From positions 1 to 41,902 of the IMG/VR virus record IMGVR_UViG_3300047494_000050: a DNA stretch of 41,902 bases, one strand, 5' to 3'. Source of the DNA: a virus. Shown piece after piece: positions 1-41,902 of this stretch (the first letter of the stretch is position 1; each line of letters begins with the position of its first letter). Both the position numbers and the translations under genes were made by a program. The notes beneath the pieces are model-generated. The model saw only the letters and a list, made by a program, of their open reading frames with translations. It was not told the DNA's origin and did no database searches.

Positions 1-82
1 TCTTGAAACCTTCGTTTATCTTCAAGCGTGTGTACGCCTGCGCCATAAAGTCGGCGGACTCGATTGGTTCTGTCGTGCTCAT
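1..82 (-). CDS. Probable phage lysozyme (endolysin), N-terminal fragment cut by the window edge
   Basis: Only the first 27 residues are present; the gene continues beyond position 1. It starts at an ATG (80-82) that overlaps the end of the upstream gene. The visible sequence ends in RLKINEGFK. This resembles the N terminus of T4-type glycoside hydrolase family 24 lysozymes, where a glutamate in an 'xEGxR/K' context is the catalytic acid. Such an enzyme would cleave the peptidoglycan glycan backbone. Its place directly after two membrane-protein genes fits a lysis cassette. The match rests on a short motif and on context, so the function is inferred. Confidence 0.5.
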   Translation of the reverse strand, partial: MSTTEPIESADFMAQAYTRLKINEGFK

Positions 83-274
83 TTACATTCTGGTCCTCGG
101 TATTTCTGCGCGTATTTGCGCGGGTTGTGTGGTACATGCAGGAGTTTTATGAAGTTTTAATTCGATGCCTCCGCGAATGGCGACGAGAAAGAATATCCCG
201 ATAACGGCGATAATGGCGAACTTTGAAACAGTTCGCGCGATTATATCGCCCCGGTTACGGTATTTATTTGCCAC
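83..274 (-). CDS. Small single-pass membrane protein, holin candidate
   Basis: This is a 63-residue protein. It has a basic N terminus, one hydrophobic segment at about residues 18-34 (KFAIIAVIGIFFLVAI) and a polar tail, which predicts one transmembrane helix. The start is a GTG at 272-274, overlapping the end of the upstream gene by 11 nt, so translation is probably coupled. The next gene looks like a lysozyme. A small membrane protein there is most simply a holin or holin-like protein that lets the endolysin cross the membrane. No family signature was recognised; the call rests on topology and position. Confidence 0.55.
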   Translation of the reverse strand: MANKYRNRGDIIARTVSKFAIIAVIGIFFLVAIRGGIELKLHKTPACTTQPAQIRAEIPRTRM

Positions 275-680
275 CTTGAATCACCCCCGGAGGTGCCGGT
301 GATATAGGCGGAGGTAGGTGAGGGATAGCCGTAATGGGGGCCGTGACGATTCCAAGGTGTACGAGTGCGTTTATTGCGATGCTTGCGGAACCGGTTGCAA
401 TGGTCACGAGCGCGGCGAAAATCCACTTCACGGTGCTGATGAAGGATTCGTGCGCCGAAAGTTCTTCCTCGAGTTCATCCATGCGCTCTTCGTGTTTATC
501 GAGACGCGCGCTGAGCTTCTCGGAGATATCTTTAAGAAGCACGTTCTGTGTCGCCACTTGGTCTTTATAGTCTTGGCGTAATTCCTTGAGACTATTTTCA
601 ACTGGCGTGAAACGAACATCCATGTAGCGTAGAAGAACCTCGAGGTCTTCTCGTGCTCGAGGGGCTTCGTCGTCCGGCAT
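264..680 (-). CDS. Coiled-coil protein with one membrane segment, XhlA-like lysis accessory candidate
   Basis: The protein has 138 residues. Residues about 10-80 are highly charged with heptad-like spacing and predict a coiled coil. A hydrophobic segment follows at about 85-113 (WIFAALVTIATGSASIAINAL), and the tail is proline-rich (PHLPPPISPAPPG). A charged coiled coil followed by a membrane helix is the architecture of XhlA-type haemolysin/lysis proteins encoded beside holins and endolysins. It is the first gene of the putative lysis cassette and overlaps the next by 11 nt. Homology was not demonstrated, and a virion-anchored spanin-like role is also possible. Confidence 0.5.
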   Translation of the reverse strand: MPDDEAPRAREDLEVLLRYMDVRFTPVENSLKELRQDYKDQVATQNVLLKDISEKLSARLDKHEERMDELEEELSAHESFISTVKWIFAALVTIATGSASIAINALVHLGIVTAPITAIPHLPPPISPAPPGVIQGGK

Positions 681-691
681 CGGCGTGGTCC

Positions 692-934
692 TTACATCTT
701 AGTTTTGAATTGGGGTGACGCCTTAGCCATCGCATCAGAGAGTTGTTCTAATGCTCCTTGAATCTCAAGTCGGTTTTGGAGGGCGCGAAGGTCTTCCTGA
801 ACGGAGCCTAAGATTTTCAGAATGAGTAATGGTGGCGTATCCTTCAAAGCCCCGTCGATTAACTCGCCGAGGGCTTTTGCGAATTCCGGTCCGGACGTGC
901 TCGGGTCTGGGTCTTGTTCTAAGTCTTCATCCAT
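692..934 (-). CDS. Small acidic protein of unknown function
   Basis: This is an 80-residue protein with an acidic N terminus (MDEDLEQDPDP) and a predicted mostly helical body. It contains no Cys and no membrane segment. It lies between the second adhesin gene and the lysis genes. The ATG at 932-934 lies inside a perfect inverted repeat (931-953) and close to a copy of the GCGTAACA/CTTAAT motif. The usual Shine-Dalgarno distance is not present; AGGA sits only one base before the ATG. Function is unknown; a lysis or tail-fibre accessory role is suggested only by position. Confidence 0.65.
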   Translation of the reverse strand: MDEDLEQDPDPSTSGPEFAKALGELIDGALKDTPPLLILKILGSVQEDLRALQNRLEIQGALEQLSDAMAKASPQFKTKM

Positions 935-968
935 GTCCTAATTAAGGACATGGATTTGTTACGGTAAC
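931..968 (-). promoter_or_regulatory. Copy C of the GTAACA/CTTAAT motif plus perfect inverted repeat over a start codon
   Basis: Read on the minus strand, CCGTAACAAA (964-955) is followed ten bases later by CTTAATT, matching the bipartite motif found at five other sites. The second half lies in the loop of a perfect inverted repeat: CCATGTCC (931-938) pairs with GGACATGG (946-953). This includes the ATG of the downstream gene. The element starts right after the stop codon of the adhesin gene. It could be a promoter, a hairpin that gates translation, or both. Confidence 0.45.
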
Positions 969-2795
969 CTATACAGTAACCCGAAGAGCCTGCACACGAG
1001 CTTGAATTTTGGCGGCCGTAAGACACGTTTGGTAGCACGCAAACTCGTCGATGACGCCGAGGTATTGCGTATTCTGGTTTTGCTGGCCGTTCGGCGCGGT
1101 TGGAGCGCCACCGCCCGCCTGATTGCCGATGAAGATATTTGCGGTGCCTGTCGATAGTGCCCCTGAGCCGCTACCAAACGCCGTGCTATGGATTAACAGT
1201 CCGTTGACGTAAAAGTGGAACTGTCCGTCATACGTTACAGCGATATGGTTTCGGCCGGGCTTAAGAATCGGAGGTGAAGAGTACGTGTAGTAACCGTTCG
1301 AAGCAGATACGTTCATAACAATGGAACTGAGGTCACCAACGCTATTAGGGTTGCAGAAGATTTCGATGTTGCCATAAACTCCAAGAAGTCCGTCGGAGAT
1401 TATTCTTCCAGCGGTAGCGGTTTGGCCCGAACCGCTTTGGCTGCTCGTTGGAGTTATCAGCATCTCGAAGGTTGCAGCCGTCCAACCTCCAGGGTTGAAC
1501 GGACATACCGCACCGGACCACGTACCAGAGTTATCGTACAACTGCAATGCGAAGTCGTCCGCATCGTGAGTAAGTGAAAGTGCTCCCAATCCACATGCTC
1601 CGTAGTACGTTCCGTTCCGTGAGTTACCAGAAGAGTCGGCCATCGCCGTTCCGGAAGTTTCTTTAAAGCGGTAGTATGCGTAAGGAGAATCCGCGAGAAT
1701 CAGGCTCTTATACGATACTGCGGTTGCACCACTTACGGCGAACGGCCATGAATATGTGGTTCCGGAGACGGCGGCATAATGCGCCGTAAGACGCGGTTTT
1801 GGAATTGCGAGATTATAGAACGCCATCTTTTGAATCGTTAGGTTTGGCCCACAGACCAAAGTTGGACCGCTGCCTCCTGTCGGATACGTCCACGAGTAAT
1901 CACCAATATAAGTGAGCGTTCCGTTAACCCACCAACTTAGAGATGCCCCATCGTATACCAAAGCAACGTGATACGTCGTTCCAGTCGAGGCCGTAAAAAG
2001 GTTGGTATCCCTTACCGAAGGAACGTCGATGATTACCTGGCCTGAAGTCCCAAGAAGTACAGCAAGTCCTTGTGTACCACCATTCTCAAGATTTAGTAAC
2101 GACACATATCCGGACCCAGGTAATGCCGAGACTTTGAAAATAAACTCTAGCGTCCACGGCTCATTAGGGTGAATAACAGGGAATGTATCGAACTGAAGGT
2201 TATCCCCGCTAGTCGGGAACGTCATAGCCAGGTCGCCGTCCGCAAGCATACCGCTTGCGTGATAGGTCGGAGTCCCGTTGACGGAAAGGCCGCGACCTCT
2301 CACGAGGTCCTGTGGCCCACCAGACGCATCCGACAGCGGCCAGTAGTAAAGTATACCTGGCTCCGCGAGAATCATCTGGTCGTAGGTTGTCGGAGCGAGC
2401 GTACCTGCGGTTCCGCCGCCGCCTCCACCACCACCGCCTCCAGCGGCCGTGAAGTCAATATGTCCCGAAGACGGGGTAATGGTAACCGAGCTATCGGACG
2501 AGCCGAACGTAACCGCGCCGGTCTCACCGGCTACGGATGTTACTCCTCCGGAGGCTGGCGTAATCCAAGAGAATGGCTTTCCACCAGACGATTCTACTGC
2601 TAAGACCTTACCGGTTGCTTCCGTGGTATCGTCGATATCCGTAAGTCCCGCTAAGGTGCTTACTGCGCCACCTGCGGCGGCTACGATTTCCGCAATCGTC
2701 GCTTTGCGTGTGCTCGGTCCGGCTTGCGTAATCGCAATCGTGTCGGTCGATTCGACGGAAGTTGCGGCGGTTAAATCTCCAAGAGTGGTACCCAT
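969..2795 (-). CDS. Tail fibre/adhesin with two LamG-like (concanavalin A-like) lectin domains
   Basis: The protein has 608 residues. The N terminus (MGTTLGDLTAATSV, then TRKATIAEIV) resembles attachment segments of phage fibres. A 33-residue module with DIDDTTEATG and GGKPFSW follows and is shared with the neighbouring fibre. Next comes a run of ten glycines that acts as a hinge. Two LamG-type domains start near residues 143 (LYYWPLSDASGG) and 367 (YYRFKETSGTAMADSSGNSRNG). Such domains bind sugars, so a role in recognising host surface glycans is likely. The ATG at 2793-2795 lies two bases after the previous stop, with GGAG about 12 nt upstream. Confidence 0.85.
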   Translation of the reverse strand: MGTTLGDLTAATSVESTDTIAITQAGPSTRKATIAEIVAAAGGAVSTLAGLTDIDDTTEATGKVLAVESSGGKPFSWITPASGGVTSVAGETGAVTFGSSDSSVTITPSSGHIDFTAAGGGGGGGGGGTAGTLAPTTYDQMILAEPGILYYWPLSDASGGPQDLVRGRGLSVNGTPTYHASGMLADGDLAMTFPTSGDNLQFDTFPVIHPNEPWTLEFIFKVSALPGSGYVSLLNLENGGTQGLAVLLGTSGQVIIDVPSVRDTNLFTASTGTTYHVALVYDGASLSWWVNGTLTYIGDYSWTYPTGGSGPTLVCGPNLTIQKMAFYNLAIPKPRLTAHYAAVSGTTYSWPFAVSGATAVSYKSLILADSPYAYYRFKETSGTAMADSSGNSRNGTYYGACGLGALSLTHDADDFALQLYDNSGTWSGAVCPFNPGGWTAATFEMLITPTSSQSGSGQTATAGRIISDGLLGVYGNIEIFCNPNSVGDLSSIVMNVSASNGYYTYSSPPILKPGRNHIAVTYDGQFHFYVNGLLIHSTAFGSGSGALSTGTANIFIGNQAGGGAPTAPNGQQNQNTQYLGVIDEFACYQTCLTAAKIQARVQALRVTV

Positions 2796-2796
2796 T

Positions 2797-5700
2797 CTAA
2801 ATTATCGCTCCATATATTTGTACTGCTACTAGTATTGTCTCCGAGGTATCGTCGGTAATTAACTCGTCGAGAGTGTCGTCCGTCATCAGCGGAAAGTATG
2901 CCGTGAACGACGGGAGAGTTTTATTGACCCACTTACTTACGGCCGAACTATATTCTAGGAGTTGCCCATCCATGGGCGAGGATATGCTTACATCCGCATC
3001 ATCAGCGAGATACGGAGTTGGGGCGGCGGGAAGCGCCGTCCACGAGAACGGCTTACCGCCGCTCGCGTGAACGGTGAGAACGTATCCGGTCGCCTCCGTC
3101 GTGTCGTCGATGTCAGATAAAGTTCCGAGTTGTCCCGTACCGGCTGCGGGAGATACCCATGATGGCGTTGCAGCAGCCGCATTTGATTGCGTATACACGC
3201 CGGTCGGCGTGAAGCGCAGCGAGCCTTGCGGCTGCTGGTCGGAAGCCGGGGCGCTTCCGCCCGATACCGGAGCCGTTGCCGATTGCGTAATCGTCGGAAG
3301 CGTGGCGTTTGTGGTCGAGGAGGCCGTCGTGCCTTGCGGCTGTACCGCGATGGACTGCGACGCGGGCTGGCCTGTTGGCGGGGTGGCCGGGCCGTCCACG
3401 TAAGCGGTGAAATGGTCACCGTCCTGGAGCATCGGCTTTGCCATATAAATATAGCCCGGCGCTCCAACCGTACACCCGTTACTATCGAGCATGACCGCAA
3501 CGAAAGTTACACTTCCGTCGCTTGGGACGGTCCAGGTCGTATTACAACTACCGTTCGTCCCAACAGGTGTTGACGCCGATGCGTAAATCGTCGAGTACGT
3601 TCCGCTCGGGGTTCCATCCGAATCCACGATGCAGACGCGGGGGGCGCTGCCGCTACAGTAGCGCGTATCGAAATACGCGGAGACTGTGAGGACTTCTCCG
3701 GGAGTGACGGCAATCGGCCAAGAGATTCCATAGAATCTCTCTGAGCCGTTTGCTAAGTCCGCGCCGAAGTAGTTACCGAGGTCGTCGGAATTCGTCTGCG
3801 ACGCCGTTGCGAGTGGTGCGCTCGGATTGATTCCGTTAAAAGCCCAGTACGGATTGCTAAGAGATACCGGGGTGTTCTTCCAGCCACCGACCGTATAAAG
3901 GACGGCGTACTTCGACGCCTTGAATCCGGAGTCCACGACTTTATTCGTGCTGCCGTTGTTATATCCACCGGAAGGTTTAATGGCTTCGGAGGTTCCGAAG
4001 TAGACGATTTCTGTTTCGTTGTTCTGATAATCGCGGCACGCGAATCCGAAGTCATACGTCATCGAGTCGCCGACGGAGAGGTCGAGGAGATTCTCCTGGT
4101 AGTTGCCGACGAGTGGAAGCTGGTTAAGTGGTTTACCTGCGCCGACGGCAGGTGCCGACGAGAAGTAGGACCACGGGTTCTGGGCGGCCGTGGCTCCGGA
4201 GCCATACGTTGCCGACGTGACGCGGTAGTAATAAACTACTCGCGCTAATGAGCCGTTTTGTGGCTGATTCAGAAGTTGAACCGACAGCAAGTATCCTGCG
4301 TTCATGCCGTTTGGCTGAAGCGTTTGAACGATAGCGGACTGAGCCGTTGCGTAGGGCGGTGCGCCGTCAACGGCAGGCGTTGTAGGTACGTGCGCGGCGG
4401 GGATGCCCGGCGATACATCCGGAACGAAGTCCACACCGGAGATGAGATATTGACCGGGAATCTGTAGGAGGTTCGGCGAGGTGTACCGCGTTGCGATACG
4501 GCCGAGAGGTCCGATAACTCCGCCGTCCGTTACATACGCTAAGGCGAAGTCATAGAAGATTCCCATGGCGACTTGGCCGTACCCGTTGGATACCGCCTGC
4601 GTCGTGTCAGGGAACGGAAACCCTTGGATATCTTGCTCGTCGTAATAAACCCACGGATAGACCGTTCCACCGGTCGTTGCCGAGGGATTCGCAGAGCGGA
4701 CTTCGATGATGACCGAAGTGAACTCGATAGCGGACGCGCCGGAATCGAGGTTTATGAATCCATTTATCGCATCGGAAGTCGTCTGTGATAACGAGAAGTA
4801 GTCGGCCGTCGCGAGTAAGGAGTCGTATCCCTCGGCGCTCGTTGAGGCATACCCACTTGGGACCCAATCGGTTGTAGGCGGCAGAAGTTGGAAACCTCCG
4901 TCGGTCACCAAATGGCCGCCAGCGCCGATGGCGCATATAAGAAGCTCGCCGACTTCCTGCGGAATAACCGTCGGTAGGGTTACCTTCGGCGGAGTTCCGG
5001 CGGGAGAAGTCTGAGAAAGCGTCGTTGCTTTAACGGTGAATTCCGGATTGAACCCTTCAATCTCATACGCGATAACGGAGCTAAGGTCTCCGCTATAAAC
5101 TCCGGTTGCGTTGGAGTCTTCGCTCGTCCATATCTTCCAAGCAACGCCGATTGGGTTCGCGCCGTCGAGAAGGTCGAGGACGATGTTCCATCCGGAATCG
5201 AAAGCTCTTCCGGAAGAGGCGTATCCATCAGAGGCAACGATGACAACAACGAGATTTCCAACGGTTGGATTCGTACTGAAGTTGAGGCCGCCGGTGGTTC
5301 CGGACGATACTTGCTTTTTCGTACAACTCGAGCCAGTAACGGCTAAGAGCGCGTCTTCCGATTTGCGGAAAGCCCACGCAATACGTTCTACGGAACCGTC
5401 CTGCGGGATGTTCGTGACGGTCGTAAAGACCTGGATATCATCCAGGATGCCGGGTACCGAACCGTTTCCAATGGCTTGAATCGTCGTGCTGTTTGGAGAG
5501 AACGTCGGCACCGGCGGTGCGCCGGGTGCCGGGATGACGATGGGCACGACTTGCGGATTCGCAACGGTTTCACCGACGACATAAACATTGGACTTTGCAC
5601 CGTTGCCTCCAACGTAGCGGACACCGAGTTGGAGAATCTGTCCCGGGGCCATATTGTCCCACAGGGCTTGATAAACGCCGCTCGTGTTCGGAGTCGCAAC

Positions 5701-7248
5701 GCCACACGTAAGCCATTCCACGGTAAGTAAGGGGCGATAAACATACTCGATAGCGGCGAGGTTTGTGGACTCTTCGCCTAAGCTATCGAGATAAATCCAC
5801 GCAAGCGCATCGAACGAAGTTTGGCCCAAGTTCTCGACATACGAGAATCCTGACGGTTGCTTAACCGGGTTGGGAGCGTTCGCGTTCGGAAGATTTCCAA
5901 CCCCTGGAGTCGGGCTCGCTTCGGTCGTTCCGACCATCGTCAGCGCGCCTACTTGACCTGTTAAGTCGCAGTATCCGATGTACAAGTCTTGAGATGCCTG
6001 CGTAGGCATCTCGTACATCAATTCAATGACATTCGGAGGACAGTCGATATACGGTGAAGAGCCTGGGGTGGGCACGCTCAGGTGGTTAGCCCAGAATAAA
6101 CGTAGTCCCGAGGCCCATTGCGGGGCTGCGGTCGGGTTAAGTAAGACCTCGAGATATGCATAAACCGTCGTGCCGTCGTTCGCGGCGTACTGCACCGAAC
6201 CGGCGGTGGTAACAACCGGTGCAGTCGAGGGCGAAGGGTCGGCTAAGAGAACTTCGTTTTCCGTCGTGCCGTAGTAGTCGAATTCGTTGAAGTAGAATCC
6301 AACTGGCAAATCCCCATCCGGCTCGACGTAGAACCCTTGATAAACCGTCGTCTTGAGCGGGCTTGCGCCGTCGGTTACATCGAGAACCTGTTCGCCATCG
6401 ACTGACAATACAAGGCGCCATGTCGTGCCGCCAAAGTATATCGCCGTGAACGTCATGCTGTGGAAGATGAGCGGCTTTATGCTCGTCGGGATAGATGCGA
6501 AGAACTCGCCGTTCTTGAGGACGTACCCGGTGCCTTGGCCGATTTGCAGCGTGTAGGTGTTGGTGCCGTCGGAGAGGGTCGGGCCGTAGGTCGAACCCGG
6601 GGCGGGATATCCACCCCATGTCGATATGAGCGCGGCTCCGGCCGGAACGACGATTGCCGTCGGCGACGTGAGCACGCTGCCGGACGAAGGGTAGTACGTG
6701 TTCGGGAATTGGGAGCCGCTTGCGGTTTCGGTTAAGCCTGTGAACTCAGTCGTAAGGATATTTCCGGAGTCACGTACCGGCGTCAGGGCGTAGCCTGTCG
6801 CCTTCAAGTACGGGAAGTTTCCGAATCCCGTTCCGCTGCCGCTCGTCGATACGGGACCGACGACGGAACCTACGGTTGGATTGAGGTTACCGACGTGAAG
6901 ATGGTCCGTAAGATTGGCGTAACGCGGAGCAGGCTGCGTCGTTGAAGTCTTGCCGGTGAACGCAAGAACCGTCTTCGTATCCTGGTCAACGGTAACGATG
7001 CTTCCGCCGATGCCCTTGGAGTTATTGTAGTAATACTTGAACCCCGAAGTTCCACCAGCGGCGAAGGGACCAGACCCGGCCGGTAAGACGTAGCCGCTTA
7101 CAGCCGGGAACGTATTATTGATTAAGACAGTACAGTAGTGCGGGGACGTATTGCTATCGACGGATTGAATAATTGCCGTCGCGTTTCCGAGTAGCTTCCC
7201 TTTCGGGGCGCCGAGCGGAGACGTATTGATTGGTGGTCCTGCGGGCAA
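2797..7248 (-). CDS. Large tail fibre / host-recognition protein
   Basis: This 1483-residue protein is rich in Gly, Ser, Thr, Pro and Asn. About residues 170-345 look like a concanavalin-type domain, with IVVPAGAALISTW and VDGEQVLDV strands. The middle has several fibronectin-like beta repeats. About residues 1130-1290 look like a carbohydrate-binding jelly roll (ITPGE-, YFDTRYCSGSAP-type strands). The C terminus has the phage-fibre motif ISSPMDGQLLEYSS...KWVN and the DIDDTTEATG module shared with the next gene. It lies downstream of the tail hub and is the likely central fibre or receptor-binding protein. The start is a TTG at 7246-7248, chosen because the frame is open from there and it follows a purine-rich stretch. 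Confidence 0.82.
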   Translation of the reverse strand: MPAGPPINTSPLGAPKGKLLGNATAIIQSVDSNTSPHYCTVLINNTFPAVSGYVLPAGSGPFAAGGTSGFKYYYNNSKGIGGSIVTVDQDTKTVLAFTGKTSTTQPAPRYANLTDHLHVGNLNPTVGSVVGPVSTSGSGTGFGNFPYLKATGYALTPVRDSGNILTTEFTGLTETASGSQFPNTYYPSSGSVLTSPTAIVVPAGAALISTWGGYPAPGSTYGPTLSDGTNTYTLQIGQGTGYVLKNGEFFASIPTSIKPLIFHSMTFTAIYFGGTTWRLVLSVDGEQVLDVTDGASPLKTTVYQGFYVEPDGDLPVGFYFNEFDYYGTTENEVLLADPSPSTAPVVTTAGSVQYAANDGTTVYAYLEVLLNPTAAPQWASGLRLFWANHLSVPTPGSSPYIDCPPNVIELMYEMPTQASQDLYIGYCDLTGQVGALTMVGTTEASPTPGVGNLPNANAPNPVKQPSGFSYVENLGQTSFDALAWIYLDSLGEESTNLAAIEYVYRPLLTVEWLTCGVATPNTSGVYQALWDNMAPGQILQLGVRYVGGNGAKSNVYVVGETVANPQVVPIVIPAPGAPPVPTFSPNSTTIQAIGNGSVPGILDDIQVFTTVTNIPQDGSVERIAWAFRKSEDALLAVTGSSCTKKQVSSGTTGGLNFSTNPTVGNLVVVIVASDGYASSGRAFDSGWNIVLDLLDGANPIGVAWKIWTSEDSNATGVYSGDLSSVIAYEIEGFNPEFTVKATTLSQTSPAGTPPKVTLPTVIPQEVGELLICAIGAGGHLVTDGGFQLLPPTTDWVPSGYASTSAEGYDSLLATADYFSLSQTTSDAINGFINLDSGASAIEFTSVIIEVRSANPSATTGGTVYPWVYYDEQDIQGFPFPDTTQAVSNGYGQVAMGIFYDFALAYVTDGGVIGPLGRIATRYTSPNLLQIPGQYLISGVDFVPDVSPGIPAAHVPTTPAVDGAPPYATAQSAIVQTLQPNGMNAGYLLSVQLLNQPQNGSLARVVYYYRVTSATYGSGATAAQNPWSYFSSAPAVGAGKPLNQLPLVGNYQENLLDLSVGDSMTYDFGFACRDYQNNETEIVYFGTSEAIKPSGGYNNGSTNKVVDSGFKASKYAVLYTVGGWKNTPVSLSNPYWAFNGINPSAPLATASQTNSDDLGNYFGADLANGSERFYGISWPIAVTPGEVLTVSAYFDTRYCSGSAPRVCIVDSDGTPSGTYSTIYASASTPVGTNGSCNTTWTVPSDGSVTFVAVMLDSNGCTVGAPGYIYMAKPMLQDGDHFTAYVDGPATPPTGQPASQSIAVQPQGTTASSTTNATLPTITQSATAPVSGGSAPASDQQPQGSLRFTPTGVYTQSNAAAATPSWVSPAAGTGQLGTLSDIDDTTEATGYVLTVHASGGKPFSWTALPAAPTPYLADDADVSISSPMDGQLLEYSSAVSKWVNKTLPSFTAYFPLMTDDTLDELITDDTSETILVAVQIYGAII

Positions 7249-7272
7249 GGTACTATCTCACTCTCGATATTT

Positions 7273-7752
7273 TCTGGTCTGTCCTATAGGTTTGCGGGAG
7301 TAATTGGCAGTCGGTTTAGGTACATGAACGCTGCTAGAACGACAGCCGGGTCGTCCCGTAATTTTCCAAGTGCATGATTGCAGTTGGAACAAAGCACACC
7401 GCGAATTTCTAACGTAGTGTGATTGTGGTCGATGGATAGATTGTCTCGACCCGCGCGTTCTTCAGGATGTCCGCATATTTCGCACTTGCCGTCTGCTCGC
7501 GTCATTAATTCGTCGTACTGCTCATCCGATATCTTAAACTTACGGATGGCTTGGTAGCGATGCGAGTTAGTAACTCGGCGTCGGTAATTAGCGCGCCGCT
7601 CCGCCGCGCCGGGATAGTTTTGCTTTGCCTTGTCGGCGCACTTACTCGAACAGAACTTTTGTGTTCTTGTTCCGGTCTTTGGGGCGCGGACGGTACGAGG
7701 CTCGTACTCGCCTCGACAATGTTCGCATACTTTCATTATTCATGTCTGGTCT
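7273..7752. repeat. 8-bp direct repeats flanking the EndoVII-like gene
   Basis: TCTGGTCT occurs at 7273-7280 and again at 7745-7752, on either side of the endonuclease gene at 7284-7736. Because the copies sit in both short intergenic gaps, they may mark the junctions at which the endonuclease gene was inserted between the tail hub and fibre genes. An 8-bp match could also arise by chance. Confidence 0.35.
7284..7736 (-). CDS. HNH endonuclease of the recombination endonuclease VII family
   Basis: The protein has 150 residues. The N terminus is a zinc ribbon (C4, C7, C29, C33). Residues 83-125 form the EndoVII core: CEICG (C85, C88), DHNH (103-106, catalytic His-Me finger) and GVLCSNCNHALG (C116, C119). 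This family, named for T4 gp49, cleaves branched DNA. Free-standing phage versions are usually homing-type mobile endonucleases. It sits alone between the tail hub and the large fibre gene, with an 8-bp direct repeat on each side. This suggests a mobile gene rather than a packaging function. Confidence 0.88.
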   Translation of the reverse strand: MKVCEHCRGEYEPRTVRAPKTGTRTQKFCSSKCADKAKQNYPGAAERRANYRRRVTNSHRYQAIRKFKISDEQYDELMTRADGKCEICGHPEERAGRDNLSIDHNHTTLEIRGVLCSNCNHALGKLRDDPAVVLAAFMYLNRLPITPANL

Positions 7753-7762
7753 TTCTATTATG

Positions 7763-10096
7763 TTACAGGTTTAAGGAAAACGGGATTCTTTTGAACTGGA
7801 AACTACCAGCCGTTGACGCGATGAGAATGCACAAGAACGCGGGCGTTATCTTGCGCTGGATTCCGTAGAACATCGTCTTTCCGGTAATCGGGACGCCAAA
7901 GTCCACGCCGTATTTGCTTGTCGAAGTCGCACCGATGGCGTTCGAGCCTGGCGTTCCTTCAGCAAATATGGCGATGCCGTTATATCCAGACGTTGTGGTC
8001 CCGTAGTAGTCAGATAAACCGACTCGGACGTTTCCATAAAGTTGGATAGGGCTTGCGACTTTTATTCCGCCGCTCCAGGTGGAACTCAGCGTTCCACCGG
8101 CGATAAGCGTGCCGTCGGTCGATACCCAATCAGAGCATCGGATGAGCGGCCAAAAGTACCGCCGTGTAGCAGCCGTGTCGTTGTTCGCGCGGAAGTCATA
8201 CGGCAGCGTGCAATGTCCGAGCATCCGGTAGAAGTCGCCGGTGAGGTCCGCGACCTGCTCCGGCACCGGCCCTTCCGGATTATCCGGATAAAGACCGCAC
8301 GCCTGACCGTTACCGGTCGCGAGAAGGTACTCAGTCCCCGTATCGACATACGCATCTTCCGATAGGTATATCCACCGCCATAAAGCGAACTGCGCGCCCG
8401 AAGGGGGCGTCGCAGTCGCAATAACGATAGGAAGGCTTCCGCCGTCCCAGGACGCCACCACGGGGTTGAAAGCCCCGTCTGTGACCGGCTGGCCGCCGGT
8501 GACGACGGTCGTTCCATTGATGACCACCTCATTTATGAGGTTCGTCTCTCCTTGGTTCGCGTTGCTGCCTGATGTTGGATTCGGGGAGCCGAAGTAGGCG
8601 CCGATTCCAAACGCATAGTCCTGGGTCTTCTTGAACTGCTGGATGCGGAGCGTTTGCTTGACATCCGGACCTTGGAAGTCTTTCGTGATTTGATTGATGA
8701 AGAAGTCGAGCGCGACTCCGGTCTTCTGCTCGATGACCGTAATGATATCGCCCGTCTGATACAGCGGGTTGTATAGCACTTCGATTTCCGTCTGCATCGT
8801 CGGGTACGAGTTGTCGAACAACTGCGCGCTCGTGATACCGGTAAGGAACGTGACGGCGGTGCCGGGGTCCATGCCCGTAATCGTCGTCAGGAAGTTCGTC
8901 GGGATATCGTAGGTCGGATATTGAGTGAAGACGTTTATCGAGGTCTGGTCGTAGGAGACCACGGTAATCGGCTGGTTGTTTATCGACGTAGCGATAGCGC
9001 GAACGACGTTGGTGATATTCGTCGCCACATATTCCGGTGAGAACGAAAGAACATCGTACTCGTCTCGCAAAACCGCAACCGGTTTTGAATCGACGTTCAG
9101 TTCCGCGAAGTTCAGGTATCCGAGTTCGTCGAACCAAATCCGCCATTGGATACCCTTCTGGGAAGTCGCCGTGGCGATGTCGGCAGCCGTCTGGAGAATG
9201 CTCTGCTCGTGGCCGGTCTGCATGAGCGGCAAGAGCATCCCCGAGCAGTCGATTTTCAGGAAGGACGGGTCGAAGTTTCCGAAGTCACAGAACAGGTGCT
9301 TAATCATAAGCTCCGGTGCCATAGCAAGCGGAACGGCGTCCACCGAAACAACGGACCCACTAGCTAAAGGGGAATCGAATGTTACGGTACCATGCACGTA
9401 GTCGATGGTGCAGGGAAGCGTCGTCGGAATCCCCGATGGGGCTTCGACGGTGCCCACATAAACCGAAACGGCGAGAAAGTCCGAGGCATAAACCGGAGCG
9501 TCGGTCGATTGCGTCATCCAGTTGACGGCATCGCACACCCAGGTCATTAGGTCACCCGAAGGATTCGTTAGTGCGTAGTTCGGGTTGTAGTAGTTCGACG
9601 CTTGGTTTCCGTACAGGATTGGAGGAAACGATGCGTAGACGCTGGCCTGGAACATCATAAACTGGTCCATGCCGACAATCGTCATCTCGTTGCCTTCGGC
9701 AGTCGATTGCTGATTGGTGGATGAGTTCAGGTAGATGCCTGCCGGAGCGATGGTCTCGACACCGTTGTCGTCTCTGACTCCGCAGTAAATTGCTATCTTA
9801 TTATCGACGGGGCCGGGGAAGAAGTAGCGCGCGAGCGGGGAGTTCGCGTTAAGCGGGGACATGCTCCCATCTTGATTCGAAAGCACGAGGTTGCACGTAT
9901 CCATGCCAGCCTCGAGGTACTGTTGCGTCGTACAAGAGATGATTTTATCGAGGATGATTTGGCTGCCAAGTTTATTATAGATGGCCGTACCTAATGAAGC
10001 GTCGGTAATAAGCGGGAGTTCCATCCAGGCGTAGACTTTTGGACTTCTCAACGCCGTTCTTAGAACGGCTGCAATTTCTTCATTAACTGGCTGCAT
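7763..10096 (-). CDS. Tail hub / tail-associated (Tal-like) protein
   Basis: The protein has 777 residues. The N-terminal half is beta-rich and contains EMTIVGMDQFMMFQASVY, a strand pattern like baseplate hub (gp27/Tal-type) proteins. It follows the distal tail protein and ends just before the fibre genes, the usual hub position at the tail tip. Its ATG (10094-10096) immediately follows the stop of the distal tail gene. No peptidase or lysozyme motif was seen. The family assignment comes mainly from gene order and size. Confidence 0.7.
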   Translation of the reverse strand: MQPVNEEIAAVLRTALRSPKVYAWMELPLITDASLGTAIYNKLGSQIILDKIISCTTQQYLEAGMDTCNLVLSNQDGSMSPLNANSPLARYFFPGPVDNKIAIYCGVRDDNGVETIAPAGIYLNSSTNQQSTAEGNEMTIVGMDQFMMFQASVYASFPPILYGNQASNYYNPNYALTNPSGDLMTWVCDAVNWMTQSTDAPVYASDFLAVSVYVGTVEAPSGIPTTLPCTIDYVHGTVTFDSPLASGSVVSVDAVPLAMAPELMIKHLFCDFGNFDPSFLKIDCSGMLLPLMQTGHEQSILQTAADIATATSQKGIQWRIWFDELGYLNFAELNVDSKPVAVLRDEYDVLSFSPEYVATNITNVVRAIATSINNQPITVVSYDQTSINVFTQYPTYDIPTNFLTTITGMDPGTAVTFLTGITSAQLFDNSYPTMQTEIEVLYNPLYQTGDIITVIEQKTGVALDFFINQITKDFQGPDVKQTLRIQQFKKTQDYAFGIGAYFGSPNPTSGSNANQGETNLINEVVINGTTVVTGGQPVTDGAFNPVVASWDGGSLPIVIATATPPSGAQFALWRWIYLSEDAYVDTGTEYLLATGNGQACGLYPDNPEGPVPEQVADLTGDFYRMLGHCTLPYDFRANNDTAATRRYFWPLIRCSDWVSTDGTLIAGGTLSSTWSGGIKVASPIQLYGNVRVGLSDYYGTTTSGYNGIAIFAEGTPGSNAIGATSTSKYGVDFGVPITGKTMFYGIQRKITPAFLCILIASTAGSFQFKRIPFSLNL

Positions 10097-10936
10097 TTAG
10101 GTATCCTGAACCCAATACGAACCTGCCCAATATCCGGTGAATGCGCTGCCGTAGAGCGGTGGATTCTGCGTATTGTAGGGGATATATTTACTCCAGACCG
10201 TGAAGCTCGGAGCATCATCTACCGGAAACCCGTTCTGGATTTCCGTGAGGAGCGTGGCCGTGGTAGAGTCGTTCGTGCTGTTCCAGTATATCCGGAGCTT
10301 GCGATAATACGTGCTCGTTGGCGCCGTGAACGTGATATCGTATGCGGCGTTCGGATTCGTGTTGTTTATCTCGGTAACTTCACCGATTGCCGACTCGCCG
10401 GTGTTGGTAAACACCGTCGGCCAAAGATAAACCGTAGCCGGGTTCGGCATGACGCCCGCGTTACTTGATAGAGTCGCCGTCAGGGTCGGCGGCGTGAGCG
10501 TATTAAGCGTCGTCCCGTTGCCGTTGTACGGCGCCAGGACGAGGAACGACGCCTTCACCGCAAAGATATCCATGGTTACGTCGGCGACCTGGCCGACGTT
10601 CGTAATAGTCAGAACTCCGAGATGCCCATTATTACGGTTGTCGATAAGGACAACCGGAGCGATATTGCAGAACGCAGCCATCTTCTGGAACTCTTGAGCA
10701 TCCATTTGATTCCACGTTAACTGAATTTCTTTGGGTGGATACTCTCGGTCGCCGAGGATAACGGCGCCGCCGTTGGTCGTCTGCGTATACTTCCGCACGT
10801 TGCCGGGGGTGCGCGGCGCTTCCGCCGGGTTCAGTTTAGCCGCCCACATATTCGTCGGGTTAAGCGGGTCGAACAGCGTGAACGATTGGCGTGGCTGAAG
10901 CGGCGTGTTAAAATAGTATAAGTAAGGTTCTGACAT
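10097..10936 (-). CDS. Distal tail protein (Dit-like)
   Basis: This 279-residue beta-rich protein has an N-terminal part with EIQLTWNQMDAQEFQKM and LGVLTITNVG strands. That recalls the N-terminal ring domain of Dit-type proteins, which join the tail tube to the tip. Residues about 145-279 form a second beta domain that could be a carbohydrate-binding or galectin-like extension. It is encoded directly after the tape measure and before the tail hub, the standard place for a distal tail protein. The call rests on synteny and overall character. Confidence 0.65.
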   Translation of the reverse strand: MSEPYLYYFNTPLQPRQSFTLFDPLNPTNMWAAKLNPAEAPRTPGNVRKYTQTTNGGAVILGDREYPPKEIQLTWNQMDAQEFQKMAAFCNIAPVVLIDNRNNGHLGVLTITNVGQVADVTMDIFAVKASFLVLAPYNGNGTTLNTLTPPTLTATLSSNAGVMPNPATVYLWPTVFTNTGESAIGEVTEINNTNPNAAYDITFTAPTSTYYRKLRIYWNSTNDSTTATLLTEIQNGFPVDDAPSFTVWSKYIPYNTQNPPLYGSAFTGYWAGSYWVQDT

Positions 10937-10962
10937 CTTACATTGTTCTGACCTTTCCTGAA

Positions 10963-13900
10963 TTACGAGACATAGGAGAATCCTTGCGAGGACGCTTGCT
11001 GCATGTAGGCTTGCGTGCTACGTGCGATGGCGCGGCCGTCGAGATTCGTTTGGACGATAAGAACCGGCGTGACGCCGCCACGTCCGGATATAATCGGGGC
11101 GCCGTTCATCGCTTGCGTGGTAGCTCCCGATGCGACGAGCGCCGGGTTCGTCGTTGACGACGTGCCCGAAGGATTGACCGGATTGTTCGTGGTCGAGGTC
11201 GTTCCGGTTGTGTTGACATACGGAGCTTGGATGCCGTTGCCACCACCGGCTTGATAGCCTTGTGGTGAGAATTGATATCCCGGCGTGTTCCAGCCATACG
11301 GCATGGAGCCACCGCCGCCGAACTGATTGAGGACGACAAGGGCTTGGTTCGCGCCGCCGACGGACTGCTGGAATCCGTACAGAGCTTGCGTCGTGTTCTG
11401 AAGCTCCTGGAGGTAGTCGTTCCAGTTCTGCGCGCCGGTGACGGCTTGACCGGAAGCGTTCTGCCCCTCGACGTTGCCGTTATGTAATCCACCGACTGTG
11501 ACGGCTTGGCCGCCACCGGTGTCGGTGTTTGCCTGCTGCCACAACTGGAGTTCTTCGCCCGTGAGGCCCTGGCCGCCAGGGTGAGCGGCGACGAATTGGT
11601 CTAAGTATTGGAGTTCGGATTTATTACCGAGTTGCTGTTGCAACTGAGAGTCTTCGAAGACGGTTCCGGTTGCCGAAGTATATGCCGCGTCCGGTCCGTT
11701 GTTACCGTCACCACCGGCGTTCGCGACCATTTGCGCGAAGCCGGACGATGCGTACATATCCGGATTCGTCGTTTCGCTAATCTTAGGTCCGAATAAACCA
11801 CCAATCATTCCGCCAAGGGACGAACCAAGTGCGGCGCCGAGCGCCGGATTACCTAACATTGCACCGAGGCCCGCGCCGATTCCCGCCCCCGCAACCGAAC
11901 CCCATCCAGCGTCCTGGGATTGGGAGAACGAGTTCATGATATTTCCGGCGGCGTCGATATATCCGCCGACGCCGCCTTTAGCGGCGCTCGCGTTTCCGGT
12001 CATACTGCCGCCGATTTGGTCGAGGGCCGAGCCAAACTCGCTATGTCCTGCTGCGGCATTTGCCATGTCGAGCGCGTTCGTCATCGTATTCACGCCGCCG
12101 AACTTACTCGCTATCGCATTGAACGCGGTTTGAACAGGACCGGACGTGGTGGACACGTCCCAGTTATTTCCACCGCCTCCGGCGTTAGCCATATCCGGAC
12201 CGGTATATCCACTACCGTTATCCGGACCGCCGTTGGGATTCGGGACGTTAAGAATCGCGGCGCCCTGTTTAGCAGTTACCGAAGGGTCCGTTAATCCCTT
12301 AACAACACCGTCAGCGGTAGCTTTATCAAGACCAAGACCAGCGGCGGCGCTTCCACCAAAGCCACTACCGAACGGAGAACTCGCTGCATTAAAGCCAGTC
12401 GTGAGCGCACTAACGAAGCTATTCTTCGAGCCTGTATCCAGCGTTACTTGGCCGAGGGCTGGAAGGCCAATTCCGCTTGAACTAGACCCACCACCTCCGA
12501 GTTGTCCGGGGACGCCGTTATTGCCAGTTACGCCCGCCGCAATCTCTTGAGAGAGTGCGTCGGTTTGTGAACCTTCGTAGTTCGGGTCGAGATACGAATT
12601 CTTGATGGTATCAGAGAAGTCTTTAACACCCTGAGCGAAGATACCCATAGTGTCGGGAAGTTTATTGGTCGCCGTGTCCACGAAGCTCTGCATGGAGTTC
12701 GTTACGTTCTGAGATGCAGGGTCGGACGCAAGGCCCTGCATCATTTGGTCCATGGCTTTCTTCATCATGGAGTCCATGAACGTCTTTGTGAAGTCTTCCG
12801 CCATTCTCTTGAAGAGGGGCGGGTGCTCCGCAGCGTACTGTTCGGCTGCCTGCTTTTCTTTTAGCTTCTTGACCTCTTCGTCAATCCGCTCCATATAAAG
12901 TTTATGGTCGGCGGCTTGCAGCGCGTTGTGATACGCGCCATCCGAGTACATCGTATCGAGGAAGTCTTTCTGATATTGCAGTTGGCCGATGACGCCTTCA
13001 ATATCACTAATCTCTTGCTTGAGGGCGTTATCGCCGAAGTCGGCGGCGACCGCCGTGTCGATAAGGGGCTTCGATACCTCGCTAAAGGCAGCAGTAAGCC
13101 CCTGGCCCCAATCCGAATTCTTGAGACGTTGGAGTGACGCTTCGAATTTATCCGCAGCAGACTGCGCCATAAGCGCGGCGACCTGTGCGTCATAAAGTCC
13201 CTTAGCAACACCGGATTCGGCTGCCGGGAGAGCTTCCAGGTTTTCCTGGTACTCCTTCACCGCGTCCGCAAGCCCCTTACGAAGCTCAATCTGCTGCTTC
13301 ATCGCGTCGAGTTGTTCCGGAGTGGCGCCACCAACTTGAGCTAAGGCGACGTTCTTCGTATCCTCGGCCTCGTCGGTCTTCGCACTAATGCTCTGCATCT
13401 TATCGCGAAGAGCTTTCGCGTCTTCGGTTTCGAGATGCTGCGCTTTATCGAGCGCATCCGAATACCGGTTCGCCTCTTCCTCAAGCAGTTCGTTTTTCTT
13501 CTGCTGAGTAAGGTTACCGGCTGCGGCGAGTTTATTGATTTCCTGAACGACTTCGAGATGGTGCTGCGTGTTCTGGACTTCGGATTCGGCAACGAGTCCG
13601 GACTTTACACCGAGGTTGGTTGCGTCACCGATTTGCTCGTCCGTGTGGCGCATCGCCATCGTGCCGTTGGGGCCGTACTTCTCGAGACGGGATAGTTGTT
13701 CCGTCGAGAACGCCAGCCCGGCGTCGGACTTCTTATTATTCTGGGTGTCGATATCCGCATCTAAGGAATCGTAGTCCGTCTCAGCGGATTGGAAGTTACC
13801 ACGAGCCGTGCGATAGTTGCCCATCCACGCGCGCCATTCTTTGGTACCGCGTCCCGCACGGTTGGCTTGCGTGAGGTCGTAGCCTTCGTCGCTCTTCCAA

Positions 13901-16900
13901 TGCGCCATCTCGGCTTTATCGACGACTTCGGTTTTCTTATCGTCGGCGATTTTATCGTTAATCGCAGCCTTGTACTTCGCAAGGGAACCAGCGGTTTGGC
14001 CGTAGAGCTTCGCGAGCTTCTCAAGGCGAGCGATGGTAGCATCGTCGCCCTTGAGGGATTCCTTCATGGCGAAGTTCAGGTCGTCATAAGCGGCCTTTGC
14101 GTCGTCCATATCCTGCGCGTGGAGTTGCGCCGGGGTGAGCGGTTTCTCTGTCGTCCCGCCGCCTCCGTCAAGGATTTCACCTTGCTGCGCCGGTTGTTCC
14201 CGGTGGTCAAAGATGTCCTTGATTTTATGCTGCCAGTCAGCGGCGCTCATGCCCTGGCGCATGGTGTTACTCAGGTTCTCGAGCGACAGCATTGGGCTCG
14301 AAGCGTTAAGCGCGCTTTGTACGTTTGAAGGAAGACCCTTGAGGACTGAGCCTCCGGTTTGTCCGTTGTAGCGATAGTTAGGGTCGCGGGCTTCTAAGAA
14401 CGCGGCTTCGTTGACGTAATCCTTGTCGTCCGTCTCGCGTCGAAGTTTATGCGTCTTACTGTCTAATACGTCGTGAGAATAGTAAGCGTGGACCGGACCG
14501 GTGTTCTTAAGGTCGTTCGCGGCACGGATGCCATCTATTTTAGCATCGTCCGCATCCATCTGCTTTAATGCCGAAGCTCGCGCGGCTTTTGTGGCGGCGG
14601 TATCTTTTTCCCACGGCATGCGGATATTATCTGTAAGTTTTGGAATCTGGGCTAATTTATTGGCCCCGATGCTAATGCCGTCAAAGATATTACCGATTCC
14701 ATCTGCCATCCCAGCAAGTGCCGGAATGGCAGTTTGGGAAAGGTAAGATATAAACGAGACCATGGCAGGCATAGCGGCCGTCATAACGGCGATGCTGAAG
14801 CCTTCCCACGCAGCGTTCAACTGCTCCATCTTGACCTTGTACGTGCCGAGCATATCGACCGCGAGGCGGTCTTCCTCGGTCATGTTGGCCTGCATGGCGC
14901 GGACGATTTCGCCCTTACCCGCGACACCGGTCAGGATGGCTTCTAAGGCTTCGAACTGACGATTGCCAGCGATACCGACGGCGATTTGGTCACGCTGTTT
15001 CTGACTCATGCCGCCATAGACTTTGGCGAGGTTGTCTAAAACATCGTGCTGCGTGTTGAATATCTTATTGAGGGTATCCGCCGGAGCGCCTGCCGCTTCC
15101 ATCTCTTTGGCGAACTCTTTGACCGTCGCGTTATTTGGCTTCGATAAACCGGCAATACCGCCCGAGATACGAGCGATTTTATCGGCCGCTTCCGACGCGG
15201 CGTTGCCAGTATTACCGAACGCTTGGATAAGCGAGGCATTGATGGCGACGGCATCGGTAAGAGAATATCCGAGCGTGCCGAGTGCGGCCGTGTCCTTATC
15301 CATTGCTTCGAGGAGGAGAACGGCGGCGTTGTTATTGGCCTTGCCCATTTCTTCGCCATCTTTGGCTACTTGATGGAGACCTGCACCCGCGACGATAGAC
15401 GCGGCGGTAACTTTTTGCAGGAGTTCAGGGGTCTTCTCAAGCCCGAACGTCTCCTTGTCACCCTGGTTCATCTTGATGTTTCCGGCCTGCGCGGCGAGAC
15501 CCGTCAAGGTGCGGTACGTGTCTTCGAGGTCCGTACCGGTGGCGAGTTGGAACTTCAGGGTTTCGTTCGTAAGGAGTTGAGCGTCGTTGAGGTCGCCGGT
15601 GCGCTTGTACCAAAGCGCGATATCCTGCGACACGTCGTTAACTTCGTCACCGTACTTCGTGGCGAGTTCGATAGACTTCGCCATAAGGTCGTTGTTCGTC
15701 GTGTCGTCAACGCCCTGGCGTTTGATGCCGACCTTACTGTCGGCGGCTTCCGTGTTCTTTAGTGAATCCCGATAGTTCTGGAAGAGAACACCCTGGACTT
15801 GGAATTCCGATGCCTTGTGGATTGCAGCGCCAAGCGCCTCGGCGGCGCTCGTCGCGAGCATCATTGCGGCGGTGAACGCGCCGTACTGGAGGATGTGCTC
15901 CCCCATGTTCTTGATTTCGCGCTCCCAAATGTTCGGGAAGGCGCGAGCGCGGACGCCCGCCATTTCCTTGTACTCAGCAGAGACTTGGCGAAGTCCCTCG
16001 GCGGAATACTTCTCTTCACCGGCTTCGGCATTAAGTTGCGCGGCGAGTCCGGCGTGACCGCCAGCGGCGTTCACCGCTTGGTTGAATAAACGCGCGGCAT
16101 CGAGATATTCTTGCTGCCCGCGACGGAGGGCCTCGACGGCAGCGGTCGTCTCTTCGGTACGCTCGCTAAGACCCTGCGTGTTTATTCCACGCGGCTGTTC
16201 GCGTTCCGGCGGACGCATTTGGTCGATGACGGATTTGAATGCGGGAGCTTCCGGTTGGTTGAGCTTCTCCAACTGCTCTTGCCACAACGGCAAGAGGGCT
16301 TGCATGGAGCCTGCTTTGATGAGCGTTTCTTTATTCGCGGCCTGCGACTCGAGGCGAGCTTGCGCTTCGAGTACGGGAATCATCGCGGCTAGGGTTAAGC
16401 GACGGCGCTCCTCGAGTGCCAGGAGCTTCGCACCCTCGGCCTGGAGTTTCGCGGCAGCAGCGGCTTCCGCAGCCTTCGCTTTCGCTGCGGCTTCCGCAGC
16501 AGCAGCCCGCTCGCGGTCTTCCGCAAATCCACCGGATGGGGCGCGAACGCCCATCTCCTGCATATATCCCCGGAAGTCATCGCCCGAAGCGGGCGATACT
16601 TTAGGGACGACAGGGCCGTTTCCACGAATGCCTCCGATAGAATCGAAGCTATCTAAGGCTTGGCGTGGGCTTATGTCGCCGGGAGTGTGAACCCCCGGTC
16701 GAATAAAGCTCATGTCATCGGCACCGGCAACAGCACGGTCGTCGCCGTCGAAGTTGGTTCGGCGGTACATCCGGACGGGAATATGTGTATATCCCGCCAT
16801 CTCGGCTGCGGCTAAACGATGGTTGCCCTCTTCGAGCTTGAGCTTCTTATCTTCGCGACCGAATCCCAAGATGGCTGGTTCACGAATACCGTTCTCGCGG

Positions 16901-18069
16901 ATATCGTCGGCCATCGCTTGCATTTCTTCGGGATTACGCCGAAGTTCGTTGCCACGGAACTTCTTGAGATACTCGATGGGAAGTTCATCGACGTAGCCTT
17001 GCTTTGCGTAGTTTTCCTCACGCCACGGTTCGGGGCGAGCGGAACCAGCAGTTTGTCCCAAGCCCGAATTCCATTCGGCGGCTAGTTTATCCGGACCCCC
17101 GGCTTCCACCAACTGCCGCCTGAACATCTCGGCAGAGTTCTTGCGAAGGCGTTCGCGTTGGAGGATTGCGTTTATTGCATCCCTCTGCGCCTTAGCGGCT
17201 TCGGCGTCGATTCGCTCGCTTGCGAGTTGAGCACTACGCGAGGCGGCCATTTCTTGACGGCCAAAGGCTTCGGAGAATACGGACGCGGAGCGTTCCGCCG
17301 GAGATTGATTCGCTACTTCCTTACGGGCAGAGAACTGCTCGCGCCGGGCACGCTGCGCGTAACCGGCTTCAATCCGGGCCTGCGCTGCGGCGCGGGCTTC
17401 GGCCTCATCTGCAATTCGTGCAAGTTCTTTCTCGTGAACCGTTGCACGCATTCCGTCGAAGTCTTTGAGCTTACTCTCGACTAAGGCGTAGTCTTGGGCC
17501 GAGAAGTTATTGGCGCGGCCTTTATCGAGCGTGCCTGCATTCCGCTTCTCGAGTATCGAATCATAAACGTCTTGATAAACCGGACGCTTACGACGCTGTT
17601 GCTGTGCTCTCTGATATTGTAGGGCATACTCCGCGCGGGCGGCGCGGGCGACTTCTCCAGTACGGTCGTAGAGGTCTGCGTTACCTCCAGAGCGCGGGCG
17701 CGATGCTTGGGTCGCGGCCTTGTTCTGAGCAGCGGCACGCATCTCGATAGAGCGTGCGAGAGACTGTTCTGCGCGAGCGCGGTTCTCGGTAGCACGGGCG
17801 GCGGCGAGTTCGAGCTTCGAGAGTTCGAGGTCTGCCTTCGTTCCCGAGAGTTTGGCGCCGGTAAGGCGTTCGACCGCAGAGGCGGCTTTATCAAACGCAG
17901 CGGTTGTTTCCGAGATGGAGACCGTAACTTTATCGAGGATAGCAGAGAATCCATTAAGCCCATTAAGGCTACCACCAAGAGCCTCGAAAGACTCCTTGGC
18001 TCTATCGAGCTTCGTCTCAACATCTTCGATGTCGAGCGTGAGGCGTAGTAAAATATCCTCATCAGCCAT
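10963..18069 (-). CDS. Tape measure protein with an embedded ParB-like domain
   Basis: The protein has 2368 residues and sets tail length: at about 0.15 nm per residue it implies a tail near 350 nm. Residues 1-350 are long alanine- and arginine-rich coiled coils. Residues about 358-440 look like a ParB/Srx-fold domain, with a DELPIEYL strand, a NGIREPAIL strand, the EGNHRLAAA motif (H417, R418) and an IPVRMYR strand. About 720-800 (GAFTAAMMLATSAAEALGAAIHKASEFQ) begins the TP901-type tape measure core. Two hydrophobic segments (near 735 and 1075) and a glycine zipper (GAGIGAGLGAMLG) near the C terminus may help membrane insertion during DNA entry. The ATG overlaps the stop of the upstream GIY-YIG gene by one base. 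Confidence 0.95.
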   Translation of the reverse strand: MADEDILLRLTLDIEDVETKLDRAKESFEALGGSLNGLNGFSAILDKVTVSISETTAAFDKAASAVERLTGAKLSGTKADLELSKLELAAARATENRARAEQSLARSIEMRAAAQNKAATQASRPRSGGNADLYDRTGEVARAARAEYALQYQRAQQQRRKRPVYQDVYDSILEKRNAGTLDKGRANNFSAQDYALVESKLKDFDGMRATVHEKELARIADEAEARAAAQARIEAGYAQRARREQFSARKEVANQSPAERSASVFSEAFGRQEMAASRSAQLASERIDAEAAKAQRDAINAILQRERLRKNSAEMFRRQLVEAGGPDKLAAEWNSGLGQTAGSARPEPWREENYAKQGYVDELPIEYLKKFRGNELRRNPEEMQAMADDIRENGIREPAILGFGREDKKLKLEEGNHRLAAAEMAGYTHIPVRMYRRTNFDGDDRAVAGADDMSFIRPGVHTPGDISPRQALDSFDSIGGIRGNGPVVPKVSPASGDDFRGYMQEMGVRAPSGGFAEDRERAAAAEAAAKAKAAEAAAAAKLQAEGAKLLALEERRRLTLAAMIPVLEAQARLESQAANKETLIKAGSMQALLPLWQEQLEKLNQPEAPAFKSVIDQMRPPEREQPRGINTQGLSERTEETTAAVEALRRGQQEYLDAARLFNQAVNAAGGHAGLAAQLNAEAGEEKYSAEGLRQVSAEYKEMAGVRARAFPNIWEREIKNMGEHILQYGAFTAAMMLATSAAEALGAAIHKASEFQVQGVLFQNYRDSLKNTEAADSKVGIKRQGVDDTTNNDLMAKSIELATKYGDEVNDVSQDIALWYKRTGDLNDAQLLTNETLKFQLATGTDLEDTYRTLTGLAAQAGNIKMNQGDKETFGLEKTPELLQKVTAASIVAGAGLHQVAKDGEEMGKANNNAAVLLLEAMDKDTAALGTLGYSLTDAVAINASLIQAFGNTGNAASEAADKIARISGGIAGLSKPNNATVKEFAKEMEAAGAPADTLNKIFNTQHDVLDNLAKVYGGMSQKQRDQIAVGIAGNRQFEALEAILTGVAGKGEIVRAMQANMTEEDRLAVDMLGTYKVKMEQLNAAWEGFSIAVMTAAMPAMVSFISYLSQTAIPALAGMADGIGNIFDGISIGANKLAQIPKLTDNIRMPWEKDTAATKAARASALKQMDADDAKIDGIRAANDLKNTGPVHAYYSHDVLDSKTHKLRRETDDKDYVNEAAFLEARDPNYRYNGQTGGSVLKGLPSNVQSALNASSPMLSLENLSNTMRQGMSAADWQHKIKDIFDHREQPAQQGEILDGGGGTTEKPLTPAQLHAQDMDDAKAAYDDLNFAMKESLKGDDATIARLEKLAKLYGQTAGSLAKYKAAINDKIADDKKTEVVDKAEMAHWKSDEGYDLTQANRAGRGTKEWRAWMGNYRTARGNFQSAETDYDSLDADIDTQNNKKSDAGLAFSTEQLSRLEKYGPNGTMAMRHTDEQIGDATNLGVKSGLVAESEVQNTQHHLEVVQEINKLAAAGNLTQQKKNELLEEEANRYSDALDKAQHLETEDAKALRDKMQSISAKTDEAEDTKNVALAQVGGATPEQLDAMKQQIELRKGLADAVKEYQENLEALPAAESGVAKGLYDAQVAALMAQSAADKFEASLQRLKNSDWGQGLTAAFSEVSKPLIDTAVAADFGDNALKQEISDIEGVIGQLQYQKDFLDTMYSDGAYHNALQAADHKLYMERIDEEVKKLKEKQAAEQYAAEHPPLFKRMAEDFTKTFMDSMMKKAMDQMMQGLASDPASQNVTNSMQSFVDTATNKLPDTMGIFAQGVKDFSDTIKNSYLDPNYEGSQTDALSQEIAAGVTGNNGVPGQLGGGGSSSSGIGLPALGQVTLDTGSKNSFVSALTTGFNAASSPFGSGFGGSAAAGLGLDKATADGVVKGLTDPSVTAKQGAAILNVPNPNGGPDNGSGYTGPDMANAGGGGNNWDVSTTSGPVQTAFNAIASKFGGVNTMTNALDMANAAAGHSEFGSALDQIGGSMTGNASAAKGGVGGYIDAAGNIMNSFSQSQDAGWGSVAGAGIGAGLGAMLGNPALGAALGSSLGGMIGGLFGPKISETTNPDMYASSGFAQMVANAGGDGNNGPDAAYTSATGTVFEDSQLQQQLGNKSELQYLDQFVAAHPGGQGLTGEELQLWQQANTDTGGGQAVTVGGLHNGNVEGQNASGQAVTGAQNWNDYLQELQNTTQALYGFQQSVGGANQALVVLNQFGGGGSMPYGWNTPGYQFSPQGYQAGGGNGIQAPYVNTTGTTSTTNNPVNPSGTSSTTNPALVASGATTQAMNGAPIISGRGGVTPVLIVQTNLDGRAIARSTQAYMQQASSQGFSYVS

Positions 18070-18617
18070 TATGCTGCTACCCCATGACGTTTATTAAAGT
18101 GCCATTCTCTTTGGTACTTGCGGTCGCATGTAACGCAGACAGTTTTCTGTCTACCGCGTTTCCGAGTGAGCATAGTTCTCGGCCCTCCACAATTATTGCA
18201 CACAGTTTTGGTATTAGCGGCGGAGATTGCTGCGCGGGTTTCCAGGCTCGGGATAGGAGGGTGAGGTTTTATTTTACGATTACGTGCTGCGATGCTGATG
18301 TTTTTGCGATGCTCTTCCGTAAAGACGTATCCCTTGGGGCTTCCGGCAGTAGGAAGGATATTGAATTCCGGGCGGAGCTTATCAATCCAGAATTGTTCGT
18401 CGTCGAGAAGCTCTATGGTCTCATTGCGTCCTAGTAAGATAAATTCGAAATCGGATTCGCCATACTTATCAAATGCCCGTTGGAGAAATTTGTTAAAGTG
18501 AGTTCCATTGCGGAGGGTCAAGAAGTGTTGGTATTCGCGGCGAGAAACATTTACAGAAGAGCCTACATAGAGACGGCCGGTGCTAAGTTGCTTGATAACA
18601 TAAACACCGTCTGCCAT
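18069..18617 (-). CDS. GIY-YIG homing endonuclease
   Basis: The protein has 182 residues. The catalytic GIY-YIG core is visible as GVYVIKQ (residues 4-10) and RLYVGSS (15-21), with R27 and a glutamate in LLDDEQFWIDKL (about 70-81). A NUMOD3-like DNA-binding helix (FTEEHRKNISIAARNRK) and a C-terminal zinc ribbon (CNNCG...CVTCD) follow. The start at 18615-18617 has an ideal AGGAGG ribosome site. The reading frame runs 11 codons further upstream, into the terminator hairpin. The gene is wedged between the tail chaperone and the tape measure, whose ATG it overlaps. Confidence 0.9.
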   Translation of the reverse strand: MADGVYVIKQLSTGRLYVGSSVNVSRREYQHFLTLRNGTHFNKFLQRAFDKYGESDFEFILLGRNETIELLDDEQFWIDKLRPEFNILPTAGSPKGYVFTEEHRKNISIAARNRKIKPHPPIPSLETRAAISAANTKTVCNNCGGPRTMLTRKRGRQKTVCVTCDRKYQREWHFNKRHGVAA

Positions 18618-18640
18618 TACGGCCTCCTGAAACGAAAATA

Positions 18641-18673
18641 AACCCCTCATCCTAAGTGAATAGGTGAGGGGTT
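18641..18673 (-). terminator. Intrinsic terminator after the tail chaperone genes
   Basis: On the minus strand AACCCCTCA (18673-18665) pairs with TGAGGGGTT (18649-18641), giving nine base pairs. A further CCTA/TAGG pairing lies inside, and TATTTT follows. It lies between the second chaperone frame and the GIY-YIG/tape measure genes, so it would reduce read-through into the tape measure. Confidence 0.75.
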
Positions 18674-18696
18674 ATCTTATCTTTTGCGTCTGCTCT

Positions 18697-19065
18697 TTAT
18701 TGGCCCCTAGCGTAATTGAAGGCACCGGAAGAAAGACTCCGTGCGTTTATCGGCCGGTCGTCAAGACCGCCGTCTCGCTCGCGTCTCTTACGGTTGTTCT
18801 CGTAGTCGGTGAGCCACGCACAGAGTTCTGGATAGCGTTCTCCCCACGCGATATCGGGAGAGCTTCGCGTCGTCTGTTTGTAGCCTTCGAGTTCTTCGTA
18901 TGTGGGCTGTTCCTTCGAAGGTATATTAGCGAAGGATTCTGCGGTCAACTTACGTTGACACGCGAGATAAACCACGTCCACGGCGGCTGGGTCGGCTTCC
19001 ATACACCAAAGCACGTCCTGCACGCCGCCGTTCAAGGTCGCTGCGATAACAACGGCCTTCTTCAT
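18697..19065 (-). CDS. Tail assembly chaperone, second (GT-type) frame, expressed by -1 frameshift
   Basis: The frame is 122 residues from the first ATG, but it is open without a stop back through the end of the preceding chaperone gene. A CCCTTTG slippery heptamer there (19086-19092) would join the two frames after codon 205. This yields a fusion of about 334 residues, with this frame contributing 129. Gene pairs of this kind immediately before the tape measure gene (lambda G/GT type) are conserved in long-tailed phages and encode tape measure chaperones. The content is polar and helical, with a WLTDYENNRKRRERD stretch. Independent initiation at 19065 is possible but has no clear ribosome site. 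Confidence 0.82.
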   Translation of the reverse strand: MKKAVVIAATLNGGVQDVLWCMEADPAAVDVVYLACQRKLTAESFANIPSKEQPTYEELEGYKQTTRSSPDIAWGERYPELCAWLTDYENNRKRRERDGGLDDRPINARSLSSGAFNYARGQ

Positions 19066-19079
19066 AATGGACGTGGAGC

Positions 19080-19700
19080 TTAACTCAAAGGGTCGGCTGG
19101 CGTTTCATCCTTCGGCGGATTGAGAGCCGTTGCGATGGCTTCCATGAGTTGACCGAACATATCGGCCGGGACGGCCGTGATATCCGCGTCCGTATCGAAC
19201 AGAGGCTCTTTATCCTCACCGAACACCATCCGCCGGACGCGCAGGCGAAGGCCAGCGGTACCGGCCATGTCGGCAGCGGTGAAGTGGGCTCGCCGTTTAT
19301 AGGCGAGTTGAAGCATTTGGTCTTCCGGAACCTTGTCGATGATATCCGCTTCCCGCTCGGCGACGAGTTCTTTCGTTCGCGTGACGACTTCATCGCTATC
19401 GAGCGGTGCGTCGTCGCATTCTGCTGATGCTTGCAACGAGAGGTCGCGGGTGTCGGCCTTCGCGATATACTTCGCGAGCGTCTTTGCATCCGACCGGCGG
19501 AAGACTTCCATGGACGTGTCTTTATCCGCACCGGCAAGGATGCGGTTATACTCGTTCTTGTAGGTCTCTTCCCACGCTTTGTTTACGTCGTCGATGTCGG
19601 ACTGATTGAGCTTGCGGGCGTACAGCGTTTCGTCGCTGAAGGTGAAGGGCACGAATGGGCGTGCGGACTTGAGGAGCTTTTCTAAACTGACACTTGGCAT
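19080..19700 (-). CDS. Tail assembly chaperone, first (G-type) frame
   Basis: The protein has 206 residues and is mostly helical and acidic. It lies two genes downstream of the tail tube, beyond a terminator, and upstream of the tape measure, where the lambda G-type chaperone is always found. Its last codons contain CCC-TTT-G in the exact X XXY YYZ register, two codons before the TAA stop, so a fraction of ribosomes should shift by -1 into the next frame. The chaperone binds the tape measure and recruits tail tube subunits during assembly. The ATG at 19698-19700 overlaps a small zinc-ribbon gene. Confidence 0.85.
   Translation of the reverse strand: MPSVSLEKLLKSARPFVPFTFSDETLYARKLNQSDIDDVNKAWEETYKNEYNRILAGADKDTSMEVFRRSDAKTLAKYIAKADTRDLSLQASAECDDAPLDSDEVVTRTKELVAEREADIIDKVPEDQMLQLAYKRRAHFTAADMAGTAGLRLRVRRMVFGEDKEPLFDTDADITAVPADMFGQLMEAIATALNPPKDETPADPLS
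19086..19092 (-). other. Programmed -1 ribosomal frameshift site (CCCTTTG)
   Basis: On the minus strand the heptamer CCCTTTG lies in the zero frame as C CCT TTG, a perfect X XXY YYZ slippery sequence. After the shift the -1 frame reads GAG TTA AGC TCC ACG TCC ATT ATG and runs without a stop to 18697. The last in-frame stop upstream in the -1 frame lies only a few codons before the heptamer. The shift must therefore occur in this narrow window. Confidence 0.85.
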
Positions 19701-19882
19701 GTCTGATACTTCCTTAGATATGTTTTTGCTGAGTCTAGTAGTTCAATACTGTCTTTTAGATTGCCGATGCAGACGTAGCAATTAGCGCCGCGTCCGTGCG
19801 GCGATTTTTTGCTTTTGACGAATTCCGTTAGAAGTTTTTCCGTCTTACATGCTTTGCATGTCTTAGAAATCGGACTCGACAT
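19682..19882 (-). CDS. Small zinc-ribbon protein, possible remnant of a homing endonuclease
   Basis: The protein has 66 residues. It has a CxxC...CxxC ribbon (CKACKTEKLLTEF ... CYVCIGN), the layout of the N-terminal zinc module in many phage HNH/EndoVII endonucleases, but no nuclease core follows. The codons are more A-rich than those of the neighbours (many AAA), which suggests separate origin. It overlaps the end of the upstream gene and the start of the chaperone gene. It may be a decayed endonuclease or a small DNA-binding protein. The start was taken at 19880-19882; an ATG six codons upstream is also in frame. Confidence 0.6.
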   Translation of the reverse strand: MSSPISKTCKACKTEKLLTEFVKSKKSPHGRGANCYVCIGNLKDSIELLDSAKTYLRKYQTCQVSV

Positions 19883-20387
19883 AACGGGGGGCGAACTCAT
19901 AATAGGCCAGCCCTTCGCCAGGGCGGCCGTTCATAAGCAGGTCGTGTTCGCGCGCATAAACCTTCTCGAGCGAGGAGAGAAATGCGGGAACGTCGGCGGC
20001 GGGCATGAGAAGTTCTGCGTAATCCTTCAAGCGTTCACGAAGCATCGTGAACTGCCCGGAGACGAGCTTACGGAAATCCTTCGTCGATTGGTCCTGGCTC
20101 CAATCATACTCGCTCTTGTGGCGGGTAATCTTCGCAAGCGGGACGATATCGTTCCGGATGGTCGTCTTGTAAAAGTTGAGATGCTGTTTGACCTGGCGAT
20201 GTGCCTCGGCGTAGCGCGCCTCGACTTTGAGGGATTCCTTCCGCTCTTCCAGCGGGTTCGCGCGGTTTACCGCCATGTAGGCGACCTTCGCGAGTTCGAC
20301 GAGCCGTTTATAGCAAATCTCAGAGATTTGCTCACTAATCGGCATTTCATCGAAAGGGCTTGTATAGACTTTACGTGTCTGGTGCAT
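19863..20387 (-). CDS. Helical protein of unknown function in the tail gene cluster
   Basis: The protein has 174 residues, is charged and probably all helical, with no Cys-rich or membrane segment. It is the first gene after the terminator that follows the tail tube, and it starts about 40 nt downstream of a GCGTAACA/CTTAAT motif. An AAGGAAAG ribosome site precedes the ATG at 20385-20387. Position between tail tube and chaperone suggests a tail assembly factor, but no family was recognised. Confidence 0.7.
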   Translation of the reverse strand: MHQTRKVYTSPFDEMPISEQISEICYKRLVELAKVAYMAVNRANPLEERKESLKVEARYAEAHRQVKQHLNFYKTTIRNDIVPLAKITRHKSEYDWSQDQSTKDFRKLVSGQFTMLRERLKDYAELLMPAADVPAFLSSLEKVYAREHDLLMNGRPGEGLAYYEFAPRYVESDF

Positions 20388-20426
20388 ATCTGTTTCTTTC
20401 CTTGTGTTTTTGGACGGCTGTCTATC

Positions 20427-20455
20427 AATTAAGGACAGCCCATTGTTACGCTAAC
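20427..20455 (-). promoter_or_regulatory. Copy A of the GCGTAACA/CTTAAT motif, promoter candidate
   Basis: On the minus strand GTTAGCGTAACAA (20455-20443) is followed after about ten bases by CTTAATT. It lies just downstream of the tail tube terminator and about 40 nt upstream of the next start codon, the most promoter-like placement of the six copies. GGCTGTC and GACAGCC flank the AT-rich half as an inverted repeat. Confidence 0.5.
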
Positions 20456-20469
20456 GGGAAATAAGAAAG

Positions 20470-20497
20470 AAGCCCCCGGCCTTGCGGCCGAGGGCTT
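20470..20497 (-). terminator. Strong intrinsic terminator after the tail tube gene
   Basis: A 12-bp stem (20470-20481 with 20486-20497, one G-T wobble) closes a four-base loop, GCAA on the minus strand. It is followed on the minus strand by CTTTCTTATTT. On the plus strand the stem is followed by TTTT, so it may work in both directions. It lies 17 nt past the tail tube stop codon. Confidence 0.9.
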
Positions 20498-20513
20498 TTA
20501 TGCTTCCGAATTA

Positions 20514-21917
20514 TTACGGATGCGTGAACGAGATGTTCAGGATACCCTGGATGTCGATAGCCGACACCTTGATGGTGTTGTCGGCTTTATTGGTCGATGC
20601 GTAGTCGATATCCTTAACGACCAACTGCGGCGTGTTGTACGCCACCAGCACTTCGCCAACCGAGTACGGGTCGAACGTCTGGACGTTGAACGGAATCGCG
20701 TTCGCAGGGTCGAGTTGCGTGCGGGTCAGGTAGTTCAGGTCTAGGAAGTCGTTCTTAATCGTACCGCCGTTGTTCGTATTAACGGTCGTGTTGTTCTGAA
20801 GCTGATTGAGCAGCGTCATGTCGGATTCTTTCACGTCGAAGGAAACCGTCACGTCAGGGATAGACGACACACCATAGATGATGCTGTTTTCGCCGACGCC
20901 TTGAACGTGGTCGCGCTTGAGCGAGAACTTCATCGACACCGACTGCACGCGATAGAACTGGCCTGCGCCAATCTTAATCGGCACGAGACGCGAGGAGATA
21001 CCCGGACGGTCCGTGGTATCCGGCGTGGTCGCCGGAATGGCCGTCGGGAGGCAGTCCGTGTTGTACGAGCAGAAGACGAACCGGATGAGGTCGCCCGCAA
21101 CGAGCGTGTCGCTCAGAGTCAGGTGGCCGGTCGTGTGGTCATACGTCGCGACATGGCTGTTGTTCGGGTTGTTCTCGAAGTAACGAACTGCGGCATTCGC
21201 CGTGTTCGCTCCCGGGATGCGCTCGATTTTCAGGAAGTATTGCGAACCGTTTTGCTGCCAATACGACGGAGGCTGGCCGGTTGCCGGGATGAAGATTTCC
21301 ACCGGCTGCTCGTCGGCGCCGAGCACCGATGCCGTCGGGATATAACCAGCAGCCACGTCAGCAGACTGCACAACGTAATTCTTCGGAATGAAGAAGCCTG
21401 GGAAGTACGTGGCGTTCGGGCCGCGCCCCGAGAAAGATTCCGTAATGGAACCCTTTTCTTTCACATCGACGCTGTAGTCGTCGATGATGCAATCCTGGAG
21501 GTACATCGACGCGAACACGTTCTCATCGCCTGATGCAACGAGACGGATAAAGTCGATTTGTGCTTGCTGGAACTGCGTGAGGCCGATAGAGGTCGTCGCG
21601 CCCGAGGTCGTCGAGACGGGAACGCCGCAAAGGTTCGCAAGGTTATTGATGCCGACCGCTTCGAACTCAAGTTTATACTTGGCTTCGCCGAGGTCATCCA
21701 CGCCACCAACGCGGTTCTGCGTGCCCATTTCGGACATTTCCATAACGTCCGTGCTCATGCCAAACGACGCGCTCTGGAGGCGATTCAGTCGAAGGACCGG
21801 AGCGGTCGTCGTGGTCGAAGCGGTGACCTTAGATTTATCGGTGATTAGGACCGGCGTATTGCGGTCCGGAATGCTCGTTACCGGAAACGGAATCAGAGCC
21901 GTGGTACGGATTGACAT
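20514..21917 (-). CDS. Major tail tube protein
   Basis: This 467-residue beta-rich protein is encoded between the head-tail joining genes and the tail chaperones. It has its own strong terminator, as expected for a protein made in many copies. Residues about 55-100 (TQNRVGGVDDLGEAKYKLEFEAVGINNLANL) and the C-terminal strands (NTIKVSAIDIQGILNISF) look like tail tube beta sandwiches. The extra length compared with typical tube proteins (about 150-300) suggests one or more surface domains. The ATG at 21915-21917 follows a GGAGGA ribosome site. Confidence 0.75.
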   Translation of the reverse strand: MSIRTTALIPFPVTSIPDRNTPVLITDKSKVTASTTTTAPVLRLNRLQSASFGMSTDVMEMSEMGTQNRVGGVDDLGEAKYKLEFEAVGINNLANLCGVPVSTTSGATTSIGLTQFQQAQIDFIRLVASGDENVFASMYLQDCIIDDYSVDVKEKGSITESFSGRGPNATYFPGFFIPKNYVVQSADVAAGYIPTASVLGADEQPVEIFIPATGQPPSYWQQNGSQYFLKIERIPGANTANAAVRYFENNPNNSHVATYDHTTGHLTLSDTLVAGDLIRFVFCSYNTDCLPTAIPATTPDTTDRPGISSRLVPIKIGAGQFYRVQSVSMKFSLKRDHVQGVGENSIIYGVSSIPDVTVSFDVKESDMTLLNQLQNNTTVNTNNGGTIKNDFLDLNYLTRTQLDPANAIPFNVQTFDPYSVGEVLVAYNTPQLVVKDIDYASTNKADNTIKVSAIDIQGILNISFTHP

Positions 21918-21980
21918 GGGTGGGTGGAGTCCTCCGAGTTTATTTGTCGATGTGTTCTGGAGCGGACACCCGCCCAGGAA

Positions 21981-22787
21981 TTAGAAAATGACCTGCCGGA
22001 CAATCTCAAGCACCGCGTCTCTGAAGATAGCGGTGTCGAAGTTACCGTACATGGCCTTACGTGGATAAAACTTATGGGTTTGCCAGTAGCTCTCGGATTC
22101 GTCTTCGTAGGGTTTCAGTTTATAGTCGCGATTGCCGAAGCGTGCGACCTGAGTTCCTGATTTGCCCTCTTCGAAGAATGACCACATGCCGTATTCCGAC
22201 GTGTGAGTCTGTGCGCCGAGTCCTCTCCGGGAAGAGTAGTTTTGCCAGGAGAAGCGCGAACCGGCCTCGAGGGCCGGTATAACGCCGAGGCCGATAAAGA
22301 ACTTTCCGTTTCCGGTCCGTACTTCGTGGGTGCTCGGGTCTTGAACGAGTTCGTCGAGCCACATGCCGGGATATCGCATAAACGATATCCGGTAACCCGG
22401 CCCTACAGCCGTCTTCCGCAAATTCTGCGGTTGGCGTAGCGAGGTTCTATCCGTCTTGACCTTGAGGTCTCCGACGATGCTTTCCTCACCGCCTAGAAGG
22501 CGGCGTCCACGGCTGTTACGTGCTCCAAAGCTACGCGGACCCCGGTGATTCTTACCGGCCTTCGCGGTCTTCCTGTTACGAGTACCACGGAAGGTGATAC
22601 CCCCGTCGTAGCCTTGGATATACCGGAATTCCGTTACCGGGTCCGGAGTTCGTGTGAGAACGTCTGCGATGCAAAGTTGAAGAACTCTCGGCCATTCTTC
22701 TTCGAGTTTGGCTTGAAGTTTTTCGGCGTATGCAGACGCGCGGCGAGCGAATGCGGCGGAGTCTATCTCGAGCTTGAACCCCGGCAC
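21981..22787 (-). CDS. Head-tail joining / tail completion protein candidate
   Basis: This is a 268-residue basic protein. The N terminus (about residues 5-60) is helical, and the middle is rich in Arg, Gly and Ser (KNHRGPRSFGARNSRGRRLLGG). The GTG start at 22785-22787 directly follows the stop of the preceding gene; an ATG 45 nt upstream would overlap that gene. GGAGG lies about 14 nt upstream. Placement between the connector genes and the tail tube matches gp10/neck or tail completion proteins. No signature was recognised. Confidence 0.6.
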   Translation of the reverse strand: MPGFKLEIDSAAFARRASAYAEKLQAKLEEEWPRVLQLCIADVLTRTPDPVTEFRYIQGYDGGITFRGTRNRKTAKAGKNHRGPRSFGARNSRGRRLLGGEESIVGDLKVKTDRTSLRQPQNLRKTAVGPGYRISFMRYPGMWLDELVQDPSTHEVRTGNGKFFIGLGVIPALEAGSRFSWQNYSSRRGLGAQTHTSEYGMWSFFEEGKSGTQVARFGNRDYKLKPYEDESESYWQTHKFYPRKAMYGNFDTAIFRDAVLEIVRQVIF

Positions 22788-22788
22788 G

Positions 22789-23346
22789 TTACTGTACGCT
22801 CGCCTCCACCATAAAGCGGAGACGTAGGTCAAAGTTAAATCGAAACTTCTCCATCGCGAGCATGCCGCGCATCGCGCCCTTGGTGTCGCTCATGCGGGCC
22901 ATATCAATATACGAGAAATCGACTTCCGTCGCCGGATTAGTCGAATAATCGTATAACGGAACGACAAGTCCCGTCGAGATTTGCGCGAAGAGCGAACGAA
23001 GAATGTTCGTGGACAGCGGCGACGGTTTCTCCGCGCCGGTGTTCGCATCCGTAATCATTCCCGGATAAACCTTGAATCCGAACTGTGGGAAGACCCACAT
23101 CTCGGGGTCTCCGACACCGGTGCTCTGCGGCTGCTTCGCATCGGCCGGGTAATCCATGATGATAACCGGTACCTGTTCGAGGACCGAGTAGTCATCCGGG
23201 TCTTCCATGATGATGCGAAGGGGAGCGGAGTAATTCGTTCCCGTGACTGCCGTGTTGTACGGCGTCACGATTTTCGTATTGAGATACGCTTCGACCGAAC
23301 CGATGAGGTTGGTGATATAGTTAGCGTTCAGCGTCAGGAGAGCCAT
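22789..23346 (-). CDS. Tail terminator / neck protein candidate
   Basis: The protein has 185 residues and alternates helices and strands. It starts with a helix-forming segment (YITNLIGSVEAYLNTKI) and ends with long strands (FNFDLRLRFMV). Size, character and position just before the tail tube are like tail terminator (gpU-type) proteins that cap the tube. The ATG at 23344-23346 overlaps the previous stop by one base. The assignment comes from synteny only. Confidence 0.6.
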   Translation of the reverse strand: MALLTLNANYITNLIGSVEAYLNTKIVTPYNTAVTGTNYSAPLRIIMEDPDDYSVLEQVPVIIMDYPADAKQPQSTGVGDPEMWVFPQFGFKVYPGMITDANTGAEKPSPLSTNILRSLFAQISTGLVVPLYDYSTNPATEVDFSYIDMARMSDTKGAMRGMLAMEKFRFNFDLRLRFMVEASVQ

Positions 23347-23774
23347 TACTGAATATCTCCTGGTGAAGTCGCTGACAAGAGCTTGATGCCTTGCGTGATA
23401 AAGACGCGCTCTTCGTCCGGCGAGGCGTTTCCGTCTTTGACGAAACGACTGCCGTCGAGGTACGGGTCAATATACTCTGCGGATGCAAGGACCGTCTTGA
23501 ATATCATTGGGCACGAGATGATGCCGCGCGCGTAGCGGCGGCGACCGGCTCCGGTGCTTACCTCGATATCGGTCTCGAGGAATTTGCCTCGAATGTATTG
23601 CGTCCGGTAGTTCGCATCCGATTCCTCGGGGTCTTCGTTCTGCGTAAATAACTGTCCCGGAGTATAAGTCTGCGGGATTGTTACGTTAATGGGAATCCAA
23701 AGGCGAATGAGTTGTCCGGTCGCATTGAAAATTGCAAGTTGCTTGGTGAGAACACGTCGAGGAGAGAAACCCAT
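23346..23774 (-). CDS. Head-tail connector / stopper protein candidate
   Basis: The protein has 142 residues and is beta-rich, with IRLWIPINVTIPQTY near the N terminus and RYARGIISCPMIFKTVL in the middle. It lies in the block between capsid and tail tube, where adaptor, stopper and terminator proteins are encoded. The start at 23772-23774 overlaps no gene and is preceded by AAGGAG, which lies in the end of the small membrane-protein gene upstream. No family motif was recognised. Confidence 0.6.
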   Translation of the reverse strand: MGFSPRRVLTKQLAIFNATGQLIRLWIPINVTIPQTYTPGQLFTQNEDPEESDANYRTQYIRGKFLETDIEVSTGAGRRRYARGIISCPMIFKTVLASAEYIDPYLDGSRFVKDGNASPDEERVFITQGIKLLSATSPGDIQ

Positions 23775-23777
23775 GGC

Positions 23778-23948
23778 TTACTCCTTCGTTACGTTTAGTA
23801 ATTTCTCCAAGACATCTAACCGTTCTTCGACGGACTTTTTATGACTCAGGATGTGGAAGTGAACGAGGGCAGCGTAAATGCCGATATATACAAAGTCGTG
23901 AACGGTAGCCCAGACAAATGATAACCAGGCAATTACGCTGCTGTTCAT
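23778..23948 (-). CDS. Small membrane protein with C-terminal amphipathic helix
   Basis: This is a 56-residue protein. Residues about 5-35 are hydrophobic and aromatic (VIAWLSFVWATVHDFVYIGIYAALVHF), giving one or two membrane passes. They are followed by a charged helix (SVEERLDVLEKLLNVTKE). It is tightly packed between two genes: its stop is three bases before the next ATG and its end carries that gene's AAGGAG. The reading frame uses the same codon style as its neighbours. Function is unknown. Confidence 0.65.
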   Translation of the reverse strand: MNSSVIAWLSFVWATVHDFVYIGIYAALVHFHILSHKKSVEERLDVLEKLLNVTKE

Positions 23949-23951
23949 CTT

Positions 23952-24134
23952 TTACTTACCTTCGATTTTCGATGCGGTGGATTCAAGAACCGCCGCCGCA
24001 CCGGCTGCGGCTTGCGATTCTAGCTCCTGCGCTGTGGGCGCTTTGCCTTCGACGACAGCCTCGATGGCGTCGGCTTCGACTACCGGAGCAACTGACTTCG
24101 CGGAGAACGCTTTGAGTGCGGCGAAGAAGTTCAT
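23952..24134 (-). CDS. Small Ala-rich protein of unknown function
   Basis: This 60-residue protein is rich in Ala, Glu and Val, with an amphipathic N terminus (MNFFAALKAFSAKS). It starts at an ATG that overlaps the upstream stop (TAATG). It shares its Ala-rich, acidic character with the gene just upstream, and the two may be related or act together. It lies in the head-tail joining block, but no role can be assigned. Confidence 0.65.
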   Translation of the reverse strand: MNFFAALKAFSAKSVAPVVEADAIEAVVEGKAPTAQELESQAAAGAAAVLESTASKIEGK

Positions 24135-24448
24135 TAGCTTCCGGCTGCGTCTTTCTGCACGAGCGCGACGGCCGCCGCGACCTTAGCGGCGATGAAGGCT
24201 TCGAGTTGGGCCTTGAGGTTGTCAAGAACCGGAGCCGCGAGACCTTCGACCATTGCGCCGTACTTCTGCGTGATAAACGCTTCGAGCGCGGTTTCGCCCT
24301 TCTGGATTTCCGCGTCCGCGAACGCCGTCGCCGACGGAGCTTCGGCCGAAACGAACGGGGCGAACGCCTCGAGGAGACCGTGGAGGATGGTGGCTTCGGC
24401 TTCCGTCACGAGGAGCGGAAACGTCGCCGGGGTTGCGGGAGTAGACAT
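24134..24448 (-). CDS. Ala-rich helical protein of unknown function
   Basis: The protein has 104 residues, predicted helical, with ATILHGLLEAFAPF near the N terminus and repeated Ala-rich helices (LKAQLEAFIAAKVAAAVALV) at the C terminus. The ATG at 24446-24448 was chosen rather than an upstream frame extension that would run through a hairpin. AAAGG lies about 14 nt before it. It is the first gene after the GIY-YIG insertion. A structural or assembly role is possible but not shown. Confidence 0.65.
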   Translation of the reverse strand: MSTPATPATFPLLVTEAEATILHGLLEAFAPFVSAEAPSATAFADAEIQKGETALEAFITQKYGAMVEGLAAPVLDNLKAQLEAFIAAKVAAAVALVQKDAAGS

Positions 24449-24509
24449 TGTTTTGATAGATACCTTTCTGCGATTTATGGTGGTCCGAGAGGGGGTTGAA
24501 ATTGGAGCT

Positions 24510-24536
24510 ACCTGCGCGGGTTTATGCCACGCAGGT
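24510..24536 (-). terminator. Hairpin after the second GIY-YIG gene, weak terminator candidate
   Basis: ACCTGCG (24510-24516) pairs with CGCAGGT (24530-24536), with further pairing inside. It lies in the gap between the GIY-YIG stop and the next gene. No clear U-run follows, so it may be an RNA-processing or spacer hairpin rather than a terminator. Confidence 0.4.
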
Positions 24537-24549
24537 AAAGCGCGTGGAA

Positions 24550-25062
24550 TCACGGTCGAACTTTAGTACCAAATCCCTGCGCTAGTGCGCGGGCTCGGCG
24601 TGCCTCTCTGGAGTTTCCCTCGCCGCCTTTATGCGGCCAACTCCCGTTAGCGTATTGACCATGCGTGAACGCATGGTGGTCAGTACCTCGCGGCATATTA
24701 ACGCCGCGAGATTTGCGCGTTGCAGTTCGCTTTGCGATGGATTCGGATGAGTGTTTGAACACCGCTCTGTCGGCTTCCATGAGGTTGTATTCCGGCGTTA
24801 GCTCGGATACCCAAAATCGTTCTCTTTCGAGGAGTTCTTCGGGCGAACAAAGCTCGATAACCCCAAAACGAAACGATTCCTCACCATGCTTGTTCCAAGC
24901 GTGCTGGAGGTAACGGGAGTGGTGCTTATTTTTTCGGAGTTGCCACAGGTGGTCATACTGCCTTCGGTCCATCCGAACGGACGAGCCGACGTACATCCGG
25001 CAATTTTCGATATTGTAAATAGCGTAAATGCCCGACGCCGCGGGCTGCTTATCTTCTCTCAT
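24550..25062 (-). CDS. GIY-YIG homing endonuclease
   Basis: The protein has 170 residues. The core is SGIYAIYNIE (residues 10-19) and RMYVGSS (about 22-28), with a conserved Arg (DRRQYDHLW) and a glutamate in LLERERFWVSEL. A NUMOD3-like segment (FKHSSESIAKRTATRKSRG) is probably the DNA-binding part. It resembles the GIY-YIG gene before the tape measure, and the two are probably paralogues. It begins eight bases after a GCGTAACA/CTTAAC motif and sits between two head-tail joining genes, so it is most likely a mobile insertion. Confidence 0.9.
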   Translation of the reverse strand: MREDKQPAASGIYAIYNIENCRMYVGSSVRMDRRQYDHLWQLRKNKHHSRYLQHAWNKHGEESFRFGVIELCSPEELLERERFWVSELTPEYNLMEADRAVFKHSSESIAKRTATRKSRGVNMPRGTDHHAFTHGQYANGSWPHKGGEGNSREARRARALAQGFGTKVRP

Positions 25063-25069
25063 GCCTTTG

Positions 25070-25094
25070 TTAAGGCACGGAGAATGTTACGCTA
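25070..25094 (-). promoter_or_regulatory. Copy D of the GCGTAACA/CTTAAC motif
   Basis: On the minus strand TAGCGTAACAT (25094-25084) begins at the stop codon of the connector gene and is followed after about ten bases by CTTAAC. TGCCTT and AAGGCA form a hairpin around the second half, ending at the ATG of the GIY-YIG gene. It may be that gene's promoter. Confidence 0.4.
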
Positions 25095-26186
25095 AAACCA
25101 GAAGCCCATCGCGCCAGCGAAGTTCGCGCCAGCGACGATGAGCGTGTAAACCGGCAGCGTGCCGGACACGTCAAAGAAGCTATCGAACTCGCCGCGAGCG
25201 ATGTAGTTTCTCGTGTTGAGAATGTAGTTGTTCGCGCGCTTTTTGATATCGGCTTCAAGGTCTGTAGCGCGACCGGCAGCGGCTTGCAGCGCGCGGCCCG
25301 GGTCGGCCGACCATTCCACATTCCCGTCCTTCCAAGACTCGGCGCCTTCGAGTTGAGCCAAGAATTGAGAGTTCAGGAGATTGCGGAATCCGATTTCGCA
25401 AACGATATCGCCGAGGTCGCGATTCGCGAGCGGGTTCACGAGATAGAACAGGTTGTTTGAAACCCGGACCTCGTACCCATTGATGCCGTAGAGTGATAAA
25501 GCACTCACGGCATTGACCAGAACCGAACGGAGTTGGTCGTTCGTGATTCGGACCTTGGTATATTCTACTCGGCAGTAGTCATTCGTTGGGGGAATGGCTG
25601 CGAAGTCGATATACCCACCGTCTTCGGAGGCATAAAAGTCTTGATATGGCACGAGCGGCGTCGCGCTCGCGCGGTCGGTTCCAAGATAAACTTGAACGGA
25701 GCTTCCGATGAGCTTTACCGGATTATCGTTCGGTAAGAACGACAGATAGAACCGAGCGGAAGAAGGGTCGGTGATAAACGGCATGACGTTCCCGCCCGAG
25801 GTCTCGGTCGGCGACGTGGATTCCGTCTGCGGGATACCCGGGTCGGAAATCCAGTTGTTCCGCATCGTGTCGAGCAAGTTGCTGATGCTCATGTCGTAGA
25901 GCGGTTGCGATGCGAAGAAGGGCCGCGAGGGCGGTAGCGTGCCCTGGGTAGTCGTGCCGTCCGGGAGAGTCACCGTGATTATGGGTTGTACCTGATAGAG
26001 GTCGTATTGGGCTCCGGAAACGTCAACGATATCCATGTTCGAAGTGTAGCCTTGGTAGGCCGCCACAGGTTCGAACGGGCCAAACCAATTCGGGGCGCCG
26101 CCGATATTGGCCGACTTGAGAAGGTTGTATCCGTTAAGAACGTAGTTGCCGCCGATATTGAAGGCCGGATGCGAAAATACGTTCAT
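25092..26186 (-). CDS. Head-tail connector region protein, unknown
   Basis: The protein has 364 residues. It has a Gly/Asn-rich N terminus, a beta-rich middle and a helical C-terminal part (AAAGRATDLEADIKKRANNYILNTRNYIARG). It lies two genes after the major capsid protein, where adaptor or head completion proteins are encoded. An AAGGAG site precedes the ATG at 26184-26186. No known family was recognised; involvement in the neck or as a minor capsid protein is the best guess. Confidence 0.65.
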   Translation of the reverse strand: MNVFSHPAFNIGGNYVLNGYNLLKSANIGGAPNWFGPFEPVAAYQGYTSNMDIVDVSGAQYDLYQVQPIITVTLPDGTTTQGTLPPSRPFFASQPLYDMSISNLLDTMRNNWISDPGIPQTESTSPTETSGGNVMPFITDPSSARFYLSFLPNDNPVKLIGSSVQVYLGTDRASATPLVPYQDFYASEDGGYIDFAAIPPTNDYCRVEYTKVRITNDQLRSVLVNAVSALSLYGINGYEVRVSNNLFYLVNPLANRDLGDIVCEIGFRNLLNSQFLAQLEGAESWKDGNVEWSADPGRALQAAAGRATDLEADIKKRANNYILNTRNYIARGEFDSFFDVSGTLPVYTLIVAGANFAGAMGFWF

Positions 26187-26203
26187 CGGTTACTCCTTCA
26201 AAG

Positions 26204-26698
26204 TTATGCGGTCTCCACGAGTTCGGTCATAGATGGGATTGCTGCGGCCGGGTCGTCCATGAACGAGTCGGAGAGAATCTCGATAGTCCCTTGCTCTTCA
26301 TGGTAATAAAGCTCGTCGCGCACGAGATTATTCTTCTCGTGCTGCGCGGCGGCGGCTTCGGCTTGCTTAATGCGGTACGCGGTGCGTACCGCGTCGTCGG
26401 ATTCGTCCGTCACGTCCTGTGGCAGGTCTCGGGGGCGTTCGCTATCAAGCTCGAGCGTAATGATTTCGTCGAGGTCGTAGCCTTGCTCGGCGTAGTTACC
26501 GGCAACTTGTGGAAGTTGCTTGAAAGTAATCGCCATCTTCGGCCAAAAGTTACCGTGGCCGTCGATAGAAAAAGCCGGGCCTGCTTTGAGAAACTTGAAT
26601 TTGATGATGGTCTTCTGCGGACCAGCGGTGCGTCTGCGTCGTACAACCGGAGTATCTGTGGTCTCGACAGTTGTATCGGATTTCTTAGGGCGTCCCAT
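26204..26698 (-). CDS. Unknown protein downstream of the major capsid gene
   Basis: The protein has 164 residues. A basic, disordered N terminus (MGRPKKSDT..., then RRRR) resembles the start of the portal protein here (MGRPRKAKT). A compact domain with GPAFSIDGHGNFWPKMAITF follows, then an acidic helical tail. It is the first gene after the capsid terminator. A head completion or capsid-associated function is plausible from position, but no motif proves it. Confidence 0.65.
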   Translation of the reverse strand: MGRPKKSDTTVETTDTPVVRRRRTAGPQKTIIKFKFLKAGPAFSIDGHGNFWPKMAITFKQLPQVAGNYAEQGYDLDEIITLELDSERPRDLPQDVTDESDDAVRTAYRIKQAEAAAAQHEKNNLVRDELYYHEEQGTIEILSDSFMDDPAAAIPSMTELVETA

Positions 26699-26749
26699 AT
26701 CGTTTATACTGCTCGTTTCGTATGTTTATTTAGAGTTTATCGAAAGAAA

Positions 26750-26774
26750 GGGAGGGTGCTGTCCACACCCTCCC
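26750..26774 (-). terminator. Intrinsic terminator after the major capsid gene
   Basis: On the minus strand GGGAGGGTG (26774-26766) pairs perfectly with CACCCTCCC (26758-26750) around a seven-base loop. TTTCTTTCG follows. It lies 13 nt beyond the capsid stop codon and probably limits transcription into the less abundant connector genes. Confidence 0.85.
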
Positions 26775-26787
26775 CTCCCGTTCCAGA

Positions 26788-28002
26788 CTACTGGACTTTG
26801 ACGATGAGGAAGTTCCGGAGGCAGTAGCCCGGACGCGCGAGCGCGACCTGCTTGCTGCGGCTGCGGTAGTTATAGAAACCATCCGCAGGCGTCTCCAGCG
26901 TTCCGTCCATCGGGTTGCCGCTCTCGAGTTCGAGGCGGTCCCACATCAGCGATGCGGGCTCGTCGCAGAACAGGATGCAATAACCGGCGGGAAGCCAGTT
27001 CTGCTTCTTCACGTTCATAACGAGGCCGAACCAGTTGATGGTGATAGCTCCTCGGAAGTCTTCCTTCTGGAACTCCGACCACATCTCTTCGGGCACGGCC
27101 TTCGCGGGGCTGTTGTTCAGACCCGAGCCCGTCACCAAAGCGACCGGGGTCGCCATGTTCTGGAGCGATTCCCAGACCGGTGCATCGCCCGAGACTGCTG
27201 CCTGCGGGATATACATGGTCTTGAAGTTGCGCCCGATTTGGATGCTGTGGGTGTTAATCGTCTGGACAACCTTCTTGGTGAGGCCGCCTTCCGAAGTGAG
27301 GTCATAGATGTTGACCGACGGGTAACCCGCCGGGATAACACCCGGATTCAGAACGTAAACGCTCTGACCCGCGAACGAACCACCGTTCGCGAAGTAGTTC
27401 ACGATGGAGGCCGCCGGGTCGTCCGTGACAACCGAAACCGAAGACGGATTCGCGAACACGGTGTTGAGCGCCATATTCGTGATACCGATTTCGAGGTAAC
27501 GGTCGAGGTTTTCGAGCGCATCCTTGCGCTCTTGCAACTTCGCCATATCGTACAGCGAGTTGAGGTTCGGCGTCATAACGCGCTCGGTCGTGATGGTCGT
27601 CGGCGCAACTTGCACGACGGTTTGATTCGTCGCGTAGTAATTCGTCGGACCCACGCCGAGGATACCCGCCTGCAAGACGTTGACCGGGTTGGTCGTCTTG
27701 GTGCGGAAGATGGCGATGCTGCCGAGCGGCCAGTTACGCATTTCCATAAAGTCGAGCGCGGGTGAATCGCGATAGACGTTAAGGACTTCGTAATCCGCTT
27801 CGACGGACTGAATCTCTGCAACACCAGCGGCGCTGGCGAGCATACGATTCATAAAACCGACGCTCTTCGCTACATCCTCTTGCGTGCGAGCGGCCGATTT
27901 ACCGGCAACTTCGCGAGCGAATGCGTTGAAACGCGCCTTGTCGAGAACTAACTGACCGTCCGGGCTCGACCCGGGAATCAGGAACTTTGATACTGCGGAC
28001 AT
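26788..28002 (-). CDS. Major capsid protein
   Basis: The protein has 404 residues. It has a helical N-terminal arm (residues 1-65), a beta-rich P-loop-like region (TTNPVNVLQAGILGVGPTNYY) and a long central helix (LYDMAKLQERKDALENLDRYLEIGI). This is consistent with an HK97-type shell protein. It follows the protease/scaffold gene, as usual, and has its own terminator. The ATG at 28000-28002 was preferred over one 63 nt upstream that would overlap the previous gene. The Shine-Dalgarno GGAG is 15 nt away, with a small hairpin in the spacer. Confidence 0.88.
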   Translation of the reverse strand: MSAVSKFLIPGSSPDGQLVLDKARFNAFAREVAGKSAARTQEDVAKSVGFMNRMLASAAGVAEIQSVEADYEVLNVYRDSPALDFMEMRNWPLGSIAIFRTKTTNPVNVLQAGILGVGPTNYYATNQTVVQVAPTTITTERVMTPNLNSLYDMAKLQERKDALENLDRYLEIGITNMALNTVFANPSSVSVVTDDPAASIVNYFANGGSFAGQSVYVLNPGVIPAGYPSVNIYDLTSEGGLTKKVVQTINTHSIQIGRNFKTMYIPQAAVSGDAPVWESLQNMATPVALVTGSGLNNSPAKAVPEEMWSEFQKEDFRGAITINWFGLVMNVKKQNWLPAGYCILFCDEPASLMWDRLELESGNPMDGTLETPADGFYNYRSRSKQVALARPGYCLRNFLIVKVQ

Positions 28003-28021
28003 TGTTTCTAACAATCGCTCC

Positions 28022-28537
28022 TTAGATGATTTGGAAGATGCCGAGCGGAATCGTGCGCTGGACAACTTGGCCCTTGAAGAGTAGGCGCTTCACGTCGCCG
28101 CCCTGGGCAACGCGCGGCTGACCGCTCGCGATACCGCAAGCCGTATCGAGGGCAACACCGCCGCCGAACGAGATTGCGCCCGTGGCGGAACCGGTGACGT
28201 ATTGGTCCGTCGCGACCTGGCATCCCGAGAGCGAGAGCAGAACCGAGGCGATTTGCCCTGCGGCAACCGACTCGTCGTAGACAGACGAGAGAACTTCCAG
28301 AACGGTCGGACCGCTCGTGGTGACCGGCTGCAAGAGCCAGCCCGTTTCACGCTGAATGCCACCGGTCGTAACCGACCCGGGAACTAGCGTACCGAGAGAG
28401 TTGCCGTAGGGGGACGGCGTGAGCGGCGACGCATCCGAGGTCTGCGCGACAAGCGCGAGACCCGAGAACGCAGCAGCGGCGATTTTGTAAACGCCCGTGA
28501 TAGAGCGGCCCTCGAAACCCTGATAGGGGGAAAGCAT
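28022..28537 (-). CDS. Possible capsid decoration protein
   Basis: The protein has 171 residues, rich in Gly, Ser, Thr and Val with few charges. Its sequence is beta-sandwich-like (VATDQYVTGSATGAISFGGGVAL). It lies between the scaffold and the major capsid gene, the place of lambda gpD-type decoration proteins or head fibres. An AAGGAGA site lies 11 nt before the ATG at 28535-28537. The function is inferred from position and composition. Confidence 0.65.
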   Translation of the reverse strand: MLSPYQGFEGRSITGVYKIAAAAFSGLALVAQTSDASPLTPSPYGNSLGTLVPGSVTTGGIQRETGWLLQPVTTSGPTVLEVLSSVYDESVAAGQIASVLLSLSGCQVATDQYVTGSATGAISFGGGVALDTACGIASGQPRVAQGGDVKRLLFKGQVVQRTIPLGIFQII

Positions 28538-28569
28538 ATTTGAGTTAGTCTCCTTTTATTTTCCCGTGA

Positions 28570-29085
28570 TTAGTACAGGAGCCCGACGGAAAGCGGCTCA
28601 TCGCCGTCAACCATCGACGCGCCAGTAGCGGGGACCGGGTTTACCGTGGGCCGAACATTGGCGAGCACGCGCGCCGGAGTTGCCTCCGCCTTCGCTTGCA
28701 TTGCCGCAATCGTGCGCTTCAGTTTGGCGTTTTCCAAACCGTCAACCGTGAGGCTCGCGAGCGACTTCGTGAAGTCGCCGAACGTCTCGGCTTTCTTCTC
28801 GTCTTCCGAGAAGGGATGAATTGCTTCGAGGGCTGCGAGACGCTCGGCCGCAAGGGCCGTGGCCTCGAACTCGGCGATTTTCGCCGTGGCCGTCGCGAGT
28901 TTTTCCGTGAGGTCGGCGATGGCCGTGTCCTTCTCGGAAATGCTCGCCGTCAGGGTCGCGACTTTCGCTTCGGCTTCCGCCTTGGCATCGACGACCACCT
29001 GATGGTCGGCGCTGGAAATCAGTTTACGCTGCGCCGTAAGCTCTGCAATTTTAGCGTCCAGAGCCTCAATTTCGGGGTCTTTCAT
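28570..29085 (-). CDS. Scaffold protein from an internal in-frame start
   Basis: An ATG at 29083-29085, in frame with the protease gene, has a strong AAGGAGA ribosome site nine bases upstream. The product would be the last 171 residues. It has an acidic/Ala-rich coiled coil (EIEALDAKIAELTAQRK ... ISEKDTAIADLTEKL) and a short C-terminal tail likely to bind the capsid protein. Scaffold proteins fill the procapsid and are then degraded by the protease. A GCGTAACA motif (29294-29320) lies about 210 nt upstream and could give a separate transcript. Confidence 0.75.
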   Translation of the reverse strand: MKDPEIEALDAKIAELTAQRKLISSADHQVVVDAKAEAEAKVATLTASISEKDTAIADLTEKLATATAKIAEFEATALAAERLAALEAIHPFSEDEKKAETFGDFTKSLASLTVDGLENAKLKRTIAAMQAKAEATPARVLANVRPTVNPVPATGASMVDGDEPLSVGLLY

Positions 29086-30258
29086 ACTGGAGTTCTCCTT
29101 GGTGATTTTGGGCTTTGTCGATTTGAGGCCCTGGCGTACAAGCGCGAGGGCGTGGTTTCGAACGGCGCTCGGGAGCGACGAAACCAAATGAATATCCCCC
29201 CGGGTGCCCATGAGGGCTCGGTATGCGGAAATCAAGCGGTTGCGGTCAAGCTCGCCTTTATCGTTCTTTATTTTGAACAGTCTCTTCTTATCTATATTAG
29301 GACGACCATTTGTTACGCTACCGAAGTCCATGCAAGAATAATTTACGGCGAAATCGCCATCTTTATTCTTTTTGTCGGCCGCTTCGTCTTCATGGGGGAA
29401 ATTATCCGCCGAGGCGGTGAGGATATCCGGATTACTCAGGCAGTCAGAACCCCACACATTCAGGTCGGTGGAATTAACGTCGCCCATGCCGGTCATTTCC
29501 GGCGGGGCCGACGGACCATCGTCCATTCCGGGAAAATAAGCCACGAGGCTCTTTTTACCGTTCGCGCTGGCTACCATACGGTAAGTCAGGGCAGTTTCGT
29601 CAGCCGGTTGGGCGACGTGGCCGACGCCGACGAAACTCTTAGGTTTCGCGGCGAAATAAACCGGGTTTCCGTCCTTAAAGGTATAGTTCCAGACTCCAGC
29701 GACCATTTTGCTCGGACCTACGCCGTCGGCGATATCCGGCAATCCAGCAGCGAGTCCATCGGCATATGGAATCTTTTCGAGAATCTTCTTGGGGTCGTTT
29801 TTATCGACGACCACGTAATTACCCTCGCTCGGAATAAAATCCATCTCTTGAGAGAATGAAGCGAGGATGCCTTCGCCGGGAGCGAAGTCGTCGGGAGCAA
29901 ACCCGAATGCTGATATCAGCGAACGCTCAAGTTTCGTAGAGATATCAATACCTTCATCGGTACGGGCGGCTTCCACGATGGAGCCACATACCGTATTCGT
30001 CTCACGTGGAACGAGCATCGAAGATTGGCCGAAACCTTTCTTTACATGCTCCAAGTCAACGGTCGAGCCAACGAGAGTGGAAATAAGGGCATCATCTACG
30101 TCCTCAGACAGGACGGTGAAGCCATTTTTATTAACTTGTGGAAACCAGGCTAAAATTCTGCCTGCCGTGCCGAAATGGCTGGCCGTCGGAGGAATCGTGG
30201 AAAGTAAAGGATTTGCCGGTGCTGCGGTGAAGGTTCTTACTGAGGATTTAAGCGGCAT
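28570..30258 (-). CDS. Capsid maturation protease fused to scaffold
   Basis: The protein has 562 residues. The N-terminal part (about 1-215) resembles prohead proteases: STVDLEHVKKG (His candidate H74), a SIVEAARTDEGIDISTKLE strand pair and LASFSQEMDF (Ser candidate). About 320-385 holds the small helical module with IDKKRLFKIKNDKG and LPSAVRNHALALV often seen after such proteases. Residues 392-562 are a coiled-coil scaffold. The ribosome site AAGGAGA lies inside the end of the upstream HNH gene, which overlaps by 11 nt. Protease and scaffold in one frame with an internal start is the lambda C/Nu3 arrangement. Confidence 0.8.
   Translation of the reverse strand: MPLKSSVRTFTAAPANPLLSTIPPTASHFGTAGRILAWFPQVNKNGFTVLSEDVDDALISTLVGSTVDLEHVKKGFGQSSMLVPRETNTVCGSIVEAARTDEGIDISTKLERSLISAFGFAPDDFAPGEGILASFSQEMDFIPSEGNYVVVDKNDPKKILEKIPYADGLAAGLPDIADGVGPSKMVAGVWNYTFKDGNPVYFAAKPKSFVGVGHVAQPADETALTYRMVASANGKKSLVAYFPGMDDGPSAPPEMTGMGDVNSTDLNVWGSDCLSNPDILTASADNFPHEDEAADKKNKDGDFAVNYSCMDFGSVTNGRPNIDKKRLFKIKNDKGELDRNRLISAYRALMGTRGDIHLVSSLPSAVRNHALALVRQGLKSTKPKITKENSSMKDPEIEALDAKIAELTAQRKLISSADHQVVVDAKAEAEAKVATLTASISEKDTAIADLTEKLATATAKIAEFEATALAAERLAALEAIHPFSEDEKKAETFGDFTKSLASLTVDGLENAKLKRTIAAMQAKAEATPARVLANVRPTVNPVPATGASMVDGDEPLSVGLLY
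29294..29320 (-). promoter_or_regulatory. Copy B of the GCGTAACA motif, inside the protease gene
   Basis: On the minus strand TAGCGTAACAAA (29320-29309) is followed after ten bases by CTAATAT. It is embedded in the protease coding frame, where such a match would not be selected for protein reasons. It lies upstream of the internal scaffold start, so it may drive a scaffold-only transcript. Confidence 0.4.
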
Positions 30259-30742
30259 GGGGATTCTCCTTAGTTAATTGATGGGGACAAACTCCACCAT
30301 GCTGGTGCTTGGCACAGTTGCAGTTCCAGCAAAGAAGTTGGAACCTGGGTGGAAAATGCTCGGATAGAGCACGGGAATATACCGAGTACGAAGAACAGGA
30401 CCGTTCATTTCTATTACCTATCGCCCGGCGCTCGGCCGCGCCGTCGTTGTTAACATGGTCTAGTGTCAGAAACCGTGGGTCGGATAGACCGCAGCAACTA
30501 CACTTACTGCCGTAGCCCTGAATTACTTTATCCCGCACCTCGGAGCGATACGCCCGGTTTGCGAGACTACGGTTTTTGCCGTGGACTTGTGAGGACCGTT
30601 GTCGCGAAATGCTATTCGCACAAGCCTTGGAACAAGTGAACGATAGCGGAGTTTTCCTAATATAGGAAGTTCCACATCGTACACAATCTGTAATTACCAA
30701 AGGCTCACCATTTCCGTAGAAATGCTCTAACCAAGTAGCCAA
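30248..30742 (-). CDS. HNH homing endonuclease
   Basis: The protein has 164 residues. It has an N-terminal zinc ribbon (C20, C23, C37, C41). The HNH core follows: CSCCG (C81, C84), FLTLDHVNNDG (H96 within DH), CWNCN (C138, C141) and H145/H148. It is inserted between portal and protease. The TTG start follows the portal stop directly, and the end overlaps the protease start by 11 nt, so this coding sequence contains the protease ribosome site. The perfect fit without disturbing neighbours is typical of homing endonucleases in phages. Confidence 0.88.
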   Translation of the reverse strand: MATWLEHFYGNGEPLVITDCVRCGTSYIRKTPLSFTCSKACANSISRQRSSQVHGKNRSLANRAYRSEVRDKVIQGYGSKCSCCGLSDPRFLTLDHVNNDGAAERRAIGNRNERSCSSYSVYSRALSEHFPPRFQLLCWNCNCAKHQHGGVCPHQLTKENPHAA

Positions 30743-32488
30743 CTATTTCTCACCTGCTCGTTTATTTCGGGGCGTAGAATTACCATCCGTCGGGTTTCCG
30801 GAGCCATCGCCTTCGTTTCCGCCCTTGTCGCGGTTCGGCGAGAGATTACCCTGGCTTGGCTCGAAGAGCGGGCGGGCCGGAGAGTTATTCATCGGCTCGC
30901 CGGGAGAACCGTCGGAAGTATTTCCGTACTTCTCGTGTTCGATTTGCTTCTGTTTCATCTCGTAATCGAAGTCCAGTCCATTTATGTCCATAAGGCTCTG
31001 GAGCGAGATGGCGCCTCTCGAGTAAAGGTCAGCGGCATTTGCGAGCCATTGGATGGCGTCGTGAAGCGAGTTCTGGTTGAAGGACGGCATGGGAATATCC
31101 GCAGCCGAGAAACCAGGCCGACTCACACCCGCACGGAGGCGGGTGTAGAGCGGGTAAAATAACTGCTCTTCGAGCAGCATTCGGATAGCTTTTACTTCCG
31201 TCCGAAGAAGCTCGACTTCCGCGACAGCCGCACCGAAGGTGCTGCTGCCGTCGTTCGACCACATAAAGGAAGGCAGGTTGAGCACTTCCTTGATTTCCTT
31301 TTCGACCTGCTGATATTTCTTGGGGTCGAAAACCTCGAGCGGTGGAACGACGTACCTGACCTGGGTGGTTGGGTCGCAGACGATGGTGAGCGCGTAATCC
31401 GGATGGGCGAATTGCGCCTGGAGTTTCTGTAACCGAAGGTCGTCCTGCGGGGTGTAGTTCGGGTCGGATGGGTCGCCCTCGGAAATGAGGGTGAGCATGT
31501 TCTTGACGTTCCAGGCAACGGCGAAGTCGCCAGCCGCCATGAGGCGATAGCGTTGCAGGGCGTCGAACGCACCTTGCAACGGCACGCCGTCGAGAACTTC
31601 CGAGTTCCGATTGAACGAAGCGTAGTTGTTTTCGATAACGGTATACGAGCCGTCGGCAAGCTCGATAGAGCCGAGAGCACTACCTTTATCCATTTGCGCT
31701 TTAATCTGTGCAATCCAGTAGTCCGGCATCGACTCGTACTGAGCTTTATTCTCCGGTCTCGTCCATGTGCCAGCGATAGAATCGCGCACGGCCGCAATCA
31801 TCGGAGCCGTAATCTTGATATAGAGCTTCGTCTTACCGAGAACTTTCTGGAAGCGGCAGGCCGTCGGCGGCAGCACTTGCATAAAGTCGAGTGGGCCGCC
31901 CTTCTCGCCTCCCCAATAAACTGCACAGATACCAATAGAGACTAAGCTCCAAACGATTTGGCGCAACTGCGTCTTGATAAACAGACGCCGGGTAGCCATG
32001 TCGTAGAAGTTCTTCGCAGCCGCATTATGCGTTTTATGCTCGAAGTCGTCGCAGATAAAGTCCGTCTTGACACGAACTGCCTTCGCGACGAACGGGTTCT
32101 CGAGCGCGTAGCGCATCGAGAGGACGATGACGGCCTCTGGATTGCGCGGGATGTTCATGTCGGCGACGGTGTGCCGCTTCGAGAACCTATCGTTTATTGA
32201 GATGTTGCCGTTCGGGAGTTGTCCGTTATCGAATCCAAGCGCGCGATACTGGCGCGCGAGGGCTTCGTCCGTCACGCGGCCGGTATATGACGCCGACTGC
32301 ATAAGATGAAGCTCTTCCTGGTCGTTCCACAGCGGATTGCGCGAGCCGAGTTGGCTGGCTCTGATAGCACCTTGAAGACGCTGAACCCAGACTTTATTCT
32401 CCGCCGGGCTAACCGGGACGAGTTCTCCCGAGGGCAGCGGCGCACTAAGCTCAGTTGCTAGTGTCTTCGCCTTACGCGGTCGTCCCAT
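30743..32488 (-). CDS. Portal protein
   Basis: The protein has 581 residues and is encoded directly after the terminase large subunit, the usual place for the dodecameric portal through which DNA enters the head. The size fits the SPP1/HK97 range. The middle contains helices and strands such as LRQIVWSLVSIGICAVYW and the C terminus is Gln/Asn/Pro-rich and disordered (MKQKQIEHEKYG and beyond). A clear AGGAGA site precedes the ATG at 32486-32488. The first residues (MGRPRKAKT) are basic. The assignment rests on order, size and overall character. Confidence 0.8.
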   Translation of the reverse strand: MGRPRKAKTLATELSAPLPSGELVPVSPAENKVWVQRLQGAIRASQLGSRNPLWNDQEELHLMQSASYTGRVTDEALARQYRALGFDNGQLPNGNISINDRFSKRHTVADMNIPRNPEAVIVLSMRYALENPFVAKAVRVKTDFICDDFEHKTHNAAAKNFYDMATRRLFIKTQLRQIVWSLVSIGICAVYWGGEKGGPLDFMQVLPPTACRFQKVLGKTKLYIKITAPMIAAVRDSIAGTWTRPENKAQYESMPDYWIAQIKAQMDKGSALGSIELADGSYTVIENNYASFNRNSEVLDGVPLQGAFDALQRYRLMAAGDFAVAWNVKNMLTLISEGDPSDPNYTPQDDLRLQKLQAQFAHPDYALTIVCDPTTQVRYVVPPLEVFDPKKYQQVEKEIKEVLNLPSFMWSNDGSSTFGAAVAEVELLRTEVKAIRMLLEEQLFYPLYTRLRAGVSRPGFSAADIPMPSFNQNSLHDAIQWLANAADLYSRGAISLQSLMDINGLDFDYEMKQKQIEHEKYGNTSDGSPGEPMNNSPARPLFEPSQGNLSPNRDKGGNEGDGSGNPTDGNSTPRNKRAGEK

Positions 32489-32499
32489 TCAGTTGTCTC

Positions 32500-34353
32500 C
32501 TATTGTCCGTGTTTATAGAGTTGCCCAGGTTTATGGATGTCCGGAATGCCAGCGAAGCGCGCGAATACGTCTTGAGTTGGTCTTGTGACCGGAACTCCAG
32601 CACGGGCGGGCGCTTGCGCTCTATCTTTATAGAAGAGCTTGTAGCAAATGTAGCCGTATATGAAAGCAGAAGCGCCGTCTTTAACGGCGTTCTTCCAGAC
32701 ATACGCTGGAACTTTATTGACCTTCGTCTTGACGACTTCTTTCGTGCCATCGGACAGTTCGATAACCTTGACCGCGAGATGTCGGAGTTGTAGTACCGAC
32801 TCTTTGATACGGTCGTAAATCACCGCGTTGGAATTGAGTTCGTCGTCGCCACCGTTATCGGTGTACGTCGCCGGAATGAGGATTGGAATATCCTCTTGCT
32901 GGAGCGTTTGGCGGAGGCCACCATGCAACAGGTGAACGAGGATATCTTCCGCATTGATGTGCTCGCCGCCGCGTGAGCGGTCGTCGGCAAAGCACGAACC
33001 AACTTTCGTGTCTTTCGGTCGATTGAAGATGAGCTTACGCTGGCCGTTGACAGTTCGGAGTTCGTTGTGTTCCAAGATAGGAACGGCAACGACTTCTTCC
33101 GAGTTGTCGCGGTGGATGAGCTTCGTCTTCATTAGAGAGTCGCGGACGGATAAACCGCCGCCGCCCTTATCCATGACAATCCATGTAGGATTGAAACGAG
33201 CATTGAACCGGTGAATTTTGGAAGCCAGTTCATCCGAAGATAAACCTTTCTTCCAGTACGAATTCACGAGAGCCATACGACGACGTTCTGGAAGCATCTT
33301 CCAAACGTCGATGACCATAAAGTCTCCGCCTTGCTCGAAAGCAACGTCTACGGAGAGACAGTAGTTGTAATCCGGGTCGGCTTCGTGTTCAATCTGAACT
33401 TCGTGCGATATCATCCGGTCGAACAAGTCGCCCGGGAAGAACTGACCGGAAATACCAATCCATCGGTTGTAAAGCGCCTGCTGGCGCTCTTCATCCGTTG
33501 CTCCAGCAAGTTGCTGCTCGAGCACGTCCATGTCGTAGTTGTAGCCCGAGGCGAGTACGTCGTCGATGTTTATGTCGAGGACGATGTACTTGCGTTTATA
33601 GCTCGGGTTGGCTGCGATGAGCTTGTCCTCTTCGACAATCTTCGCAAGGAAGCGTTTCGTGAGAACGGTGTAGGCAAACGAGTCTTGATACTCGGCCGAC
33701 GTGAGTAGGATGAGCTTGCGGACCGCATCGGCTGCTTTATGGCCTTGCAAGAACGGCAGAATGTGCGATTGATACATCGACTTCTGCATATTGAAGAACT
33801 CGTCGATGACAAGGATGTCGGCGCGTTCGCCTCGGATGCGTTCGCCGTCGCCCATCGGCAAGGCGATAAACTCCGTACCGTTTTTCATCCGGATGACGGC
33901 GCGTTCGCTGCTGCGAACGATGCTCTCGACTTCTTTGCCGAGGTCCATCGGAAGATTCGGGTCGTCGTTCTCAGCGATGAGCGCCGCGACGTATTCGAAG
34001 AGATGCTTTGCTTGCCGGAAAGTCGGTGCGGTGAAAACGACCTTGATTTTATTCGTGAGTCCTTTTACGAGGACGTAGCGGGCGGCGGTGTAGCTCTTGG
34101 CTGCGCCGCGAATGGCCTGCATCCAAATAAATGCGTGGTCGTCAATCGCTTCCATCGAAGCGTTCTGGAAGGAGAAGAGCTTCGGACTATTCGGAAGAAA
34201 AAGACCGTCTGCCAAGAGGATGGCAGCCGGTCCGTGCTTTACCGAGAAGATGAGTCCGGGGATTGTAAGGTCTTCGAGGTGTTCGATATCGAAAGGCCAC
34301 GCTAGAGGCGTGGGCGCCCATGAGGCGCTATACGATATCGTCTCCGTCAGCAT
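32500..34353 (-). CDS. terL: Terminase large subunit
   Basis: The protein has 617 residues. The packaging ATPase domain shows a Walker A-type loop IRGAAKSYTA (81-90, K86 S87; an alanine replaces the usual glycine), a VVFTAPTFRQAKHLF strand and Walker B DILVIDEF (179-186, catalytic E185). The RNase H-like nuclease domain starts near 332 with CLSVDVAFEQGGDFMVID (D336) and has WIVMDKGGGG (D395). It cuts concatemeric DNA and pumps it through the portal. It overlaps the small subunit gene by 26 nt, and GAAGG lies just before the ATG. This is among the firmest calls in the window. Confidence 0.95.
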   Translation of the reverse strand: MLTETISYSASWAPTPLAWPFDIEHLEDLTIPGLIFSVKHGPAAILLADGLFLPNSPKLFSFQNASMEAIDDHAFIWMQAIRGAAKSYTAARYVLVKGLTNKIKVVFTAPTFRQAKHLFEYVAALIAENDDPNLPMDLGKEVESIVRSSERAVIRMKNGTEFIALPMGDGERIRGERADILVIDEFFNMQKSMYQSHILPFLQGHKAADAVRKLILLTSAEYQDSFAYTVLTKRFLAKIVEEDKLIAANPSYKRKYIVLDINIDDVLASGYNYDMDVLEQQLAGATDEERQQALYNRWIGISGQFFPGDLFDRMISHEVQIEHEADPDYNYCLSVDVAFEQGGDFMVIDVWKMLPERRRMALVNSYWKKGLSSDELASKIHRFNARFNPTWIVMDKGGGGLSVRDSLMKTKLIHRDNSEEVVAVPILEHNELRTVNGQRKLIFNRPKDTKVGSCFADDRSRGGEHINAEDILVHLLHGGLRQTLQQEDIPILIPATYTDNGGDDELNSNAVIYDRIKESVLQLRHLAVKVIELSDGTKEVVKTKVNKVPAYVWKNAVKDGASAFIYGYICYKLFYKDRAQAPARAGVPVTRPTQDVFARFAGIPDIHKPGQLYKHGQ

Positions 34354-35107
34354 CGCCTTCAGTTCCCTCTACCGCGACCACATCGGATGGAACGAGTTCG
34401 CGTAGCGTGCTGAGATTGAGTTGCAGCCTGCGCGCGGCTTCGGCCATTTCCTGATTGACGCGACGAAGTTGCTCGCCTGACGTATTGCGGACGAGCGATT
34501 CGAGAGCGGTTACGAATCGGGACGGTGTGGACTCGATGACTTTCTTATTTTTTTGCTTCTGGTCGCGCGTAATCGACAACGACTGCATGAGCGAGAGGTT
34601 GGTCGATTGCGTGTCTTTCACGAGCTTCGACAGCAAGTTGAGTTGCTGAACATCGGTGGGCTTCGTGCTTCGGCCGAGACTCTGCGTGAGTCGGCTGATT
34701 TGCTCGTTGTAGCGGTCGATATGAATTTCGTTCAGGACGATATTCTGGACCGTAGACTCGAGCGCCGGGTCTTCATCGGCTTGCCAAAAGAGCGTCTTAA
34801 AACGCGCGGCGAATCGTTCTTGCTCTTTAGGATTTAGGACCGCAACGGCGCGTATCGGACTCAGAGCGACCTTCTCGGCAACTTCGTCGTCGATGACTGC
34901 CTGTGCTGCGGCTGCCTTCCATCCGGCTTTCCCGGAGTTTGGTGGAACCACGTAGCCGACCGGCGGGTCTTCGCCGGTCACGGGGTCCCGAAACTTCTTC
35001 CGGTAGTCGTCCAGCGACATTTCGTGCTTCTGGGCGACGTGCGCTCCGAGCGCCTTGAAGAACCGATTGCATTCGAGACATTCAACCTCCGGAGTCGTAT
35101 TAGCCAC
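34328..35107 (-). CDS. Terminase small subunit candidate with MucR/Ros-type zinc finger
   Basis: The protein has 259 residues. The N terminus (residues 8-42) is a MucR/Ros-like zinc finger: CLEC, then HVAQKH and LDDYRKKF. Such fingers bind DNA in Ros/MucR regulators and also occur in phage terminase small subunits. The rest is helical and coiled, suitable for ring assembly. It sits directly upstream of the large subunit and overlaps it. The start is a GTG at 35105-35107, overlapping the previous gene by eight bases. DNA recognition for packaging is the likely role; a transcription regulator is the alternative. Confidence 0.72.
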   Translation of the reverse strand: MANTTPEVECLECNRFFKALGAHVAQKHEMSLDDYRKKFRDPVTGEDPPVGYVVPPNSGKAGWKAAAAQAVIDDEVAEKVALSPIRAVAVLNPKEQERFAARFKTLFWQADEDPALESTVQNIVLNEIHIDRYNEQISRLTQSLGRSTKPTDVQQLNLLSKLVKDTQSTNLSLMQSLSITRDQKQKNKKVIESTPSRFVTALESLVRNTSGEQLRRVNQEMAEAARRLQLNLSTLRELVPSDVVAVEGTEGDADGDDIV

Positions 35108-35264
35108 GGCGGACTTTGAAGCTATCCGGACCCGTGCGCGTCGGCACAGCCGACGAGTGCAAAAACGGTGCAGTTAAATCCACGGGGTTTTCGATGAGTT
35201 TCTTTGCAGTCGGACATTCGTGGTCGTTATCCACGAATTTGATGCAGGTGTAACACATTGCCAT
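35100..35264 (-). CDS. Small Cys-containing protein of unknown function
   Basis: This is a 54-residue protein. The N terminus (CYTCIKFVDNDHEC) could bind a metal. The rest is a short helix and a polar tail (RTGPDSFKVRRG). The ATG at 35262-35264 overlaps the previous stop (TAATG), and its end overlaps the terminase small subunit start by eight bases. This tight packing supports it as a real gene. Function is unknown. Confidence 0.6.
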   Translation of the reverse strand: MAMCYTCIKFVDNDHECPTAKKLIENPVDLTAPFLHSSAVPTRTGPDSFKVRRG

Positions 35265-35491
35265 TAGCTCTTCATCCCTTCTTTTTCAATCCACTCGACG
35301 GTCGGAATACAAACATGCGTAATAGTTTTATTACGACGGTTCCGAACGGAATAAATGTCTCGGCAGAAATATCCAATATCGGAGAATTCCTGCCGTCCAA
35401 CGACCACAGTTGAATGCGGAAAGCATATCTCATATTCGTTTGTCCATCCCCCGGAAAACCAGAAGATTCCCGCGATGATAATTGGGAACAT
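35264..35491 (-). CDS. Small protein with hydrophobic N terminus
   Basis: The protein has 75 residues. The first 15 (MFPIIIAGIFWFSGG) are hydrophobic and may be a membrane anchor or signal segment. Cysteines at about 23 and 43 and at 61 could form disulfides if the protein is exported. It lies after a group of three hairpins and is coupled to the next gene by a TAATG overlap. No family was recognised. Confidence 0.6.
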   Translation of the reverse strand: MFPIIIAGIFWFSGGWTNEYEICFPHSTVVVGRQEFSDIGYFCRDIYSVRNRRNKTITHVCIPTVEWIEKEGMKS

Positions 35492-35516
35492 GAGGTTTCG
35501 CCTTTTGGTTAAATTT

Positions 35517-35605
35517 GAGCCCGCCGGAAACCAGAGGTTTCTCGACGGGCGTCGCTCTACCGGCGCAGAAAGCGGGAGCGACTAAACACCGCCCTTAACG
35601 GGCGG
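35517..35605 (-). terminator. Three adjacent, partly competing hairpins between two small genes
   Basis: CCGCCC (35589-35594) pairs with GGGCGG (35100+500 to 35605) around the upstream gene's stop codon. GTCGCTC (35551-35557) pairs with GAGCGAC (35576-35582). A longer repeat pairs 35517-35532 with 35536-35557, including GGAAACC/GGTTTC. The last two structures share GTCGCTC and cannot form together. U-runs are short, so this may be an attenuator-like or processing region rather than a simple terminator. Confidence 0.5.
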
Positions 35606-35909
35606 CTTTCTTGCGAGGCCGTTTCTTCGTAACCAACGGCTCGAATTTAATAATACTCCCGATGGGAATAATATCTATCGCCTGACAATCGGTATCGTAA
35701 TCCGGGTCGTCTTTGCTGGCGCTGTCGTTATTGAACGTGATAAATACCCGGTTATTACGGCAGCCCAGAAACCATCCGGAGGTTTTCCGAATTGCGGGCT
35801 TGTAGTTTTCCATGTATTTTTCCGAATCCTGCGGTTCGGAATTATGGGCGATATCTTCCCAGGTTACGGTAACCTGGGTCCATTTTTCGGTAACCGGTAT
35901 TTTTACCAT
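35595..35909 (-). CDS. Small protein of unknown function
   Basis: The protein has 104 residues from the ATG at 35907-35909, which overlaps the previous stop as ATGGTAA. A longer frame adding eight residues (MPRRKREA) is possible but overlaps more. The fold is probably beta-rich (TQVTVTWEDIAHN, RVFITFNND, IIPIGSIIKFEPL), ending in a basic tail (KKRPRKKAAR) that could bind nucleic acid. Its stop codon lies in a hairpin loop. Function is unknown. Confidence 0.6.
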   Translation of the reverse strand: MVKIPVTEKWTQVTVTWEDIAHNSEPQDSEKYMENYKPAIRKTSGWFLGCRNNRVFITFNNDSASKDDPDYDTDCQAIDIIPIGSIIKFEPLVTKKRPRKKAAR

Positions 35910-36190
35910 GGCTTCTCTTTTCCGGCGGGGCATTGCTCTGCGAGATATTTCCCGACGCCTTTTATCGCGTGGCCGTTAACGAACCAAACTTTTGCGTGTC
36001 CTGCTGCGATGCACTCGTGGTGCCACACTTGGCTCGGATGGTCCGGCTGGTTGAGATTCTTCGCAACGTCGCAGAACGGGCATCGCATGGTTGTCGTGCC
36101 GGGTCCCGTGAATTGCGTAATCGCCGTTCGAACCTCAAGCCCCATCGCGTCAGACCTCCGAGAATTTTCTTGCTCGAATCTATAAGCCAT
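35903..36190 (-). CDS. Small protein with zinc-binding motif
   Basis: The protein has 95 residues. Residues 36-66 hold CPFC followed by HHEC and AAGH, a possible zinc site. The C terminus repeats GH and ends in a short basic tail. The ATG at 36188-36190 is eight bases after a GCGTAAC motif, which also contains the stop of the upstream gene. No Shine-Dalgarno is evident. Likely a small nucleic acid-binding or regulatory protein; function unknown. Confidence 0.6.
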   Translation of the reverse strand: MAYRFEQENSRRSDAMGLEVRTAITQFTGPGTTTMRCPFCDVAKNLNQPDHPSQVWHHECIAAGHAKVWFVNGHAIKGVGKYLAEQCPAGKEKPW

Positions 36191-36208
36191 AGGGGTCCGT
36201 TACGCTAA
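36181..36208 (-). promoter_or_regulatory. Copy E of the GCGTAAC motif across a gene junction
   Basis: On the minus strand TTAGCGTAACG (36208-36198) contains the stop codon of the zinc-ribbon gene. After 11 bases it is followed by CTTATA, which overlaps codons 2-4 of the next gene. A -10 box inside the gene it would serve is odd, so this copy argues that the motif may not be a simple promoter. Confidence 0.35.
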
Positions 36209-36331
36209 GGCTTTCAGTCGCGAAAATAATTGCCGCTCCCGGTAAGCCGCTTGGCGGCACCGGGGTTTGCAGTACCGGGAAGTTTTGCGGTCGGGCTCGT
36301 AGAGTGCCAGGCATTGCCTGCACACTCGCAC
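36200..36331 (-). CDS. Small zinc-ribbon protein, start uncertain
   Basis: The last 43 residues of this frame are clearly protein-like: VCRQCLALYEPD, then SRYCKPRCRQAAYRERQ. This is a four-Cys ribbon with the YCxxxCRQAAYRxR ending that is common in small phage and bacterial proteins. A GTG at 36329-36331 is the nearest standard start; the frame stays open to 36544. The upstream part crosses a strong hairpin and GC-rich repeats and looks non-coding. No good ribosome site was found. Confidence 0.5.
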   Translation of the reverse strand: MRVCRQCLALYEPDRKTSRYCKPRCRQAAYRERQLFSRLKALA

Positions 36332-36436
36332 ACGCGCGGGTGCGGGAGGAGAATCCGACTGACCATGCTGACAAGTGTGGGCAGGAGGATTCGGATTGGA
36401 TTTGGATTCCTGGATATTTATATTATTATCCCTTCC

Positions 36437-36471
36437 CCGGATACTACGGTACTTCGTACCTCCGTATCCGG
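36437..36471 (-). repeat. 35-nt hairpin in the leader of the zinc-ribbon gene
   Basis: CCGGATAC (36437-36444) pairs with GTATCCGG (36464-36471). Inside, GGTAC pairs with GTACC around a TTC loop, with a 3x3 internal loop between the stems. The flanking 36489-36550 stretch is a run of CG-alternating repeats. Together they fill about 200 nt between motif F and the zinc-ribbon coding part, and look like a structured leader. Confidence 0.5.
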
Positions 36472-36545
36472 ATATATAATAAATCCCTAAGACGCGCGCG
36501 GGCGCGCGATAAGACCGCGCGGGGCTGCGCGCGGGTACGCGCACG

Positions 36546-36573
36546 TATAAGGCCGGGGTGTTTGTTACGCTAA
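36546..36573 (-). promoter_or_regulatory. Copy F of the GCGTAACA/CTTATA motif
   Basis: On the minus strand TTAGCGTAACAAA (36573-36561) begins at the stop codon of the upstream gene, and CTTATA follows after 11 bases. About 200 nt of structured, apparently non-coding sequence lies downstream before the zinc-ribbon gene, so this copy could start a transcript with a long leader. Confidence 0.45.
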
Positions 36574-36728
36574 CTTGGGTCAGTTACGAAGTCCGTAAAG
36601 GACTTCTTGAGTTCCCAGAAATCCGTAAAGTTGCCGTAGGATTCGTCCTGCTCGCGGTCCTGCAAAGTACCGCGAATCTCTTCCAGGATGCGGCCGAGGG
36701 CGAGCATGACCGATGCCTGTGTCAGCAC
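36570..36728 (-). CDS. Small helical protein of unknown function
   Basis: The protein has 52 residues from a GTG at 36726-36728 that overlaps the stop of the SLOG gene (TAGTG). The frame stays open further upstream, but that part is antisense-like Arg/Pro/Gly sequence opposite real codons. The protein has a helix (VMLALGRILEEIRGTLQDREQDE) and an aromatic tail (YGNFTDFWELKKSFTDF). Coupling to the SLOG gene suggests joint expression. Function is unknown. Confidence 0.55.
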   Translation of the reverse strand: MLTQASVMLALGRILEEIRGTLQDREQDESYGNFTDFWELKKSFTDFVTDPS

Positions 36729-37330
36729 TAGCAATACGCCATCAGCCGGTGATATTTGTCCCCACAGTTCCAGACCGTGCGCCCGATGCCGCATGCCGGG
36801 CAGCGGTCCCATTCGGGGTCCAGGGGCCGACCCAGGTCCAAAATCTGGGCCTCCCGGCCAAGCTCCGAGGCGCATTGGATGGCGAACGCCGTACCGCCCT
36901 TGGGCTCGCCGCGACCGTCGAAAGACGGCGCTGCGATGACCCTTTCGGAGGCTTCGACGAGTTGGAAGTTGCGAGCCATGAAGCATTGGGTGGTGTCCGC
37001 GAGTGTGTCCCAATGTCCGTAGCCGTATCTCCCTGCCCTGCGTTTTGCCCACACTTCTGCTGCTTTTTCGAAGTGATTTGGATGCGGAAGATAAAGTTTA
37101 TTCCCCTCGTGGCATATCTGTTCGAACCGGAAATTCGCGAACGGGAGATATAATTCTACCCGTTCCGGATTAAGAGAACTCCCTCCGGCAGCGAACGCAT
37201 GGTCAGCGCCTTCGGCATTTCCGGTAACGATAACGTGCCGACGTTTCACTAAATACCGGCCGATATCGTAGAGGTTTTTTGCCTGGGCTTGCGAGAGAAC
37301 TCGTGTCCCTACGCACGCGATTTTCGCCAA
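36728..37330 (-). CDS. SLOG-fold (DprA/YpsA-like Rossmann) protein
   Basis: The protein has 200 residues from a TTG at 37328-37330, chosen because the upstream frame overlaps another gene. It begins with KIACVGTRVLS, then LYDIGRYLVKRRHVIVTGNAEGADHAFAAGG (residues 20-50), and has a KGGTAFAIQCASELG motif near 150. These are the glycine-rich loops of SLOG-superfamily nucleotide-binding proteins such as DprA and DUF2493. A C-terminal CPAC...C segment may bind metal. In phages such proteins may bind nucleotide signals or nucleic acid; the ligand is not known. Confidence 0.7.
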   Translation of the reverse strand: MAKIACVGTRVLSQAQAKNLYDIGRYLVKRRHVIVTGNAEGADHAFAAGGSSLNPERVELYLPFANFRFEQICHEGNKLYLPHPNHFEKAAEVWAKRRAGRYGYGHWDTLADTTQCFMARNFQLVEASERVIAAPSFDGRGEPKGGTAFAIQCASELGREAQILDLGRPLDPEWDRCPACGIGRTVWNCGDKYHRLMAYC

Positions 37331-37331
37331 C

Positions 37332-37757
37332 TTAGTGAAACTCGGATGCGATTTCGTACTTGAGTTGCTCAGCAGTTTTCGAGATAGCTTCGTTTTTCGC
37401 ACCCATGGTATTGACGAGGTTTTTGATAACCTCGTTGAATTTATCGCAGATTTCCGTATACTGCGGAAAATCCTTATATTTATCGTCGAAGAGTTTCCCG
37501 ATGGAGTTAATTGCCGTGGTGTGTTCATGCACCATGGCTTCGAGACGCCAAGCCGACGCCGCGAGCGTCAGGACAGCAGCGTGTCTGAATTCTTTCTTGG
37601 TTTTCGGGTTGACCGCAAGGTTCAACGCGAATTTGATGCCGTCCATTCCCGGAGGAAGGTGGCCGTGAGCGATGATATGATTGATAGTGCGAACGGCGTC
37701 CTGCATGGCTTGCGCGTGCGCGAGGGTCGTTTTCTTCTTGTTTTTGAATCCGAACAT
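37332..37757 (-). CDS. Helical protein of unknown function
   Basis: The protein has 141 residues, mostly helical, with a basic N terminus (MFGFKNKKKTTLAHAQ) and a coiled C-terminal half (FNEVIKNLVNTMGAKNEAISKTAEQLKYEIASEFH). The ATG at 37755-37757 overlaps the previous stop. An open frame of the same length exists on the opposite strand, but its composition and lack of coupling argue that the minus-strand reading is the gene. Function is unknown. Confidence 0.7.
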   Translation of the reverse strand: MFGFKNKKKTTLAHAQAMQDAVRTINHIIAHGHLPPGMDGIKFALNLAVNPKTKKEFRHAAVLTLAASAWRLEAMVHEHTTAINSIGKLFDDKYKDFPQYTEICDKFNEVIKNLVNTMGAKNEAISKTAEQLKYEIASEFH

Positions 37758-37933
37758 TAAGCGGGTACTGCCTCTCCTAATACTTTCTGGTTAAATAGTT
37801 GGTTTAGTCTTTCGGCGCGGTTTGCTGCCGTCGCCCAATCCTTGCATCCGTCCGCTCCGCGCTTTGCTACCGGCTTGAACGGGTTTTTCCGAAGAGGGTT
37901 GTAATTGATGTAAAAAGTAATCGTAGGGTCCAC
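37757..37933 (-). CDS. Small protein of unknown function, overlaps another gene
   Basis: The protein has 58 residues from a GTG at 37931-37933, preceded by AGGAGA at a good distance. It contains ITFYINYNPLRKNPF and a C-terminal helix (CKDWATAANRAERLNQLFNQKV). The stop overlaps the next ATG by one base. It shares 143 nt with the end of the gene that starts at 38018, in another frame. The ribosome site supports expression. Confidence 0.55.
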   Translation of the reverse strand: MDPTITFYINYNPLRKNPFKPVAKRGADGCKDWATAANRAERLNQLFNQKVLGEAVPA

Positions 37934-38018
37934 CGGATTCTCCTGACATATCATGTCTGAATTTGAGGAATTCCATGTGCCGTCGTAGTTGACGGCTGGT
38001 TATGTCTTCGTCGGCCAC
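37791..38018 (-). CDS. Small protein of unknown function, out-of-frame overlap with the next gene
   Basis: The protein has 75 residues from a GTG at 38016-38018, one base after the previous stop. The N-terminal third (DITSRQLRRHMEFLKFRHDM) is a charged helix and is the only frame covering 37934-38018. The rest overlaps the next gene and is Ser/Gly/Lys-rich. It may be a true overlapping gene or shorter than shown. Function is unknown. Confidence 0.45.
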   Translation of the reverse strand: MADEDITSRQLRRHMEFLKFRHDMSGESGGPYDYFLHQLQPSSEKPVQAGSKARSGRMQGLGDGSKPRRKTKPTI

Positions 38019-38019
38019 C

Positions 38020-38331
38020 TTAACGGTAGCGGTCTTCCCGAGCCGCGCGCTTCATAAGCGCGACGGCGGCAACTATCCGATAAACCGCTAGTTTATCTAA
38101 CAACGCCATAAACGCCATCTCATAAACTTTATCCGGCTCTGCCGATGGGCTCTTCTTTATCCGAGACTTGAGGGCAGGAATCTCATCGCTGAACTCACGT
38201 ACTTCATGAGTAGGGAGGTAAGCGAGGAACTTGAAGCGGTCCTCGAGCCGGTGATATCGGCCGTCCATCCGAAGATAGATGGCGTCAATGAGGTCTCGTG
38301 AGAGTTGCTCGAAGTCTTGCTGGCTCGTCAC
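38020..38331 (-). CDS. Helical protein of unknown function
   Basis: The protein has 103 residues, charged and helical (DFEQLSRDLIDAIYLRMDGRYHRLEDRFKFL; C-terminal MALLDKLAVYRIVAAVALMKRAAREDRY). It overlaps the previous gene by four bases (38328-38331), the ATGA pattern of coupled translation. It lies early in the leftward operon, so a regulatory or accessory function is more likely than a structural one. No family was recognised. Confidence 0.68.
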   Translation of the reverse strand: MTSQQDFEQLSRDLIDAIYLRMDGRYHRLEDRFKFLAYLPTHEVREFSDEIPALKSRIKKSPSAEPDKVYEMAFMALLDKLAVYRIVAAVALMKRAAREDRYR

Positions 38332-38639
38332 GCGGTAGGCGCTGCTTCCGGAATGGTTTCGAGTTCGACGTGCTTATCGCACGCCTCGATGGCGGCGACG
38401 GCGAGCGCGGCGACCTTGAGCATCTTTTGGCGGAACGTCGCGGCGGCGTTCTCACCCGGCGTCGCGCGGGTATACGGTTTGAGTGCATCCCCAAGGTACT
38501 GAATGATATACGAACCCCAATCATTCGGGCGGTTCAGCATATCGTAGCCCTGGGGCCACAAGCTCCGCTGGTAGTCGCGCTCGTCGGCCACCTCCGAGAG
38601 GACGGCCTCCGTCCGAGCGTCGGGAAGGGTATCGGGCAT
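38328..38639 (-). CDS. Small phage protein with ERxxQxxxWP motif
   Basis: The protein has 103 residues. It begins with EVADERDYQRSLWPQGYD and has a helix MLKVAALAVAAIEACDKH near the C terminus. The combination of ERxxQ...W followed by 'AAlAvAAIE' is seen in a widespread group of small phage proteins whose helices resemble MazG-type NTP pyrophosphatases; no catalytic EExxE/D set is visible here. Its ATG directly follows the previous stop. Function remains unproven. Confidence 0.65.
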   Translation of the reverse strand: MPDTLPDARTEAVLSEVADERDYQRSLWPQGYDMLNRPNDWGSYIIQYLGDALKPYTRATPGENAAATFRQKMLKVAALAVAAIEACDKHVELETIPEAAPTA

Positions 38640-38771
38640 CTATAGGTCCTCCACAAATACGGGGTCGAACCGCTCGATAAAGTTTTCGAGCAGCATACAG
38701 AATCGTTCCGGCCCGACCTCAAGGTGGACGTAATCCCCTTTAGGATGCTCTTCGTAGTTCGCGACCCGCAC
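38640..38771 (-). CDS. First gene of the leftward operon, start codon unclear
   Basis: The open frame ends with the TAG at 38640-38642, touching the next ATG. It encodes a protein-like sequence (VRVANYEEHPKGDYVHLEVG, then MLLENFIERFDPVFVEDL). A GTG at 38769-38771 gives 43 residues without a clear ribosome site. A well-placed AGGGGGAG and ATG (38800-38802) lie upstream but in another frame, which stops at 38740. The true gene may begin at an odd codon, or a base may be missing near 38800. Confidence 0.5.
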   Translation of the reverse strand: MRVANYEEHPKGDYVHLEVGPERFCMLLENFIERFDPVFVEDL

Positions 38772-38843
38772 TATCTGTGTCGGGGTCGCCTTGGCATACC
38801 ATAAACTCCCCCTTCAGGGGCGGCGATATCGGGCATGTGACGG

Positions 38844-38873
38844 ATGATACACCCCTCTCGGGTTGTACGTCAA
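38844..38873 (-). promoter_or_regulatory. Leftward sigma70-type promoter of the late/structural strand
   Basis: On the minus strand TTGACG (38873-38868) and TATCAT (38849-38844) are separated by 18 bases; the -10 box matches five of six consensus bases. Transcription would start near 38837 and enter the first leftward gene. The spacer contains a copy of the 16-bp operator-like repeat. Confidence 0.7.
38853..38868 (-). promoter_or_regulatory. Operator-like 16-bp repeat, copy 1
   Basis: The minus strand reads GTACAACCCGAGAGGG. It differs from copy 3 at three of 16 positions and lies in the spacer of the leftward promoter, in the same orientation relative to that promoter as copy 3 has to its own. 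Confidence 0.6.
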
Positions 38874-38884
38874 CCCCCCCCCCC
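38874..38884. repeat. Run of 11 C between two divergent -35 boxes
   Basis: CGTCAA (leftward -35, reversed) and TTGACA (rightward -35) are separated only by this C11 tract. Homopolymers of this length slip easily, so length variation between genomes or an assembly error is possible. Changes would alter the distance between two bound polymerases without changing either promoter's own spacing. Confidence 0.8.
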
Positions 38885-38912
38885 TTGACATAACCTTTTT
38901 GGGTCGTACTAT
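38885..38912 (+). promoter_or_regulatory. Rightward promoter P1
   Basis: TTGACA (38885-38890, perfect consensus) is followed after 16 bases by TACTAT (38907-38912), or after 19 by TATAGT. The start site would fall at about 38919, the A of the next ATG, giving a leaderless mRNA. Operator-like copy 2 fills the spacer. Confidence 0.7.
38894..38909 (-). promoter_or_regulatory. Operator-like 16-bp repeat, copy 2
   Basis: The minus strand reads GTACGACCCAAAAAGG, differing from copy 3 at two of 16 positions. It lies in the spacer of rightward promoter P1, in inverted orientation compared with the other two promoter-operator pairs. Confidence 0.6.
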
Positions 38913-38918
38913 AGTGAC

Positions 38919-39098
38919 ATGGGATATAATTCACCTCCGCCGAACACCACGGTCGCCCAACTCATCGTGAAGCTCCAGGCGCTTCCTCAGAACGCATATG
39001 TGCGTATCGAACGCCCCAACGGATGGGATAACCCCATCCCGACGCTCGTCTCGGGGCAGAGCTACGAGTTCCCCGAGGGCACCCTCGTAAGTTTATAG
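38919..39098 (+). CDS. Small protein of unknown function, probably leaderless
   Basis: The protein has 59 residues. After a Pro-rich start it reads TVAQLIVKLQALPQNAYVRIER, resembling small phage and bacterial proteins that begin with a 'TVxELIxxLxxLPxDAxVxI' helix-strand unit. The ATG coincides with the predicted start point of promoter P1, and no ribosome site precedes it. The transcript is therefore probably leaderless, as for lambda cI from PRM. It is the first rightward gene and is followed by a second promoter. Function is unknown. Confidence 0.65.
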   Translation: MGYNSPPPNTTVAQLIVKLQALPQNAYVRIERPNGWDNPIPTLVSGQSYEFPEGTLVSL

Positions 39099-39105
39099 GA
39101 ACCAC

Positions 39106-39134
39106 TTGACGAGTACGACCCAATAGGGTAGTAT
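39106..39134 (+). promoter_or_regulatory. Rightward promoter P2
   Basis: TTGACG (39106-39111) and TAGTAT (39129-39134) are separated by exactly 17 bases. The start site would be near 39141, giving a leader of about 325 nt before the gene at 39466. Operator-like copy 3 fills the spacer. Confidence 0.65.
39113..39128 (+). promoter_or_regulatory. Operator-like 16-bp repeat, copy 3
   Basis: GTACGACCCAATAGGG lies between the -35 and -10 boxes of P2. It is the closest copy to the consensus GTACRACCCRADARGG derived from the three sites. Confidence 0.6.
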
Positions 39135-39207
39135 TGTAGCAGGGAGTCGCGCCAACGAAAGAAGGCAACCCGGGAGCCAACTCGACGGAGAGGACTTCAA
39201 CGGGGCG

Positions 39208-39324
39208 ATGTGGGGCCGTGACGACGTTATACTGAAACCACCGGATGATTCACGCCGGAGGCTCCCTGACAATATACTTGGGTCCGACCATGTGGGGGTC
39301 GCACCCCGTACCGCTCGAGGGTAG
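39208..39324 (+). CDS. Possible very small protein in the P2 leader
   Basis: This is a 38-residue open frame (MWGRDDVILKPPDDSRRRLP ...) from an ATG at 39208 to a TAG at 39322. GGAGAGGA lies about 13 nt upstream, a longer than usual gap. Charge pattern and codons are protein-like, but several frames are open in this GC-rich leader, so it could be chance. If translated, it could also act as a leader peptide for the switch downstream. Confidence 0.35.
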   Translation: MWGRDDVILKPPDDSRRRLPDNILGSDHVGVAPRTARG

Positions 39325-39343
39325 CTACCTTGGGAAACACGGT

Positions 39344-39457
39344 CTTCCGCATACGGAAGTTTAGCCCGCCTTCGAGCGCGCACGTTGGTATCCGAGGCCC
39401 AGGAGGTCGCGCCTCCTGGGTACCCGGCCCACAAAACGGTTTATTTCATCCCAGGAG
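39344..39457 (+). promoter_or_regulatory. Leader RNA with mutually exclusive hairpins controlling the RBS of the next gene
   Basis: A first hairpin pairs CTTCCG with CGGAAG (39344-39359). A second is a perfect 9-bp stem: CCCAGGAGG (39398-39406) with CCTCCTGGG (39412-39420). The right arm is equally complementary to CCCAGGAG at 39450-39457, which contains the AGGAG ribosome site of the gene at 39466. Either the upstream hairpin forms and the site is free, or the right arm pairs downstream and hides it. A short TTG-initiated frame (39385-39462) also crosses the element and stops just before the ATG. Confidence 0.6.
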
Positions 39458-39465
39458 CTTAAGCG

Positions 39466-39624
39466 ATGACCTGTAGCGAGAAAGTATCTTTTGAGGGCAT
39501 CGTTTATCAATGCTCCAAGGATGCAGGTGACCACGATAAACACATGGTTTCGGTCGCCGGACAGTTTATTGAGTGGATGACACCGGAGACGATTTCGAAG
39601 CGTCGGAATCGGCCCGGCCAATGA
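39466..39624 (+). CDS. Small protein of unknown function under leader control
   Basis: The protein has 52 residues: MTCSEKVSFEGIVYQCSKDA, then DHDKHMVSVAGQFIEW and a basic end. Two Cys and a DHDKH cluster could bind metal. The pattern 'C...F.G..Y.C....DHD.H' suggests a small zinc module. AGGAG lies eight bases before the ATG and is part of the alternative hairpin. The stop overlaps the next ATG (ATGA). Function is unknown. Confidence 0.7.
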   Translation: MTCSEKVSFEGIVYQCSKDAGDHDKHMVSVAGQFIEWMTPETISKRRNRPGQ

Positions 39625-39824
39625 TTACGGCTTCGGAAAAAGGCGCGCTGATTCGTGAATACGAGGAAGCTCTTGCTGCGATGAATCTCAATAATTTCTC
39701 GGTGCTTTCATGGCCGTGGGCATCTTCGTCGCCTGCGGTCTACGAACGCGCGCGGCGATGTGCTGACGCCGTGCGTGTAGCACGGGCGAAGCTCGCGGAT
39801 GCGGGGTTACTACCAAGTGTTTAA
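39621..39824 (+). CDS. Small helical protein of unknown function
   Basis: The protein has 67 residues from the ATG at 39621, which overlaps the previous stop (ATGA); an in-frame upstream ATG would overlap more. Helices are likely at both ends (KGALIREYEEALAAMNL; AVYERARRCADAVRVARAKLADAGL) around an aromatic turn (FSVLSWPWASS). It resembles small helical-hairpin proteins. Function is unknown. Confidence 0.65.
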   Translation: MITASEKGALIREYEEALAAMNLNNFSVLSWPWASSSPAVYERARRCADAVRVARAKLADAGLLPSV

Positions 39825-39846
39825 TACGAAAGCCTATTCTACGACG

Positions 39847-40017
39847 ATGAGCGATGTCGAAACGGCGGCCTATAATTGGTGGTTCGGCCGTCGCCCCATC
39901 TACTACTCCGAAGAACAACATCTCGAGAATCCGACGATAAATACGAGCGGTCTCACCGAGATAGAACTCGCGCGCTCGGTCGCGATGCTCGTCGAGAGAA
40001 TCAGACTGAATGAGTAA
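39847..40017 (+). CDS. Small protein of unknown function
   Basis: The protein has 56 residues, aromatic near the N terminus (AAYNWWFGRRPIYYSEEQH), with a C-terminal helix (LTEIELARSVAMLVERIRLNE). The ATG at 39847 was chosen; another 48 nt upstream would overlap the previous gene. The ribosome site is weak for both. The end overlaps the next start by eight bases. Function is unknown. Confidence 0.6.
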   Translation: MSDVETAAYNWWFGRRPIYYSEEQHLENPTINTSGLTEIELARSVAMLVERIRLNE

Positions 40018-40114
40018 GCACGCATACACCGCCGTCGATTACGGCATCATCGCGGCGACCGTTTTCACGGCGCTCTGTCTTATTATCCGGTATTTATTGG
40101 AGCACCATAAATGA
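40010..40114 (+). CDS. Tiny single-pass membrane protein
   Basis: The protein has 34 residues. One hydrophobic stretch (YGIIAATVFTALCLIIRYLL, residues 11-30) is flanked by a short polar N terminus and EHHK. It overlaps genes on both sides (eight bases upstream, ATGA downstream), which supports it as a real gene despite its size. Likely an inner-membrane protein; role unknown. Confidence 0.55.
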   Translation: MSKHAYTAVDYGIIAATVFTALCLIIRYLLEHHK

Positions 40115-40191
40115 GCAACTTATTCGCGGACATCATCGCGGCAATCCGACTCTTCTTCGCGTTCATCTTCAAAAAGACCGGCGGCGAGTAG
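40111..40191 (+). CDS. Tiny membrane-associated protein
   Basis: The protein has 26 residues: MSNLFADIIAAIRLFFAFIF followed by KKTGGE. It is hydrophobic with a basic end, like a short membrane helix or amphipathic peptide. It overlaps the previous gene (ATGA), and its TAG stop overlaps the next GTG start. Two consecutive tiny membrane proteins may act together. Confidence 0.5.
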   Translation: MSNLFADIIAAIRLFFAFIFKKTGGE

Positions 40192-40478
40192 TGATTCGCG
40201 TCGTCATTGAATTGTGGCCGCTCGGTAACGAGCGTCGCAAGTCAACGCTTGGAGAAGTCTTCATCATAAACGATGGTACGGGAACCCACACCGTTGGTAA
40301 CTACACCTATCGCGTTATGAAGGGGAAGGGCTCGCCTCACGTTTACAAGGAAGGCGTCGTTCGTGGATTCCCTCGCGCGAAACTACCTGCATACGACCTT
40401 CTCTTATCCGTTCTCCTGAACGTCTTCGGCCATCGGAATCCTCGAGTGAAAGAAGCTCTTAAAGCGTATGAAACGTAG
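40191..40478 (+). CDS. Small protein of unknown function
   Basis: The protein has 95 residues from a GTG at 40191 that overlaps the previous stop (TAGTG). It has a beta-rich N-terminal half (VVIELWPLGNERRKSTLGEVFIIND, TVGNYTYRVMKG), then a helix (AYDLLLSVLLNVFG) and a charged end. The first strand and the 'ELWPxGxxxxxxxLGxxxIxNDGTG' pattern look like small phage proteins found near replication or packaging genes. No function can be named. Confidence 0.68.
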   Translation: MIRVVIELWPLGNERRKSTLGEVFIINDGTGTHTVGNYTYRVMKGKGSPHVYKEGVVRGFPRAKLPAYDLLLSVLLNVFGHRNPRVKEALKAYET

Positions 40479-40755
40479 CTCGTTCTTCGAGAAGCTCGCG
40501 GTGCTTCCAGGGCTCGCCTTCTTAGCGCCGGGTCTCGGCGCGCTCGCGCCGACCCTTGCTCCGCTAGAGACATCTTTCGCGACTATCGCTCCGGAAGACG
40601 AGGATATCGCCCTTATATCCGGACCTATCGACGAAGAAGGCGCAATAAACTTAATGCGCTCCGGATATACTCGGTGGGCCACGATTCATCCAGGTGGAGA
40701 GATGAGCGTTATTCGTCCGCTTACGGATGTTATCGCAGCCGGTGGGATGCCATGA
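40468..40755 (+). CDS. Protein with signal-like N terminus
   Basis: The protein has 95 residues. The first 35 residues are basic then hydrophobic (MKRSSFFEKLAVLPGLAFLAPGLGAL). This resembles a signal peptide or membrane anchor; the basic KR start is not a clear twin-arginine motif. The rest is polar (EDEDIALISGPIDEEGAINLMRSGYTRWATIHPGGEM). It overlaps neighbours by 11 and four bases. It may be membrane-tethered or exported. Function is unknown. Confidence 0.6.
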   Translation: MKRSSFFEKLAVLPGLAFLAPGLGALAPTLAPLETSFATIAPEDEDIALISGPIDEEGAINLMRSGYTRWATIHPGGEMSVIRPLTDVIAAGGMP

Positions 40756-41111
40756 GCCGCCCGGACTCTCCGTATCGGATGAAGCTCTGCGTGTGCGGGC
40801 ATGTCGGCGTACAGCACTTCTCGCGGCCGTATGACGCGGCACCAAAGTTCTGTATGGCAGTCTCCGGAATAAAAGGCGCTTACCGCCGAAAGTGCCGATG
40901 CGATAAATTCGTCGAGGTCTGTGAATGGGAGCGTTATGACCGCTCCCTCAACCTCCGTCAGAAAACGCCGCCTAAGTGGCACAAGTGCGTACAGCCCGCG
41001 ATTACGAACGCGAACGGAGTTCCGACTTGCTCTTCGTGCTTCGAACTACTCCTCGGCCAAACTGGCTGCGTAAGGATACCTGATGATGTACCGGAGTCGG
41101 TGCTGCGATGA
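40752..41111 (+). CDS. Cys/His-rich protein, first of three related copies
   Basis: The protein has 119 residues from the ATG at 40752, overlapping the previous stop. Residues about 11-55 show CVCGHVGVQHF, a Cys about 19 residues later and KCRCDKFVEV: the pattern CxCGHx4H...C...CxC. A second Cys pair is at VPTCSSCFELLLG. These probably bind zinc. Related short proteins with 'CGHxxxxH...CxC' are common in phages. The two genes downstream share the pattern, pointing to tandem duplication. Function is unknown. Confidence 0.7.
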   Translation: MSRPDSPYRMKLCVCGHVGVQHFSRPYDAAPKFCMAVSGIKGAYRRKCRCDKFVEVCEWERYDRSLNLRQKTPPKWHKCVQPAITNANGVPTCSSCFELLLGQTGCVRIPDDVPESVLR

Positions 41112-41551
41112 GTCCGGATAACATTATGGCCGGAGAATGGATATTTGCGGGAGGAAGCGTCCTTTCATTCGCGACGGCGCTTATCATCGCTGTCTACGGC
41201 ACAACGCCCTCAAAACCCAAACCCAAAATCAGATGGGTAAAACTCCTCATCAATCCCCCATGTCCGGTCTGCGGCCACGGGATATGGGTCCATAAAGATG
41301 AAAACTACGGGTACAATTACGTGGAGCCTGGTGGGTGCTATAAAACCCCTCCGAAGGAAGTCGTGAAATCCTACGATGGTGCGCTCCTCACAGAGCGTTC
41401 CGTGGAGATTTGCGATTGTCGGGTACGCCCACATGAAATCCGGACCCATTACCGGCTGGCCCGCTGCCAGCAGAAGTCTCGAGGAAGTGGGCGCGGAGCG
41501 GGCAGCGGTGGTTACTACGGGCCGAAAGCCCGTCCGGGTTACAAGGACTAG
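41108..41551 (+). CDS. Cys/His-rich protein with membrane segment, second related copy
   Basis: The protein has 147 residues. An N-terminal hydrophobic helix (WIFAGGSVLSFATALIIAVYG, about 11-31) would anchor it in the membrane. The Cys/His module follows: CPVCGHGIWVHKD, a Cys about 17 residues later and ICDCRVRPHEI. The C terminus is Gly/Arg-rich (GSGRGAGSGGYYGPKARPG). It looks like the first copy fused to a membrane anchor. The start overlaps the previous stop by four bases. Confidence 0.68.
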   Translation: MSPDNIMAGEWIFAGGSVLSFATALIIAVYGTTPSKPKPKIRWVKLLINPPCPVCGHGIWVHKDENYGYNYVEPGGCYKTPPKEVVKSYDGALLTERSVEICDCRVRPHEIRTHYRLARCQQKSRGSGRGAGSGGYYGPKARPGYKD

Positions 41552-41553
41552 CC

Positions 41554-41856
41554 GTGGGCATTCTCGAGCTTCTATTCCCTCGCAAGGGTAGCCCCGGAAC
41601 CCCGAACTATTACCTGTACCTCCGATGCCCGGAATGCGGCCATGCCGCGATTCGGCATAATGACTTCGAGGGGTGCTGTAGTGGTGAGGAGGCGACTCAT
41701 ATCGTCCTACGCGGTAAGTTTTACGTTGAAGAGCATATCGACGCTGACTGCGGCTGCATCGCTACCGAGCGGATGATTCAGGAGCACCACCGCCTTGAGG
41801 CGATAAAGGTGGGGCAGGCCGACGCAAAGCGGAACCGATTCCGGAGCCGACCATGA
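41554..41856 (+). CDS. Cys/His-rich protein, third related copy
   Basis: The protein has 100 residues from a GTG at 41554, two bases after the previous stop. The module is CPECGHAAIRHNDFEGCC ... DADCGCIATERM, again CxxCGHx4H...C...CxC. The C terminus is charged and helical. The next gene overlaps its stop (ATGA). The three copies differ in spacing between Cys pairs, so they may have different targets. Confidence 0.68.
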   Translation: MGILELLFPRKGSPGTPNYYLYLRCPECGHAAIRHNDFEGCCSGEEATHIVLRGKFYVEEHIDADCGCIATERMIQEHHRLEAIKVGQADAKRNRFRSRP

Positions 41857-41902
41857 GCCTCTCCAAAGCCGAGAAGAAGAAGCAGGCGGATATCGCTGAA
41901 CT
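41853..41902 (+). CDS. Start of a gene cut by the right window edge
   Basis: An ATG at 41853 overlapping the previous stop opens a frame reading MSLSKAEKKKQADIAE before the window ends. The basic, helical start gives no function. Coupling to the operon supports it as real. Confidence 0.5.
   Translation, partial: MSLSKAEKKKQADIAE

Follow-up and report, generated by a model that had tools for sequence, protein, structure and literature searches.

The window, a 41,902-base stretch of DNA, is an IMG/VR virus record. Structural genes in it run leftward; the small genes that begin at position 38919 form a rightward block. Among the genes considered, the longest noncoding gap of the window measures 367 nt (39099-39465); it is flanked by a 59-amino-acid (aa) gene upstream (38919-39098) and a 52-aa gene downstream (39466-39624, plus strand). 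The 52-aa open reading frame, the first gene after the leader described below, has Cys and His residues in its N-terminal part. Its codon score is near 0, an ambiguous value, and its PHROG and Pfam matches are all weak and fall under the cut-off. Elsewhere in the window, a GIY-YIG domain gene (24550-25062, minus strand; Pfam E=3.6e-9) sits amid the structural genes and possibly encodes a homing endonuclease, and a DprA-like recombination mediator is encoded at 36728-37528 on the minus strand (PHROG 768, E=1.8e-18).

The phage is uncultivated and has no close relatives in the collections searched. Its terminase large subunit (TerL) shares only ~25% identity with its counterparts in distant phages, among them Bacillus phage Stills and Microcystis phage MaeS, and an alignment built on TerL brought in only remote phages of the Stills type. 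Searches for homologues in IMG/VR with TerL, the portal, the tape measure, the putative capsid and an early 95-aa protein returned none, as did searches of the genome_contigs collection with TerL and capsid and of the phages collection with capsid. At the DNA level, the region showed no similarity to any record when compared with phages and plasmids.

Within the gap, a sigma-70-like promoter site, TTGACG-17-TAGTAT, occupies 39106-39134 on the plus strand with 9/12 consensus matches, and an RNA start near 39141 is predicted from this match rather than from a mapped start. Promoter-like sites number 6 per 2 kb, compared with 1.0 in shuffles. Inside the spacer of the 39106-39134 site lies an operator-like repeat, GTACGACCCAATAGGGT (39113-39129, plus strand), of which further copies are present on the minus strand (38868-38852 and 38909-38893) at the promoter-like sites 38885 and 38873. 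The three copies are near-identical, follow the pattern GTACRACCC-N4/5-GGG, and are each positioned in or beside the spacer or -35 edge of one promoter-like site. The repeats are likely repressor sites governing the divergent early region. A promoter-like TTGACA-16-TACTAT (38885-38919, plus strand) ends 6 bases upstream of the ATG of the 59-aa gene (38919); therefore, the transcript of that gene may be leaderless.

A transcript beginning near 39141 would possess a leader of ~325 nt (39141-39465, plus strand) that lacks coding signal in all six frames. The frames of 39141-39462 score -0.26 to -0.36 per codon, i.e., at the off-frame level, compared with +0.29 for genes. A 38-aa ATG frame at 39208 and the minus-strand frames were considered as leader genes and rejected as noncoding by codon score. 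With a fold z of -2.15 and unremarkable 120-nt windows, the leader has a degree of structure that is ordinary for this genome. The Rfam 15 covariance models gave 0 matches in the window at the gathering score, and nothing relevant was retrieved for 38600-40600 up to E=5.

Toward the 3' end of this leader, the initial annotation had described three short arms capable of two competing pairings, and a letter-by-letter check found all three in place on the plus strand. Arm 1, CCCAGGAGG (39398-39406), holds a perfect AGGAGG resembling a Shine-Dalgarno (SD) sequence, with no start codon at SD distance downstream. After a five-base gap follows arm 2, CCTCCTGGG (39412-39420), which holds an anti-SD-like CCTCCT, and further downstream arm 3, CCCAGGAG (39450-39457), holds the SD itself, AGGAG (39453-39457), with the ATG at 39466 placed, as claimed, 8 bases past it. 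Arms 1 and 2 form hairpin A (39397-39421), CCCAGGAGG/CCTCCTGGG, an 11-bp stem of 39397-39407/39411-39421 with 9 Watson-Crick and 2 G-U pairs and a predicted energy of -21.6 kcal/mol. The 8-bp alternative, pairing CTCCTGGG (39413-39420) with CCCAGGAG (39450-39457), likewise exists as described. Since both pairings use arm 2, they exclude each other, and one of them covers the SD. The SD-covering hairpin alone is predicted at -16.1 kcal/mol. Absent from the initial annotation are two extensions of its helix, GTCGC 39406-39410/GCGAT 39463-39467 and CAGG 39400-39403/CCTG 39470-39473, by which a 17-bp helix would close over the SD and most of the AUG and run on into part of codons 2-3. A weak initiation hairpin, CAGG/CCTG (39452-39473, plus strand), holds the SD and the ATG and coexists with hairpin A in the MFE structures.

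How readily such an arrangement arises by chance was assessed from several counts. In dinucleotide shuffles of 39380-39465, none of 20,000 gave a 9-bp hairpin whose 3' arm matched the SD segment over 8 bp, and 2 of 20,000 did so when the lengths were relaxed to 8+7 bp. Arm 2 matches the real SD segments of other starts over at least 8 nt in 3 of 667 cases (3 of the 202 of the AGGAG type), and random pairs of a hairpin and an SD segment match over at least 8 nt at ~0.1%. The duplex between the hairpin strand and its own initiation region has a predicted energy of -31.2 kcal/mol, a value that 5 shuffled regions in 5,000 and 7 of the 679 other real SD regions (1%) also attain. A sample of 345 SD starts contained 21 with a hairpin of at least 8 bp in the preceding 100 nt, and complementarity to the SD among these reached 6 at best. 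On account of the shuffle, SD-segment and duplex-energy counts, the three-arm arrangement is genuine and has a rarity of roughly 0.1-1.5% before correction for its post hoc choice among many patterns; for a feature singled out afterwards, such rarity is not overwhelming.

The competition between the two pairings was modelled by partition-function calculations, whose nearest-neighbour energies take no account of proteins, ribosomes, magnesium or kinetics. In transcripts starting at 39141, hairpin A has a predicted probability of 0.987-0.998 whichever of the 24 computed 3' ends (39458-39590) is used, and SD pairing does not exceed ~0.01; in the frames 39380-39500 and 39325-39500, the corresponding values are 0.98-0.99 and 0.001-0.006. 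Cut fragments behave differently, with SD pairing at 0.56-0.72 from 39390 to 39473-39491 and at ~0.5 from 39325 to 39473-39476. Set against the dominance of hairpin A in the leader, this near balance means that the outcome depends on flanking sequence, and the flanks within the predicted transcript favour hairpin A in the model. Temperature is predicted to alter little, as computed SD pairing never rises above ~6% between 10 and 55 C in 39380-39500 or 39325-39500. An RNA thermometer is disfavoured by the prediction that the probability of hairpin A in 39325-39500 never drops below 0.90 over this temperature range.

Blocking arm 1, and thereby freeing arm 2, carries a predicted cost of 10-12 kcal/mol. 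With arm 1 blocked, SD pairing would reach 0.63-0.73 in 39141-39500 and 39325-39500 but only 0.05 in 39380-39500, and it would be near zero in 39141-39640. The cost of opening the SD is predicted to move from 3.6-3.9 to 4.4-6.2 kcal/mol, a rise of ~0.5-2.4, and the predicted change in SD exposure is thus small. In the model, the SD is partly paired in both states; its partner in the state with hairpin A is CCUG of codons 2-3. For transcripts extending past ~39530, other pairings lift the SD-opening cost to 8-11 kcal/mol.

Hairpins with the same arms also occur in other phages. When 2.9 million viral contigs were scanned for CCCAGGAGG-N2-12-CCTCCTGGG-N10-40-AGGAG, six contigs matched, representing four distinct sequences (L017, L018/L022, L019/L020 and L021) with unrelated flanks, in which SD complementarity extends over 5-7 nt compared with 8 nt in this window. 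The hairpin of L017 is followed by a U tract and is an apparent intrinsic terminator, that of L018/L022 lies downstream of an apparent stop codon, and that of L019/L020 lies downstream of a sequence judged by eye to be tRNA-like. Thus, such hairpins precede ribosome sites in unrelated phages without sign of a switch. In L021 (290-390), two successive stable hairpins are followed by an ATG, and the CCTCCTG arm of the second is complementary over 7 nt to the SD CAGGAGG, which makes this contig a second candidate for the same architecture. A search for relatives of L021 and L017 returned nothing usable. The reversed arm orientation was found in 1 contig, and 4 vs 1 contigs are too few for any claim on orientation.

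Taken as a whole, these observations are best explained by a stable leader hairpin that leaves the gene open to ribosomes by default, a reading that we hold with somewhat better than even confidence. Placed at the 3' end of the leader of an early gene, hairpin A would be stable, folding as it is transcribed, when the SD still lies ~30 nt ahead, and then staying folded; this order in the cell is inferred, and any hairpin-opening factor is presumed absent. By closing on its 5' arm, it would keep the anti-SD-like CCUCCU arm off the SD of the 39466 gene, and the default state would therefore be open to ribosomes. Weak local pairing of CAGG with CCUG around the ATG would limit this openness. The 8-bp SD pairing would be a latent alternative that arises in part because an AGGAG-bearing arm faces an AGGAG-type SD. 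Against a default-open hairpin stands the complementarity between the hairpin and the initiation region, which exceeds that of 99.9% of shuffles and of 99% of SD regions elsewhere, as do the best value of 6 among the 21 other upstream hairpins and the near balance of the two states in cut fragments. In a conditional switch, if arm 1 were occupied, arm 2 would pair with the SD, a helix would form over the AUG and translation of the 39466 gene would stop; arm 1 may be taken up by a 30S subunit attracted to its AGGAGG, by an RNA-binding protein of the phage or the host, or by a segment of RNA from further upstream. We consider this conditional switch unlikely, yet a genuine contender. The three exact arms are unexpected by chance (0/20,000), the 17-bp extended helix over the SD and AUG is predicted at -31.2 kcal/mol, SD pairing is predicted at 0.63-0.73 in two frames once arm 1 is blocked, and the element is preceded by the window's longest noncoding gap and by a predicted promoter under operator control. 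These points are offset by the dominance of hairpin A in full context and its opening cost of 10-12 kcal/mol, by the small predicted change of SD exposure, and by the loss of SD pairing on blocking arm 1 in 39380-39500 (0.05) and 39141-39640 (near zero); the element also comes without a trigger, an SD-bearing leader peptide, a known RNA family or a homologue found. The initial annotation had proposed ribosomes on the short frame 39385-39462 as a trigger, a suggestion that is poorly supported, as this frame starts with TTG, has no SD and scores -0.26 per codon, the off-frame level. Of the translational on/off switch that it had envisaged, the exclusive pairings, one of them over the SD, hold; the predicted competition is one-sided (hairpin A 0.987-0.998) and no Rfam family matches. 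A switch is thus possible but unproven, as hairpin A nearly always wins in the folding model and no related sequence was found that uses the alternative. A particular form of it, to which we assign only a slight probability, is a bistable leader in which the AGGAGG of arm 1 acts as a decoy SD that senses free 30S subunits, such that 30S binding would let the anti-SD arm shut the true SD and the AUG. Were this decoy reading true, translation of a small early gene would drop when ribosomes are plentiful.

Hairpin A may instead act on transcription or RNA fate, i.e., as a terminator lacking a U tract, a pause, or a 3'-end or processing barrier that separates a leader RNA (39141-~39421) from the mRNA. 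This we regard as rather improbable. It would fit the noncoding leader upstream of hairpin A, the presence of other strong intergenic hairpins after structural genes in the window, and the identical arms seen in L017, where they make an apparent intrinsic terminator, and in L019, downstream of a tRNA-like sequence. One of the other hairpins, GGGAGGGTGTGGACAGCACCCTCCC + TTTCTTTC (26774-26750, minus strand), lies directly past the putative capsid gene (26788-28065) and is likely a terminator; another, GCCCTCGGCCGCAAGGCCGGGGGC (20388-20513, minus strand), is strongly terminator-like with a T-rich tail, and the lowest folding z-scores of the window are found there. Unlike both of these, hairpin A has no T-rich stretch in its tail, GTACCCGGCCCACAAAACGG. 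Viewed as an intrinsic terminator, it is followed by GTACCCGGCCCAC without a U tract and is omitted from the list of the terminator scan, and termination here would sever the 39466 gene from its nearest promoter. Absence of function, with the hairpin and SD match arising as a coincidence among many patterns or as a remnant of a duplicated CCCAGGAG segment, appears very unlikely to us. SD and anti-SD words are common, 3/202 AGGAG-type starts match the arm over at least 8 nt, and whole-window dinucleotide shuffles average 1.35 perfect 9-bp hairpins. The actual window lists 8 such hairpins, 7 of them distinct, an excess that speaks against coincidence, as does the position of hairpin A in the longest noncoding gap, 45 nt ahead of a start codon. 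As for duplication, the two CCCAGGAG copies align over 8 nt, where the alignment stops, and nothing more. If the ordinary reading is true, the case illustrates that a phage hairpin between genes can mimic a switch through SD- and anti-SD-like words; identical arms precede AGGAG in four unrelated contigs, in one of which they form an apparent intrinsic terminator. A switch would be easy to test, as the arms are short and exact.

Translational attenuation of the erm type requires a translated leader peptide, which here would have to overlap arm 1, and employs alternating arms with the SD in the last arm. The phage leader resembles this design in its alternating arms, one of which is common to both pairings, in the SD of its last arm and in the short frame upstream. 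It differs in that the frame (39385-39462), which begins with TTG, has neither an SD nor a coding signal. Stalling on arm 1 here would turn the gene off, not on. In Helicobacter pylori, the aapA3 mRNA forms metastable SD-sequestering hairpins, and short SD-covering hairpins form before the long-distance fold (PMC6733600). The likeness lies in anti-SD segments near the SD that would compete during transcription and in SD-proximal hairpins that would decide translation. However, the first hairpin here would remove the anti-SD arm, whereas in aapA3 the first hairpins cover the SD, and no antisense RNA is known for the phage leader. The leader of lambda cIII, as described in PMC4166951, adopts two mutually exclusive mRNA conformations that are shifted by temperature, <37 C vs 45 C (Altuvia et al., 1989). 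Common to both leaders is a phage mRNA that can take up either of two exclusive conformations, with the ribosome binding site hidden in one. They differ in that cIII shifts with temperature as described there, whereas hairpin A with its flanks is computed to be dominant from 10 to 55 C. A switch of the cIII type would have both states populated, or shifted by a physiological condition; the predictions for the full leader place the SD-paired state at ~1% or less, with near balance in cut frames. If real, the switch would be a small three-arm translational control element comparable to lambda cIII. Lambda cIII and H. pylori aapA3 are the closest working analogues, with membership of the phage leader in either class standing as a candidate assignment.
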